A model generated the notes under the pieces. The model was not told where the DNA came from. It did no database searches and saw only the letters and a list, made by a program, of their open reading frames with translations. This document shows, piece after piece, positions 1 through 64,000 of a DNA stretch of 64,000 nucleotides; the first letter of the stretch is position 1; each line of letters starts with the position of its first letter. The position numbers were made by a program, and so were the translations under genes. Source of the DNA: Acanthosoma haemorrhoidale (lineage: Eukaryota > Arthropoda > Insecta > Hemiptera > Acanthosomatidae); contig OV884009.1 of assembly GCA_930367205.1 (NCBI GenBank), forward strand, positions 92,029,189 through 92,093,188. Direction: 5' to 3'.

Positions 1-1446
1 AACATAGATAGTAGCAACAATCAACTATCTAGCTACCTAGCCGTACCACAGGGGTTCAGTCACGATTTGGATGGACAAAACTCGTGTAAAATAAAAATTA
101 TTTCTCCACGGGATAATAATTTTAGGAGCCACGGACCTCGAAAATACTAATACAGCAATCTTAAGACCTTCAATAATCCTAGAGCGTTGTTTAGAAAACA
201 CGTTTAAATAGTGGTACGAATTCGGTAAACTATTGTCAGTCTCTGATATTTTGATTACTGTCAACAGCCCGTCTATTATGGATGTCCTTTCATTCATTTA
301 GACCTTCAGCACATTGTTTCATTCTCGTGAGACCATGGGTATATATGATGAATCGCATAGTGTTTTTTTTTTTTTTTTTACCCCAGTTAAATAATTTGTC
401 GCTAACGCTAAAGTTTTATGACCCTGAAGTGCTCAAAGTACTAGCCTTGTAGATATAGCTCAAAAAAATGGGTCGGGTAATTTTAATTTTAGGGAATATT
501 ATATGCATTGCCACCATCTTGAATAAAACACTATGAAAAAGCACTTTTTTCAGTTTGTGCTCAGTAATTCGCTTCTTATTCATTTTAGGTAAAAATATGT
601 CATTACCAATTTTAAATAAAATTATATTACCTGTAAGTTTTAAAGGTAACATGTTGGAATATTTGGAACAGATACTGAGATACGGGGCCACGAAACTCTG
701 CAAACATGTCAGAACAACTCAAACAGTTAGATATGTCAGTTGTTTCACCTTAATAACGTTTTTTTAGTGCAGTTTAGTGCAAAACGCATAATAACCAAGA
801 TTCAAAAGAAATATTTGTATTTACTTTCAACAGAAGCCGAGAAATGTTGCATTAACAATTTTAGCGAAAGCTATAGACTGCAAATATCCTCAGGAAACTT
901 TCAGGAAATTTAATACTCTTTAAAATTGGTAATAAAAACTTTTTGGCCTAAATTCCCTGGAAGCGAGTTACTGATCTTAACTGAAAAAATTGCTTTTTCA
1001 TAGCAGTTTTTTCAAGAAGGTAGAAAAATTTGGAAAACTTGGATTTTTCAGGAGGGGGTCAATACATACAACATACCTGAAAATCAAAATGACTCCACCA
1101 CTTGCAATCCAAAAAAATATCTCTACTGGGTTATACTGCAATGCAGCCTTCCAGAATCAAAATTAAGTGAATTATCATTAGACGAAACAGACGATTGTTC
1201 ACTTTCGTATTTAGATTCAGTGAATTCTCTTAGTGACTGAAATGTACATACGGTTCTTATCGATATTTTTCTTATCACATACATGGTGTCATCTTGTTAA
1301 TTATTGTTAATTTGTTTTTCAGCATTAATTTTGTCTTGTCTTTTTTTCACTGTTTTTATTATATTTGAATTTATTGCGGAAAGCCCTAAGTAGGTTGACA
1401 CTAATTTAATTATTTTTCTCTTGTTAAAGAGTAAAACTATTTTTTT
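1..1446. other. AT-rich sequence, no gene recognised
   Basis: AT-rich DNA with a poly-T run at 363-379. Short open frames exist on the minus strand (37-297 and 416-703, 86 and 95 codons). Neither resembles a known family and their composition looks like chance AT-rich translation. No transposon ends were seen. Confidence 0.5.
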
Positions 1447-1645
1447 CTAATTCTGCTTCTTCTTTACCAGCCATGGGTGACAACCATGTTGATTGGGGAG
1501 GTCTCTGGTATGTTTGTAAATACTGTTTAAATGAGTAAGTGAATGAAAGTTGAAAATATGGTATGAATTGAACATAATTACTTGTTGCCCAATAAGGATA
1601 GACTGTAAACAATAATAATTTAAACAAAAAAAAATTTTTAATACC
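1447..1645 (+). repeat. Jockey-type LINE 3'-UTR fragment
   Basis: This piece matches the 3' UTR of the LINE whose full-length copy ends at 43,653. It carries the landmarks GTGACAACCATGT, GGGAGGTCTCTGG, a TATGAAT motif and TTGCCCAATAAGG. It ends in an A-rich stretch near 1640. It is strongly truncated at the 5' side and contains no coding sequence. No convincing target-site duplication was found. Confidence 0.75.
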
Positions 1646-3179
1646 TGACAATGGTAAACCATTGACACATGGATTTAATTTGAGTTCCTAATCTATTTCA
1701 TGTTAATTACTCTCGTTATACCGTTGTTGACGTGTGAGAAAAAGAGAAAACTGATTGTGGATTGAGACCATGAATGGTAACTTTATTTGTAAGTGAAGTA
1801 AAAACAAAACAAAAAAAAAAAAACTACATCGCAAAAACAAAAAAAACTTCGCCCGTAGATCCTACTTTTAATATAAATGTTATTCGATGTATATATGTTA
1901 CTTTATATCAAAAAGATATATTAATTAAAATCACCAGGCACCATTGTTCTGTTTAACATAGTAGGTGCTTACTCTGATATACAATCCTATCTTAAATAAA
2001 TGAACACAAGTAACGCATTAACAAAGGTGACAGATCCAATCTGCATTGAAACTATATGTTAGCTTTATAATATTGTGACAAGGTTGAGAAGGTTAAGGTC
2101 CAGAATTACTTAAGGTTCAAAGAAAACGAATATCCATAAGACCCAAAACGGCATAAGTATATTTTCTTCTTGTGTGAACAAACAGATTTTTTTTTCCAAA
2201 GAGACGTAACGGTTCAACGCCAACGTGACACTAACTAAAAGTAATTACGAAATAATTAATCTTCAAGGATAATATTTAACAATATTGGCAAATAAACTTA
2301 GGCTGAGTCCTAAAAAAAAAAAATAAAACAAGTCACACTTGGCTACTTCTTTGCCAGATAAAAATAATTTAAAGCTAATCCCAATTAAAACTAAACGAGA
2401 ATTCATCGAGCGTCCGGTACGAGATTGCTTACGTGACCAATTCTTTCATGAGTGTTGAGGCAAATGGCCCCAAATTTTCCCCAAGGAGCGCAGCACCGGA
2501 CAGACGAAAACAAAATACACACTACATACCCAAAGATATTAATGATTATGGTGGATCTACTCTATTCTTCTAAATTATGCACATGTTTTAACTAAACTAA
2601 CAGTTCATGATAAATATCATAGTGTACAAGGCAATCACAAACAAATAGTTCAGACACAACTTTAACTCTTTCAATGGTGTCCCAAGCCTCTTCCTCTGAG
2701 GCAAAAAAAAAAAAAGCAGTAGTTCTTTCCCCTTACCACAAGATAGCAGGTGGGTTTAATATTTTTCCTATCTCCATGGTACAAAATGATTATATTGTAA
2801 TTATTTTATGTGTTCAAAATAAACCATTCTATTTAAATACCCTCCCCGTTAAAAAAAAAACACATATAAATCTGGAGATTTTTTTATTTTTTGGGCCTAA
2901 CCCATGTTTTATTTCATTTATAGTAATATGATTAGTTACATGAGAGAGATCAGGAATTATTTATTGTTATTCACTATTTCTCAACCAACGAAGAGTTAAA
3001 TGTTTTCCTTGATAAATTTGAATTCCCCTTTTAGTCTTTTTTACCTTTCTTTTTTGCTCCCTAGATCTATTTCTCTCTTTCCTCTTCATTCTGTGTTTTA
3101 TTCTTATGATAATGAATTGTTTAAGCTACGATGATTCACTAAAAAAAATTACTCTTCACAAAGAAGGGAAACCTTTGCC
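1646..3179. other. AT-rich sequence, no gene recognised
   Basis: Poly-A runs (for example 1810-1823 and 2701-2715) and short chance frames only (1774-1956 and 2674-2931, plus strand). The left end of the following Tc1 relic may lie here, but I could not identify its terminal repeat. Confidence 0.45.
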
Positions 3180-4110
3180 TTGGAAGGAAAAATCACTAAT
3201 TGCCTTGGATTTCATTACTCCACAGTTTCAAGTCCACATTGTATAGATAGACGAGAGCCATTTAAGAAGACCAAATTCAGGACGACAAAAGTCACTGACC
3301 CCAATAACGACCGCTTTATTAAAATAGAAACGCGAGAAATAGAAAATTGGTTGCTGGTATTCGGTGGATAGCAATCTCAAGAGTTATAGAGTGCTAGAAA
3401 AACTGAGAAAGTCAAGTCTTAGCTCAGGACGCCCTGTGAAAGGGCCCCTTCTCAATGTAGAACATTGAAACACCGATCTTGGACTGAATAGGAATGAAAA
3501 ATATCTTATTCACTGATAAAAGGAGAGTGGCCGTTAACAGTCCAGATGACCGTGAAAGAAACTGGAGAAGACCTGGAGAACGGTCATGTTCTGGAGTGAA
3601 ACGCAGTCAGTGCTGCGTGTCAAAAACTGTGGCATTTAAAGGGGACTCTGTTACGTTCTGGGGTGTCATATCTTAGAAGGAACGTACCGAGTTAGTACTA
3701 ACCCAAGGAGGGGCTTTGAATGCTTCAAGATATGTGGAGATGATTTTACAAGTACCTTACATGCCTTTCATTGGAACTAAATCATTGCTTATATGTATGC
3801 ATATATGTATGACAATGCCGGGTCATATAAAGCAACATGTGTTTCTCAGTACCTGAGCACAACCGGTAATCGTAGCCTAGAGTGCCCAGTAAGAAGTCGA
3901 GACCTTAACCCAATCGAACATGCGTGGGACAAACTTAATTGGATGGTTTGCTCGCGGGATCCCCCTCCTGCTACACTTGAAACGTTAAAGAGGCTGCATT
4001 GGAAGAGTGGGACTACATCCACCAAGATTTTATTAGAAAACTTTTTATGAGTATGCCTAAAAGGATGTAAGCCATTATTAAAGCCAGAGGAGAGGATACT
4101 TCGTATTAAA
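3180..4110 (+). pseudogene. Tc1-type transposase relic
   Basis: Degenerate transposase of the Tc1/mariner superfamily, which cuts and pastes DNA at TA sites. Order seen: an N-terminal DNA-binding remnant with HTTVS-like and R-x-TTKVTDPNNDRF-like residues (3180-3371). Next comes the second DDE block, ILFTDKRR...WRRPGER...VTFWGVIS (3494-3676). The third block is DNAGSYKA...RSRDLNPIEHAWDKL (3793-4050). After a frameshift, EEWDYIHQDF and SMPKRM-like residues reach about 4110. The first Asp is retained in FTD and the second in QDNA-equivalent YDNAG; E of NPIEH is retained. Several stops and frameshifts break the frame, so no active protein can be made. A full-length family member is about 340 residues; the pieces cover most of that. 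Terminal inverted repeats were not found, so element ends are uncertain. Confidence 0.88.
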
Positions 4111-4233
4111 TGCCATTATAAGCCTATAACATTTAAATGATGTTAAAAAAGAAAAAAATATTATTGTTCTTTTTTTTTATTTTCATAAAGAAAGTTCTAT
4201 TTTAATTAAACATACATTCAATTTTAATACCTT

Positions 4234-5065
4234 TGTTGTGGCCACCTCTCAATCACGAATAATTAGAAGTTCCCCTCTTCTCGTATCATAAAATATCTAT
4301 CTATGTTTCCATATATTTAATAAAACTTATGACGTTAGGTGGAGAAGGGAGAGAAGCTAGTGGGGGAAACAGCCGCAGGTGGGGAGCCAACCCAACCACG
4401 GCTGGCCTGCCTATATAAACTCCGCGTCTATGAGCGAAAATTAGAACTTACCAAACCGGCACCTTGAACACTTCTCTCTTTCTCTTTCTCTGTACTGGCG
4501 CTTGCTGCTCTACTCAAAACCATGGACTTCTCATTCAACTACTTCTCCATCTTTCTCTCCTAATCTCGCTATGTTTTAGTCCGGCGTTGCCAGGCCCCAC
4601 ACCTTCCTAGTGAGAATCCCTGCCTTCGTCTCGCTAAAACTAGCACTTCCTTGAGAGAGACCTCTCCCTCGTGGACGACGATTGTCGTGGTCCTACAAAC
4701 ATACCTAGCAGCATCTCCCACGGCAATCCAGTCTGCTTCTCTCCGGTTCACACTCGCCTTTGGGATCCGGATGGTTTTCGCCTACCCTTAGACACCGAGT
4801 GTGAATTCGTGGTCATTCCAAGACCACATAAACTACCTATAAACCTACCCTGTTCCTCTGCTCCTTAACATAGTGCATTGTCGGGGCACACCTTCTAAGA
4901 TCTTATGGAGTCAGATCAAAACGAATTAGACTGCCCGCAGACTAGGCCGGCAGCTAGGGTGTAAGACCACAGGTCCACCCTTTCTTGGCGCTCGCCGGAC
5001 GGGGGCTAGAGGTTGTAGCGATCCTAGCCCGCGACGGGCGTCTCCTCCCCACTGTGGGGATATTC
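4234..5065 (+). repeat. Dispersed repeat family A, copy 1 (promoter-bearing, LTR-like)
   Basis: A GC-richer block of about 830 bp, repeated at 43,968-45,680 (minus, split) and in part at 17,711-18,052 (minus). It starts GTTGTGGCCACCTC, has a TATA box (TATATAA, 4412-4418), a pyrimidine-rich leader, an ATG at about 4521, and ends near CCCCACTGTGGGGATA (an inverted repeat). A short reading, roughly DPDGFRLPLDTECEFVVIP, recurs in all three copies. I infer a solo LTR or the 5' region of an unrecognised retroelement. Matching TG...CA ends and a TSD were looked for but not established. Confidence 0.6.
4412..4418 (+). promoter_or_regulatory. Putative TATA box of family A copy 1
   Basis: TATATAA sits inside a conserved block. 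The same motif is conserved on the minus strand of the other long copy (45,494-45,500). Conservation between copies suggests an RNA polymerase II promoter carried by the repeat. Confidence 0.45.
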
Positions 5066-6536
5066 GACGACAATTTTTGACCCGACAATTTTTTTAAACT
5101 AGAATTATTTATTTTATGTATGTAAACCCTGCTGTTCTCGAGAAATGTCTTGGTGTTTTTTTGTCATGGAATTAAAAAGATTAAACACTATTATATATTA
5201 GATATAGCAACGATCTGTTAAGCCATAGCAGTCACATCCATACAATATATACATTTTTATATGTATTGGGGGCACCTGTGTGATGCGTTACTTTTTCGAG
5301 CAGGTCAATAAGAAGAGTGGCTAAATTATAAAGGGTCAGCTCGAGGAAGCTACCTTCAGGAACTCCTAATGAATGGAAAAATAGTTGGAATATTCTAAGC
5401 CACAATGGACTTGAAAGAAGATAATAGGATTGAAGTATTATGTAAGGATGTTTGCTTGTAAAGCAAACTGGCGCACCAATTTCAGTCGAAAGCCTGAGCT
5501 AGGTCGCGAAAAGTGTACATATAATCAAAAACGCTGAGACTTGAGACTACGACCAATAGAATGTATCCAACGGAAGCAAAATTTTTAGGTGAGTTGGATT
5601 TTTTTCGATTGTAATATAGAAACCTTTGAGTAGGGTTCTTTAAAAAAATTTTAAGGGATCATTACCTTACTAAAACAAAATACAATAATTGAATAGTTAC
5701 ACTAAAGTGAATGGATGGTAGAGAATATTCAAGCAAGTATTTAGGTCATGAAGGTTATTGCTTCGGGTGGTAGTTACCTATGGTTCTGAGCAGTAAGAAG
5801 ATTATAACCAGAGAATTTACTAAGAGGAAGGTTTCCTAAAATATAGCTTACGTAGCAAATTATTAGTCGGTAAATAATATATAAATAATACTCGGATATA
5901 CTTGTAGTACTTTAGTTTCTAATTTTAGAGATAAAAGACCCGTTATCAGGTGAAATACTAACAGGTTTGAGTAGAATGATGGGAGTGTTCTAATCCCTGA
6001 GCCACATTGAGTAGATAGCGGCTGCTACAGACGGATCCTGCCACTTAACGAGATGAATAGGGCAGCATCACTGCTTAGTCTCTGCGCTCCAAGAGCCCAC
6101 TTTTATACAGCTCAAACTAATAACTGCTAAAAACTGTCTTTTCAAGGAGGGGGGGGGGGAGAAATGCGTGGAGTTTGAGTTAATCTTCAAATTTCACGGG
6201 AAAGTAACGATGTGATTTAATTGATGGTCAAATGGAATCCATCACCATTGTTTTTTAATTTTTGATAACCAGCTTTGTTTTACATTGGATACAAACTAAA
6301 CTCAATTTTTTGTTTTTAATACAGTGGTACAAAGGAAATAAAGGTCGTGATAAGTGAAAAAAACATTATAAAGAAGTCCTTTGACGATACCCACAGTACT
6401 AGGCTTGTTAAAAAAATCTTGTTAATGGAATACGTTTTTGATTATCTCACATCACATCTCAACACACAGATTGCATGCAGACTGGAGCCATCGGGAGAAG
6501 AAACGTTCCAATAATCTGCCCGTATTTTATGTTTCC
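5066..6536. other. Unassigned AT-rich sequence
   Basis: No gene or repeat recognised. An 11-base G run lies at 6149-6159. Confidence 0.45.
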
Positions 6537-6671
6537 TTATACCTTTATCTGTCGCCTCTTCCTTCATTTCAAAGACCACCCTTATACCTTTATCTGTCGC
6601 CTCCTCCTTCATTTCAAAGACTACCCTTATACCTTTATCTGTCACCTCCTCCTTCATTTCAAAGACCACCC
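6537..6671. repeat. Minisatellite, 45-bp unit x 3
   Basis: Three head-to-tail units at 6537-6581, 6582-6626 and 6627-6671, starting TTATACCTTTATCTGTC and ending in a variable pyrimidine block. Only a few positions differ between units. The unit is a multiple of three, so both strands stay open. The minus strand reads a 15-residue repeat (RVVFEMKEEATDKGI) and the plus strand reads YTFICRLLLHFKDHP. Nothing shows that either is translated. Confidence 0.9.
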
Positions 6672-8545
6672 TAATCACATAAAGCAAGCATGCGAATTAG
6701 GTTAGCAAGATACTTGGCTCTGTGGAGACCACCAGAGCAAGCTGAAAGCTATCAGACGATGACCCAAATGCACCAGTTAACGGTAAGATATGCCGTTCTT
6801 GACTGCACCGAGTATCAAGGCACCAGAAGTATGATTCTCAATCAAGACAATTTTAGTACCGTTCAAAAATGGCATACTATTCATAAAATACTCTAAAATG
6901 TTTAATGATCATAATTTTAGTCTGTAAATTTTAAAACTTCTATAATTTTGTAAAGCTATGATTTCTTGGAAATTTTAATTGGTTCATCTGAGGCAACGTA
7001 ATTTTTAATTGTTTGCAATTTGTTAACTTAGTACTATTGACTCAGAATTGGGGTCTTTAGCATCGTTAGTTGTACACGACCTCTAAAATAAACAAATCCC
7101 TTGAGCCCAAAATTCAACTCATTCTGGCACTTCGTCTGAAGAGACTATAACAGGTTTTCGCAAAAAAAATTAGCTATTTACAGGATATTTGAGGAAGAAG
7201 AGTAGGGATTTCTTTATGAATATTTCTAAAAAAAATTGGATGGCCGCTAGGCACAGACTTGAACCCAGATCGACTCTAGATGTGATCTTATCCGTACCGC
7301 TTACCTTTGAAACTATTCCCATCGATAATCGTCGTTCATCGACTTTCCCAATCTTTACTAGTTCCTTATCTCCGTCCAATAGGACTACTTATAATTTGTA
7401 ATTATTATTCTTTATATTTATTTTTCTAATTTTTTTTCACTTCCTATATTAATACATCTCAACAAACTTTCACTTTATTTCCCCTTTTTTATGATTCCTA
7501 TATTTTCTTATGCCAGTGATTTTCAATCACCTCTACTCGTGTTTTCTGTTTCAATATTTTTCTGGTGGCTGAATCGAGTCACCACATATGTAAAAAGGTC
7601 ATTAATTATAATCATATCAATCATCATATGTTTTTGTTATTCTTTAGTGGCAATTTCCTAGAATGAAGTGGGTTTTTTTATTCATTCATACCTTTAATTC
7701 GTTTTATTTATATTTTTAAAAAATACAATTTTATTAATATTTAAAAAAAATTCAAAATACCATCGCTCTTTAACTGAAAAATACAGGAATACCAGTGCAC
7801 ATATTTGCATAAAGCTGTTATGTGGGTTTCTCTCAGATGGTGCGCAAAACTTGATCATGACCAACCCCTGTGGAGAATTGACTTGACCCTCTGACTTGGG
7901 AATCAGTGGAAAGTAATGAAGGGGGAGCCGAAGGGATTACCATGAGAATGAGGTGGAATCAATGAGCCGGTTAGAAGTGGGACCATTACCATCTTCCTCA
8001 TCATTGTTCTGATTAATCAATGATGCCATAATCCCTCAAGCTGACTAATGCATGCCTGTCTTACATCCCTCCCCTTTCAGACAGACCTCTTTCAAATACA
8101 ATCCTAATTATATATATACCTTTGTTTTTATAAAATTGAAATATGACAAATGTCTTATGACTGAGCGAACTAAGCCATGACAGCAATGTGAAAACATAAA
8201 GTAACACATTATCAGAAATATCTATGAAATTTGATTTTAGTGCACTGGCTGATCAATCAAGCTTGCTTTTAAGACACGGGTTCTTTGAAGGTGGACCTGA
8301 CGTTAATTATTGGAGATGCTTTAGCCTTATATGTAAGACCTAAAATCTCGAAAGCTTAGCATTTTTTTTTTGGCCGTTTACCATTTTTTTTTTAAACCCC
8401 TGAATCGGTTACCTTTCCTGTATTAGCCGGAAAGACCTCTGTTCCTCAAGATCCGATTAAATGGTAAGTCAGTTGTAGATTTGGAGGGAGATTTTTATGG
8501 TTTCCAAATCTATTTTTTTATCTTACAAGATAAAATACATAGTTT
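6672..8545. other. Unassigned sequence
   Basis: No recognisable gene. A possible tRNA-like promoter region (A-box and B-box-like words) lies on the minus strand around 7240-7320 and is described under findings. A moderately GC-richer part at 7820-8060 shows no readable protein family. Confidence 0.4.
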
Positions 8546-8717
8546 CATCTATAAATAGTGTATGTACATATTTATAGTATATTGTTACACCTATAAACCG
8601 TACATATACATATGTATGATATATAGTTACCTCTATAAATAGTGTATGTACCCATGCGTCGTATATAGTTACAACTAAATATAAACCGTGTATGTACATA
8701 TTTATAGTAAATATTTA
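8546..8717. repeat. Minisatellite, about 42-bp unit x 4
   Basis: Units at 8546-8587, 8588-8629, 8630-8671 and a longer diverged one at 8672-8717. Each contains CTATAAA followed by GTGTATGTACATAT-like sequence and ends in GTTA or similar. AT-rich, non-coding. Confidence 0.8.
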
Positions 8718-10141
8718 AATCCATGAAAAAATTTGATTACAGCGGAAACGATTAATTTGCGAACTGTTAGAAACTTTATACATAGCTGAAGTGAATTATT
8801 GGTTTTTCTAAATCAAATTTACATTATAATAATATATTTAATATAAATATAAATTATATATTATTTTATGATATGGTAGCATGATTAAGAGAAATAAACA
8901 TCACAGTTTTAGACGAATAAAGAGCTCGTGCTCCAGTCTGAGCTCATAAAATTGATATTTTAAAAATTGATTTGCAATTAGCAACAGCAACCACATCACA
9001 CTCCGTTGGTAGGCAGATGCTCAATTTGCAACAGAAAAAAGCCAAGTCTTTGTCAAAGTGCAAAGTGTGTTTTGATCATCGAGGGGAAATAGTGATGGCT
9101 GAAAAAAATGATTATTTGTTTTTTTATTTATAGCCTTTGATATGTAACTCTTACAAATATATTAAAACTTATTGTTACCACAAAAAAACCGTTCTTTTGA
9201 TTTATGGGGTACCACAGTACCCCTCGGAACAATTCTAGCGTTAAGCTAGTGTATGCCCACCGAATATCATCAACCCAATCATGTCCACTTCTCTCGCTTT
9301 CTAGTCCTAAAAAAGATCTCCAAACTACTAACATACAAACATTTGTAAACAAATATTTTCTAGCAAAGGTACTAGTATTATTCATTAAAATAAAAAATAT
9401 CATACTTTTTTAAAAGCTCAATAAATTATAATAATTTTTTTCCTTATATTTCAGTGTTTGAATTTGAAATGATCGAACTCTACTAGGTTATGATAAAATG
9501 ACTTTCTTATGTAATTAAAGAATGTGTTATTTTCGTTCCGCCCAAAAAATTTCAGGGGTGTTAGTCCTAAACCAGAAATAAAAAATATATAATATTAATA
9601 TACATATTTCTTTTTTGGAATTAGATCATTTCAGCGATTTCGGCAATGAAGTTAAATAAACGGAAATCCCTGCTGATGGTAAAATAAACTGTTAAATTGA
9701 GTCCATTGTTTTTCAGTGTACCGGAACTTGTATTGACAGAAATGGTGTGAGCATGAGGGAATGAGTTGAGTTATTATTGTCACAGCAATTTGACGATGGA
9801 CATATCCGAGTGTAGATACCGGATGACAGAGATCCAGATCGGGCAGGCTATCAGCCCTTCACTTTTCACTCTCACTTCCATTTGGGATTCATCCATGAAG
9901 GGGGGGGGGGGGCTAATTACTTTTATTTTGTTATACGACAGCCTTATCTTGCACGCTGTTATAAATTCGCACGAAAAAAAAAAATTGTTAGATTGTTTTA
10001 TATCGTTCATTTCAATTTTTTATATTCGGTCGTTCAATATAATCAGTTAATTTTATCAATATGTTATAATCTCTCTCTCTCTCTCTCTCATTGGGAGTAT
10101 GTTACGAGTTCACCCACCTCTCTTTCTGCCCGATGATAGAA
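8718..10141. other. Unassigned AT-rich sequence with simple repeats
   Basis: A 13-base G run at 9900-9912 and a (CT)n microsatellite at 10071-10089. Short open frames at 9128-9403 (minus) and 9766-10136 (plus) are not recognisable and cross these simple repeats. Confidence 0.45.
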
Positions 10142-10206
10142 GGAATTGTAAATATGGTTTCAATGAGAACATTGATCACAATTACTCATTTTATCACAAT
10201 AAAGAT
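10142..10206 (+). repeat. Very short LINE 3'-end fragment
   Basis: Only the last part of the Jockey-type 3' UTR: GAATTGTAAATATGG, AATGAGAACATT, ATCACAATTACTC and TTATCACAATAAAG. It is one of the shortest copies in the window. Confidence 0.7.
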
Positions 10207-10215
10207 CTTTGAAAC

Positions 10216-10700
10216 TTGAAAGATATTTACTATTTATAGTTTTTGAAAAGATGATTTTTAGTGACCCAGGAGAATCAAAAAAAATTGTTGGTCCAAATTA
10301 CCAATTAGGTTACTCACAACCATTTGAAAAGTTTTCAATAGGAAATCTCCAGTTAACGTACTTTTACTTTCTCCATCCTTGTTGAACTTGATTGGGTCGT
10401 TTTAGCTAATAAACGTACCGAACTATAAGCTAACTATACTTACTGATATGCATGCCAAACTATATTAGATAACATAGAAGGTGACAGTAAAATAGTAAGG
10501 GATAATCTTGATACTTCAAGTCTTACATAGCTTTTGAGATGTTTGATGAATTGAAATTTTTAAATCAAGATTTGTTAAATAACAGAGTACAAGGGGCGTT
10601 CCCTATCTCTGTCGCGGGTTGACCCGGTATTTCAGTACCCCAGGGAGCGGCCAAAATAACTTAACCATACATAACACAACAAAAAAATGGAAATTTTTTT
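10216..10700. other. Unassigned sequence upstream of LINE insertion
   Basis: No gene recognised; includes a slightly GC-richer patch near 10,590-10,650. Confidence 0.4.
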
Positions 10701-10714
10701 AGAATTATTATAAC

Positions 10715-11961
10715 CCAATGACGCCTCATCTTACCGTCCAATTAGCCTACTCCCTGTCCTCTCAAAAATGTTTGAGAAACTCCTATTAAAACGTCTACTT
10801 CCAATTGTTGAATCCCAAATCCTTTTTCCCACACACCAGTTTGGTTTCCACCAACGACATTCCACTGCTCAACAAGGCCTTCGCGTTGTTGATCACATCT
10901 CCTCAGCCCTTGAAACCAAACAGTATTGCACTGCTGCCTTTCTTGATATAGCTCAAGCTTTTGACAGGGTTTGGTACGCAGGTTTGCTCTACAAGCTCAA
11001 AAGATATTTACCACACACCCTTTTCCTAATTCTACAGTCCTACCTTTCAAACCACTTCTTCCAAGTCCGCTGGGGTTTAGAATATTCTAACTACTATCCC
11101 GTCAATGCAGGAGTTCCACAGTGTCATGGGTCCCGTCCTCTATAACCTATACACCGCTGATGTCCCCTCTACTCCCAATACCTTCTTGGCCACATTTGCA
11201 GATAACACTGCAGTCTCGTCATCCCACCCAGACACCGATATAGCATCCCATAACCTTCAAAAACACCTTGACGAGATCGAGTTTTGGTGCAACCAATGGT
11301 GGATCAAAGTCAATGAAGCAAAATTTCCCACATTACCTTCACCCTTTGTCGCAAGACTTGTCCACTAGTTTATTTTAATTCTATTCCTCTCCCTGTATCT
11401 GAGACAGTACGGTACTTAGGCTTCCATCTCGACAAATGACTAACCTGGAACCCACATACGAGACTAAAAAGACAAGAACTAAACAGACGCTTTGGACATG
11501 TACAGTTGTACACTTCAAAGAACATCCCATCTCTCTTATGCTTATGCTAACTTGTCACCAAACAATTTTATACTAGAACTATTAGTAATGATTTAGTTGT
11601 ATAGTATTTTAATGCGTGACAGTGGGAGTCCTGGCAATGGCCAGTTTCCCCAATCATGTCCTGAGCGTCTGTGGCTCTCGCACTCTAGGTCAGCCTCCAC
11701 TGGCTCATATCCAGTGATGCGGCTGACGGAGGAGCGTGCGGGACTTCCCAAGACTCCACTTTCTCTTCCGTATGCAAGGGAGGTGACCAACATGTGGATT
11801 TGGGAGGCCTCTGGGCTGTCTGTAAATGTATGAATGAGCGAGTGAATGATGAATTGTAAATATGGTATGAATGAGAGCATTTATCTTAATTACTTATTGC
11901 CTAATAAGACAGATTGTAATTTTAGCACAATAAAGGCTAATAAAAAAAAAAAAAAAAAATC
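10715..11961 (+). mobile_element. 5'-truncated Jockey-type LINE with 14-bp TSD
   Basis: A non-LTR retrotransposon copy flanked by AGAATTATTATAAC (10701-10714) and AGAATTATTGTAAC (11962-11975), one mismatch. It begins inside the reverse transcriptase, lacks the C-terminal part of ORF2 through an internal deletion near 11,510-11,600, and continues into the 3' UTR and a poly-A tail (11941-11959). The body is closely similar to the full-length copy at 39,468-43,653. The duplication and A-tail show insertion by target-primed reverse transcription. Confidence 0.93.
10722..11368 (+). pseudogene. LINE reverse transcriptase fragment (broken ORF2)
   Basis: Partial reverse transcriptase of a Jockey-clade LINE. 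Reading from the truncation point it shows SYRPISLLPVLSKMFEKLL (RT block 2), HQFGFHQRHSTAQQ, AFLDIAQAFDRVW (block A with its catalytic Asp), and NAGVPQ (start of block B). A short deletion near 11,122 breaks the frame. The other frame continues with LYTADVPSTPNTFLATFADN, where the catalytic pair is Asp-Asn instead of Asp-Asp. It then reads NLQKHLDEIEFWCNQWW. The frame is lost again before KTCP-like residues. The frameshifts and the catalytic change make it inactive. It was probably dead on arrival. Confidence 0.92.
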
Positions 11962-11975
11962 AGAATTATTGTAAC

Positions 11976-13226
11976 TAGCCGGGTATCAGTTTAATCGTCT
12001 AATGAAAGACATACCAGGATCGATAAAGTTTTCGATCAGGAAGATTTTAATTATCAGGCCAATTGAGATATATTGAGATATATAAATAATAGATTTACTT
12101 TTTATTTATTATTATTAATTATTTTTCAGATTGTCAAAAATCGAGAGACAGCCACTTTCCCTGATTGATGAATAAATCTACTCTAGTCTGTAACTATACC
12201 TAAATATTTATTAAAATAAATAAATAATTACTGCTACTAAATTGCTATGTTTTTTCTCTCGTTATAATGATTTCCCAAAGTTGTCGTTCCTGCATCTATA
12301 CCAAAAGGTAATCAGCAAATGTCCAAGTGTTTTGGGAATCCCTTTAAAATTTCATATATATTCGATAATTTTTAAGACTACGGTATCAGAGGACATAAAC
12401 CGGGAAAAAAATTTAAATGCAAACTCCCTGTACCTTTTCATTAGTAAAACCTGTTATCATTATAAAATTAAGATTCTGATTCCGGACCTACAATTTCAAA
12501 GTCGATTTATTTTATTTTCTTTACCTAAACTAAACCGGAACAATAGAAGGGCTTATTAGGGTCAGTTGAATTAGCCCTTTGTTAAAGTTCTCGGGGAAAA
12601 GCTGTTAACTTAATTTTTCCATCTCCGCAGAAATTTTAATTAAGCTATTCCCCCAGTCCCCCAGATTAGGAATTACTAGTCAATGTTCAGTCAAATCAGT
12701 CTGAAGTAAATGTATTATTACTAGAAGATAAAAAGATGAGTTGTTATACTCTCATTGTCTTCTCATTTTTTCATCCTTAACGTCTAATTACCAATCTCAA
12801 AGTAAGCGGTTTTAAGTTAAACAGCCAATTGTGAATAGAGGAAAATCTTTTGTCTGTCTGTACTTTTTATATCTGTATTATGTTCGTCTGTTTTAGTTAT
12901 GTACTTACAACAATATTGTTCGTAAAAACGTTACTATCGGTTTATAATTGTCCAGTTTTTTTATGTTATCCTTAGCATCCCTTATTTATCTAATCAATGT
13001 TCGTTTGATATGCAATAAAGTAAGGATGGGCATTGACTTGAAAAAAAAAAATTAAATTACTCAACAAAAAAACCTTTCCGTAAAACAAATATTTTTTTCA
13101 TGGCCTAACAAGCAATAATGGACATTTTAGGGACACGCCTTTATGCTGGTCGGTATATGTGCAGATTGACCTGACAATCCCCCGAGTCATATAGAACGTC
13201 GCTTCATGCTCTCAGTACGTGTTGGA
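11976..13226. other. Unassigned AT-rich sequence
   Basis: A 105-codon open frame at 12242-12559 (plus) has no recognisable motif and a composition like its surroundings. No promoter or splice signals stand out. Confidence 0.45.
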
Positions 13227-13342
13227 TTTTAGTGTTCTATTTTAGAATGGTTTTCAGACAACAGAAGTCTATAATCCTCCTTTGAGACTCACCCCCTTAC
13301 ATCCTAAACATTATGCTATCCAATGATTGCCTAAGGCAGGAG
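13227..13342 (+). repeat. Foldback-family arm, solo copy
   Basis: Resembles the inverted arms of the element at 23,559-24,132: TTTTAGTGTT, TGGTTTTCAGA, CCTCCTTT, ATCCAATGATT and a final CAGGAG. A matching second arm was not seen nearby. Confidence 0.6.
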
Positions 13343-15469
13343 ATCAAGCCTCGAGTAAGAGAATCAATATTACGTTGTCTTACTTTTTTATTGATGCATC
13401 GTTTCATATTGCGAAAATACTGCTCAAACTAGCGCTCATACAGTACTGAGTAACTACTTCAATATCTCAATTCCTATATAGCACAAAAAAAAAAGTGGCG
13501 ACAAACAAAGACTAAAAGAGAAAATTCTAAAATAATCACAATACTGAACAACAAACATTAACCAACTACTGATGATATGTTTTATGGCTAATGAAGATGT
13601 ATAATAATCATGGGAATATGTACAATAACCAATCGGCGAGCTTTATATATGAGTTAAGCGATGTGTGTCCTATATACCTTTAACCATTACTTCAATTATA
13701 CACATTAGAGAATTATCCAGCCAGGAAATATAGTATAGAGGTAAGTAAAATGACCTAGACTCTGTTTCTGATATAGTCTGTTTTAATATCCAAACATTTT
13801 TTGGTATGCATTAATTTGTTGTTTCCGGTTCCATACTATGAAAAAACAAAATTCCAATTGGAAAAACCAGGCGAAGTGTCAAATAAAAGGTCTTAAAGAG
13901 CTAAGGAAAGCGATATACGACCTACTCATCGAATATGAAATAACATGTCCTGTCCATCGCATTGATCAGTGGCAACTTTTGTTGTATTGGGTCAATGAAA
14001 AGATGTTATATTGATCCTTTTCAGCCAAACAAGCCAATTGATAACCTCCAAAGAATATATGTCAAATAATAAGAACTATTTTGAGCAAACTGGTGCCTCA
14101 GAAGGGGCCCTGGTTAGCAGGGGGTGGCCACCAACAAACTCCAAAGCTTCAAGTGTAAAGTTTCCTTATGGTTGGTTGCTTGAAGTCAACTTGCTGTTCT
14201 AAGCAGCACGATTTTAAGCTAGGTCGTATAACTCATCTTGAGCCATCAAGCCGAAGTTCAAGGATACTTTGCTAATTCCTTTTCGTAAGTTTTATTTCAC
14301 TACGGCCCCGGCTATTTCGTTTTTCTAATCAAAACAAGTTTACGCCCAGGGCCGAGGAAGAGGCTGAACTTTGAAACAGGTACATACGTTCGAATGTTTG
14401 TTTATAGGTTCTACTTTAGTGGTTGTAAAAATTATCAAATCTATCATTACGTCATATCCAAAAACAACGCAGTATATCGTTGGTCTAAGATGCAATAACA
14501 AGAAGCCTACAAAAAATATTAAACATGTAAAATGTCGGTCATGTTTCTTTTCCCCTAGAGGTTTCCTTAGTCAAAAGTATTTTTAGATTTCAAAGTCTTA
14601 TTATTTCCTTGGTTGACGACGCAACTGGGAACGTGAAGCAATATAAAAATATTCTTTTAAAAAATGTATACAACTTTTTTGAGCTAATAAAAGAAATGGT
14701 GCATTTAATGTGTTTCTTGCCGATTAGGAGTTTACTATGATCAACATTCTAGCTTTTTACATTTTTTTTTGTTGTTTGTTGGAAAGGAGTTATTAAGTAA
14801 TCAAAATAATTTTATCGTCAAAAATACGGAGTTATCTATTTCACACTCATTTGATTAATATTTAAGGCAAAGCACTTCATTTATTGTACCTTGGGAAGAT
14901 CGAATGAATTATTATATCCAATACTATAACTTTTGCCTGCAAAAATAAGAAAAAGACGAGGCCGGGAATCAATTAGTATAATTTACGCTAACATCACTAG
15001 ATCCAATGCTACAACCTCCGTCCTTCCTTTTTATAAAAAGGAAGAAAATACACAGGGTAGCGCCATTGTTCAATATAGCATTCATCTTCGTCAGGGCAAA
15101 AGTTCCCCAGGGATACAGATGGCAGAGAGAGGCCAGGGTATCTTCAACGATAAACCTCCATTATTATTATTGTAGGCAGCACTGCAAAGGGATTGAAGCT
15201 GAAAGTTTTTGTGCTACTCTTTGGTATGGTTGCCAAATTCTCTCGTTTTGACTGGACCATTCAAGACCAAAGAACAATTCCACCTCTTCAAGTCACGTCT
15301 AACAATCAACAAATGTCCCAGTATTCCATAACAGCTATTATATAATTACTCCGGAGTTGATATTTTTAAGTAGATAATACCTTGCCGTGTTGTGTTTTAT
15401 GAAATATCATTTTAAAACATTTTAAATGTATACTGAAAACGTTGAAGAAATGGATAAAAAATCTACCTT
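13343..15469. other. Unassigned sequence
   Basis: Only short unrecognised frames (14011-14202, 14371-14586, 14933-15251, plus strand). No motif links them to a family. Confidence 0.45.
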
Positions 15470-15477
15470 AGTTTTTA

Positions 15478-15680
15478 GCGGCTGGCGGAAGAGTGTGGGG
15501 GTCTTCCCTAGACTCCGCTTCCTCTTTCGCATGCGAGGGAGGTAACAACCATGTGGATTAGGTAAATACTGTATGAATGAGCGAGTGAATGAAAATTGTA
15601 AATATGCTATGAATGAGAACATTTATCACAATTACTTATTGCCCAATATGGCAGATTGTAATTTTATCACAATAAAGAAA
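15478..15680 (+). mobile_element. Short LINE 3'-UTR insertion with 8-bp TSD candidate
   Basis: A 5'-truncated copy of the Jockey-type 3' UTR: CGGCTGGCGGA, CGCATGCGAGGGAGG, CAACCATGTGGATT, GAGCGAGTGAATGA and TTTATCACAATAAAG. AGTTTTTA flanks both sides (15470-15477 and 15681-15688), a plausible short target duplication. A small internal deletion removes the GGGAGGTCTCTGGG part. Confidence 0.8.
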
Positions 15681-15688
15681 AGTTTTTA

Positions 15689-17710
15689 CTGGCATACTTT
15701 ATTTTTTATGTTTAAACAGTCTATTGAAAATTTACTTTTCAACAAATAAAATTGTAAATAACTAAAACATTGATATGAATGATAATCTATTAAAAACCTG
15801 GAACGTACTATACATGTAATTTTTTGTTCGATCAAAATGTTTTTTTTTTGGAAAATCTTACTAACTGATGAAGTCATCATGGCAACCACTACCATGGAAA
15901 ATACAAACAAACAAAAAGTACCTGAATGAAAATACAGCCACTCCCTTTGGAAAGTTCATCATTACGTTAATAAATATTTGTATTAATAATTATTAGTTAT
16001 TGTATGGACCCCACTAATTCTAACAACTATCAGACGAAGAACAGTATAAGAATCACACAAAAAAAAGGTTATAAATGTGAGATCACTAACCTATTCAATA
16101 TCAAACATGTTTGCAGCCTAGGGGTTGATTTTAGCAGAGGTTACTAAGGTTAGAATCAACCCTTAATGCGACGTTTGCAAAATGGCGAGAGCATAGCTAA
16201 AGATATTCCTTGATTTATTGGTTCGATTTGTGCTGCTACGCTTAAAACTAGATACATATTTTTGTAGCAAACAAAGTAAAAGTTAAAAATTGTATATTAA
16301 CACAAAAACACTGCCTGGTGTTCAACCCACCTTACGAACTTCAGAAGTTCAGATAACTCAAAACAAGTTCTTAAGAGATTTTGTGAGTACCAGTACATTT
16401 CACGACGATGTTGGCATGCTTGTTTCAAGATTTTATAAGACTTTATAAGAAAAGACTTAACTTTTTTTTTTTTTGTCAAGGAAGTACAAATTACCTTCTC
16501 TGCTGAGGTTATATAGATTTTTAAAATATAAATCGTATATTTATTTTAATTGTTCTCTATTTTAAGTTTAAAATAAGTATAACTTAGTTATAATTAGTTA
16601 ATATGGGTGATAAGGCAGATGATAATAAGATAAGGCAGGTGATGGGGGCTTTTTGAAAGTTCTTCTCAAATCACATATAAGATCTGGCTTTAACAAAATT
16701 TGGTTGCTAAGGATGAAGTTTGTTTGTGCCATTTGCTGTGTGACACTATTACTGTTATTGTAATGTTTCAAATATAATTATTTTATAACTATCTATCAAC
16801 TACAAAAAAATGAGTTAATTTTAGATTACTAGTAAACCCTCGTTGTGGCTCAATATTAGTCCAGGTATGAGGTTCTTTGGCTGGCTATTCTGCGCAATGC
16901 TATCATTCCATTATTGTTTTTCACATCTGAGCGGAGAATAAAAGCCCAAATAAATCCCGAATTATTAACCGGCTTATTATTATCCAATGCCTAACTCCAC
17001 TCTCCATTATCGGTTTATCCATTGCCGCCTACGATTTACGTAAAACAGTGCATACAGGAGCGTGAAATCGCCTATATACTTGGTGAATTTGAACTAATGT
17101 TACACCACTTGAGCAGATTATTCTGGGCAAATCCTCAATCCGTTTAAAATCCTTTTTCAACCATTGTAGCTTCAATGCTGATTAGAGTAAGAGAGAATCT
17201 ACTGTAATCAAAATTCACTTCTACATTATAACAAATATTTTGGATAACATACGATTTTACAGGTAATAACAAATCTACAGCGTTGATATATAAACGAATT
17301 ACTGCTAACAGGGGTTATCGTTAAGCAGTGTATAGCTGTATTTTCCTTAATAGATATAGCACCAGATTTAAATATTTGTTTACATGCAGTAGTTCTAAGT
17401 ATATACAACGCAGTGACAAGAACTAAAGACCATTGAACGAAATTTAAAATACTAGAAACATTAGATTTATCATCCAAAGAAATGAGTTAGGGAGTCAAGA
17501 ATTGAGTTCCTGGTCACTAGCCAGATGTATTCAATGAACTGTAATCACAACGTCCTTAAAACTGTCATTATCAGATGTTTGCATTTCCACAATTGTACAA
17601 AGAGAGATAATATTCTGTATGTAAGATTTATTTAGCACTCCAAATTTGCTTATCAGTCACACCTTCCGGAAGATGTTTCGTCGACCAAGCATGATTTGTG
17701 TTGTTTCCAT
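15689..17710. other. Unassigned AT-rich sequence
   Basis: No gene recognised. Poly-T/A tracts (15,839-15,849; 16,461-16,474) and short chance frames on the minus strand. Confidence 0.45.
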
Positions 17711-18052
17711 CTGACTTCATAAGATCGAAGACGGCGTGCCCTGGCAGTGCACGATGCTCAGGAAAAGAGGTACAGGTAGTAATTTACATGGTATTGGAAT
17801 GACCACTAATTCACACTCGGTATCAAAAGGTAATCGAAAACAATCCCAAAGTCCAGGTGAACCAGAAAAAGGCAGACTGGACTGCAGGGGGAGTTCTAGG
17901 TACGGTTGCACTTCCCCTAAAAGCCGTGGGCTTTTCGATAGTCTCACGGGCGAAAAACAGGAATCTCAACTAGAAAAGATGTAGAGGCCGTCAGCACAGA
18001 GTTTCTAGCCGGTGAGGAAATTGAGAGGCGCAGAGGTAAGTAAATAAGAAAG
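17711..18052 (-). repeat. Family A fragment, copy 3
   Basis: The downstream half of family A in reverse orientation, clearly diverged. The shared reading DTECELVVIP and IVHCQGTPS-like residues lie in an open frame at 17,717-17,947 (minus). The TATA-containing upstream part is absent. The retention of readable codons in three copies hints that this part of the repeat may once have been coding. Confidence 0.6.
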
Positions 18053-18370
18053 CCATGATTAATTTATACATAAAAATATAAAAAAGTTGACTAGTCTTAA
18101 CAGATCCACGGAGAAGGTAGCTTTTCCTAGTGTTTAGCAGTGGCAAAGTTGCCACAGTAGTGCTAATAATAAAGTCAGCGTCATGGTAAATTCGATTTGC
18201 TCATGATTAATAATTACTTGGTAATAAAAAATAAATAAGTTTAATCAATGGTGTTGAATAAACTGCTTTTTAAGGAGGGAGTTAGTAAAAATAATTAAAT
18301 AAATCAATCAAGCGGGACTAATTAACTCTTTGAAGTGATACCGCACATTTTACTAACTCTTTAAGACAAA
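18053..18370. other. Unassigned AT-rich sequence
   Basis: Nothing recognised. Confidence 0.4.
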
Positions 18371-18530
18371 TGAGACTAGGGTTCAACCTGTGAGTTCTTC
18401 CGCCGGTCACTTATCTCCCCTTATGTCCTGAGTGGCTGTGGCTCTTGCACTCTCCTTCAGCCTCTACGGCCTTCACGTAGTGGTAATGCACCTACAGGAG
18501 TAGCGTGGGAGATCTCCTATATAGTCGGGA
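18371..18530 (+). repeat. Degenerate LINE 3'-UTR fragment
   Basis: Old copy with TTATGTCCTGAG, GGCTGTGGCTCTTGCACTC, CAGCCTCTACGGCC and GGAGTAGCGTGGGAGA, matching the LINE 3' UTR in plus orientation. The end with the AATAAAG signal is missing. Confidence 0.6.
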
Positions 18531-18544
18531 ATGCGACAACTCTG

Positions 18545-21049
18545 CATTATTACCCATAATAATAAGCCTAAATTGAGTGATTCGTTAGAGGATCAGAGGG
18601 AAGAATGGAGTACCAGTAATTCAGGAATGAACAGAGCAATAAAGTGGGCAAATGGTGCATAATCGTGCGTGCAAAAGGACTGAGAGACAAAACCTGCTCC
18701 GACCGGGACAGCCAACCACATTTATCCAGCGGTGTTCATATATTACAGATCGTTAATGGCTTAATTTCCCTTTTAGAGAAACTGTGATCGTTCTGATGTG
18801 CCGATATCGAGCTGTCCATCAGGTCTGTGAACGCTACAAACTTTTTTGTCCCTAATACAATGGAATCGATTTTCTCCACTTCAAATATGTACAATAATTA
18901 AAGAAAAAAACATACGCGGTCTAATTGCAAGACCACCCTTTCTTTTGTTTAGTTTAATATACTTTTCCGGACCCTGAAAACATTTTTCTCAAAAAAAAAA
19001 CGCCGAAAAAAATCCTGCATGCTTAGATCGCCAGAATCGCGGCTGGTAGTTGACAACCCTCTCATTATATATTAGTTTCCATACATCACTCCCACTTTAA
19101 TTTTGGTCTACCGACTAATATGACTTATTCATTAGAGTCGGGCAAAATTTATCAATTATCATTGTAAATGTTCTTGTATTATATAATACGGCATTGTCCT
19201 CATCGAAATAGCACTTCGTTCATAAATTCCTCCATATATCCTGGAAAACATTTCTCTTTCAAATCTTGGAAAATGTACTTAGACTGTACAACTTCAACCT
19301 TACATGCATAAGTTAGCAAGGAATTAGAACACATACTTAAATATAAATAGTTCCACTTATCCGATGACTGGAATGAACCAAGAGCAAAAGATTAAAACAA
19401 AAAATATAATATAAGAATTATTATAAATACCGTGAAAGGTTGTATTAGGAAATGAATACAAAATAAATAAAAACACTAATAAATTCACTCGCTCATTCAT
19501 ACAGAAATAAATAGTTAAATTAAATTTAGCTCATTAACTAATGTCACTTCGACAAACGTTAATATAATGGTCAATGTTTGAAAAAAACACAGGACTCCTT
19601 AGGTAAAAGAGTGGTATAGATTAAATCGAATGCATGAATGAATTGAATGTGGCCTAATGAGCTGAAATAAGAAGTAGTAAGAGGGAGGCTACTGGGCATG
19701 TTCCGTGCCGCAGTGTCCCACGGTGCTCGTCCCTTCAACATAAGCCCCTGCCTCGCTTTGCATCCTATCGTGCACCCTTTCAACAATATAACCCGTTTCA
19801 ACCATTTACCATGGGAAGCCAAGGGTTTCAACGAAATAAACAAGAAATAAAAATAAAAAAAAAGGTTAAACACCGTCTAAAACACACAGACGATTTTTTC
19901 AGACTTATTGATCATTAAGTAACAGAATAAATGATAAACTAAACTAAACAAAACGATATATGTAGTAGTCAAAGACAGATGAATGTACTTTAAATTAAAT
20001 GAACTAACACCTTTGTTTGAATCAAAATCTATATTATTTACGAAAAGCTGGCCAGAAATCAACCAGTACATAAAGTGCAATTACGAAATCATTAAGTGGG
20101 AACCAAATATCCAATATTTAGAGCTAACTTATTCTCTTCATAAAAACTACAATAAATCGAAGGAATAAAACCTAATAAACAAAATAGGACTCTATAAAAC
20201 AGAAACATTAAAATGATTTGTTCACAAAAAGACGAAACATATATTCTTATGTAAATTTTTATCATAAGCTAACTCCACGTAAATATTCTGTTATTAGGGA
20301 AGATAAAGCCTATCACAAATATTATTTTACTGGTTATTATCTTTAGGGTATAAGTATTTTTTATTTTAGTTTGTTTTCCTCTACAATTTAAATTATTTAA
20401 TTATCAATATATTGTAAAATCTGATGAGAAAAAATAAATGCCGTGTTAAATCATTGTATATAAATGTATGTAATAAAATTGTAATAAATACCTTACACTG
20501 TTTCTATCACACATCAATAATATACATTATTCACCAAATCATGTTTGTTTTATCAATTTCAATTTATTTCAATCAATTACTAAAGTGTATTTGTGTGTAA
20601 TACATAAACAATGACACATGAGATGTCCTTCACGAATGTCACTTCCCTCGAGCTCCAACCATAAACAAAAAAAACTTATTGCCAAAAAACTCAAAGATAA
20701 TTAACAAATAAAGTATTATGAGCCAATGCTAGTAACCGTATATTTAATTTCGAATATAAAAGATTTTTTGGAGGTCATCATTTTAGATGTATAATTGCAT
20801 GTTTTAAAAAAAAATGTAAGTTGGGAAAGAAATTTGTCAACCATTTTTCATATTAGGAAAAAATGATAACTAGGCTGCTAATCCATGTATCATCTACTAG
20901 ATTATTTTTGTTATATTATTTATGTTATATCGTTTAGATTTAGAGCACCTCTAAACTAAAACTAAAATATACTTAGTACTTAAAACTTAAACACCCATTT
21001 ATTTAATTATATGTACAAAACCTGAAACAAAAAACCTACAACTCAAATA
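18545..21049. other. Unassigned AT-rich sequence
   Basis: Short unrecognised frames such as 19571-19873 (minus, 100 codons). A 23-bp match to the LINE 3' UTR in reverse orientation lies at 19,482-19,504 and is the only repeat trace seen. Confidence 0.4.
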
Positions 21050-21345
21050 CTATTTCTAGTTGTACTTAAGGATAAAATGAATATATTTATGAAACTTCTT
21101 CTTGGTTTCAACGCTTTCATTAAACTATTGTTACTAATCTTACAATTTCCAAGAACCGTTTGTGTCCTTTCTTTTACTGCGTTATAAATAAAACCGATGT
21201 CAGTGGTATCATGTAGTCGGGGGATGGTAGTACGCCTAAGATAATTTATAATTATTCTTTGGAATTTAGCCTGTATTCTTTGTGGTTTAAGAAAGTTACC
21301 AGTCGAGTACCAGTGTATTATGGTCTTGTATTTTATCTGCAAATA
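21050..21345 (-). pseudogene. LINE reverse transcriptase C-terminal relic
   Basis: Minus-strand frame of 99 codons. It resembles the region after the RT palm in Jockey-like LINEs: YKTIIHW-like residues where YKTIIRP...YG is usual, then IQAKFQRIIIN (a basic helix that follows the RT), and RLHDTTDIGFIYN near the end. It then continues with NCKISNN. It differs from the main LINE family of this window and represents another lineage. Upstream RT and 3' tail were not found. It lacks a catalytic domain and cannot act alone. Assignment rests on motif order, not on a search. Confidence 0.6.
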
Positions 21346-22942
21346 GTTTGAGGCCTAATGACTTTAAGTAGACGAGGGTCTGTTTTTACATTCTATTACA
21401 GAAATGTTAAGTATTTACATATGATAAAAATTTTGAATTCGTAAAGGAGAAGGTTTTCAGTAAATTAATACAAAGCTATAAATATATGTCTACTGTAGAA
21501 TCCAAGAAACAACTGCTTCCATATTTCTACTGAGACAAAAACATTTACAATCTTGGTTGTCCGTATATAACTATTCCTCACAAAGAATGGTCGTTAATTT
21601 TAATTCTGAGGAGATAAGCGCTCCTTAAAAAAAACTCCAAAGACGAGAAAAAGTTCCACTTTTTTTTTTTTGTCTTTTATTTTCTTTAATTAGGCTGCAC
21701 TGAGACAATACTTAGGCTGTTGCATTCATCTTCATTTCAAGTCCTACTCGCTCATTAAAAAAGGACGGAACATTGCCAATTAGGAAACATTACATATTCA
21801 TGTGGTCCATAGCAATTAGTTTTGGAAACAGGATATTGGCAAGGTGAAATATGGCTCCTAGAGCGCCTCGGACAGATCAACTGCACCCAAGTCCCGGGTA
21901 ATTGCTCCTTTAATTCGCTCACGAACAAATCGTTTACTTTTATACCTCCCCGTTTCAATTGACTCGGCTGTAAGCAACCATTCTACCAAGCAACTCTTTT
22001 ACATCTATCTTGCTACTCGGCCAAAGTGTTCAATTAGTTCACTCATAAAGTAGTTGACAACACAAATAAAATTTGGGTACATCCTAATTCATTCCGAAAG
22101 GAGGGACAGATACAGTTAAACACTCAACGTTTCTAATTGTCAAGAAGGATAACTCTATCAGCATTATACCTCCTGTCCTTTGAAGTCATGAATGACCTCG
22201 TATTGTTCTACTCTATAACTTTATTATATCATAACAGGATATTTACTTTACTTACTATCTCACCACGATCCCTTTTCCTAATATTCTAGAATTTAAACTC
22301 ATACTCACAATTAGTTCCTTAATAAGTTATTCAATTGTTATAAACATTTTATTGCTACTTTTAGTGACCTTTTGTAATCATAGTACACCGTAAAAAATAT
22401 TGTCACTTTAAATACTATTCGGGAAATCGGTTAAAACTTATCTGTTAGTTATCTTTGCAACTGTTATCTTTTTCCTCGTATCTGATCAGTTTTTTTTTAT
22501 ATTATTGTTATCTTGTAACTAGTGGTTTACAGCGTTTTATAACACTTTATTATAGAACGTATTGTCAGTTTTGTAAATCCATTATTGGTGCTATTTACGT
22601 TTTGCCCACTCTGCTCAGACTATGGATACTATTGGCGCAGTAGTGACAGAGCAATTAAACTCTCTGTCCGTGTCATTGAACCAAGGGTAAGGTAAATTAC
22701 ATAACGTCTTAGCATCTTATTATTATGCAAAAACGTTTTGTTATAGCATACCTTGAAATACGTCCAATTTTTTATGGCTTACATTAAACCATTACTATGG
22801 GGAAGTAAGTGCTACTTCCCCAACGACCGGGTAATCAGCCTAAGGAAAGCTCAGGCACCTTTCTTAATTGTTTGGGTCAGTTAAAATTTGAACAAGGAAG
22901 TCTATGGATGCGATCATCAGTCATATGGGCAGCGTACGAAAT
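21346..22942. other. Unassigned AT-rich sequence
   Basis: No gene recognised. A 67-codon minus-strand frame (21755-21958) and a 104-codon plus-strand frame (22809-23123, extending past this block) carry no recognisable domain. Confidence 0.4.
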
Positions 22943-22967
22943 GGTCCCACTTGGTCCCAAGTGGACC
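22943..22967. repeat. Short palindrome
   Basis: GGTCCCACTTGG and CCAAGTGGACC face each other across two bases. The arms pair over 11 bases with one bulge. It lies in a GC-richer patch inside an unrecognised open frame (22809-23123). Confidence 0.7.
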
Positions 22968-23558
22968 CCCGGGATATTAAACGTCACTCAGCCGTTGCGC
23001 CATCATTGTCAATTATCTCCAACCCCCTTACTCAATTATACCCGGACGAATTTCTCCCCCACGTCCTCGCCTGGTGCAGGTAACCAGCGTCCTCACGACG
23101 GACAGGCCTTACGGCATTTTTAAATGCCTAACATTAATCTTTGCCCTTTACCTGCTTAATAATGGAATAGATTAATCCATGTAATCACAGAGTAACCCTG
23201 AAATGCAATGGGGAAATGTGTTTTAATCATACTAATTATGACATTTGCTATGAAACCCCAATCACACTACTGCTAACAAGGCAGTGTAACACAAGACAAA
23301 GTTAGGACCTATGGTAGCTTATCGTGAGCTAGCATGCAGGTAGTTTTCAACTGTCATCGTTATTTGATGTTAGCGCGCTAGTTTAGACATTTAGGATCTG
23401 GAAGCTAAAACAGTTCCTGATCATTAAAATAAATTTGTAGAAACAATATGTCTATTTGTCTTCGAATGCTTTTAATTTACATTCAACTAGAAAACTGATT
23501 AAAAAATCGACGTACAAGAAATTCGGATTGGACTGTATGAGCAGTGTAGTTTATAATT
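22968..23558. other. Unassigned sequence
   Basis: Nothing recognised beyond the tail of the unrecognised 104-codon frame. Confidence 0.4.
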
Positions 23559-24132
23559 TTAAAGTTTAAGTGTTTAGTTTTGACTGGTTTTCAGAAATCA
23601 TAAGCCTACTTTCCTCCTTTTAATAGTCACTTCCTTGCTACCTAAATATATTTTTATTTAAAGATTACCACAGGTAGTAGACAAGTGTAAAGTGTAAGTA
23701 CGTAAACTGGGCAGGTAGATTGTTGTTATTGTTTGTGAGTAAACAATAAGCCAGATACCTACAATAAGTTGAGAGCTAATCAGACAAATTCAGCCAAACA
23801 AACATGATCACTTTTTAAATTTCTTAATGGAACTGAAATTCTCCACATTGTAAAATCACTGAAATGACCATCTGGTTCGTCAAGGACCACTAAATTATTT
23901 ATGCATGCTAGTTTGATGCTTAATTTTATAATATAAAATGCATCATAAAAAAAGTTAGATGTTGTGAAATTAATTCACTATCCTTAGCATCTAAGGATTC
24001 AGCGTAATTTCTCCTACCTGCGGTAATCATTGGATAGAAAGATATTTAGGTATCAAGGAAGTGACTATTAAAAGGAGGAAAGTAGGCTTATGATTTCTGA
24101 AAACCACTAAAAAATAAACACTAAAATTTAAC
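23559..24132. mobile_element. Foldback/MITE-like element with inverted arms of about 120 bp
   Basis: The left arm (23559-23680) and right arm (24011-24132) are inverted copies. They share AGTGTTTA, GGTTTTCAGAAATCATAAGC, CTACTTTCCTCC, TTTTAATAGTCACTTCCTTG and ATTACC-CAGGTAG. The interior of about 330 bp is AT-rich and has no open frame of note. Related single arms occur at 13,227, 30,255, 47,546 and 49,895. This fits a non-autonomous DNA transposon family. TTAA occurs next to both outer ends but is too common here to count as a target duplication. Confidence 0.8.
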
Positions 24133-25610
24133 TTGCCCTGAGAGCGCACATCATCTTAATTCTGCAACTGTCTCTGACTACGACTCTGAACCTCTGAATC
24201 AAAGCCCCTCGCAGCAGAAGGCAGACTCACATAGTGCAAAGCGTATACCTACCAACCTCAAACGGTAGGTAATATAACAGGGGCAGATTATTGCTTAGGA
24301 GTACAGGCAATTTATGTTATATAGGGAATCTTAATCTATTTTATAAGGGAAAACTCAAACCCTATCAAATCAACCTAATTCTAATAAATAAATTTAGTAA
24401 AAATTTAGTAAAAATTTAGTAAAAAAAGTTACAATATATGTGGCTGTGCCCTAAAAATTTGGGTTTTGTTTTTTAAGTAATATTGTTTTATTCTAGCAGT
24501 AACCCATTTCAGTTTAGTATAAATAACATCATTTTAGCTTCCAATGTATTTTACCCCTCGAGTTAATAAAATCATGAAATTAAATATGTATGTCTTATTA
24601 CATTTAAATTACAATATTTGATATAAAAAATTCAGATGGTTTCAAGTAAGTGATTTATTTATTTATTGTTCGCGCCTTTTTTTATTTCCGGCTTTCTTAA
24701 TTCGTATTCACTTTCATTTCTATAAATCACATTTTAAAGCCAAACTTGATTTAGTGGATTTTACTGTTATGAGTACATTAACTAAATCGTTGAATTATGC
24801 ACGTTTAATGCTGAAGGCGCACACTAGAGGACTTGGTTCAAAATGATCACTTCCGTCACTTTTAAGATTGAATTCGTTCCTGAAGAAGTTTCCGCTCAAT
24901 AAACGCTGAAGGGGAATTTGTGCCGGCTAATATAAAAGGAATTTCAAACTAACAAAGTAGTTCAAACTATTCTATTCAGATCTTCTATAAATCACATAAA
25001 TCCCCTTTAAAATTTTGAAAGCAATCGAAAGGATCAATTTAAAATAATTATTTTAAAGTGAAATAAATATTTTTTCACTATACCTTTTGTTAAGGATTGA
25101 TATCAATACCTTATCTGTTTGTAATAACGGAATCCATAGGACAACGGTAGTGGACCTACCTTCTTACAGCACAGAACAAAATTCAAAAAGGAAATAAAAA
25201 ACAATTTCTCATCGCTTCGAAATGGGGTGATTAGAATTTAATGGTTGGAATTATAGACATTAAATGCAGAAGTGGCTGGGCTCAAGAGCCAATGAAGCCA
25301 TATAAAACAAAAAACGAAGCAAAAATTATATGTTTAAAAAAATTGAGGGCCAATAAATAAATCGCTTATTTATTAAAGTTCCAGCCAATAACAACAGTTT
25401 TGTTTAGTAACGTGTTATTTACTTACTATTTGCTGGTAAATGTATTTATAGTGACTGTGTTCAGCAAATAATTTGAAAATTGTTTTTGAAAGGTACTGAG
25501 TATTTTTTCAGAATAATTTGATCAGGTAACGTTGTCGCGGCCAATTCAGATATTTTTTTCGTATTATATGTATAACATAAATCGATTTAGTTCATGATCA
25601 GTGTAAAAAA
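24133..25610. other. Unassigned AT-rich sequence
   Basis: Includes a small direct repeat of AAAATTTAGT about 24,387-24,426. No gene recognised. Confidence 0.45.
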
Positions 25611-25611
25611 A

Positions 25612-25978
25612 AAAATTCCATAGTAACCTATCCAACTACCCTAATCCCGTAGCACAGTCATTGCACTGCTCCACTCATCCCTATAACCCTCCTCGGAGAC
25701 TGAAATGGCAGTGGCCTCGAGACCTCCTATAATTACGCAACAGTGGGAGTCCTGGCAATGGCCAGTTTCTCCAATCATGTCCTGAGCGTATGTCTCTTTC
25801 GCATGCGAGGGAGGCAACAGCTATGTGGACTTAGGGGGCCCCTGGGCTGTTTGTAAATATTGTATGAATGTGCGAGTGAATGATGAATTGTAAATATGGT
25901 ATGAATGAAAACATTTATCGCAATTATTTATTGCCTATTAAGTATTAAGGCAGATTGTAATTTCATCTAAATAAAGTT
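25612..25978 (+). mobile_element. LINE 3' end (ORF2 C-terminus plus 3' UTR)
   Basis: Begins in the last ORF2 codons (the stretch encoding HPNPVAQSLHC-like residues) and runs through CTCCTCGGAGACTG, CGGAGTCC-type UTR landmarks, GCATGCGAGGGAGG and the terminal AATAAAG. Internal deletion removes part of the UTR after CTGAGCGTATG. Orientation plus. Confidence 0.85.
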
Positions 25979-26054
25979 GTTTATAAGTAAAAAATATTTT
26001 TAAAATAAAATTATATAAATATTTTAATCCCACTTCAATTACGCTATCTAGCCC

Positions 26055-26405
26055 CACACATCCTCCTCGAAGATTGAAGTAACAAATACCTTGAAAAAGC
26101 TATAATCAAATCGTTACTTTGAGGTATGTCCCATGCCACTATTCCCCCCTCATTTTCGGTGCGTCTACGGCTTTCACGCTCTCTCTCCCGATCCCTGCTT
26201 CCTTCTCCTTTATTAGAGAGGTGACAGGTGATTTTAGGGGATTCCTGGGCTTACATATCTATATTTTATATTTGTATATTGTAAATACAGTATTACAGAG
26301 AGTAAACTAATATCTTGTATATGATTTTCTGGTAGGAATGAGATCATTTATCTCTATTACCCATTGCCCTATTTATTTAATGAAGGTTATTTTCAAAAAA
26401 ATAAA
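26055..26405 (+). repeat. Diverged LINE 3'-UTR fragment (subfamily C)
   Basis: Shares the overall order of the LINE 3' end, with CATCCTCCTCGAAGATTGAAG, GGTGCGTCTACGGCTTTCACG and GAGAGGTGACA. It ends differently, with GGTAGGAATGAGATCATTTAT and ATTACCCATTGCCC. The fragment at 27,835-28,190 shares this ending type. Confidence 0.55.
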
Positions 26406-27834
26406 GTGAAGAAAAAAAACCTTAGATCAACTTTTATGTTCGCGAGAAAAATTAATAGAAAAATCTTAAGTTTAAATAATTAACAGCCTCTGAACGCTAT
26501 AGTATTTTTGTAATTTTGAGTAGGGTATCAAATTAAAGATCATGGCGTCATGATACATGTATTGTTTTCTTTTCAAAACAATACTTTTTTTTTTCATACT
26601 GACCATCGAAGAACCAAAACCAACATGTACGTAGTATTACGAATGTTGAGTATTGAGTTTCGATGTATAGGCAGGCAAACAGATCGTACCTTTTTGACAG
26701 TAAGTTGTTCCAGAACCATAACTTGATTAAGTGTTTTTACTGTGTCCAGTGCTAGTGCGTATTTTTCTAGTACATGGGACCTTCAACCCACCACTACACA
26801 TGTACGAACCTATGTCAGATCGTCGTCGACCCGAGCAACCACCAGTCAGTCTCTGTCTAGACGTGAAGTGATTTCGTTTGGGACTACGGTCAACGGCCAG
26901 GTCTGAGGTCCTCAAGTAACCATCCATTTGCTCATAGCCGTTTTTATCACCCCAGGGTTGTTATGTTTGAAGCGGCACCAAGTGTTATGGTTCATTTCCA
27001 GTAAGAAGTATGTGGAACGTGCTCCGGTAAACTTCACTTCATCTAAATCTGATCTCGAAATTCGTGAGCATTGACAAGTTATAGGCAAATTTCTTTATAC
27101 CATTCATGTTTTACTTTTAAGACTAATGTATATTTGTTCTGTTTTTCATTTCTTAATAGATTAAGAAGATTTTATTTTATCTTTGTTTGTTTCTTCTAAG
27201 CTATTTTATATTTAAAATTAATATTAAAATTTTTGCACCCTGTTACAATCAGCGTGTATTTACAAACGCATGGTAAATTAAGCCCTCGATGCCGTCACAT
27301 AAAGGTCCTCTATTTTAACTCGGTCACTACGCAGTGTGGCCATTGTCATGTCGGGAGAAGATAAGAGGCAAGAGAGGGAATAGTTGCCAGGGAGGACATT
27401 TATTTCGATCGAACAGAAAGGCATAAATTGGCAGCACTGCAAGACATATCGAACGAATCGTGCAAAAGTTTCTCTCTTTCCGCCTTTTGTTTCTACTAAT
27501 CAATCTACTCATTGTTTTGATGCTTTTGTCTTATAGCTGCCCATCCGTTTCATTCATTTTGATAATTCCGATATAATTGTCTCTGGAGAGACTTCGCCAC
27601 AATTGACAGTCCTATCACGACCAAACAGGGTGAATGAGAATCTTGCAGACCATATATTTTTTTTTCAGTTCAGTTAAGAGGGCCTGTAGTAAACATGAAT
27701 AAAAAAATCTCTCCTAAGTATAATCTAGTTTAGTGTTTTAGGTTTTTTTAAATCAGAAACCACAGTTCAACTGTTTAAGCTAAAGATATGAAATTTTACG
27801 AGTGGGTCACATTTATTGTTGAAACAATAATCCA
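26406..27834. other. Unassigned sequence
   Basis: A 66-codon minus-strand frame at 26,727-26,927 sits in a GC-richer patch but shows no recognised domain. Nothing else stands out. Confidence 0.4.
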
Positions 27835-28190
27835 ATCATCCTCGTCCCCTAGCAAAGGCATTATACACCTTCATGCATCCCAAAAATACAGTTCGAAGAT
27901 TAAAGCAGCAGCTTCCTCATGACCAGCTATGAATTCATGACAGTGGAAACCAATGGTCAGTTTCTCCAATCATGTCCTGAGCCGCTGTGGCTCTCACGTT
28001 CCTGATCAACCTCTACTGGCCTGTATCCTGTGATATAATTGATGGAGGAGCGTGGGGTCTTTCGCCTTTGTGTATATGTCTATTTCACATAAATGTTGAG
28101 CTGCTAATCTGGGAGGAATGAAATCATTGATTCCAATCATTTATTACCCCTACCCTGTCGTATACTGTTATTTAATTCATTACCATTTTC
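27835..28190 (+). repeat. Diverged LINE 3' end (subfamily C)
   Basis: Matches LINE ORF2 tail and UTR in plus orientation: ATCCTCGTCCCCTAGCA, TCATGACAGTGGAA, CAATCATGTCCTGAG, CTGTGGCTCTCACG and GGAGGAGCGTGGGG. The last part (GGAGGAATGAAATCATTGATT) differs from the main subfamily. Confidence 0.65.
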
Positions 28191-28660
28191 CAAAAAAGAA
28201 AAAAGTATTTGAAACCTTTTCGCATACTTTGCGCCGGAGTTACTCCTGATGCCCTGATGATGTTATTATTAAAACGAATCCTCATACAAAATAATCTGCC
28301 ACCACATGAAACAACCAATTATTAAATATTCACTCGCTTGGTAATTGAATAAACTGGTTTTTGTTTTTTAGAGAGAGAATTACTTTATTTCATTTTATGT
28401 TATTCAGTTTCTGGACACCGGAGTGCCTCTTAAATAAAACTAAAATGCAAATAAGTAAAACTAAAATACCCTCTTATTTATATGTTTGTAACCCGAAACA
28501 ATAAAATAAACAGCTATGAGGCCCATTTCTTGTAGTTCTACTAGATTATTATTTAGATATTTTGCAAAGAAATGAAGATAACAGACTGGACTTTTGCTCT
28601 TATAGAATTTTCATAAAGTGTAGAAGATAAGACTTTATTGAAAATTAGGCCTTTACAATC
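28191..28660. other. Unassigned AT-rich sequence
   Basis: Nothing recognised. Confidence 0.4.
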
Positions 28661-28664
28661 TGGG

Positions 28665-28905
28665 ATCATTTCCATAGTAACCTATCCAACCACCCTCATC
28701 CCCTAGCACAGTCATTACACTCCGCCTCACATAATCCTCCTCGGAGACTAAAGCGGCAGTGACCTCGTGACCTGCTTGACCTCCTGGCGATGGCCAGTTT
28801 CTCCAATCATGTCCTAAGCGTATGTGGCTTTCGCCTCCACTAGCTTCCAGTATTTTCGGTGACGTGGCTGACGGAGGAGCGGTAACAATGAACTTAAGGG
28901 TCACG
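28665..28905 (+). repeat. LINE 3'-end fragment, first of a tandem pair
   Basis: Begins TTCCATAGTAACCTATCC and CACCCTCATCCCCTAGCACAG (ORF2 tail), then TCCTCGGAGACT and CAATCATGTCCTAAG, stopping after GACGGAGGAGCGG. It is followed at once by a second 3'-UTR piece. Confidence 0.75.
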
Positions 28906-28919
28906 CCCTGACTGTCATT

Positions 28920-29228
28920 AACCGTATACAGTTTCAGTAGAGTCCTGGCAATTGCTAGTTTCTCCACTTTTGTCCTGAGCAGCTGTGGCTCTCACGCTCT
29001 TGGTCGGCCTCCTCTGGCTCGTATGCTGTGACACGGCTAATGGAGCAGCATGGGGGACTTCCGCGCACTCTTTCGCATACCTGGGAGGTGACAACAATAT
29101 GGATTTGGGAGGTCTCTGGGCTGATTGTAAGTACTATATGAATGAGTGAGTAAATGAAATTTTTAAATATGGTATGAATAATCACTTATTGCCCAATAAG
29201 GCAGATTGTAATATTATCACAATAAGGT
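28920..29228 (+). repeat. LINE 3'-UTR fragment, second of a tandem pair
   Basis: AGAGTCCTGGCAATTGC, GTCCTGAGCAGCTGTGG, TCGCATACCTGGGAGG, GGGAGGTCTCTGGGC and TTGCCCAATAAGGCAGATTG, ending ATCACAATAAGG. Same orientation as its neighbour, so either nested insertion or a rearranged single copy. Confidence 0.75.
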
Positions 29229-29734
29229 TTTGAATCAATTTCCATTAGTGAAAGAATTTATGCGATATTTCCCTTACATATTGTGCGGGGTAGTATTTTC
29301 CTTCCAGGCCTTCTGGGGGGTCAAAAGCATATTTCATTGGCTGAATATACTACACAAGTTAATTATAATAAAAAGTGTGGAAAGGACTGCAGCTTTCATT
29401 ATAACAACTAGATAGTTGGCTAGCGAAAACGAGGTTCAAGAAAGGATAGCATGCCGATGGTTAGATATGAAAGTAGAAAAAGTCGAGATAGAACCTTCAT
29501 CATCTAGAGCTGTTTAATAACAGAAATACTCTGCGGATTCCTCACCCGAATGAAGTCTATTTATTGAAGGAGTAGGGAGGAACCGATTTCTTAGAGCCCC
29601 TCCCTGCTTTTATTCTTCCCGTTAACTGTATTATTCTGTGAATATATTTTACATTGCGTTTATGTTTCTAACTAATATTTTTCTTTTTCAATGCTGAATC
29701 TTTATTTGAAGAAAATCGCTATCTGCCCTAGGAC
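29229..29734. other. Unassigned sequence
   Basis: No gene recognised; one 61-codon chance frame at 29,230-29,415. Confidence 0.4.
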
Positions 29735-29890
29735 AGTAGATGATTGTGATAACAGACCACATTTATTCATTCATACATACCGTATTTACAATATTCATTC
29801 ATGCATGTTGTATGTTGCATGTACATAGCCCAGGGATCCCCCCAATTCCCCCGCAGTATTGTTACCTTCCGGGCTATGGAAAATCCCCTC
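29735..29890 (-). repeat. Degenerate LINE 3'-UTR fragment (minus)
   Basis: Reverse-orientation remnant: GATTGTGATAA, CATTCATACATACCGTATTTACAA and TAGCCCAGGGATCCCC. It ends in a purine/pyrimidine patch near 29,885. Confidence 0.55.
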
Positions 29891-30254
29891 TTTTTTACTA
29901 TCTAACATAAGAACAATTTGGTGTACTTCTATTAAATTATCTTTACTTACTGAATATGAATTAAATTACTGATTATTCTAATTAATGTAATGCATGATAT
30001 CAAAACGAAGGCGAAACTCTCCTCACTTTGAGAAAAATCATCAAAATCTCATCCAGACGCTATCACATTTGTCTTGCTGATGAAAGTTGAATTTACTTAA
30101 GTATATTTGACGTTTAAGATATACGTACAAATATATTTAAGCTAGCTTTATGTTTGATAGTTTGAAGAGCAATTTTTCAGTATGAAACTCAACGATGCAA
30201 TAATAAAAAAGGAAGATAACACAAGATAGCATCTCGGGATATATCGTTATTTTT
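29891..30254. other. Unassigned AT-rich sequence
   Basis: Nothing recognised. Confidence 0.4.
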
Positions 30255-30362
30255 ATCCTGTGGTGATCATTGGACAGAAGGATGTTCAAGTAAATACTAG
30301 AGAGGATATGACGCTTCCATCGAGTATATGATCTCTGAAAACCACTCAAAAATAAATAAAAG
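30255..30362 (-). repeat. Foldback-family arm, solo copy
   Basis: Right-arm orientation of the 23,559-24,132 element: CCTGTGGTGATCATTGGACAG, GATGTTCAAG and CTCTGAAAACCACTCAAAAATAA-like sequence (given in parts). No partner arm found within a few hundred bases. Confidence 0.65.
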
Positions 30363-31413
30363 AGAGTGACTGCTGGTGTGAGGTCTAACGTCACTCAGAA
30401 CTTAACAGGACCTACGAAGATGAGTGGGGTGAGCTCACATAGGGTCAAAATGTACGTATATCTCAGTGGCTTCAGGTTAAATAGGGCCTGTGGCCCCCGA
30501 TGCAATGCATGCAATATCCATGTAGAAGGTAAAAAATAAACATATGGCCGTAGCCTAAACACAATCTAATTTAAAGAAGGAACCTATTCCGCAGTAAGGT
30601 CTATTTTTCTGCTTTAGGGTATTTTCAGAAAACGTATAAGGACCTCTGTATCAGTGGCACAAAACCATTGTAAATCTATACAATGATTTTATAATTACTG
30701 GCTCTGTTAGGTACTAGTTTTATTGCATTGAACAAACTGTTGAAATTCAATCAAACAACGGTACAGTGATTGTTATCATATGCAGGAGACTTCTGAATTA
30801 ATTTCATGGTTGTGTCTATCGGTCAAAAAGAGGTTTCTAAAAGATAGCAAACTGCCACTTAAGGGTTTGTATTTATTTCTTAGTTCCTCGGACAGTTTTG
30901 TATGTACCAATGAGATAGGAAGACGTGAATCTACTCGCCATCTTGCGGTAAGAGGTGAGAACTAATGGTCTCTGTTTTGGGGATGCCGTTAAGAAAGTAG
31001 CGTTAGAAACCTTTGTTTGTTGTATCATGTACACTTTTATCATATAGTTTTAGTTTAGTTAGGTTGTATGTGTATAGTGTATAGTGTATAAAAGAGAGTG
31101 GATCAACTATAATTAATTGTTTTGAGTTATACAGTATGTATTTTGATTTATATCATACACTACCAATTAGTTTTAATGCAGATTGGTTCTGCTATTGTGA
31201 TTATTTCGTTATCTATATGTTTTCACATGTTTAAAATAGGATTGTGAATAGTTTAGGTGCTAGGCTAATGACAACAAACAGAAACAATACAGGCATGGTT
31301 ATTGTAAATAATAAGTATTGATATTTCTTACATCCACTAATATATATTCTTTAATGTAATAAAGTACCGTTGTATATAATATACTTCATTTCAGGTGTTG
31401 TATTATTAGTGTA
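30363..31413. other. Unassigned AT-rich sequence
   Basis: No gene recognised. A short GTGTATAGT repeat lies near 31,068-31,090. Confidence 0.4.
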
Positions 31414-31524
31414 CGGGGGTATAAACGGGTGGTCTGAAAAGTTTCTGACCTCAAAATGAAGATGATAATCAAAGCTAGTGAAATAAAAGCTTTGTTAGGT
31501 CGGAAACTTTTCAGACCACCCTCG
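31414..31524. mobile_element. Mariner-like mini-foldback (111 bp)
   Basis: Inverted ends GGGTGGTCTGAAAAGTTTC (left, with C-T-GACCT after it) and the same at the right on the other strand, flanked by TA on both sides (31412-31413 and 31525-31526). The left end has an extra 10 bases (ATAAACGGGT). Non-coding. TA duplication and ends starting CG(A/G)GGGT fit a tiny mariner-type MITE. Confidence 0.75.
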
Positions 31525-31526
31525 TA

Positions 31527-32149
31527 CATATGTATTGATTGCTCCACCGTTTAATGGTATTCTAAGCATAACATAGGGGTTGTGATTTATTGCATAAGGG
31601 TTGCGATGACCATTAGCTTGTGAAGTAAGTTGACATTTGACATTGAGTTTCCCTCGGTGCCATTAGTGGGATCTGGCGTTCGAACTTTTTTTTTCGGTTA
31701 ATTATGTTAGTTCGTTTACCCTGGTGCGATTGATTTTTAAAAAAAATTAGTAGAATCTAGTTTCAGTTCCGTGGTAGGAATGGTTTTAGTTTAATTTTCT
31801 TTTGGAACTAAAAACCCCTGTCACGTAATTTGTGAAAAACTATGTAAAAATGGATGGGAATTTTTAAAACTAAAGGTAAACATTTATAAATGATTCTGAG
31901 AACGTATTACTAGAAAGCTAACTGTAAAAATGTCATATAGACAAACTTCAAGTGATGACTTAAGCATTTATATTAGGTTTATTTCTATCTAACAATGCGA
32001 ACCAGTTAGGAAAGCTAGCGATGGATTTAAAATTTCATTTATTATCAATATCAACCGCCAAAGAAAAAATAATCCGTTGGGATCCTCCTCAACGTCTAGT
32101 CGGCTCTACCAATCAAAGAGAAGCTTGCACAAGTGGACGATGCTCTCAA
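31527..32149. other. Unassigned sequence
   Basis: No gene recognised; could contain the lost downstream part of the gypsy relic on the minus strand. Confidence 0.4.
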
Positions 32150-33062
32150 TACGAATTTGTATATATTTGGCTATCGTACTTATAAGCAAAATATATAATT
32201 TGCTGAAAGGGTAAAATCCAATATGGGTTTGCTGAGGGTAAAAATGTAAATTCAAATGGATCTGACGGAGAATGATCCTGTATAGCAGTATCCATATTTA
32301 GGGTCTCAGGGGTGGTTTTAACATAATACAGAATATCATCCTGCTCGCTTATAGTTTCAGGAAGTGATGGTAGCTTCATTTCCTATTGGTGCCAAATGAC
32401 GATTGGAAACAGTAGATTCTAGTTTCTTGGGTAGTATTACATAGGAGTAGTCCGGATTGGCTTCAACAAGATCAAGTTGAACGACTATATTTACTCGCCA
32501 TTTCATGATGTCTCATCAATACTGGTCCTGGTTCAGAAAACCATGAGGGAATTGAAGTTCCATGAGTCCATCTCCATGTTTAATCCGCCATAAACATTCT
32601 TGCATGTGGGGGTAGTATTTGTTGATGTTAATAGAAGAGATCTGATTGAGTGGCTTGTGTGGCTTGATGTAATGTAAGGCTTGTTTCCAGTCTTTAATTT
32701 CCAAAGAAGTTGAACGAACGAATAGTTTTCCAAATTATGCTATTATATCTCTTAACCTGGCCGTTTCTTTTTGGAGTGTATGTTGTGGTTCTACTCGTAG
32801 CTATTCCTTTTGTTGTGAAAAACCCTTTGAATTTGGCTGGTATAAACGAAGAACCTCTGTCCGAATGAATAGTGTGCCAAAAAGAGTTGTAGATGAAATT
32901 TCCGGACACGGAAACGCAAAATGGAAACGAGAGGGTTCCTCCACAACGGGGAGTTTGAAGTCAGTTGGAGATCCTTTGAAATCAAGATTGATTCACTCAA
33001 AAGTTTGAGTGGCGCGGAGAAGTGTGCCTCCATTCCTGCGCTGGACCATGGATGATGGAACT
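32150..33062 (-). pseudogene. Ty3/gypsy-type integrase relic
   Basis: Broken integrase of an LTR retrotransposon; this enzyme inserts the cDNA into the genome. Minus-strand order: ATQTFERINLDFKGSP-like start (first catalytic Asp context, about 33,000). After a deletion comes EEPSRFHFAFPCPE, then IHSDRGSSFIPAKFKGF (second catalytic Asp in HSDRG, about 32,870). GIATSRTTTYTPKRNGQVKR follows, with a usual catalytic Glu position changed to Lys in the GQVKRYN motif. Next are HSIRSLL and TNTTP, then LPHGFLNQDQ-like residues. The C-terminal small barrel reads VEANPDYSYVILPKKLESTV near 32,430. Several frameshifts separate the parts. No LTRs, protease or RT were found around it. The Lys substitution and frame breaks make it inactive. 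Confidence 0.85.
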
Positions 33063-33650
33063 GACCTGGAGCATGTCTAGGAAAGAACTTTTGGCGTTAC
33101 CCAATCAAACCCACAGTGTGTTTTCTATCAAAAACCAATGTACCATAGTCCGTTGCCAATTTATGTTAATACCATGCCATATTTAGAGCCAATTAACTCC
33201 AATACCCTCGTTCTGTTAAATGTGCATCTGAAGGAAATTCAATAGTTAAGACCAACCGTTTTATATTACCATATGTTTTATATTTACCATAAACCTGCAA
33301 TAGTTTTGTTTAGTGTGATAAGAATAATTTAATTTTCATATCCTCCGTTAGTAGAGAATAATGTTTAAATCTATCATGAATATCCCCAGATGTTGTGTTG
33401 TTCATTTTCTAAATCTATAATCTTTTTAATAAAATCTTGTTGTTCATGGTTCTTTATATATTGTGTTATATATTTCTCGTGTACATTTATTTAAAAAAAA
33501 AAAAAAAATTTCAATTATTCATTGAGGATATTGAAAAAATGCTTAGTTACTTTTTTTTCTATCTGCCAAGATATAACTTTGGTGAACGAAAGGTCTAAAA
33601 AGTTATCAATCTCGATCATCAATTTTCTTTTTTAATTGTTTTCATCATTT
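33063..33650. other. Unassigned AT-rich sequence
   Basis: Poly-A run at about 33,494-33,508; nothing else recognised. Confidence 0.4.
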
Positions 33651-33662
33651 CTAAAGTAATAT

Positions 33663-34324
33663 TTTTGATAAAATTACAATCTGCCTTAATACTTAATAGG
33701 CAATAAATAATTGAGATAATTGTTTTTATTCATACCATTTTTACAATTCTTCATTCGCTCGCACATTCATACAATATTTACAAACAGCCCAGGGGCCCCC
33801 CAAGTCCACACGGTGGTTGGCTTCCCTCGCATGCGAAAGAGAAAGCGGAGTCTTGGGAAGTCTCCCACGCTCCCCCACCAGCCACGCCACCGAATACGAG
33901 CGAGGATGATGAAGAGCCCGAGAGCCACATACGCTCAGGACACGATTGGGGAAACTGGCCATCGCCAGGACTCCCGCTGTTGCGCATTTATAGGAGGTCA
34001 CGAGGCCACTGCCGTTTCAGTCTCCGAGGATGATTATAGGGATGAGTGGAGCAGTGCAATTACTGTGCTACGGGATTAGGGTGGTTGGATAGGTTACTAT
34101 GGAACTTCATAAATTTGGAAGGGATGAGTTCAAGAATGTAGGGTATATTAAGATCATTATGAAGGGTTTAGTTGCCAACATAATAAGGGGCATTTACTAT
34201 TGTTCTCAGGACTGTTGATTAAAAGGATTGGATGCGCTTGATGTTCGACTTTTTTGCTGTCCCCCATAGCTCTATTCCGTATGTCCAGATTGGCTTAAGT
34301 ATAACTTTGTAAATAAGTAGTTTA
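33663..34324 (-). mobile_element. 5'-truncated Jockey-type LINE with perfect 12-bp TSD
   Basis: Minus-strand insertion flanked by CTAAAGTAATAT at 33,651-33,662 and 34,325-34,336, identical. It begins in the ORF2 C-terminal region (LLIYKVILKPIWTYGIELWG on the minus strand, 34,219-34,324). It continues with the ORF2 tail and ends with the 3' UTR (GCATGCGAAAGAGAAAGCGG on the plus strand). The perfect duplication makes this a well-defined insertion. Confidence 0.93.
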
Positions 34325-34336
34325 CTAAAGTAATAT

Positions 34337-35386
34337 AAATATTTATAAAGACCTGAATTTTTTATGATACTTGTGGCAAGGAAGCGGTCAGCCGGCATTA
34401 TAACACCCTTAAGCGTAGGTACTTTTACAACTGTGTAGCCTAGGTCCCAATTAAATATCACAACCCTTTAAATAAACTTGACGTTTTTGGTGATTTTCAT
34501 GATCATGTTACGTTTATTATGTTCCAAGCAAATTAGATTCTTATTTAAGTGTATTCGTAGTAGCATTATTTATTATTGAAGATCCAAATAAACCATTTTA
34601 TTAAAGTAAATCTTAGGATATAAAGTTTTCAGTGAATAATAATATGATTAATATTAATAATGATATCAAACCAAGCTAACACACAGGAACTGCTAGTTGT
34701 TGCTTTCCGTTCTTGCAGGATTAATTACGGGTGTGTACTGTTAGTGATACGTCAAATCTTGGTGGTTCTAATTGCCTTAAACCTAAGCGATTCTACTAAA
34801 GACGTAACTCCAATAGCAAAGTGGTCTAACATGTTCCTGTTGGCTAATCGATGCTTGTATAATTAGTTATTAATTATTCAACACAAACAGGAAGTGTACA
34901 CTGTTTGTAATCACTAGTAATAGATAATTGTGAGTTATGTACGACAACCAAGCTTAGCCTTCGTCGAAAAGTCAGTAGTCTTTGTTATTGTCAACCACAA
35001 ACACTAATAAATGAAATTTGGAGAAAATCATTTAGACTCATTACACGTCTATCTTATTCGAAATTTTTCGGCATAGCTACTTCTTTTTTTTTATTATATC
35101 AAAATTGTATTTAATTATGTTTCCTATTATTGTTTGCTGCTAAGTAATTTTTTTTCTCATATAAACGTTAATTTAAATACATTGTTACATGTAAAGGTAC
35201 AAATGTTAACTGATTAAAAGATATACAACGAGAAGATAATATATTTAGATATTTTCTAAAATGATAATAAAACTAATCAATCAAGAGATAACATCTCACC
35301 ATTTTTTTTTTGATGGTACTAAAACATTTATTTGCTGTTTTTTAGGATCGCTTCCTAAATTTTATTCTTTAAAATACATATTTGAA
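34337..35386. other. Unassigned AT-rich sequence
   Basis: A 68-codon plus frame at 34,660-34,866 is unrecognised. No other feature seen. Confidence 0.4.
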
Positions 35387-37255
35387 GCCTTCGTCACTTT
35401 TGCCAATGCCGTTCCCAACAGAGAGCAGTCACAGGCACCGCCCACTCCTTGTGCACAAGTTCATCTTCCCCAGCGTCGAGCATTCTGCTCATCCCGTCAA
35501 CCCACAAACTCAATCCCAACCTCAACAACACATCGCGCATATTCCTCCACCTTCAAGCTCTTTGGTACTCACCAGCCTGTTAACATCATTCCTTACAGAG
35601 TTCAGAACCCTAATTACCCCTCTCATTTCCCTTATTACAAATCTTGTCTCCTACCTTATCCCCGTTAAACAAAATCCATAAGTGGATCCTTCCGACTCCT
35701 TATCCATTCTCCTTTGGAATGCGAATGGTGTTCGCACTAACGAACTGACTGCACTTCTCCATGACGAAGAACATCGAAGTAGCTCTCATTACTGAAGACA
35801 AAACTTACGAGTCGACCATTTACTTTTAGACAGTATCAGACTTATCGAACTGGATGACCCAGATGAAAGAGCTCATAAAGGTACCGCTGCCATTGTTCAT
35901 AATTCCATTTCTCATCTAATAGTTCCTTTGGTAACACACGATTTCCTTTAACCCACTCCAGTGTCAATCAGAACGTTCACTTTCCCCCTTACTCTAGCAT
36001 CAGTGTACTGCCCTCCCAATAAATGCATTTCCGATTCCTAATTCATCTCCTTTCTAGACTCCATCGGACATCGTTTCCTTATGGGTGGGAACTTCAGTGC
36101 GAAGCACCAACACTAGGGGGTCAAGATCCACGAATACACGAGGATGTGCTTTTCTGTCTGCACTCACAAGGAAACATTGGTCCACGATCTCTCCTGACAC
36201 AGCCCCCTATTGGCCATTAGATCCCAACCGAAATCCAGATCTCCTTGACTTTTTCTTCGAAAATAGTTTCGGAACACTAAACTATTCACTCACACGCCTC
36301 AATGACCTCTCCTCCGATCATAGCCCTTTATTATTAACCATTTCTCTAAGACCAATTCATAAACTGCCTCCTACTTCATTTATTAGGAGCCCAGTCGATT
36401 GGGACCACTTCCACCAGCTTCTTACAGATTCCGTTGACCTCAAAGTGTCCCTGAAAACATCCCAAGACCTAGACGATGCTGTGCATTCTTCCACTACTCT
36501 GGTCCAGAGGTCGGCTTGGGAGGGATCGTCGCCTAACCGTCATCCATTCACAATCAAAATCGTTTACCTCAGTATCTAATCCAGTTTACCTAATCCAATC
36601 AAAACGCCACAGAACAGTGTGGCAAAGATCCCGACATCCGGCTACTCGCCGCTCGTACAATCAGTACTGTAGACTGGTAATGCGGCAATTGGCATCCTTC
36701 CGTTCCGATTCTTTCAATTTCCACCTCTCCACTGTCTACCAGGGATAACACCCTGTAGAATCTAACTAAAAACCTAAAGTATCATCCTCTTTCACACCCA
36801 CGCCGTCGTAATGATGGGTCCTGGATGGCTTCGGATGGAATAGGTTGGAAGAATTCGCTTTGCATCTTTCCCATACTTTCACACCTCACCTTTCTCATCA
36901 AAACCATACTCACAGCACAACTGTTGAAGATTTCTTCACTTCACCTATACCTCTCTCTCTCTCTCTCTCTTCCACCAAATGCCCTTAACCCCTCTGAGGT
37001 CAAATACCTTCTGAAAAACTTACCTTACCGATAATCCCCTGGATATTATCTCCTTACTCCTCAAATTCTCAAACAACTTCCTCCTAAAGCCATAATCTTT
37101 TTAAGAAGGCCTTCACGTTGTTGATCACATTTCCTTAGCCATTGAATCCAAACAGTATTGCACTTCTGCATTTCTGGACATAGCTCAAGCTTTTGACAGG
37201 GTTTGACACACAGGTTTGCTTTACAAGCTCAAAATATATTTGCCACAAACCCTTT
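35387..37255 (+). pseudogene. Old Jockey-type LINE copy with ORF1 tail and ORF2 (3' end lost)
   Basis: Runs from the last third of ORF1 (proline/serine-rich, ending LIPVKQNP-like at 35,679) into ORF2. ORF2 starts with the junction ATAAGTGGATCC, then an endonuclease with frameshifts: SILLWNANGVRT, EVALIT-like ALITE, and the region 35,870-36,360 that is deleted from the full-length copy. FIRSPVDWDHFHQLL and the linker follow. Next are LKNLPYR and PLTPQIL-like residues, and after an internal deletion of roughly 250 bp near 37,105 an AFLDIAQAFDR stretch. A (CT)n expansion sits at 36,951-36,971. Homology stops at about 37,255 without a 3' UTR, unlike the usual 5' truncation of LINE copies. It is useful as the only witness here of the endonuclease segment missing elsewhere. 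Many stops; not functional. Confidence 0.9.
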
Positions 37256-37804
37256 TCTATTATTCAAATAGATACTCATTTATCCTTACGATACTGAGTT
37301 AACCCTGACCGAAAACAACCCCCCAAGAAAACGTCACTAGGTTAGGTGGGTCTGAGGTAGTTAAAACTCACCATTTGACAGTGGGGACGGACAAACAAAA
37401 GATCAACCACATGTATCTAAATTTCGTTAATCATTTTTGAAGAAAACTTTTGAGAAAAAAGGTATTTTTTTCGATTTCAAAAATCATTATTGAAAATTTG
37501 ATGATTTATTAAGAATCGTTTTTTTCTCAATTAAATAATATTAGCGTTCAATTAACTCAAATTTTTAAGCTCAGTGTGAAAATCAAATCTTCCAAAAAGA
37601 GGACCTACGAAAATCCTTTTATCACGTTTCGCTTATTAAAATAATTTTCGTAAATTTAAATAATTAGTTGTTGTTTTATATGTTACTTGTTTGTATGTTA
37701 GCCCTGAGAATGAGAGAGGGGGTGTCTATGATCGAAAGGGTATATAAATACGCTACAAACATTATTAATCGTCATTTGAGAGATCGTTCAAACCTATACA
37801 CAAT
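37256..37804. other. Unassigned sequence at broken end of LINE copy
   Basis: AT-rich, nothing recognised. The abrupt end of LINE homology at 37,255 marks a deletion or rearrangement breakpoint. Confidence 0.4.
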
Positions 37805-38115
37805 TCCACTCACGCAGTACGCGCAGTTCACACTCATTCATACAATATGAACGTAAAGAATCTTCCCAGGAGCCCTCATAACCCCCGATAACTCCCTAGT
37901 GATTAGGAACAAAGAAGCATCGAAGCTCCACCTCCTCACTCTCCGACCGTTTCTCTATGAGATGGAGGCCAGAGAGAAGACAAGAGAGCTACAGACGCTC
38001 AAGACTACAGTGGGGAGGGGGAGAGGTAGCCAGTGCCAGGACCAGATAATATTATCTATTTTCAATAGAACGTGGGTCCACCGCCAATTTAGGCGTCCAG
38101 GAGGATTCTTAGATC
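37805..38115 (-). repeat. LINE 3'-UTR fragment (subfamily B, minus)
   Basis: Reverse orientation, diverged. CATTCATACAATATG, CCCAGGAGCCCTCATAA, TCTCCGACCGTTT, AGAGCTACAGACGCTCA and GCCAGTGCCAGGACC are shared with the piece at 53,230-53,440. This suggests a distinct subfamily with CTCCGACCG in place of CTCCGTCAGCCG. Confidence 0.65.
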
Positions 38116-38195
38116 AAAGAATGTAAGTACATTGAGGTCATTGTGAATGGACATGCTTTGTGATGTTTCTACATCTACAAGCTTTGACTATAATT

Positions 38196-38437
38196 GTATC
38201 CAGTGATGCGGCTGACGTAGAAGCGAGGGGAACTTCCCTAGACTCCGCTTTCTCTTTCGTACGCGAGGGAGGTGACAACCATGTGGATTTGGGAGATCTC
38301 TGGGTTGTTTGTAAATACTGTATGAATGAGAGAGTGAATGAAATTGTAAATATGGTATGAATGAGAACATTTATCACAATTACTTAGTGCCAAATAAGAC
38401 ATATTGTAATTTTATCACAATAAAGAAGTTTCTATTA
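38196..38437 (+). mobile_element. Short LINE 3'-UTR insertion with 10-bp TSD candidate
   Basis: Starts GTATCCAGTGATGCGGCTGACG and ends TTTATCACAATAAAGAAG. Flanks GACTATAATT (38,186-38,195) and GACTATGATT (38,438-38,447) differ by one base, a plausible target duplication. It carries no ORF2 sequence. Confidence 0.85.
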
Positions 38438-38447
38438 GACTATGATT

Positions 38448-39454
38448 CTGATATTTTCATGGCTTTCGTTCTATACACAGTATCTCGTAATAGGATGGAT
38501 TTATGTTAGTTTTACAAGCGTAAAACCAAGTCATCGACTCCATGTAGTCTTGGTATATGTAGTCTAGTAGAGTCGGAACACCGAACACCAAGTCCAGATG
38601 TCAGGTGCAGGTTTCTTATATTTAGAGCACGGACGCTGGGTGGAAGAAGTTGATAAATGTTTCTACTTAACACTTATAATAGAAATACACCAATGCACGG
38701 TACTAATGTGTACAGTTCTGTGTTCATGGCAGATGTCCAAATGCTTCTGGCCTCCGGAGCTAAACACACTCGTAGTATCCGATGTGTCACCCAAACCCCA
38801 AGCAGCACCCCCCCCCCTCCCCATCAGCCCTGCCCATGGCAGTTCTCGCCTATTATATTCAATATAAACATTAAATACTGCTTCGGTTTTAGCAACAATT
38901 AGTCGGCCTCTAGTCATATTAAGATTGAATTCTATGTCATTATGGATATATGCTTTAGATGTGCTGAATTAGGTTTTTTAATTATTTTTTCATTTGTCAA
39001 TGATTCGATTATATTTAAACTTATTCCGACATCTCGTAATAAGTTTTAAAGGACATAAAAGCTCTTCTTCATGTACAGTTAATTTGTAGCTCGGAGCGAG
39101 TCCCAGAGAGATATAAAGAATGAGACAGAGGCATGTTTAGTGGTGCACACTGATTCACATGTGCCTAATCTAATGGCCCCAACTTCACGGGTCGAATCCT
39201 TTAATATTTATCCGTTATTAGGTCTATCTATATAAGCTCCCAAAGTCATCTCGGCCTATTGCGCAAGTCGTGCTTAATTCACTTTACCTTCTGTGCAAAA
39301 TCTAAAAAAAATATTCATGTTTTTTTTATAATAAACCAATCTGTAAGAAAATGCTTTCGGCAAACTTTAATGTAAGTTAAATTCTCTTCCTAGCTTCACT
39401 TAAAGTTGGACCAATAGCTACCACTTAAGGTGCTTCATAAATAAAAGTTCTTCC
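38448..39454. other. Unassigned sequence upstream of the full-length LINE
   Basis: A run of C at about 38,808-38,817 and two short overlapping frames (38,598-38,902, plus). Not recognised. Confidence 0.4.
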
Positions 39455-39467
39455 TAATGATTCTTTT

Positions 39468-39852
39468 TTTTTCTGCGCATGCGCTACTATTAACAACCAC
39501 GTACAACTATCGCTCTCCAAATCAATACCGATAACTACCGTTTATAGACCCTTTTTCGGCTTTGGGATTGTTTCAACTGGCAACTTAAGTGAGGTGGCCA
39601 CGAGGGAGCCCTCAATAAGTGAGTAGATCGCTAGTTACATTGGTGTGAAGTGTAAATAGTGACATCGGACTGAGTAGTCGGCCATCTTGACTGATCGGCA
39701 TTAGCCGTCGTTCACGATACATAGGCGTTCTGAGCCAGACCTGATATGTGGCTCAGAGCCAAGACCGGTGACTCGCCACTGGAATCCCACCGGCGCTATG
39801 TATTTTATTTATTTATTTTTTTTAACTAACAAAAATCTTAGCTAATGATAAA
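39468..39852 (+). promoter_or_regulatory. LINE 5' UTR with presumed internal promoter
   Basis: About 385 bp between the left TSD and the ORF1 start, more GC-rich than surrounding DNA. It begins with a T run followed by the palindromic TGCGCATGCGC. It contains GAGGTGGCCAC (39,588-39,598), also found at the edge of family A, and a hairpin CTGAGCCA/TGGCTCAG (39,730-39,756). Jockey-type LINEs carry an internal promoter here by family knowledge; no TATA box is visible and none is expected. Confidence 0.6.
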
Positions 39853-41181
39853 ATGAGATTTTATCAGCAGCTAATATCACAAAATAAAATAAAAAGATCT
39901 AGGTCCTTAGGTCCAACTCCGACAACGTCGCCTGTAAAGCGAAAACCTAGACGCTCAAATAGGAACAACCCTATAAACTCATCTGCTGCCAGCTCTATGG
40001 AAGATCGACCACCAGTTGCCGGCACTTCAAAAGAAGAAACTGTAGCAGAATCTCCATTCTTCACACCGAATAGCTTCGAGGTACTGAGAAACGGCCAACC
40101 TGACGACATGGAAGTTATTCAAACACCAACACAGCCCAAGCCGCCTGCTATATTAGTAAGGAATATTAGCAATTTTAAACTATTATGCTCACAAATGAGC
40201 AAAGTTGTAGGTACCGGAAAATATACGTGCCTCAATCGCTCTCGGGATACAAAAATTTCCCCAGACACTCCCGATACTTATCGAGCGATCATCAAGTATT
40301 TGGAAGAGACCAATGCAGACTTCCATACATATCAGTTGAAACAAGATCGATCACTTCGAGTAGTGATAAGAAATCTGCACCCGACCACACCAGCTGATGA
40401 AATTGAAGACGAACTATCAGCTCTGGGATTCAAAGTTCGGCAAATAACCAACGTTTTACGTGAGGACAGAAAACAAAACGAATCCACCAAAACGGCATTA
40501 CCGTTATTCTTTGTAGATCTCAAGCGGACAACTAGCGTGAAGAAAATATACGACTTAACACACCTGTATTACGCAAGAATACAGGTCGAAAAACCTTACC
40601 CTAAACGAGACATCGTCCAATGCCATAATTGCCAGGCATGTGGGCACACAAAATCATACTGCCACCAACCTCCCAGGTGTGTAAAGTGTAGTGGGCAGCA
40701 CAAAAGCAAATTGTGCAAAAATCCCCTGAAATCGTCAGCTGTATGCGTGCTCTGTCAGCAAGACCATCCGGCATAACTACAAGGGCTGCGATGCTTATAC
40801 TATTCTGAAGTCCAGGAGCGAGCAACGTCGTCGGCAAGAAGAAGATAATCCAGTCACAGGTAGCTCAAGAAGCGCCCCCACCAGAACTTTTAGGCCTTCA
40901 GTCTCTTTTGCTAATGCCGTTCGGAACAGAGAACAGTCACAGGCACTGCCCACTTCTCGTCCGGAAGTATCTCTTCCCCAGCATACCGCTCATCCCGGCA
41001 ACCAGCAAACCCAATCCCATCCTCAACCACACATCTCGCATATTCCTTCACCTCCAAGCTCTTCAGATCTCACTAGCCTATTAACATCATTCCTTACAGA
41101 ATTCAGAACCCCAATTACCCCTCTCATTTCCCTTCTTACAAATCTTGTCTCCTACCTTATCCCCGTTAAACAAAATCCATA
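39853..41181 (+). pseudogene. LINE ORF1, Gag-like zinc-knuckle protein (one frameshift)
   Basis: Nucleic-acid-binding ORF1 protein of a Jockey-type LINE, thought to coat the element RNA in the cytoplasm. The first 307 codons (39,853-40,776) are open. Residues 1-60 are basic and Ser/Pro-rich. Residues about 100-200 resemble the PRE_C2HC domain (SLRVVIRNLHPTT and DELSALGF). Three zinc knuckles follow: C257-x2-C-x4-H-x4-C270, C276-x2-C-x3-H-x4-C288, and a third starting C298-x2-C-x3-H. A 1-base insertion at about 40,773 truncates the third knuckle. The remaining frame stays open after it for about 130 codons, a Pro/Ser/Thr-rich tail ending at 41,181. Chosen start: the first ATG after the 5' UTR, followed by a long open frame. 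The stop is immediately followed by the ORF2 start region. The tail is also present in the older copy at 35,387. Confidence 0.92.
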
Positions 41182-41182
41182 A

Positions 41183-43351
41183 GTGGATCCTTCTGGCTCC
41201 TTATCCATTCTCCTTTGGAATGCGAATGGTGTTCGCACCTACACTAACGAACTGACAGCACTACTCCACGACAAGAAGATCGACGTAGCTCTTATTACTG
41301 AAACAAGACTTACGAGCAAACGACCATTTACCGTTCGACAGTACCAGACTTATCGAACTGATCACCCAGATGGAACACTGCCTCCTCCTTCATTTATTAG
41401 GGGCCCAGTTAACTGGGACCACTTCCGCCAGCTTTTTACAGAGTCCGTAAACCTTAAATTGTCCTTGAAAACATCCCAAGACCTAGACGATGCAGTGCAT
41501 TCTTTCACTCCTCTGGTCCAGAGGTCGGCTTGGGAGGCATCGTCACCCCATCGTCACCCAAAAATCCACAATCATAATCGTTTACCTCAGCATCTCAAAG
41601 ATCTAATCCAATCTAAATGCCGCTCCAGAACAGTATGGCAATGATCCCGGCATCCTGTTGATCGCCGCACGTACAATCAGTACTGCCGATTGGTAAAGCG
41701 GCGATTGGCATCCTTCCGTTCTGATTCTTTCAATTCCTACCTTTCCTCTCTGTCTACCAGGGATAACTCCTTGTGGAATGTAACCAAAAAAATCCTAAAG
41801 TATCAACCTGTTTCACATCCACTCCGTCGTGATGATGGGTCCTGGGCGGACTCGGATGGGGATAGGTCGGAGGAATTTGCTCTGCATCTTACCCATACTT
41901 TCACACCTCACCTTTCTCATCAAAGCCATACTCACAGCACAACTGTGGAAGATTTCCTCACTTCACCTATTCCTCTCTCTCTTCCACCAAAAGCCGTTAA
42001 TCCCTCTGAGGTCAAATACCTTCTGAAAAACTTACCTTACAGAAAATCCCCTGAATATGATCTCCTAACTCCTCAAATTCTCAAACAACTTCCTCCTAAA
42101 GCCATAATCTTCTTAACCTACATATATAATTGCATTATCCGAACGACGCACTTTCCTCTCCTCTGGAAACATTCCATTATTGTTCTATTCGCCAAACCCG
42201 TAAACCACCCAATGACGCCTCATCTTATCGTCCAATTATCCTACTCCCTACTCCTACTAAAACGTCTACTTCCCATTGTTGAATCCAAAAACCTTTTTCC
42301 CACACACCAGTTTGGTTTCCACCAACGACATTCCAGTGCTCAACAAGGCCTTCGCGTTGTTGATCACATCTCCTCAGCCCTTGAAACCAAACAGTATTGC
42401 ACTGCTACCTTTCTTGACATAGCTCAAGCTTTTGACAGGGTTTGGCACGCAGGTTTGCTCTACAAGCTCAAAAGATATTTACCTCAGACCCTTTTCCTAG
42501 TCTTACAGTCTTACCTTGCAAACCGCTTCTTCCAATTCCCCTGTCGTTTAGAATACTCTAACTACTATCCCATAAATGCAGGAGTTCCACAGGGCAGTGT
42601 CCTGGGCCCCATCCTCTATAACCTATACACCGCTGATGTCCCCTCTACTCCCAATACCTTCTTGGCCACATTTGCAGATGACGCTGCAGTTTTGTCATCC
42701 CACCCAGACCCCGACATCCCATAACCTTCAAAAACACCTTGACGAGATCGAGTATTGGTGTAATCAATGGTGGATCAAAGTTAATGAAGCAAATGTTCCC
42801 ACATTACCTTCACCCTTTGTCGCAAGACTTGTCCACTAGTTTATTTTAATTCTATTCCTCTCCCTGTATTCGAGACAGTACGATACTCAGGCTTCCATCT
42901 CGACAAACGACTGACCTGGAACCCACATACGAGACTAAAAAGACAAGAACTAAACAGGCGCTTTGGACAACTTTACAGACTACTTCAAAGGACATCCCAT
43001 CTCTCAATAGAAAATAAACTACTAATCTACAAAGTTACACTTAAACCAATCTGGACATACGGAATAGAGCTATGGGGGACAGCAAAAAAGTCGAACAACA
43101 AGCGTATCCAATCCTTTCAATCAAAAGTCCTGAGAACAATACTAAATGCCCCTTATTATGTCAGCAACAAAACCCTTCATAACGACCTTAATATACCCTA
43201 CATTCTAGAACTCATCCCTTCTAAGTTTATGAAATTCCACAGTAGCCTTTCCAACCACCCTAATCCCGTAGCACAGTCATTGCACTGCGCCACTCATCCC
43301 TATAATCCTCCTCGGAGACTGAAACGGCAGTGGCCTTGTGACCTGCTATAA
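41183..43351 (+). pseudogene. LINE ORF2, endonuclease remnant plus reverse transcriptase
   Basis: Replication protein of the LINE. It opens directly after the ORF1 stop as GTG GAT CC, with no ATG there. Endonuclease N-terminus: SILLWNANGVRT and ALITETRL (APE-like, with the metal-binding Glu). An in-frame deletion at about 41,372 then removes the rest of the endonuclease domain and joins HPDG to PPPSFIRGPVNWDHF. TGG CAA TGA at 41,636-41,644 is a nonsense mutation where the older copy has AGA. RT: LLTPQILKQLPP, a short out-of-frame stretch (about 42,190-42,260), HQFGFHQRHSS, FLDIAQAFDRVWHAG (block A), NAGVPQGSVLGPILYNLYTA (block B) and FATFADD-like TFADDAAV (block C, Asp-Asp intact). A 5-base deletion at about 42,717 and a further frameshift near 42,790 follow. 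The C-terminal domain reads LTWNPHTRLKRQELNRRFG and LKPIWTYGIELWGTA and ends with RRLKRQWPCDLL at 43,351. Not functional as it stands. Confidence 0.92.
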
Positions 43352-43653
43352 ACGCGTGACAGCGGGGGTCCTGGCAATGGCCAGTTACTCCAATCATGTC
43401 CTGAGCGTCTGCGGCTCTCGCGCTCTTGGTCAGCCTCCACTGGCTAGTATCCGGTGACGCGGCTGACGGAGGAGCGTGAGGGACTTCCCAAGACTCCGCT
43501 TTCTCTTCGCATGTGGATTTGGGAGGTCTCTGGGCTGTCTGTAAATATTGTATGAATGAGTGAGTGAATGATGAATTGTAAATATGGTATGAATAAGAGC
43601 GTTTATCGCAGTTACTGATTGTAATTATAGCCCAATAAAGAGTATAATAAATA
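43352..43653 (+). repeat. Reference 3' UTR of the Jockey-type LINE
   Basis: Follows the ORF2 stop. Landmarks in order: GACAGCGGGGGTCCTGGCAA, CCAATCATGTCCTGAGCGTC, GACGCGGCTGACGGAGGAGC, CCCAAGACTCCGCTTTCTC, ATGTGGATTTGGGAGGTCTC, TGAATGAGTGAGTGAATGAT, AAATATGGTATGAATAAGAG and CCCAATAAAG. About twenty truncated copies of this region are spread through the window on both strands. The AATAAA word close to the end probably acts as the polyadenylation signal. Confidence 0.85.
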
Positions 43654-43666
43654 TAATGATTCTTTT

Positions 43667-43967
43667 CTGTTTATCGAGGCAAACTAATAAAATCAAAATG
43701 TTTACCGTTGAAGGGAGCTCAACGTGGATATCGCTCACCTATTAAAAACCATTATACTTATTATATGAATAATTTAAATTACGGTGGTAATATTAGTAAA
43801 TATACTAATTGCTAATATGTTTAAAGAAAATTAAAAGTTAGTAATATATGAAATATACCTGTAATAATTATTACCAAACTTATTCGTCCACTCTCTTAAT
43901 ACTTCAGTAACCACACCATTTTGAGGCTCAGTTCTTCAGATAAAACCTTGTCGGGCTCAGATAGCTG
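43667..43967. other. Unassigned AT-rich spacer
   Basis: Nothing recognised between the right TSD of the LINE and family A copy 2. Confidence 0.4.
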
Positions 43968-44603
43968 AGTATCCCCAGAGTGGGGAGGAGACGCCCGCCG
44001 CGGGCTAGGGTCGCTATAACCTCTTAGCCGCCGTCCAGCGCCCAGAGAGAGATAGAGCGGGTGGACCTATGGTCTTTCACCCTGGCTGCCGACCTAGTCG
44101 GTGGGCAGCTTTAATTCGCTTTGATCTGATTCCATAAGATCTTTAGAAGGTGTGTGCCCCGACAAAGCACTATGTTCAGGAGAAGAGGTACAGGGTAGGT
44201 TTATAGGTAGTTTATGTGGTCTTGGAATGACCACGAATTCACACTCGGTATCCAAGAGTAGGCGAAAACCGTCCGGATCCTAAAGGCGAGTGTGAACCGG
44301 AGAGAAGCAGACTGGATTGCCGTGGGAGACGCTACGAGGAAAGTTTGTAGGGCCACGACAACCGTCGTCCGCGAGGGAGAAGTCTCTCCCAAGGAGGTGC
44401 TAGTTTTATTGAGACGAAGGCAGATATTCCCATTAGGAAGGTGTGGGGTCTGACATCTCCGGACTAAAACATAGCGGGGTTAGGAGAGAGAGATGCAGAG
44501 GTAGTTGAATGAGAAGACCATGGTTTTGAGTAGAGAAGCAAGCGCCAGTGCAGAGAGAGAGAGAAGTGTTCAAGGTGCCGGTTTGTTACTTTCTGATTTT
44601 CAC

Positions 44604-45466
44604 TTCTCATGATGATTCTCACTTATAAGCTCTCAAACTTATAAAATAGGAATGTGGGAAAAAATAATTTTTGGCTGGAAGTGCCTTTCTCTAAGGGGAG
44701 ACCCCTACTTAAAGGATTTATGGGAAGGATATAGGGTGTGGAATGCCTAGAAAGGCGGAAGGAGTCAGGAAGGTAGTGAGAGTCTACCAAGGATTGAGCC
44801 TAGGCGATGGATCGTTGAGGACCAGGCGAAGCCTGGCCGGCCGGAAGGTCAAGCCTGCTTACACAGGTAGATGTTCTAATTTGGCGTCGGTTGAGTCGGC
44901 CGGGAGATGGGCCTCCATCTCTCGGCAAGGTGTAGGTCGGTCAGTCGATGATGTCCTTCATTCTCCAGGCTTCGGCGGTCCAGCAGTGCTTCCATCTGAC
45001 GGGCATTGGTGGTGGCTGAAGGTCGGAGAACAGTGGGTTGTGGCTATGACGGAGTGAGTCAAAAATTTTGATGTGCCTTCTCTTGATGAAGTCTTGAATA
45101 GTGAGCACTTCAAATTTTTTGTGGATATCGTCAGCCTTCATGCGGTCGAACGGGGTGTGTTTGAGGGAGGTGCGGAGAACTCTGTTCTGGAATTGCTGGA
45201 GCGTTAGCAGAGTGTTAGGGGTCAGATACTTATAGAGAGGGGTACCATACATCAATGCAGGTCTTAGGACGCTCTGGTATATCAGCAGCTTGAGGCGAAC
45301 TGATAAAGCCGGGCTATGAAGTAGGTGTCCGAGACTGAAGAATTTCTTCCTAACACTCTTTAATTTCCTGCCGAGGTGCGTTGTAAACGACAAGTGCCTA
45401 CCGAGGGTAATCCCGAGGTAGCACAGCTTGTTGCTTATAGGGCACTCTTTGCCGTCTAAGACGAAG
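44604..45466 (-). mobile_element. 5'-truncated LINE inserted in family A, perfect 12-bp TSD
   Basis: An 863-bp insertion on the minus strand, flanked by TCTGATTTTCAC at 44,592-44,603 and 45,467-45,478 (identical). It holds the C-terminal part of a reverse transcriptase frame and about 335 bp of 3' UTR, and ends TCATCATGAGAAG rather than poly-A. The frame from the insertion point to the stop is undamaged, suggesting a young insertion. The family differs from the main LINE of this window. Confidence 0.92.
44941..45465 (-). CDS. C-terminal fragment of a LINE reverse transcriptase (open)
   Basis: About 174 open codons from the truncation point to the stop, in one frame. It shows KLCYLGITLGRHLSFTTHLG (the post-palm strand/thumb motif L-G-x-x-L-x-x-x-L-x-F-x-x-H), a basic helix KLKSVRKKFFSLG, then LKLLIYQSVLRPALMYGTPL (the Y-x-S-x-L-R-P-x-x-x-Y-G motif) and LTLQQFQNRVLRT. 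The palm with the catalytic Asp pair was lost by 5' truncation, so the piece has no polymerase activity. No start codon of its own is expected; an in-frame TTG lies at 45,393. The motif order fits the Jockey/CR1 group. The preserved frame contrasts with the many stops in the main LINE copies. Confidence 0.85.
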   Translation of the reverse strand, partial: FVLDGKECPISNKLCYLGITLGRHLSFTTHLGRKLKSVRKKFFSLGHLLHSPALSVRLKLLIYQSVLRPALMYGTPLYKYLTPNTLLTLQQFQNRVLRTSLKHTPFDRMKADDIHKKFEVLTIQDFIKRRHIKIFDSLRHSHNPLFSDLQPPPMPVRWKHCWTAEAWRMKDIID

Positions 45467-45493
45467 TCTGATTTTCACCCTACAGGGCGTCTC

Positions 45494-45500
45494 TTATATA
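45494..45500 (-). promoter_or_regulatory. Putative TATA box of family A copy 2
   Basis: TATATAA on the minus strand, in the same position relative to the GTGGCCACCTC edge as in copy 1. Its conservation is the main argument that family A carries a promoter. Confidence 0.45.
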
Positions 45501-45680
45501 GCCAGGCTAGGGGTAGTGGGGAATCATCCCCACCAGCGGCTGTGCTCCCCACCAACTTCTTTTCCACTCTCCAACTGACGTCATAATCTTTATTAAACAT
45601 ATGGAAACAGTGATAGATATGATCTGATCGAGAAGAGGGTAACTTATAATTATTTGTAATTAAGAGGTGGCCACAGCAAC

Positions 45681-46815
45681 CCTCAATACAAAATAGGAAT
45701 AATAGAAGACAGTATATATGTATCTAGTTAGATGATATGATCAGGCAATGTGTCGAAAATAATGCTATTAAATGGATGACATGAAATTATGCTGCTTAAA
45801 TTAGATTGGTTCATTTTTATAGGACGGGTTATTTACATCATCACCCAACCAATATACTATGTTTTTGGGCCACAGCTATTTATATTATATATTTGTAGTA
45901 TATTATACTATTATCAATTTTATTATACGTATATATATACGTTTTTTAACTACGCTCGACTCTTTCCTCCCCTGCATTCCATGGTGCATTGTGGCAGAGC
46001 TTTTTCAACCTTCATGGGAGCAAAACGTGGTGTACTCTTTGTTCAATACACTATTATTCAACCCACTTTAGGCAGTTTAAAAGCAATAATTAAAATTTAG
46101 TTTCCAAGTGACAAATTGCCAAAATATTAACTCATAATACTAAAGAATAACTGTAACCATTGTAGAAAAACGTACATAATACAATTTTTTGTCTTCGTAC
46201 AATTTTTAAGTAGGTTATTCATCTTTAAATAACTCATTTATGCTAGTTTTTTTTAATTCACTGAGGGTAAAAAAAGTTCGGAGTAACATTTATTCCAAGC
46301 AGTTGAATAGTTTGATTCAGTGGCGTGTCGATTTTTAATTTTAATCGAGGATATACGACAGCAGTGAAGTTGGAGGTAGGAAGACCTGAGGAGGTCGGTG
46401 GGCCCTCCAAGGCGATATCTTAGAGGACGGCCGTTATTGACTGTCTTCTGGAGCATCCTAACTACACAACTTTCTGCCACCTATTGCTCACATACATTTG
46501 AAAGTTGGCTAACCCGTGAAATTGCCTCCTCGTATAGAGACCGATTCCTTTTATCAATATCTCTCCCATTAGTGTCATAGATCAGTATCAGGATAAGTGT
46601 CATAGATCAGTATCATCAACACTTTCAGGATTAGTGTCATAGAAAGGCATGAGTGTCAAATTAATGATTATGTTTTACGGTGGGATCGCGATGTTATACA
46701 CGCTGACAGTGTCTTATACATAAACGATGTGCCAATCCTCTTTCTTCCGTCTAGCCGTTAATACCTCTCAATTCTATACTTCATTTAGTTTTTTTAAAAG
46801 GCTAACTGTAAAAAC
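45681..46815. other. Unassigned AT-rich sequence
   Basis: Short unrecognised frames at 45,789-46,100 (plus) and 46,253-46,480 (minus). A 19-base word containing GTGTCATAGATCAGTATCA repeats at about 46,573 and 46,599. Confidence 0.4.
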
Positions 46816-47370
46816 TTCTTTATTGTGCTAAAACTACAATCTACCTTATTAGGCAATAAGTAATTGTGATAATGTTCTCATTCATACCATATTTACAATT
46901 TCCATTCTCTCGTTCGTTCATACAGTACTTACAAAGAGCCCTGAGACCTCACAAACCCACATGGTTATCCCCTCCCTCGCATACGAAACAGGAAGCAGAG
47001 TCTTGGGAAGTCCCCCTCGCTCCTCCGTCAGCCGCGTCACCAGATACAAGCCAGAGGAGGCTGACCAAGAGCGCGAGAGCTACATACGCTTAAGACATGA
47101 TTGGATAAACTGGCCATTGTCAGGACTCCCACTGTTACGCATTTATATCAGGTCACGAGGCCACTGCCGTTTTAGTCTCCGAGGAGGATTATAGGAATGA
47201 GTGGTGCAGTGCAGTGACTGTGCTGCGGGATTTGGGTGGTTGGATAGGTTGCTATGGAATTTCATGAATTGGAAGGGATCAGTTCAAGAATGTAGGGTAT
47301 ATTAAGATCGTTATGAAGTGTTTTGTTGCTGACGTAATAAGGGACATTTACTATTGTTCTCATAACTTTT
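46816..47370 (-). mobile_element. LINE 3' end (ORF2 tail plus UTR), minus strand
   Basis: Reads on the minus strand from the NKTLHNDLNIPYILELIPS region of ORF2 (about 47,345-47,250) to the stop and through the whole 3' UTR to the CTTCTTTATTGTGC end at 46,816. Good similarity to the reference UTR. No convincing target duplication could be fixed. Confidence 0.85.
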
Positions 47371-47409
47371 TCAAGGGCTATCCAATAGTTATGTTTAGCC
47401 CACAGCCAC

Positions 47410-47432
47410 ATATATATATATATATATATATA
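47410..47432. repeat. (TA)n microsatellite
   Basis: Alternating A/T for 23 bases. Confidence 0.95.
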
Positions 47433-47545
47433 ACTAGATTCCAGCCCTGCCTAGGGCGAGAATAGAGGTTTTAGGAGAATTGTACCAACCTTCACTAAAG
47501 CCACATTTGGTGTACTCTCAGAGCAAGTAAGATCTCATTGAAATA

Positions 47546-47650
47546 TTGGAGTGTTTTTCAGTTTTTCAGATATCACACGTTTCTAATCCTCCTCCTATAA
47601 TACTTATCACATTGCATCCTAAGACACCCTCTCTGCCCAGTGACTTCCTA
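47546..47650 (+). repeat. Diverged foldback-family arm
   Basis: GTTTTTCAGAT, TTCTAATCCTCCTCC, ATACTTATCAC and GCATCCTAAGAC align with the solo arm at 13,227-13,342. Weaker than the other arms. Confidence 0.45.
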
Positions 47651-49257
47651 GATGTAAGATATTAAACTATAGTATCACACACTGAGATACCTGAATTAAT
47701 TTTACAGTACCAAACCGTTTTATTGTTATATCGTTTTATTTTGTATTGAAAAATTATCTCCTCAACTATCACAGCATACAGTATATGTAACTCCGCATTT
47801 TTTGAGCACATGCAGAACTTACTGACAACTTTCCAAGTTTAAACTCGACTAAATAGTAAACCAATATGTTTCAATTAAAATTAATTACTTAAGACTCATC
47901 GCTTCAGCCCTGTCATGGTCACCAAATAAAGTGGAGAAACTTACTAAGCCCAAACTTGTCTTAGTAATAATCACTATACTGTTGAACACATTACTTACTT
48001 AACACTAATTACTTTAGTTCTGTCACACTCGCCATGGAATAGTACTAACCTAAAAAGGATTACATTATCAAATCGTTTATTATTGTTACTCGATTGATAA
48101 AACAAACATTTCTTCAGATATTAACTCTTTGCATTTTCCCGATATATTATAATTATAATTTTGTGTCCATTCACGTTTATTCAAAGATCCTGAGGTTATT
48201 TGTTTCATACTTTATTATCTTTAGATGCCCTACTTTTCTCAGCTAAGCAAAGGTTCCTTTTCGTTTGTAAATTCTTGAGTGGATAAATTCTTCCATGGCC
48301 TTTCATATTCTCTGATTTTACATTATTCTTAGACGACACTTTTCTCTATTTTCTATTCTCTATCCCCCCGTAATCAAATATTATTTTATTATTATTACAT
48401 TGCGGACTTTTTATGAAATACCCATCATATCAACCCTCTTTATAGACGATATATTACAGTTCTTACCATAACTACCATGTGACTTTTGTTACCGATATCT
48501 TCAGTAATAGTGATTATTCTGTTTCTAATATGAAAAACCGGGAACGTCAATACTTCCAACAATAGTAGATTGGAATGTAGATACTTCATACAAAATAATA
48601 ATTGTTCCAGACAACTTTATGAATGCCTAAGTTACAAACAAAAGTCCAGAGTAAAATCTTCATTTGCTGGTGCACGTTAAACTGGGCAGTGCTGTTTATG
48701 GCGATACTCTGAATGTTTCACACTCGTCTGTGTAATAAATGATATGAAATAAAAGTAAGTTTACTGTAGGAAGGAAGTCAAGTGTCTTAAAACAGATTTA
48801 ATGAGGTGTCTCTACTAGAAACCTTAAAACCTGGTGCAAATTTAAACAAATGCCCCAATCAGGTTGGCAATGAACCGAATAAGCTCCCTGAAGACGATGG
48901 GGGAATTTGGAGCTAGCCGAGACGTTACTTTTTACTCTTTTTTAGGAAGCTACATGGTTCGGGTCATTTTTTAAGTGGCTTCTCTATACAAGCAACCCTT
49001 ACCAGGGCGGTGAAAACGAACCAAGTACCTTGTTTTGAGGTATGAATAATTCGCCTAAAATAGACCAATAAATTAGTTTTTAATATACATATAGACACAA
49101 GGTAGTTATAATGTAGAGGAGAATAAAACAAACATGGCTCAGGTCGTCACTGCTATCCCCGTTGCGAACAGTTTCTCCCCATTCAAGTACATATCTTAGA
49201 CATGGAAACAGTGCTCCACCAATCACCGGCGATTCAAACATATTATTATAGCAGCCG
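47651..49257. other. Unassigned AT-rich sequence
   Basis: Nothing recognised. Confidence 0.4.
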
Positions 49258-49710
49258 TTGGCTTATGGTGGAGACAATGACACTCTTCGCCAGGAAGGAG
49301 TCACGGTGTATCTGACCATTGAGGACTGGGTGAATAGCCTGCTATTACTAAGAGCAAGACAAACCCCCGCTACACATACGTCGCGTGTGGAGAAAAAAAG
49401 AATAGAAATCCCTGCTAATGAGACGAGGTTTCCAGGATAACTTCGAGAAAATCAAAACAACCTTCATCGATATCCGAAAATGGCGCAGGACGGATGCAGC
49501 AGCCAGGAGGTGGAGATACCCAAAACTGTCCCAGAGGTGACCGTCAACGCTCACGAAGATTATCCAGGTGGTAGACACTACTTGCATGGTCACGTGGTTG
49601 TCGTAAAAGCAGAAATAAGGTTTGAGCGGTTTCATTGTCTCCTGCATCAGTATTTCACAGCCTTTGTCCAGGATACCTTAGACGTTGATGGTAGTGTTAG
49701 AAACCTGTGA
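49258..49710 (+). other. Unrecognised 151-codon frame broken by one stop
   Basis: Two open frames (49,258-49,440 and 49,480-49,710) share the same reading frame and are separated by a single TAA at 49,438-49,440. The block is clearly more GC-rich than its flanks, which suggests coding or transferred DNA. The predicted product is hydrophilic at first (RVEKKRIEIPANETRFPG), with HYLHGHVVVVKAEIRFERFH later. No domain is recognised. The opposite strand is also open for 100 codons (49,348-49,647), so strand assignment is unsure. It could be a decayed exon or part of an unknown element. Confidence 0.25.
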
Positions 49711-49894
49711 ATACCATTATTTATTAGAGTTAGATTGTTTTTAAGGGAGGGAGTTTCGGTTAAAATGCACTGTACAAAGTGTGTGACCTTTTCAGGTGGC
49801 CTCCCCCCCCCCTATTGGCTGTGTAGATCTTTTTTAGTTAGTTGCTGCAGCAAGTCACCAAAAACAACATGTGTCTGCTCTAAGTAATAGTTAT
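49711..49894. other. Short spacer with C run
   Basis: A 10-base C run at 49,803-49,812; otherwise nothing. Confidence 0.4.
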
Positions 49895-49990
49895 ATTTTA
49901 CTCTTCTTTTAGGTTTTCAGACATCTAATCCTCCTTTAAACTTACCTCCTTCCTTCCTAAATAATCTTCTATCAAGCGATTACCACAGCT
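49895..49990 (+). repeat. Foldback-family arm, solo copy
   Basis: ATTTTACTCTTC, AGGTTTTCAGACATC, TAATCCTCCTTTAAAC, CTTCCTAAATAATCTTCTATC and GCGATTACCACAG match the left arm at 23,559-23,680 (written in parts). Confidence 0.6.
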
Positions 49991-50799
49991 ATGAAATTAA
50001 ACATCAGATATCAGATTGAAGTGAGTGGATTAATTTCACATTGTCTATGTTCTCATTGTTCCAATCAATGTAATATTGCAAACTCACTTCTCAACATAGC
50101 ACTATTAAAGTTGTACAGATATAAATAGGGGTGGCTAAAAGGTTAATATTAAAAGGGTCTACTGTAGTTACATATAGATTTTCGTTAAAAGAACACTTGT
50201 GATGATTAGTTGCAAAAATATAATTATTTTTACCTTCTATTCACAATAAAAGTTGTGTGGAAACGTTATTCAGCTGAAACGAATGAGATAATAAGACCAA
50301 ATAAAGGAGAAGTGCTGCTGAGTGAGTTGCGTGTCTAGGTCCCGCTGTTTACCTTGCTAATGGAAATATCTAGGTGAGAGAAATTTTATACCGCACCTGA
50401 CTCAAAGTGGGTGTTGCCTTTCACCACCTGCTAACTTAATTCCACCGACGGTCCATTACAATACTTCTATATATACATCCACAGGTAATTATATATTGAG
50501 CTCCAATATATAACCGGGAACAGTCAATTATTTAAGGATTGAAGCGGATTAGAGAGACTACTTACGAGACGACTATCGCATGTATCGCCAGATAACTGAT
50601 TGTCTTGTTGTTAAAGAATGATATGAGATAGAAAGATATTATTCATAGATTATTATTATAATATTGTTCCCCTACGAAGCCTCAGTGGCCAAAACGGGAT
50701 GTGTTGGAACTTCCTTGGATACACAACATATATAAGGGTCTAAGGAAGCTCCCATGAAACTGTCCTCCACCATAGTCAACTTCACCTTTCTCTCATTCT
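49991..50799. other. Unassigned AT-rich sequence
   Basis: Nothing recognised. Confidence 0.4.
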
Positions 50800-51122
50800 C
50801 GAAATGTCTTCTGCTCTCCTAGATATGTTAAAATGACCCGGTATTCCATTCGTGGACAAAGAGAAGAAATACCCTGTAACTGACCTTGTGGTCCATCAAC
50901 GTATGCAGGCAGATTCCAAGATGCTCCAGAATCCTGTTTCACGCATGAAGTAGGCTGTGGTTCTAAGGCAGAACATGTGAGCACAGCGTGTTCTACAATG
51001 CCTTCGTCTCCATAGGCAGGACTACACGTGCGGTCTGTTCTCCTAAGCTTATGATGTTTTTGACGAAATCCCTGTGCCCTGTCGTTACCTGCGTACTCCA
51101 GTAAACTGGAAGATCCATGTAG
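50800..51122 (-). pseudogene. R1/I-type LINE ORF2 C-terminal relic
   Basis: Minus-strand remnant of the C-terminal end of a LINE polyprotein. It reads MDLPVYWSTQVTTGHRDFVK, close to the W-x-T-Q-x-L-T-G-H-G-x-F signature found near the end of R1/I-type ORF2 proteins. After a frameshift come RRTDRTCSPAYGDEGIVEHA and LTCSALE, a Cys/His cluster expected just downstream (C...C...G-D-E-x-x-x-E-H...C). The final residues form the 63-codon frame at 50,793-50,984. No RT or RNase H was found upstream. Assignment rests on this motif pair; no search was possible. Confidence 0.65.
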
Positions 51123-52149
51123 CCTTCATCCTATCCCTCATCGTTGAGAAAAACATAATTGTGTGGTATGAAGTTTTAGTTTTCACGATTAAATCCTTTT
51201 GCTAAGAGTCAATAAACATTTTTTCTTACAAAATGCTTTTATTATTTTATTATATTTAACTTAATTAGTTGTTGCGTTGTATTAAACAAGCTTAGCCACT
51301 CACTTCAACCTAATATATAATAATAATTATATTGCTATATGTGCAGTCTTCCATTAGTCTAGTAGACCTATCCCCTCCTAGACATTTTTCAATGGTATTT
51401 ATTTGTATAAAAATTATAAGCCCTCACTACATTCACCGAAAATTATTGCCAATTCCTTACCCAATCACTTCAGTGCCCAAAGGATTTCGACAAAGAGGAC
51501 ATTTATACAGAATGTATGAAGACCAAATCACACCACACTTACAAGATTCATATTCACATGAAATTGTATGATATTGGATCCAAACATTTTTTTTTTAATC
51601 GTCACACTGATTAAACAGCGGTAAATTGTAGACGAGTTGGGATTAACAACCTTAAATACGAAGTCGTTAACGACTAAAAAATTGGAAAATGGATCAGTGA
51701 TACCAATGTACATTTCTTCATTTACTAACACTCGTTTATCGGGAGCAGGATTATCTTCCAATGAAGAGGGCTGACTAACCACATCTCAGTGGACTTTTAA
51801 AATTGAATCACCCTTTGATTAATTCTGGAAGTGGAGGGGGGCCCATAGCGCTCCTCCTGACGGCCTGGAATCAGCATGCTAAACCGTTTCGGAAAAAAAA
51901 TCTCCCTTCTGCGCCAATGTGCTCTAGAGATAAATTGAAATAAATTAAATACAGTAAGCAATAATAAAAAAAACACGGAGTTTAGAAATTATAGAAATAA
52001 AAAAATAAAATGTAAATTCAGCTCATGGTTACTAGTAACTGGTTTTGAATGAACAATCGCTATCCTTACAGCACAGCAGTTTCGGTAACTCCTTTTTTGT
52101 TTGAAAAAATTATAATTGGCACCACTAAGGCTATAAATGATGTGGCTCG
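51123..52149. other. Unassigned sequence
   Basis: Short unrecognised frames (51,332-51,571 plus; 51,528-51,782 minus). A GC-richer patch at 51,825-51,880. Confidence 0.4.
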
Positions 52150-52445
52150 TACTAAATTCACCATATACTCTTCATATAGTATTTACAATATACATGTGCG
52201 TAGCCCATGAATATTCACCTTTGGGATTGTAACCTCCCCTGCTCAGGATAAGGAAGATTCCCCCTTGCTGACACATCACTGCTTGATAATGACGGAGGTG
52301 ATCAAAAGAGAGCCCGAGAGCCGCAGATGCTCCGGGCATGAGTGGCGAATACTGGCCAGTGCCACCACAGTGGCGGCCAGGCTAAAGGAGATCTCGAAGC
52401 TGCTTCCACTTCAATCTCAGCGAAGGATTGTAGGAATGAGTGTTA
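52150..52445 (-). repeat. Degenerate LINE 3' end (minus)
   Basis: AGTATTTACAATATACATG, GTAGCCCATGAATATTCACC, GAGAGCCCGAGAGCCGCAGA, CTGGCCAGTGCCACCAC and AAGGATTGTAGGAATGAGTG follow the order of the LINE 3' end in reverse orientation. Confidence 0.6.
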
Positions 52446-53042
52446 TTAGATAGCGGGCTTACATAATAATGATAACATAATAATATATTTATAGCATACT
52501 AATAAAAATTTAGAGTGAAAAGAAAAGTTTTCGCGATCTATATTAATTAGCAAATATATTAAGGGCAGTATGGACGGTGTTATTGGTGACATAGACGGTC
52601 TTCTACTATTATCATTTACTATAATTCTAAGCATTTGTTGCGTTTTGTGTTCAAGTGCTATGTAGTCCCCTAAAGTCTGTGAGTCCAATGTAGTTTTAGA
52701 ATAAAGTTATAAATCAAAAATTTCTATTCTTTGGAAAAGTGACATTATCTGTTTAGTATTCTGCATAGTTGTCGAAATCGTTGATTAAATTCTTGACTTT
52801 TGATTAAAGTCTTGTATGAGGCTACCAAGTTAATATTTTGTCAAGGTAGAATCCGCGGTATTGTACAGTATCAGACGTCAAGATGCTTAGGTTAACAAAT
52901 AGGGATTACCTATTTAAAACTTCTTTGTTTGTCTAAGAATTAACAACAATTGCACAAACGATATAAAATCTTCATTTGAAAACTTACAATTTGATTCTAG
53001 AGCACTATTAGTTGGGATGAAAGAATTAATTCATACTTATGT
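52446..53042. other. Unassigned AT-rich sequence
   Basis: Nothing recognised. Confidence 0.4.
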
Positions 53043-53212
53043 ATACTCTTGGTCAGCCACCACTGGTTTGTATCCGGTAACGCGTCTGACTGGGAGGACT
53101 TGGGAGGTCTCTGGTCTGTTCGTAAATGAGTGAATGGAAATTTGAGAAAATTTATCACAATGACTTATTGCCCAATAAGGCAGATTGTAATTTTATCAGA
53201 ATAAAGAAGTTT
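53043..53212 (+). repeat. LINE 3'-UTR fragment with internal deletion
   Basis: CTTGGTCAGCCACCACTGG and TATCCGGTAACGCGTCTGAC, then a jump to GGGAGGTCTCTGGTCTG and TTATTGCCCAATAAGGCAGA, ending ATCAGAATAAAGAAG. Confidence 0.75.
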
Positions 53213-53229
53213 AAATTTTTGATTTATGT

Positions 53230-53440
53230 ACCATTTTCATTCAAAAAATATATACATACACATTCAGTCCAGGAGCCCCACCACTCATAGGTAATTCCTC
53301 CTGCCGGGTAGTGGAAGGGCCAGAACTCCCTCTGATTGCCTCTCCGACCGTTTTGCCGTGATGCGAATACCAGAGAGCCACAGACGCTCGGGACCTTAGT
53401 GGGGATGATGGTCAGTGCCCGGACTCCATGACTTGGATTT
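53230..53440 (-). repeat. LINE 3'-UTR fragment (subfamily B, minus)
   Basis: Head-to-head with the previous plus-strand fragment. CAGGAGCCCCACCACTCA, TCTCCGACCGTTTTGCCG, AGAGAGCCACAGACGCTCGG and GGTCAGTGCCCGGACTCC match the subfamily B copy at 37,805-38,115. Confidence 0.65.
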
Positions 53441-54225
53441 CTATTTAAAATATATTGCGAGGCCAATACCCTTATTGTTAAATCTAAGTTTTGAAATAAG
53501 ATCAAAACATTACACACATCGCTAGGTCCAGGATGTGCCGCTTTTTAAAAAAAAATACGTAAATTAAATTACGAGGGACCTGATGAAAGATGCTCCCGTA
53601 GATAAATCTGACGGAGTCACATTAGTTATTTCAAACGTTAATCGAATGATCGTAAAAAAAACTGTTTTTTTTTAGTACTGAAAACGTTCTTTGAGAAAAG
53701 CAAATAAACGTTAGCGAAGCTTAATATTTGATTCTAATTATTAATTAAGCTGCATGAAAGTTTTACTTGAGGCCCTAGAGAAGGTAAAAGTTTAAGCTAC
53801 CTTATAAAAAATGATGTGGGGCTAATAATGAATTAACAGCTCTGAATTTAAAGCCTATCATATCAATTAGGGTACAAAATGGGTGACCTCAACGTCCTTG
53901 TATCGTGTATTCGTGTATTATTTGCCTAACTTTATTGTACTGTTATTACAAAAAGTCATTAAAACAGTCACTAAATTCCATTTCACCAAGGAAGTATCAC
54001 ATTTGACTTGAAATTTACTTTTTATTGACCTCATAAATTTAACGGAGTTGCATTTGATAGGTTTAAAATCCAATGTTTTTAAAGCAAAATACCGAGTATT
54101 TTTTCTTACTGATCCAGATAATTGGTTTTACACAATAACATCGTCTATATTTGTGAAACATTCAACTACAACTACTACCTTGACAGTTTTGTAACCGTTC
54201 ATAACGCTAATATTTATCATCGAGA
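53441..54225. other. Unassigned AT-rich sequence left of the Transib-like element
   Basis: No gene recognised. A chance frame (54,122-54,337, plus) crosses the left end of the transposon, so it is not a gene. Confidence 0.4.
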
Positions 54226-54230
54226 CGTCG
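54226..54230. repeat. Target-site duplication, left (CGTCG)
   Basis: Identical to 56,425-56,429 and directly abutting the inverted repeat. Confidence 0.88.
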
Positions 54231-54268
54231 CACACTGGTTCCTAACGACGAAAAACGGGACAAAAGTC
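54231..54268 (+). repeat. Left terminal inverted repeat
   Basis: 38 bp, identical to the reverse complement of 56,387-56,424. It can be read as heptamer CACACTG, 22-bp spacer and nonamer ACAAAAGTC. Confidence 0.93.
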
Positions 54269-54570
54269 TGCAAAACAGTAAAGTTCGCCTGCAAAATTTT
54301 TTTGCACATTTTTAATGAAGGTGTAGATTGCCCTTGATGGAAAACTGGTGATAAATTTTCCAAAAATAGCGCAAAAATAGTCCGAAAATAGACACAAAAA
54401 TCAAGTGTGACCCATGAATTTCAAAGTTTTTTTTTACGCGACTTATTCAACAACCAAGAAAATATTAGGTAAGTTTTCCACATAGTCATTATTGTTTTTA
54501 GTGTGAAAAAATGTATTTGTAAATAAATACATGTAGGTACACAGCACATAAGCATAGGTAGCTCCTCACA

Positions 54571-55080
54571 ATAAAACTATTACCCCGATTAATGGCTATA
54601 TTTAAAAAAAAAAACATGATGAGTGAAGTAGTAAAGTTGGTAAACATCAGTTTTTAATTCCGTCTTCGTACATAAATCCAGAGAGTTCGTGATTATTATA
54701 ATGTTACTTAGATGAAAGTTTGTAAGGAGATTTTCAGCCTCTTCCTCAAGTTCAATAATTGGAGATTTTTGCCAATTTGGTCTCAATCTTGCAAGGAGTG
54801 GAGAACTATTACCCCAATTAGTGGCTATTAAAAAAAAAGTACTTATGGGCAGAAAAATAGTATATGAAAAAAGTTATTGAAAAATAATGTATATAAAATG
54901 ATACCCACACGCGGTAAAGTTAGTAAACATCAATGTCAGTTTTCAATTTTGTCTTCGTCCAGAAATCCAGAGTCTTCGTGACTATGTGTTGGATGAAAGT
55001 TTGTAAGGAGATTTTCAGCCTCTTCCTCAAGTTCAATTGGAGGTTTTTGCCAATTTCGTCTCAATCTTGAAAGGAGTGGA
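54571..55080 (-). repeat. Internal tandem duplication in the Transib-like element
   Basis: Unit 54,571-54,800 and unit 54,801-55,080 share ACTATTACCCC-ATTA-TGGCTAT, then GTCTTCGT and AAATCCAGAG, GGATGAAAGTTTGTAAGGAG, ATTTTCAGCCTCTTCCTCAA and TCTCAATCTTG. The left unit carries a second, unlinked copy of the last codons of the transposase frame (minus frame 54,589-54,786). Confidence 0.85.
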
Positions 55081-55538
55081 TCAGAAGAAATAATTAAATT
55101 ACGTATGATGTCTTCGCTTGTTGATGGCCTCGATATTTTGCGGGAATGGTTCAACGTAAATCGTTTAAAATCCTTGTTTTTACTTTCTTGAGCTTCCTCT
55201 GATATCCAACCAATCGGTAAAACAGTAGAATCCAGAATCGCTTTTCCGTGGATCAAAATTTTATGAAGAGAGGATGGCATGTAGTACCATTCATACAAAG
55301 AAACATATAGCTCTGCAGTTTCGTGGCAGTATTTTTCAAACTTGGAGGAGTCCACAGAAGCACCAGAAGAAATCACTTGAAGAATCACATAAAATTTTTG
55401 GATCAAGTTTTCGTTAATTTCGAAGATCTCAGCAACAGTTTTCCAATCTCTGAAAAAACGTCGCGCGCTGTTTCCATCGTTGGTTGTACCAGATCCTTGT
55501 TTCGGCACATCCACTAAAATACCAATTTTCTCTTTCAA
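54936..55538 (-). pseudogene. Transib/RAG1-like transposase, C-terminal region
   Basis: A 200-codon open frame, the C-terminal part of a DDE-type transposase that would excise and insert the element. Visible motifs: GTTNDGNSARRFF (residues 17-29), aligning in pattern with the RAG1 segment M-N-G-N-x-A-R-K-x-x. LYVSLYEWYYMP (77-88) follows. LHKILIHG has H92 and H97 spaced five apart, like the RAG1 zinc-binding pair H937/H942. ISEEAQESKNKDFKRF (112-127) has E118, 21 residues after H97, where RAG1 has E962 20 residues after H942. An acidic tail follows from residue 170. Upstream codons stay in frame (RAHEQCRKLDEKRR) but are cut by a TAG about 6 codons before the first ATG. The domain with the first two catalytic Asp residues is missing. 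Family identity is supported independently by the element ends. I also recall similar repeated proteins in other arthropods. Confidence 0.82.
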
Positions 55539-56386
55539 GCTGTGCTAGATATGTTCTTTTGTAGTTTTCATTCTACGCTTTTCGTCAAGCTTCCTACATT
55601 GCTCATGAGCTCTGAAATTTTTTTGAAAGATGTGTGAGCCCGTTTTTTGTCAAACTATACTTCATTGCATATTGATGTTCAGAAATTGAATATAACTCAC
55701 TCAATTCCTTACCTTCGCGTTTGTTCGAACTCCAAATACGGCACTTTTATGGCAGAAACCATGATTATTATCTTTAGGATGGTGGTAACAACTGAGTCAG
55801 AAGATCAACAAGGAATGGACCACATTGGTATATTTCTTTCAATTTTAATAGCGAGTCAAATACTCAGAATGTAAATAAACAGACGCGTTTGTCTCCACTA
55901 ACAAGGATCTAAAATCAAGGGTCGCACTCGGTCGCAGCTAATTTGTGTTCTAATCGCTTCTCCATACTTGTATGAACACGAATCAACTTGATTTTCAGAA
56001 GCGGGTGGAAGCGGAAGATTCATAAGCTTCTAAAAACGTAAATAATGTATAAAAACTAAAATTTTTCTTATATTAAACGATCTAAACGCACGTTATTGTT
56101 ACATTTTCCCGAGTGTGAATAACGTGCTAGCTTCATTTTTTGCCCTGTAAAAGAAAGCCACTAAAAGACAATTTTAAAATAAGCTTGAAATATCTTTTAC
56201 CCGTCATTACAAAACTTGGCTTTTCCTCGCGATTTTCTCGTTTATTCTTAACCCCTTACTCTTTCTTCAAGTAGATGAGCTTACAATATAACGACCAGAG
56301 CTTAGAAACCATCGGTTCTGAATACCTTAGGTACCTCTCTAACAGAATTATAATGCCATTTTATGGCCACGAAGGTGTCAAAAATG
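55539..56386. other. Interior of Transib-like element without recognised coding
   Basis: Between the transposase frame and the right inverted repeat. It would have to hold the N-terminal transposase region on the minus strand, but no DDE motifs were seen. A reading with QVDSCSYKYGEAIRTQ-like residues near 55,950 is unassigned. Confidence 0.5.
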
Positions 56387-56424
56387 GACTTTTGTCCCGT
56401 TTTTCGTCGTTAGGAACCAGTGTG
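56387..56424 (-). repeat. Right terminal inverted repeat
   Basis: Perfect inverted copy of the left end; outermost bases CAGTGTG on the plus strand abut CGTCG. Confidence 0.93.
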
Positions 56425-56429
56425 CGTCG
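56425..56429. repeat. Target-site duplication, right (CGTCG)
   Basis: Matches 54,226-54,230. Confidence 0.88.
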
Positions 56430-57564
56430 CTTGATATCCGTCCCGATCTAGTCACCGTTAGCTCGAACCCTTGAGATTGAAGGCCTGATCTGTTAAAAAC
56501 GTTCGGGTAGAAATCAATAATGCTGTGGAGACACAATTAGTGTTTTATTTCTTAATTTTTACGATTAGTTGACAAGATACCACGCCGGCTCTCTTCTACA
56601 TATTAATAACTCTTCATCAAATAGTTTATTTCTAACAGCTACATATTCTTGTCCGAGTCCAATCGGCTCAAAGCGACAGAGATCCATTGGTAAAGCCCTA
56701 GTGCCATTAAAAAAAAAATTTTGTATAACGCTTAAAACAAAAAATAAATCTCGATACCATGAAGATTTATATTTTAAAAGAATATTTCCTAGGACATCTT
56801 CAAGTCTAACAATCCGAGGGAGAGTATGATGAGGTGCCGACTGCCGACAGTATTCGATTTTTGTGAGTTCTACCTTATTTGAATTACTAAGCGCACCGTT
56901 TTGAATAAGGATTTGAAATTCTAATACTGCTGCTGCCTGGATCTAAATGGGCTATATTTTTTTTTTTTATATCGTACACAGGTTCCATTTAAAATTTAAA
57001 ATTCCTTTTATGGTTCCAGCAAAATTACGGTAGTCATTCCAGCTAATACTGAGCCTAACTATCACAGAGAGTCATGCGTTTATATTCAATTTATTTCCAA
57101 TATTTACATATTTCGAATAATCTTTTGCTGATATGCAATCCAAACAGATTAAATTTATAGAGTCAATACAAAACTAAAATGTAAAATTCCAACTCAAGTG
57201 TGATACATCACGCAAGTTATCCGTTGGTGAAATTCGAATTTATCGGCTGTTTTAATGACTTTTTGTAATAATTGTCTCATAACACATAATAATACAGTAC
57301 ATGGATACATGATACAGACGTTGCGGTCACTCATTATATACCCAGCTTGAAACTACATTTTGTTTTAATTACAAGCAATTAATTCATTATTATTCCTACA
57401 TCATTCTTTATGAAGTAAGTTAAAATTTTAACATTTCAAGGGCATCAAGGAAAACTTTCATGCGAAGTATCATCCTTGTTACACGATCATTTAGAATGGC
57501 ACTATTTAATGGAAAAGTAATGATAAAACACATATAAAGGTAATGACATTACAGATAACGTTAA
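56430..57564. other. Unassigned AT-rich sequence
   Basis: An 86-codon plus frame (56,569-56,829) with a Lys-rich tail is not recognised. Confidence 0.4.
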
Positions 57565-57888
57565 CATACTGATCCTCATGACCTGCTATAAATACGTGAC
57601 AGTGGAAGTCCTGGCAATGGCCAATTTTTCCAATCATGTCCTGAGCGTCTGTGGCTCTCACACTCACGGTCAGCCTCCACTGGCTTGTATCCGGTGACAC
57701 GGCTGACGGAGGAGCGTAGGAAAACTTTCAAGACTCCGCTTCCTCTTTCGCATGCAAGGGAGATGACAACCATGTGGATTTAGGAGGTCTCTGGGCTGTT
57801 TGTTAATACGGTATGAATGAGAAAATTTATCAAAATTACTTATTGCCCAATAAAGCAGATCGTCACTTCATCACAATAAAGAAGTTTC
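57565..57888 (+). mobile_element. LINE 3' end (short ORF2 tail plus UTR)
   Basis: Begins CCTCATGACCTGCTATAA (ORF2 last codons and stop) and then covers the whole 3' UTR to ATCACAATAAAGAAG. A deletion removes the GAGCGAGTGAATGA segment. Plus orientation. Confidence 0.85.
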
Positions 57889-59269
57889 GATGTACAAAAA
57901 ATGCACAAATCCAAACAAATGTGGACAAATTTGGAAAGTCCGAATGGTTACAGCAAAAGCAAAAGGTGAATAAATAAATAAAAAGTTTCAATGGAAGAAT
58001 ATTATTTACAATTGAAAAAAAAAAAAAACTATTATCTATTTTCACAGCCTTTAATATATTACTTAGCTATTGGCCTTCTTGACCAGACTGTAATTTTCTT
58101 CAAATAATGGTTTTCATAAAAATCAACGATACCCTAAGGGACCCAATGTATTTTATTTGTTATAATTTATTTAACACTGAGAGGTCCTATAAAAAACTAT
58201 TATTTTATATCACATAAATTTTCCTCTTTAACAAAAGTCTTCAACAAAGAGTAAATTTGGGGTGGCTATTGCTCAATAGATCCGCTAATTTATTTTTCTA
58301 TTCCGTGCCGACTTTAAGGGTTAAATAAGGGTTGAACGGTGGGAGGACTGAGAAATTAAGGCCTATTGATCTGAGAGGGTGTTGAAAAAGCAGCTGGCCT
58401 AAGAATGAACAAGGACAATGCCGTGCCCCGTGCCATTGTTGTTACCCAAATTCCTGGCCCTTTTGCTCCGAATTTTGCCCTATTATAGTATTCCATCTGC
58501 CAATTTGCGGCAACAAATACTCCTCTGCACACAATCTTTGGCCGTCCAGCTTCTGTACAGTACAAGACTCAAAACAACAAACAGTCGGTTGGAACGTCTA
58601 ATTACTCAGAGGGGTGAGGTATAGGGGTAGGTCGGCCACCCCCACAAGGTCCTCATTGGTCCGACATAGCTTCAAGATAAACGAGGATAGAGGAAATTCT
58701 ACGCTTTTCTTACTTCTATTGGGATTTTCCTTGGAACACCAGTTGGAATTTTCGCTGCTTTGCGTTCAAACTTTCCCAGTCGGCTCCAGTTCCAGGATCC
58801 AGTGGCCTCTTCTACTATATAGCACAAATGTTCCAAAAATAAATGTTTCGTAGCCAAGACTATAAAACGCGTTGATACAAAATAATTGTAAAAGTAGCAT
58901 TATATATGACAGCAACAGTGTGGCAAAACCAAGGGAACCAATAGACTTAATCTTCTGCAACCAAAATTGTTTATACTTAGCTTGGCCAATCTAAATGCAA
59001 ATTATACTAACACTTATACTATTTCTAACTAATTTGTACTTATCTGAAAATTAAAATCTAGGATAAGTAAAACAAAGTATACAATTTATATTTTAAAAAT
59101 CTTTAGCTAAAATATTTCCAATAAGGTAATTTGTACTTCCTTGACAAGAACAAAAAAAGTATTGACACTTTTCTCTTATGAAACTTATAAGTTTCACGCT
59201 AACATCTTCGTGTATTGTGTAGAGTTTGGTGAACCAAACGAAATCAGTTACCAATGTTAAGAACTTGTT
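57889..59269. other. Unassigned sequence
   Basis: A GC-richer patch at 58,380-58,830 holds overlapping short frames on both strands (58,356-58,565 minus; 58,418-58,853 plus), none recognised. Confidence 0.4.
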
Positions 59270-59960
59270 TTTAGTTATCTGAAGTTTGGAATAGTTTGTG
59301 GGGCAGGTTGAAATCCGGAAAATGTAAGAAACGGAATAACTCCAATTTTGTACAACAATTCATTAGCAAATGATAAGGAAGAAGCCGGCTTAAGAGTGGA
59401 AAAAGTAATCTTACGGAGATTTTCCCTTTGTCAACCTGGTATCTAACATGCGTGGTGAATGGCAACTTACTGTCTAAATAAATTGCCTGGTCTAATGGAG
59501 AGAGACCAAGAATGAGTTTATTATTTACCATAATATATTTTTTTAAATATTGGTCTTAGCTTAGTGAACACAGTAGCTTTGCATTTATTCATATTTAGCT
59601 TTAACTACAATTAATGAAATATCGTTATTTTATTACTAGGGTCTTATTAGGTATACTGCAGATTATATCTGTGTATCTGTATCTATGTTGTATCCGTACT
59701 ATTTCCAAGAAGTAGTATAGATGGCAACATCATCAGTATAGGACTACCTTAGCATTTAGGACTATTGAGATCCCCTTTATATACAAAGTGAATACAATTA
59801 GTCCTTGATAACACTGATCCTTGATGTACACCGGAGTAAATTATGTGTTTTGTGGAAACCCCGTATTCTATAGTGGCCTAGGTCGTGTTATAAAGAGATA
59901 GGAGCATGTATTTAATGCTGATGAAGTCGGTAAAATTTAAAACTCGCATCTAAATCATTT
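59270..59960 (-). pseudogene. Second-lineage LINE reverse transcriptase relic
   Basis: Minus-strand, badly decayed RT. From 5' to 3' it shows EYGVSTKHIIYSGVHQGSVL (strand before block B and the P-Q-G-S-V-L turn, with His for Pro, about 59,800-59,860). TDDVAI follows for the catalytic block C (about 59,735). After several breaks come AIYLDSKLPFTTHVRYQVDK (thumb-side L-x-x-x-L-x-F-x-x-H motif), VRLLFPLLSRLLPY and CCTKLE-like residues (frame 59,271-59,531). Stops and shifts occur throughout. It differs from the main LINE family and may share a lineage with the relic at 21,050-21,345. Boundaries and 3' UTR were not found. Confidence 0.7.
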
Positions 59961-61499
59961 TGAGCTCTCGGTTTAAACAATTTCCTCGCAAAACATCATT
60001 TGAATATCTCTTCAGTAATAATATCTCTTAAACGTTTTCTACGAGTGATTTTTATTTTCCATCAATGTAGTCTAAGATTGTGGTATATCGCGAGAGGGGA
60101 ATACAAGAATACAGGCATTAATGAAAATTAATTTTGAACTCCAGTACACATAATATGCTTTTTTATAGAGCCATTTAATGACAGACTCGTCAGTGCGAAG
60201 CGCTATAAACACAATAAGCCTTTGTTTTATAGTGAACTTATCTATTAGTTTTTATAATAAAACTTTTTCCGTAAACAATCTCTCATGTGACTTTGGACCG
60301 AAATGGCCACTGGCGTGAGCAGTATCTGTTTATTATTATTTTTGAATGTGGTAAAACTTTCCGGGTAAAAGTTAACATGGTTGTTTTTGCGTTCACATTT
60401 TCTTGGTTGCTTTCACCAAGAAAACCTTTTCCTCCTCAATTTCAGCTGAATTGATTTACATCCACAGATTGAAACTAGTAACTCTCTGTATCAATTTGCT
60501 AGAAAGACTACGTCAGGAAGCCAACAGTTTTTCAGAAGGAACGGTCATCAGGGTTACAGGCATTAAAAAGACTGAGCATAGCACCTTTTATTATCCCAGA
60601 AAGGTTTCTTCTTTTGTCACTAACTGTTCCCTGTTAAACTGAAAGATTTTTATGAAGATTTTAACATCGTTTACTAACAAGTTTACAACTCAAAATATCA
60701 AGACGTCTGGAAGGCAGCGCAAGTCCGCCTGTATGTTGGGCATGGCGGGTTTGGGAGTTGCTATGTGAAATAATTTTATTTCGTGAATACCTTATTAGAA
60801 TTGCTTGTAAGAAATGGGTGGATACCTGTAGGCTGTCAGTCCTTGGCTGCATCTAGAAGATCCCTTATGGTCGTTGCCATTTTTGGGGTACGAGAATCCA
60901 GAACGGTATCCGTTTTAACAAACTTTCGGGAAGGAAAAAAATAGTTTTTCTAATCATACATTTATCGGGGGGAAAAAATGGTGGGACTAGTGATCCATGG
61001 TCCTACTAGTAATAAAGCTCGCATTTATTTCGGGAAATGTCAGAGGTCAATTCAACAGTGCGTATATAATTAATTCTTATCTATTCGTATTCTGCATATA
61101 TTTGCAAAGTTTCCATTGCCGGGGAGGATAGGTAGTGAGGTTTAAGGGGGCAGTGCACGCAGTATGAAAATGATATGTAAAAATATTGAATAAAAAATGT
61201 TCCCTCTTGTTTGGAAAACGACCTCCCGGCAACGTACAAAGGCAACTAAATATTTACATCTTTAACACGTATTTCAGCTTAGGAGCCCACTCTGCATGTG
61301 TGCCTTGTTTTTCCCTCCGGAAAATTCTTTTTTCCTAAGTACAACGTTGAAAAAAGGTAATCTTTTTTTTATTGTGCAAATTTAAATAACAATATAAGAG
61401 CCACTACCCGTTGCTATAATCTGTTAATGTTTCGCGGTAGATTTATTTTTTTTATTATAAGTCATGTCATGTGAAGACAAACGTGAAAATACGATACAA
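59961..61499. other. Unassigned sequence
   Basis: A 79-codon plus frame (60,403-60,642) and a 63-codon minus frame (60,661-60,852) have no recognised motif. Confidence 0.4.
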
Positions 61500-61768
61500 T
61501 ATAAAAACTTCTTCAATGTGATAATGTGATACTGTCGGGCACTATTACTTATTGAGCAATAAATAATTGTGATAAATATTCTCATTCATACCACATTTAC
61601 AATTTTCATTCACACAGTATTTACAAAGAGCCCTTAGACCTCATAAATCCTCATGGTTGTCACCTCCCTCGCATGCGCAATAAGAACCGGAGTCTTGGGA
61701 AGCCCCCCACGCTCCTCTGTCAGCCACGTCACCGGACACAAGCCAATGGAGGCTGACCACGGTTAGGT
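61500..61768 (-). repeat. LINE 3'-UTR fragment (minus)
   Basis: CAATAAATAATTGTGATAAA, CATTCATACCACATTTACAA, TCACCTCCCTCGCATGCGCA, GAGTCTTGGGAAGCCCCCCA and GTCAGCCACGTCACCGGA: a 5'-truncated copy cut at GGCTGACCACGG. Confidence 0.8.
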
Positions 61769-62040
61769 TACAGGAGTTTTATGATGGGTAGGGGAAGTGA
61801 TGTAGTGTGGATTTGAGATCTGATAGAGTCTGTAAGTCAGCGTATATTGTAGGGCCAGCAAGATGGCCGTAGAAATATTTATTTCCATAAACTCTTAGCG
61901 TTTTATTCTAACATAATAAAATAATAGATTTCGAGGTCAGATGTCTCTCACTAATAATCTAGAGGTTTTTATTTATTTACAGTTTTACACGGAAAAAAGA
62001 AATTTGACAGACCTGTTGTTTATTTGTATGCTCTAAATTT

Positions 62041-62907
62041 TTTTTTTTATATAAGTTCTTTATTGTGCTAAAATTACAATCTGTCTTGTTAGGCAATAAG
62101 TAATTGAGATAAATGTTCTCATTCATACCATATTTACAATTCATCATTCACTCGCTCATTCAAACAATATTTACAAACACCCCAGAGGCCTCCCAAATCC
62201 ACATGGTTGTCACTTCCCTCGCATGGGAAAGAGGAAGCGGAGTCTTGGGAAGTCCCCCACGCTCCTCCGTCAGCCGCGTCAATGGATACGAGCCAGTGGA
62301 GGCTGATGAAGAGCGCGAGAGCCACATACGCTCAGGACATGATTAGAGAAAGTGGCCATTGCCAGGACTCCCTCTGTCACGCATTTATAACAGGTCACGA
62401 GGTCAGTGCCGTTTCAGTCTCCGAGGAGTTTATAGGGATGAGTGGTGCAGTGCAAAGACTGTGCTACAGGATTAGGGTGGTTGGAAAGGCTACTGTGGAA
62501 TTTCATAAACTTGGAAGGGATGAGTTCTAGAATGTAGGGTATATTAAGGTCGTTATGAAGGGTTTTGTTGCTGACCTAATAAGGGGCATTTACTATTGTT
62601 CTCAGGACTTTAGATTGAAAGGATTGGATACGCTTGATGTTCGAATTTTTTGCTGTCCCCCATAGCTCTATTTTGTATGTCCAGATTAGCTTAAGTATAA
62701 CTTTGTAGATTAGTAATTTATTTTCTATTTAGAGACGGGATGTCCTTTGAAGTAGTCTGTACAGTTGTCCAAAGCGTCTGTTTGGTTCTTGTCTTATTAG
62801 CCTCGTATGTGGGTTCCAGGTCAGTCGTTTGTCGAGATGGAAGCCTAAACGCTCTAAAAAACGACTGACATGCGTTTGTCAAGATGGAAGCCTAAGTACC
62901 GTACTGT
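62041..62907 (-). mobile_element. 5'-truncated LINE (ORF2 C-terminus plus complete 3' UTR)
   Basis: Minus-strand copy starting within the ORF2 sequence for VRYLGFHLDKR (about 62,905). It runs through the LTWNPHTR-, KPIWTY- and HNDLNIP-like segments to the ORF2 stop near 62,388, then the full 3' UTR to AGAACTTATATA at 62,050. A 23-bp local duplication (62,826-62,848 and 62,873-62,895) disrupts the start. TCTAAAT occurs on both sides (62,032-62,038 and 62,908-62,914), a weak target-duplication candidate. The T run at 62,038-62,049 fits a poly-A tail on the minus strand. Confidence 0.85.
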
Positions 62908-62914
62908 TCTAAAT

Positions 62915-64000
62915 CTAATTAATTACTGGGTTTTAAACATCAAGCACGTTTAATAACGAAATTTGTTAAAAGTTACTATATTTTCAAACATTGAACGCAC
63001 CTCACGCACATCCACTGATTACACTTGATGCAATCATTTTCTTGTAGATTGCTCACGGGTTGGATAACATTCACAAAGTCCTTTACCAGTTTTCTGTTCC
63101 ATTGGAATTTACGGCCTTCCCGGCGATAAAAAAAAAGAACGTAACATTGATTAATAATTTTATAAATAAAATATTTTCTTACATAAACAAATATAAATTT
63201 TTGATCGTAAATTGTAATTCATAATAATAATCAAGTGTGCGTAAATGAAGATTAATTGTCAAATATAAATTTAATATGGAAAAAATGAAACATTATTAGG
63301 TGAGGAGTACAAGAGCTCCCCTTACTCTATTGAAGGAACGACAGTAGGTGACTATTGAAAGACAGGGGTGAAATGGCAATATGGAGCCGTAGAGGGGGGA
63401 GTGTAAGTCTACTACAACCGTTACCTCCCCAATGTGAAAATGATGCAACTTATATTGCGTTGTAGACAGTGGAGTACTGTACTTAAGAAGATATTACGTT
63501 AGATATTAGATTAAAATGTGTGCTCACTTTTGGTTCAGGTAGACTAAGGTAATATATAAAAGTTAGTCGACGTTTAGTTTTTTCTTTGGGTTTTCAGTCG
63601 TGCAAGCTTGGTGTCCAAGAAATAAAATGCTACTCAAATTAAAAAAGTGGATGGATACATATGTGAATATCGTAAAAAAAAACTTTATACTTCATAAAAT
63701 TTAAAATAACACATAGCACTCGCAATAAGGTCTACAAATTAAAAATAATGCTCTGCCTACCGAGTGGGACCGGGGTGCGGCCTTCGACCCGTCAGCCTCA
63801 GGAGGGGTGCCTGGTTTGTTCTCGCTATCGTGGTCACTTGGATCCATAAGATGTGTAGTTGCCGCCTTTAATAGTATTGAAAACCCAATATACTTTAACA
63901 AATTTCATTCATTCAAAGCGTTGTAAAATAATAATAAAAGTTATAATAATTAAAAAATCACTGTTGTAAAACTGAGATCAAGAGAATTATCTTATATATG
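62915..64000. other. Unassigned AT-rich sequence to window end
   Basis: A GC-rich patch at 63,745-63,850 sits within a minus-strand frame (63,701-63,901) reading DPSDHDSENKPGTPPEADGS. It could be a small exon; evidence is weak. Otherwise nothing recognised. Confidence 0.4.

Follow-up and report, generated by a model that had tools for sequence, protein, structure and literature searches.

The closest described counterpart of the locus analysed here is Hztransib, a transposon of 3,518 bp with the target site duplication (TSD) GCTCG (available portion of PMC1852546), whose transposase has the catalytic residues D126, D225 and E436 according to the available portion of PMC6941560. The latter text also describes that Transib ends carry heptamer- and nonamer-like boxes with various spacers. 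More generally, the accessible parts of PMC4411706 and PMC7204232 describe animal Transibs as elements with ends starting with CAC, 5-bp duplications and a small number of intact copies in each genome; for autonomous Transibs the usual number is one or a few copies, which are often damaged (PMC4411706, same part). Non-autonomous Transibs are described from Helicoverpa, in the accessible part of PMC9033116, as MITEs of 75-564 bp that have a 5-bp duplication and no room for a transposase gene. Our literature search on non-autonomous insect Transibs with a 5-bp duplication yielded no paper, and printed work on them may exist.

Here, we analysed a stretch of 64,000 nucleotides of Acanthosoma haemorrhoidale DNA (the window) and conclude that positions 54231-56424 very probably constitute an internally deleted Transib, a transposon related to the recombinase that cleaves antibody genes. 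It has a CGTCG duplication and was likely cut and pasted by an enzyme encoded in an intact relative, for which the 3,084-bp copy on contig C2 is an example. We prefer this explanation because of the ends of the element and its duplication, its match to a Transib-type transposase, the existence of a family of copies with shared lesions, the empty sites of other copies and the presence of an intact-looking relative. The window element represents a new family within the known Transib superfamily, and its non-autonomous lineage is of an ordinary type.

The element is 2,194 bp long and its transposase sense is the minus strand. The first-pass annotation had placed it at 54226 to 56429, which is the right locus but includes the two duplications; its description of perfect 38-bp inverted ends starting with CAC, next to CGTCG direct repeats, holds in full. 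The left end (54231-54268, plus strand), which is the 3' end in the transposase sense, and the right end (56387-56424, minus strand) are exact reverse complements over 38 of 38 bp and open with CACACTG, and the identical CGTCG 5-mers lie at 54226-54230 on the left and 56425-56429 on the right. A repeat search lists the inverted pair as 43 nt with 98% identity because the 5-mers are included, their middle base being the sole mismatch. Within the element, an imperfect tandem duplication with units ~280 bp apart (54575-55080) covers the 3' end of the transposase frame; it is also present in the 38 fetched relatives that were searched and in the C2 copy, and one of its units is gone in L057 and L058. 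The remnant of the matching transposase that the first-pass annotation had recognised is a C-terminal fragment of 200 aa on the minus strand (54936-55538), which opens with TTG and retains the region of the catalytic Glu (SEEAQESKNK), without either catalytic Asp. Two deletion junctions, both assigned to the minus strand, were mapped: that of a subfamily deletion common to 16 copies including the window's (55587-55590), and that of an older 296-bp deletion of N-terminal coding sequence present in the non-autonomous copies (55728-55731).

Among PDB chains, the 200-aa frame aligns with residues 302-463 of 6pqn_A, from an entry titled DNA-mediated transposase, with an E-value of 5.6e-53, and it matches RAG1-like and RAG1 chains only at E 0.099 or worse. 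The membership of the Transib superfamily proposed in the first-pass annotation is therefore borne out, and a protein closer to another transposase superfamily, which would have spoken against it, did not materialise, 6pqn_A being the best match. We take 6pqn to be Hztransib of Helicoverpa zea; this fits, since the aligned acidic residues at chain positions 109, 208 and 419 are each 17 below D126, D225 and E436. When two frames were joined as a query, 6pqn_A was matched at E 2.1e-102, and the best database relatives of this query, P0003 and P0004, are 49-50% identical to it. The Pfam RAG1 family is matched by the 200-aa frame at E 0.037 and by the protein of the C2 copy (P0123) at E 0.0011, both below the curated cut-off, which the related protein P0003 does pass; Pfam by itself would have left the superfamily undecided. 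A search of the window against Rfam gave 0 matches.

The assembly that contains the window consists of 72 contigs totalling 865.6 Mb. When all of it was searched for the first 36 bp of the end, allowing 3 mismatches at most, 263 occurrences were found, versus 0 for the reversed control, and at least 23 elements of 740 to 3,748 bp could be paired among the 100 exact ends listed of the 263. A genome search with the whole element found at least 129 matching pieces (39 of 183 candidates scored). From the assembly 38 loci were fetched with their flanks; 29 have both ends and, together with the window copy, form the set of 30 copies used below, and the nine without one recognisable end did not enter the TSD count. 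In 27 of these 30 copies the 5-mers on the two sides are identical, the flanking 5-mers of the remaining three being non-identical (one mismatch each in L026 and L058, and an end shifted by two bases in L039). Over the 27 duplications, C, G, C and G were counted 23, 24, 21 and 20 times at positions 1, 2, 4 and 5, respectively, and position 3 is mixed, which gives a target of roughly CGNCG with 82% G+C in total, versus a flank average of 40%. The 263 ends against none in the control and the 27 identical 5-mers argue that the inverted ends and repeats are not due to chance. The search for other copies, which the first-pass annotation had put forward as a check, thus revealed many with matching ends and 5-bp duplications.

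To detect empty sites, the two flanks of each copy were joined, and the joined sequence was compared with those of the window and of the fetched loci. Empty paralogous sites that span the junction were found for 10 of the 30 copies, and seven of these ten lie in the window itself; the comparison for L039 is blurred by its shifted end. A search for the empty site of the window copy itself found none: most of its non-self matches cover short parts of the right flank, and those few that extend to the junction have 72-74% identity and include no empty paralogue. Four repeats in the window (4200-5090, 43950-44600, 11430-11940 and 62060-62830) are empty versions of landing sites, related repeats elsewhere having received insertions of several family members. 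Repeats are favoured landing sites. Four pairs of copies that share a repeat are inserted at the same base on at least one side (L025/L050, L026/L034, L043/L044 and L050/L054), and four further pairs align within ~40 bases of the junction. L043 and L044, which both have the deletion of the window copy, are at the same base of one of these landing-site repeats in opposite orientations and are therefore separate insertions, as are L025/L050 and L050/L054, since the members of each pair belong to different deletion classes. L026 and L034 belong to the same class and have flanks that are 82% identical, and could have arisen by duplication. The window also contains, on the plus strand at 39853-42724, the remains of a retrotransposon, probably of the non-LTR type, with a PRE_C2HC-type frame upstream of one for a reverse transcriptase, as well as two short tandem arrays with periods of 45 (6535-6672) and 42 (8539-8721).

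A structural alignment of the 30 copies separates 11 copies of ~2.9-3.7 kb, 16 with a gap of exactly 864 bp (the window copy, L042-L052 and L055-L058), two with a different gap (L053 and L054) and L021, whose 926-bp gap contains the 864-bp one. The subfamily deletion measures 864 bp relative to the longer copies and 913 bp relative to the intact-looking C2 copy. In the tree, the 16 copies and L021 form one clade with support 100/99, and the mean divergence between copies is 1.8% in the 864-bp class and 3.8% in the longer class. The window copy differs by 0.91% from the majority of its class, and the earlier description of it as fairly recent holds in these relative terms and no further. Since one and the same gap is found at many places with differing flanks and 5-mers, the deleted form itself must have moved; the presence of this deletion in 16 copies including the window's supports the first-pass view of a non-autonomous copy moved in trans.

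Older lesions are shared even more widely. All 30 aligned copies are gapped over positions 697-992 of the C2 element (296 bp of N-terminal coding sequence), and the gap of L053 and L054 starts at the same base as this one and runs on to 1944, and may have arisen in one step or in two. A Trp codon conserved in P0003 and P0004 is TAG in 21 of the 22 copies that keep the codon, L026 having GAG. About 40 bp of the CxxC stretch is lost in 17 of the 19 copies that span it, and is kept in L028 and L035 (the CxxC of L028, like the gap placement in L053 and L054, was checked by pairwise comparison). Finally, the best matches to P0003 are interrupted by one or more stops in each of the 20 longer copies examined. 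The TAG, the loss of CxxC and these stops suggest that the lineage that was amplified most likely goes back to a founder unable to make transposase. The common 296-bp gap and TAG likewise imply that the lineage was already transposase-dead, and that it was probably moved in trans. L061 and L062 are full-length but decayed relatives that do not have the 296-bp deletion and keep both the Trp and the CxxC, and hence the deletion, the TAG and the loss of CxxC mark the dead lineage. The GAG of L026 and the CxxC kept in L028 and L035 mean that the order of the lesions is not fully tree-like; the mosaic lesions in these three copies could be due to gene conversion or to separate lineages. Five short elements, picked from the exact end pairs, were also fetched: L063 (740 bp), L064 (1,010 bp) and L065-L067 (1,431-1,436 bp), the last three having one structure and 96.5-97.1% identity. 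Four of the five are flanked by identical 5-mers, and L066 has one mismatch.

A genome search with P0004 gave at least 93 matches (76 of 1017 candidates scored), the best of which, on contig C2, is open over the matched length; at least one intact-looking copy of the window's family is therefore present among the P0004 matches listed. The C2 element (L059) is 3,084 bp long, has CGGCG on both flanks, and each of its ends is 2 mismatches away from that of the window copy. Its frame is open for 678 codons from the first ATG, and the protein, P0123, matches 6pqn_A at 4.8e-129 and is homologous to it over residues 174-642; D270, D386 and E596 align with the catalytic residues, and the zinc motif reads CVLC. 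The C2 gene thus looks intact and may encode an active transposase. The C2 element is 91.4-95.8% identical to the 30 copies, and for this reason it may be a cousin and not the driver itself. P0123 is without two residues near residue 181 that its relatives have, and the element is without ~345 bp of 3' non-coding sequence kept by the long copies and L062. The intact relative elsewhere in the genome that had been postulated from the window is represented by this intact-looking copy with matching ends, which we regard as a candidate for the driver. Another Transib family is also present in the genome: L060 (G000:C4:31649000-31653100, minus strand) is a 3,059-bp element with an open frame of 688 aa (stop to stop), CGGCG on both sides and ends starting CACAGACGGG. 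The P0004 matches listed include at least four stop-free frames of this type (685-688 aa, with ~40% identity to P0004) as well as a fifth that contains one TAA; of these frames, L060 alone was fetched.

The history that would best account for the window element starts with an ancestral copy in which 296 bp of the N-terminal coding sequence were deleted and the TAG arose, but the ends were kept, and which would still have been mobilised by an intact transposase. One descendant would have lost a further 0.9 kb and then spread to at least 16 places, including the window. An intact Transib transposase would bind the ends of a defective copy, excise it and reinsert it with a 5-bp stagger at CGNCG-like sites, presumably by the chemistry known from the literature on Hztransib, in which hairpins form on excision and insertion is likewise staggered by 5 bp. 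Internal deletions, which likely result from faulty repair of the gap left after excision, would generate new classes that could spread in turn. The window copy might instead have moved with its own transposase and suffered its deletion in place afterwards, as any resident copy can, and it does still have a fragment of the gene. However, the 864-bp gap is common to copies at 16 different places, which fall in one clade with L021, and the 296-bp gap and the TAG are common to still more copies; the shared breakpoints and the single clade contradict this scenario, to which we assign hardly any probability. It is also highly improbable that the copies owe their number to segmental duplication, or to spread within other repeats, instead of to transposition. 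Many flanks do lie in shared repeats, and the four same-base pairs and the four pairs within ~40 bases of the junction could be read in this way, but the opposite orientations of L043/L044 and the different classes within L025/L050 and L050/L054 leave L026/L034 as the only same-base pair that fits a duplication. Segmental duplication as the main route was rejected, since the other flanks are mostly unrelated or out of register, the TSDs differ between copies and 10 of the 30 sites have empty paralogues.

Two further readings concern what the element encodes. RAG-like elements, too, have CAC-starting ends and 5-bp duplications (available portion of PMC7204232), and the element could accordingly be thought to carry RAG1-RAG2 or to belong to a different cut-and-paste superfamily. 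The probability of this is close to nil, because the Transib-type transposase outscores the RAG1 chains by ~50 orders of magnitude. Moreover, the longest frames of the C2 element besides the 678-codon gene have 120 and 113 aa and are both antisense to the gene. RAG2-like proteins are larger than frames of 120 aa, and by this comparison of sizes the C2 element would not contain a RAG2-like gene; nor was a convergent RAG1L-RAG2L pair found when the frames on both strands of this element (L059) were listed, the others being at most 120 aa. The KP fragment of the P element is a truncated protein that acts as a repressor. In a KP-like manner, the C-terminal fragment could have been kept because it represses the intact transposase, or regulates it by binding the ends, and the same fragment is indeed retained in the 2.2-kb class and is open in several copies. 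We consider this very unlikely. Over the C-terminal frame of 17 copies of the class, the distinct changes relative to the subfamily majority are 55 replacements, 16 silent changes and 5 stops, versus 53.2, 18.1 and 4.6 expected without selection under the same mutation spectrum; this neutral pattern gives no sign of selection and speaks against a conserved repressor. In addition, the frame of the window copy has a TAG within it, and the shorter class L065-L067 has lost nearly all of the frame. In the internally deleted, trans-mobilised Transib that we favour, the remaining C-terminal frame most likely travels as a passenger.

The ends of the element were also compared with recombination signals, using the consensus of the RSS heptamer and nonamer to score boxes. 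Behind the CAC heptamer position, the ends of the window copy (54231-54268) have two nonamer-like boxes with 7/9 matches, one at a spacer of 10 bp and one at 22 bp. When the inner end was shuffled 20,000 times, a box with 7/9 matches was present at spacer 22 in 0.8%, at spacers 10-13 in 3.0% and at both in 0.01%, values that apply to a two-box pattern chosen post hoc, after inspection of the sequence. One end of the C2 copy begins with CACAGTG, which we take to be the textbook RSS heptamer. The second Transib family (L060) has a box at spacer 23, with 7/9 matches at one end and 6/9 at the other, and no box of at least 6/9 near spacer 10 of its ends. We give the two-box reading little weight because of the post hoc choice, the second family without a spacer-10 box and the precedent of Transib boxes with various spacers in the available portion of PMC6941560. 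It is thus very improbable that each end is an undecided signal that one transposase could read as either 12-type or 23-type; if true, the ends would be a living model of the state preceding the split of the 12/23 rule.

Compared with Hztransib, the family shares a homologous transposase (residues 174-642 of P0123), the three acidic residues, the CxxC and the 5-bp duplication, a likeness that concerns protein, size and TSD. It differs in that the window copy, which retains only the region of the catalytic E, is without most of the gene, and P0123, in which the catalytic D, D, E and the CxxC are all found, has ~165 more N-terminal residues than the crystallised chain. With the animal Transib superfamily it shares the 5-bp TSD, the inverted ends starting with CAC, the homologous transposase and the low number of intact copies, but it is a separate family with nearest relatives, P0003 and P0004, at 49-50%; at least one intact-looking copy versus 263 ends fits the remark on scarce autonomous copies in the available portion of PMC4411706. 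Like the Helicoverpa MITEs, the family includes copies that have a 5-bp duplication and are too short for a transposase gene, but the classes of the window family range from 0.74 to ~3.1 kb (paired ends up to 3,748 bp) and most contain pieces of the gene. The likeness to RAG1/RAG2 and the RAG-like ProtoRAG is limited to distant homology near the catalytic Glu, the CAC start and the 5-bp duplication; the similarity is far lower and the family is without a frame of RAG2 length, those of L059 other than the transposase gene being at most 120 aa. One 864-bp deletion in 16 copies with differing flanks is found, as in a non-autonomous element, and the features of a RAG1L-RAG2L element or of a KP-type repressor are not.

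In summary, this genome is a natural two-part system that combines an intact-looking transposase gene with many copies that have near-identical ends, several deletion classes and empty sites. The case is ordinary yet unusually clear, and the notion of what a Transib is remains unchanged. If the C2 gene works, it would provide another Transib enzyme with its native substrates, which could be compared with Hztransib and RAG, and it would offer a route to asking how defective copies come to outnumber their driver.
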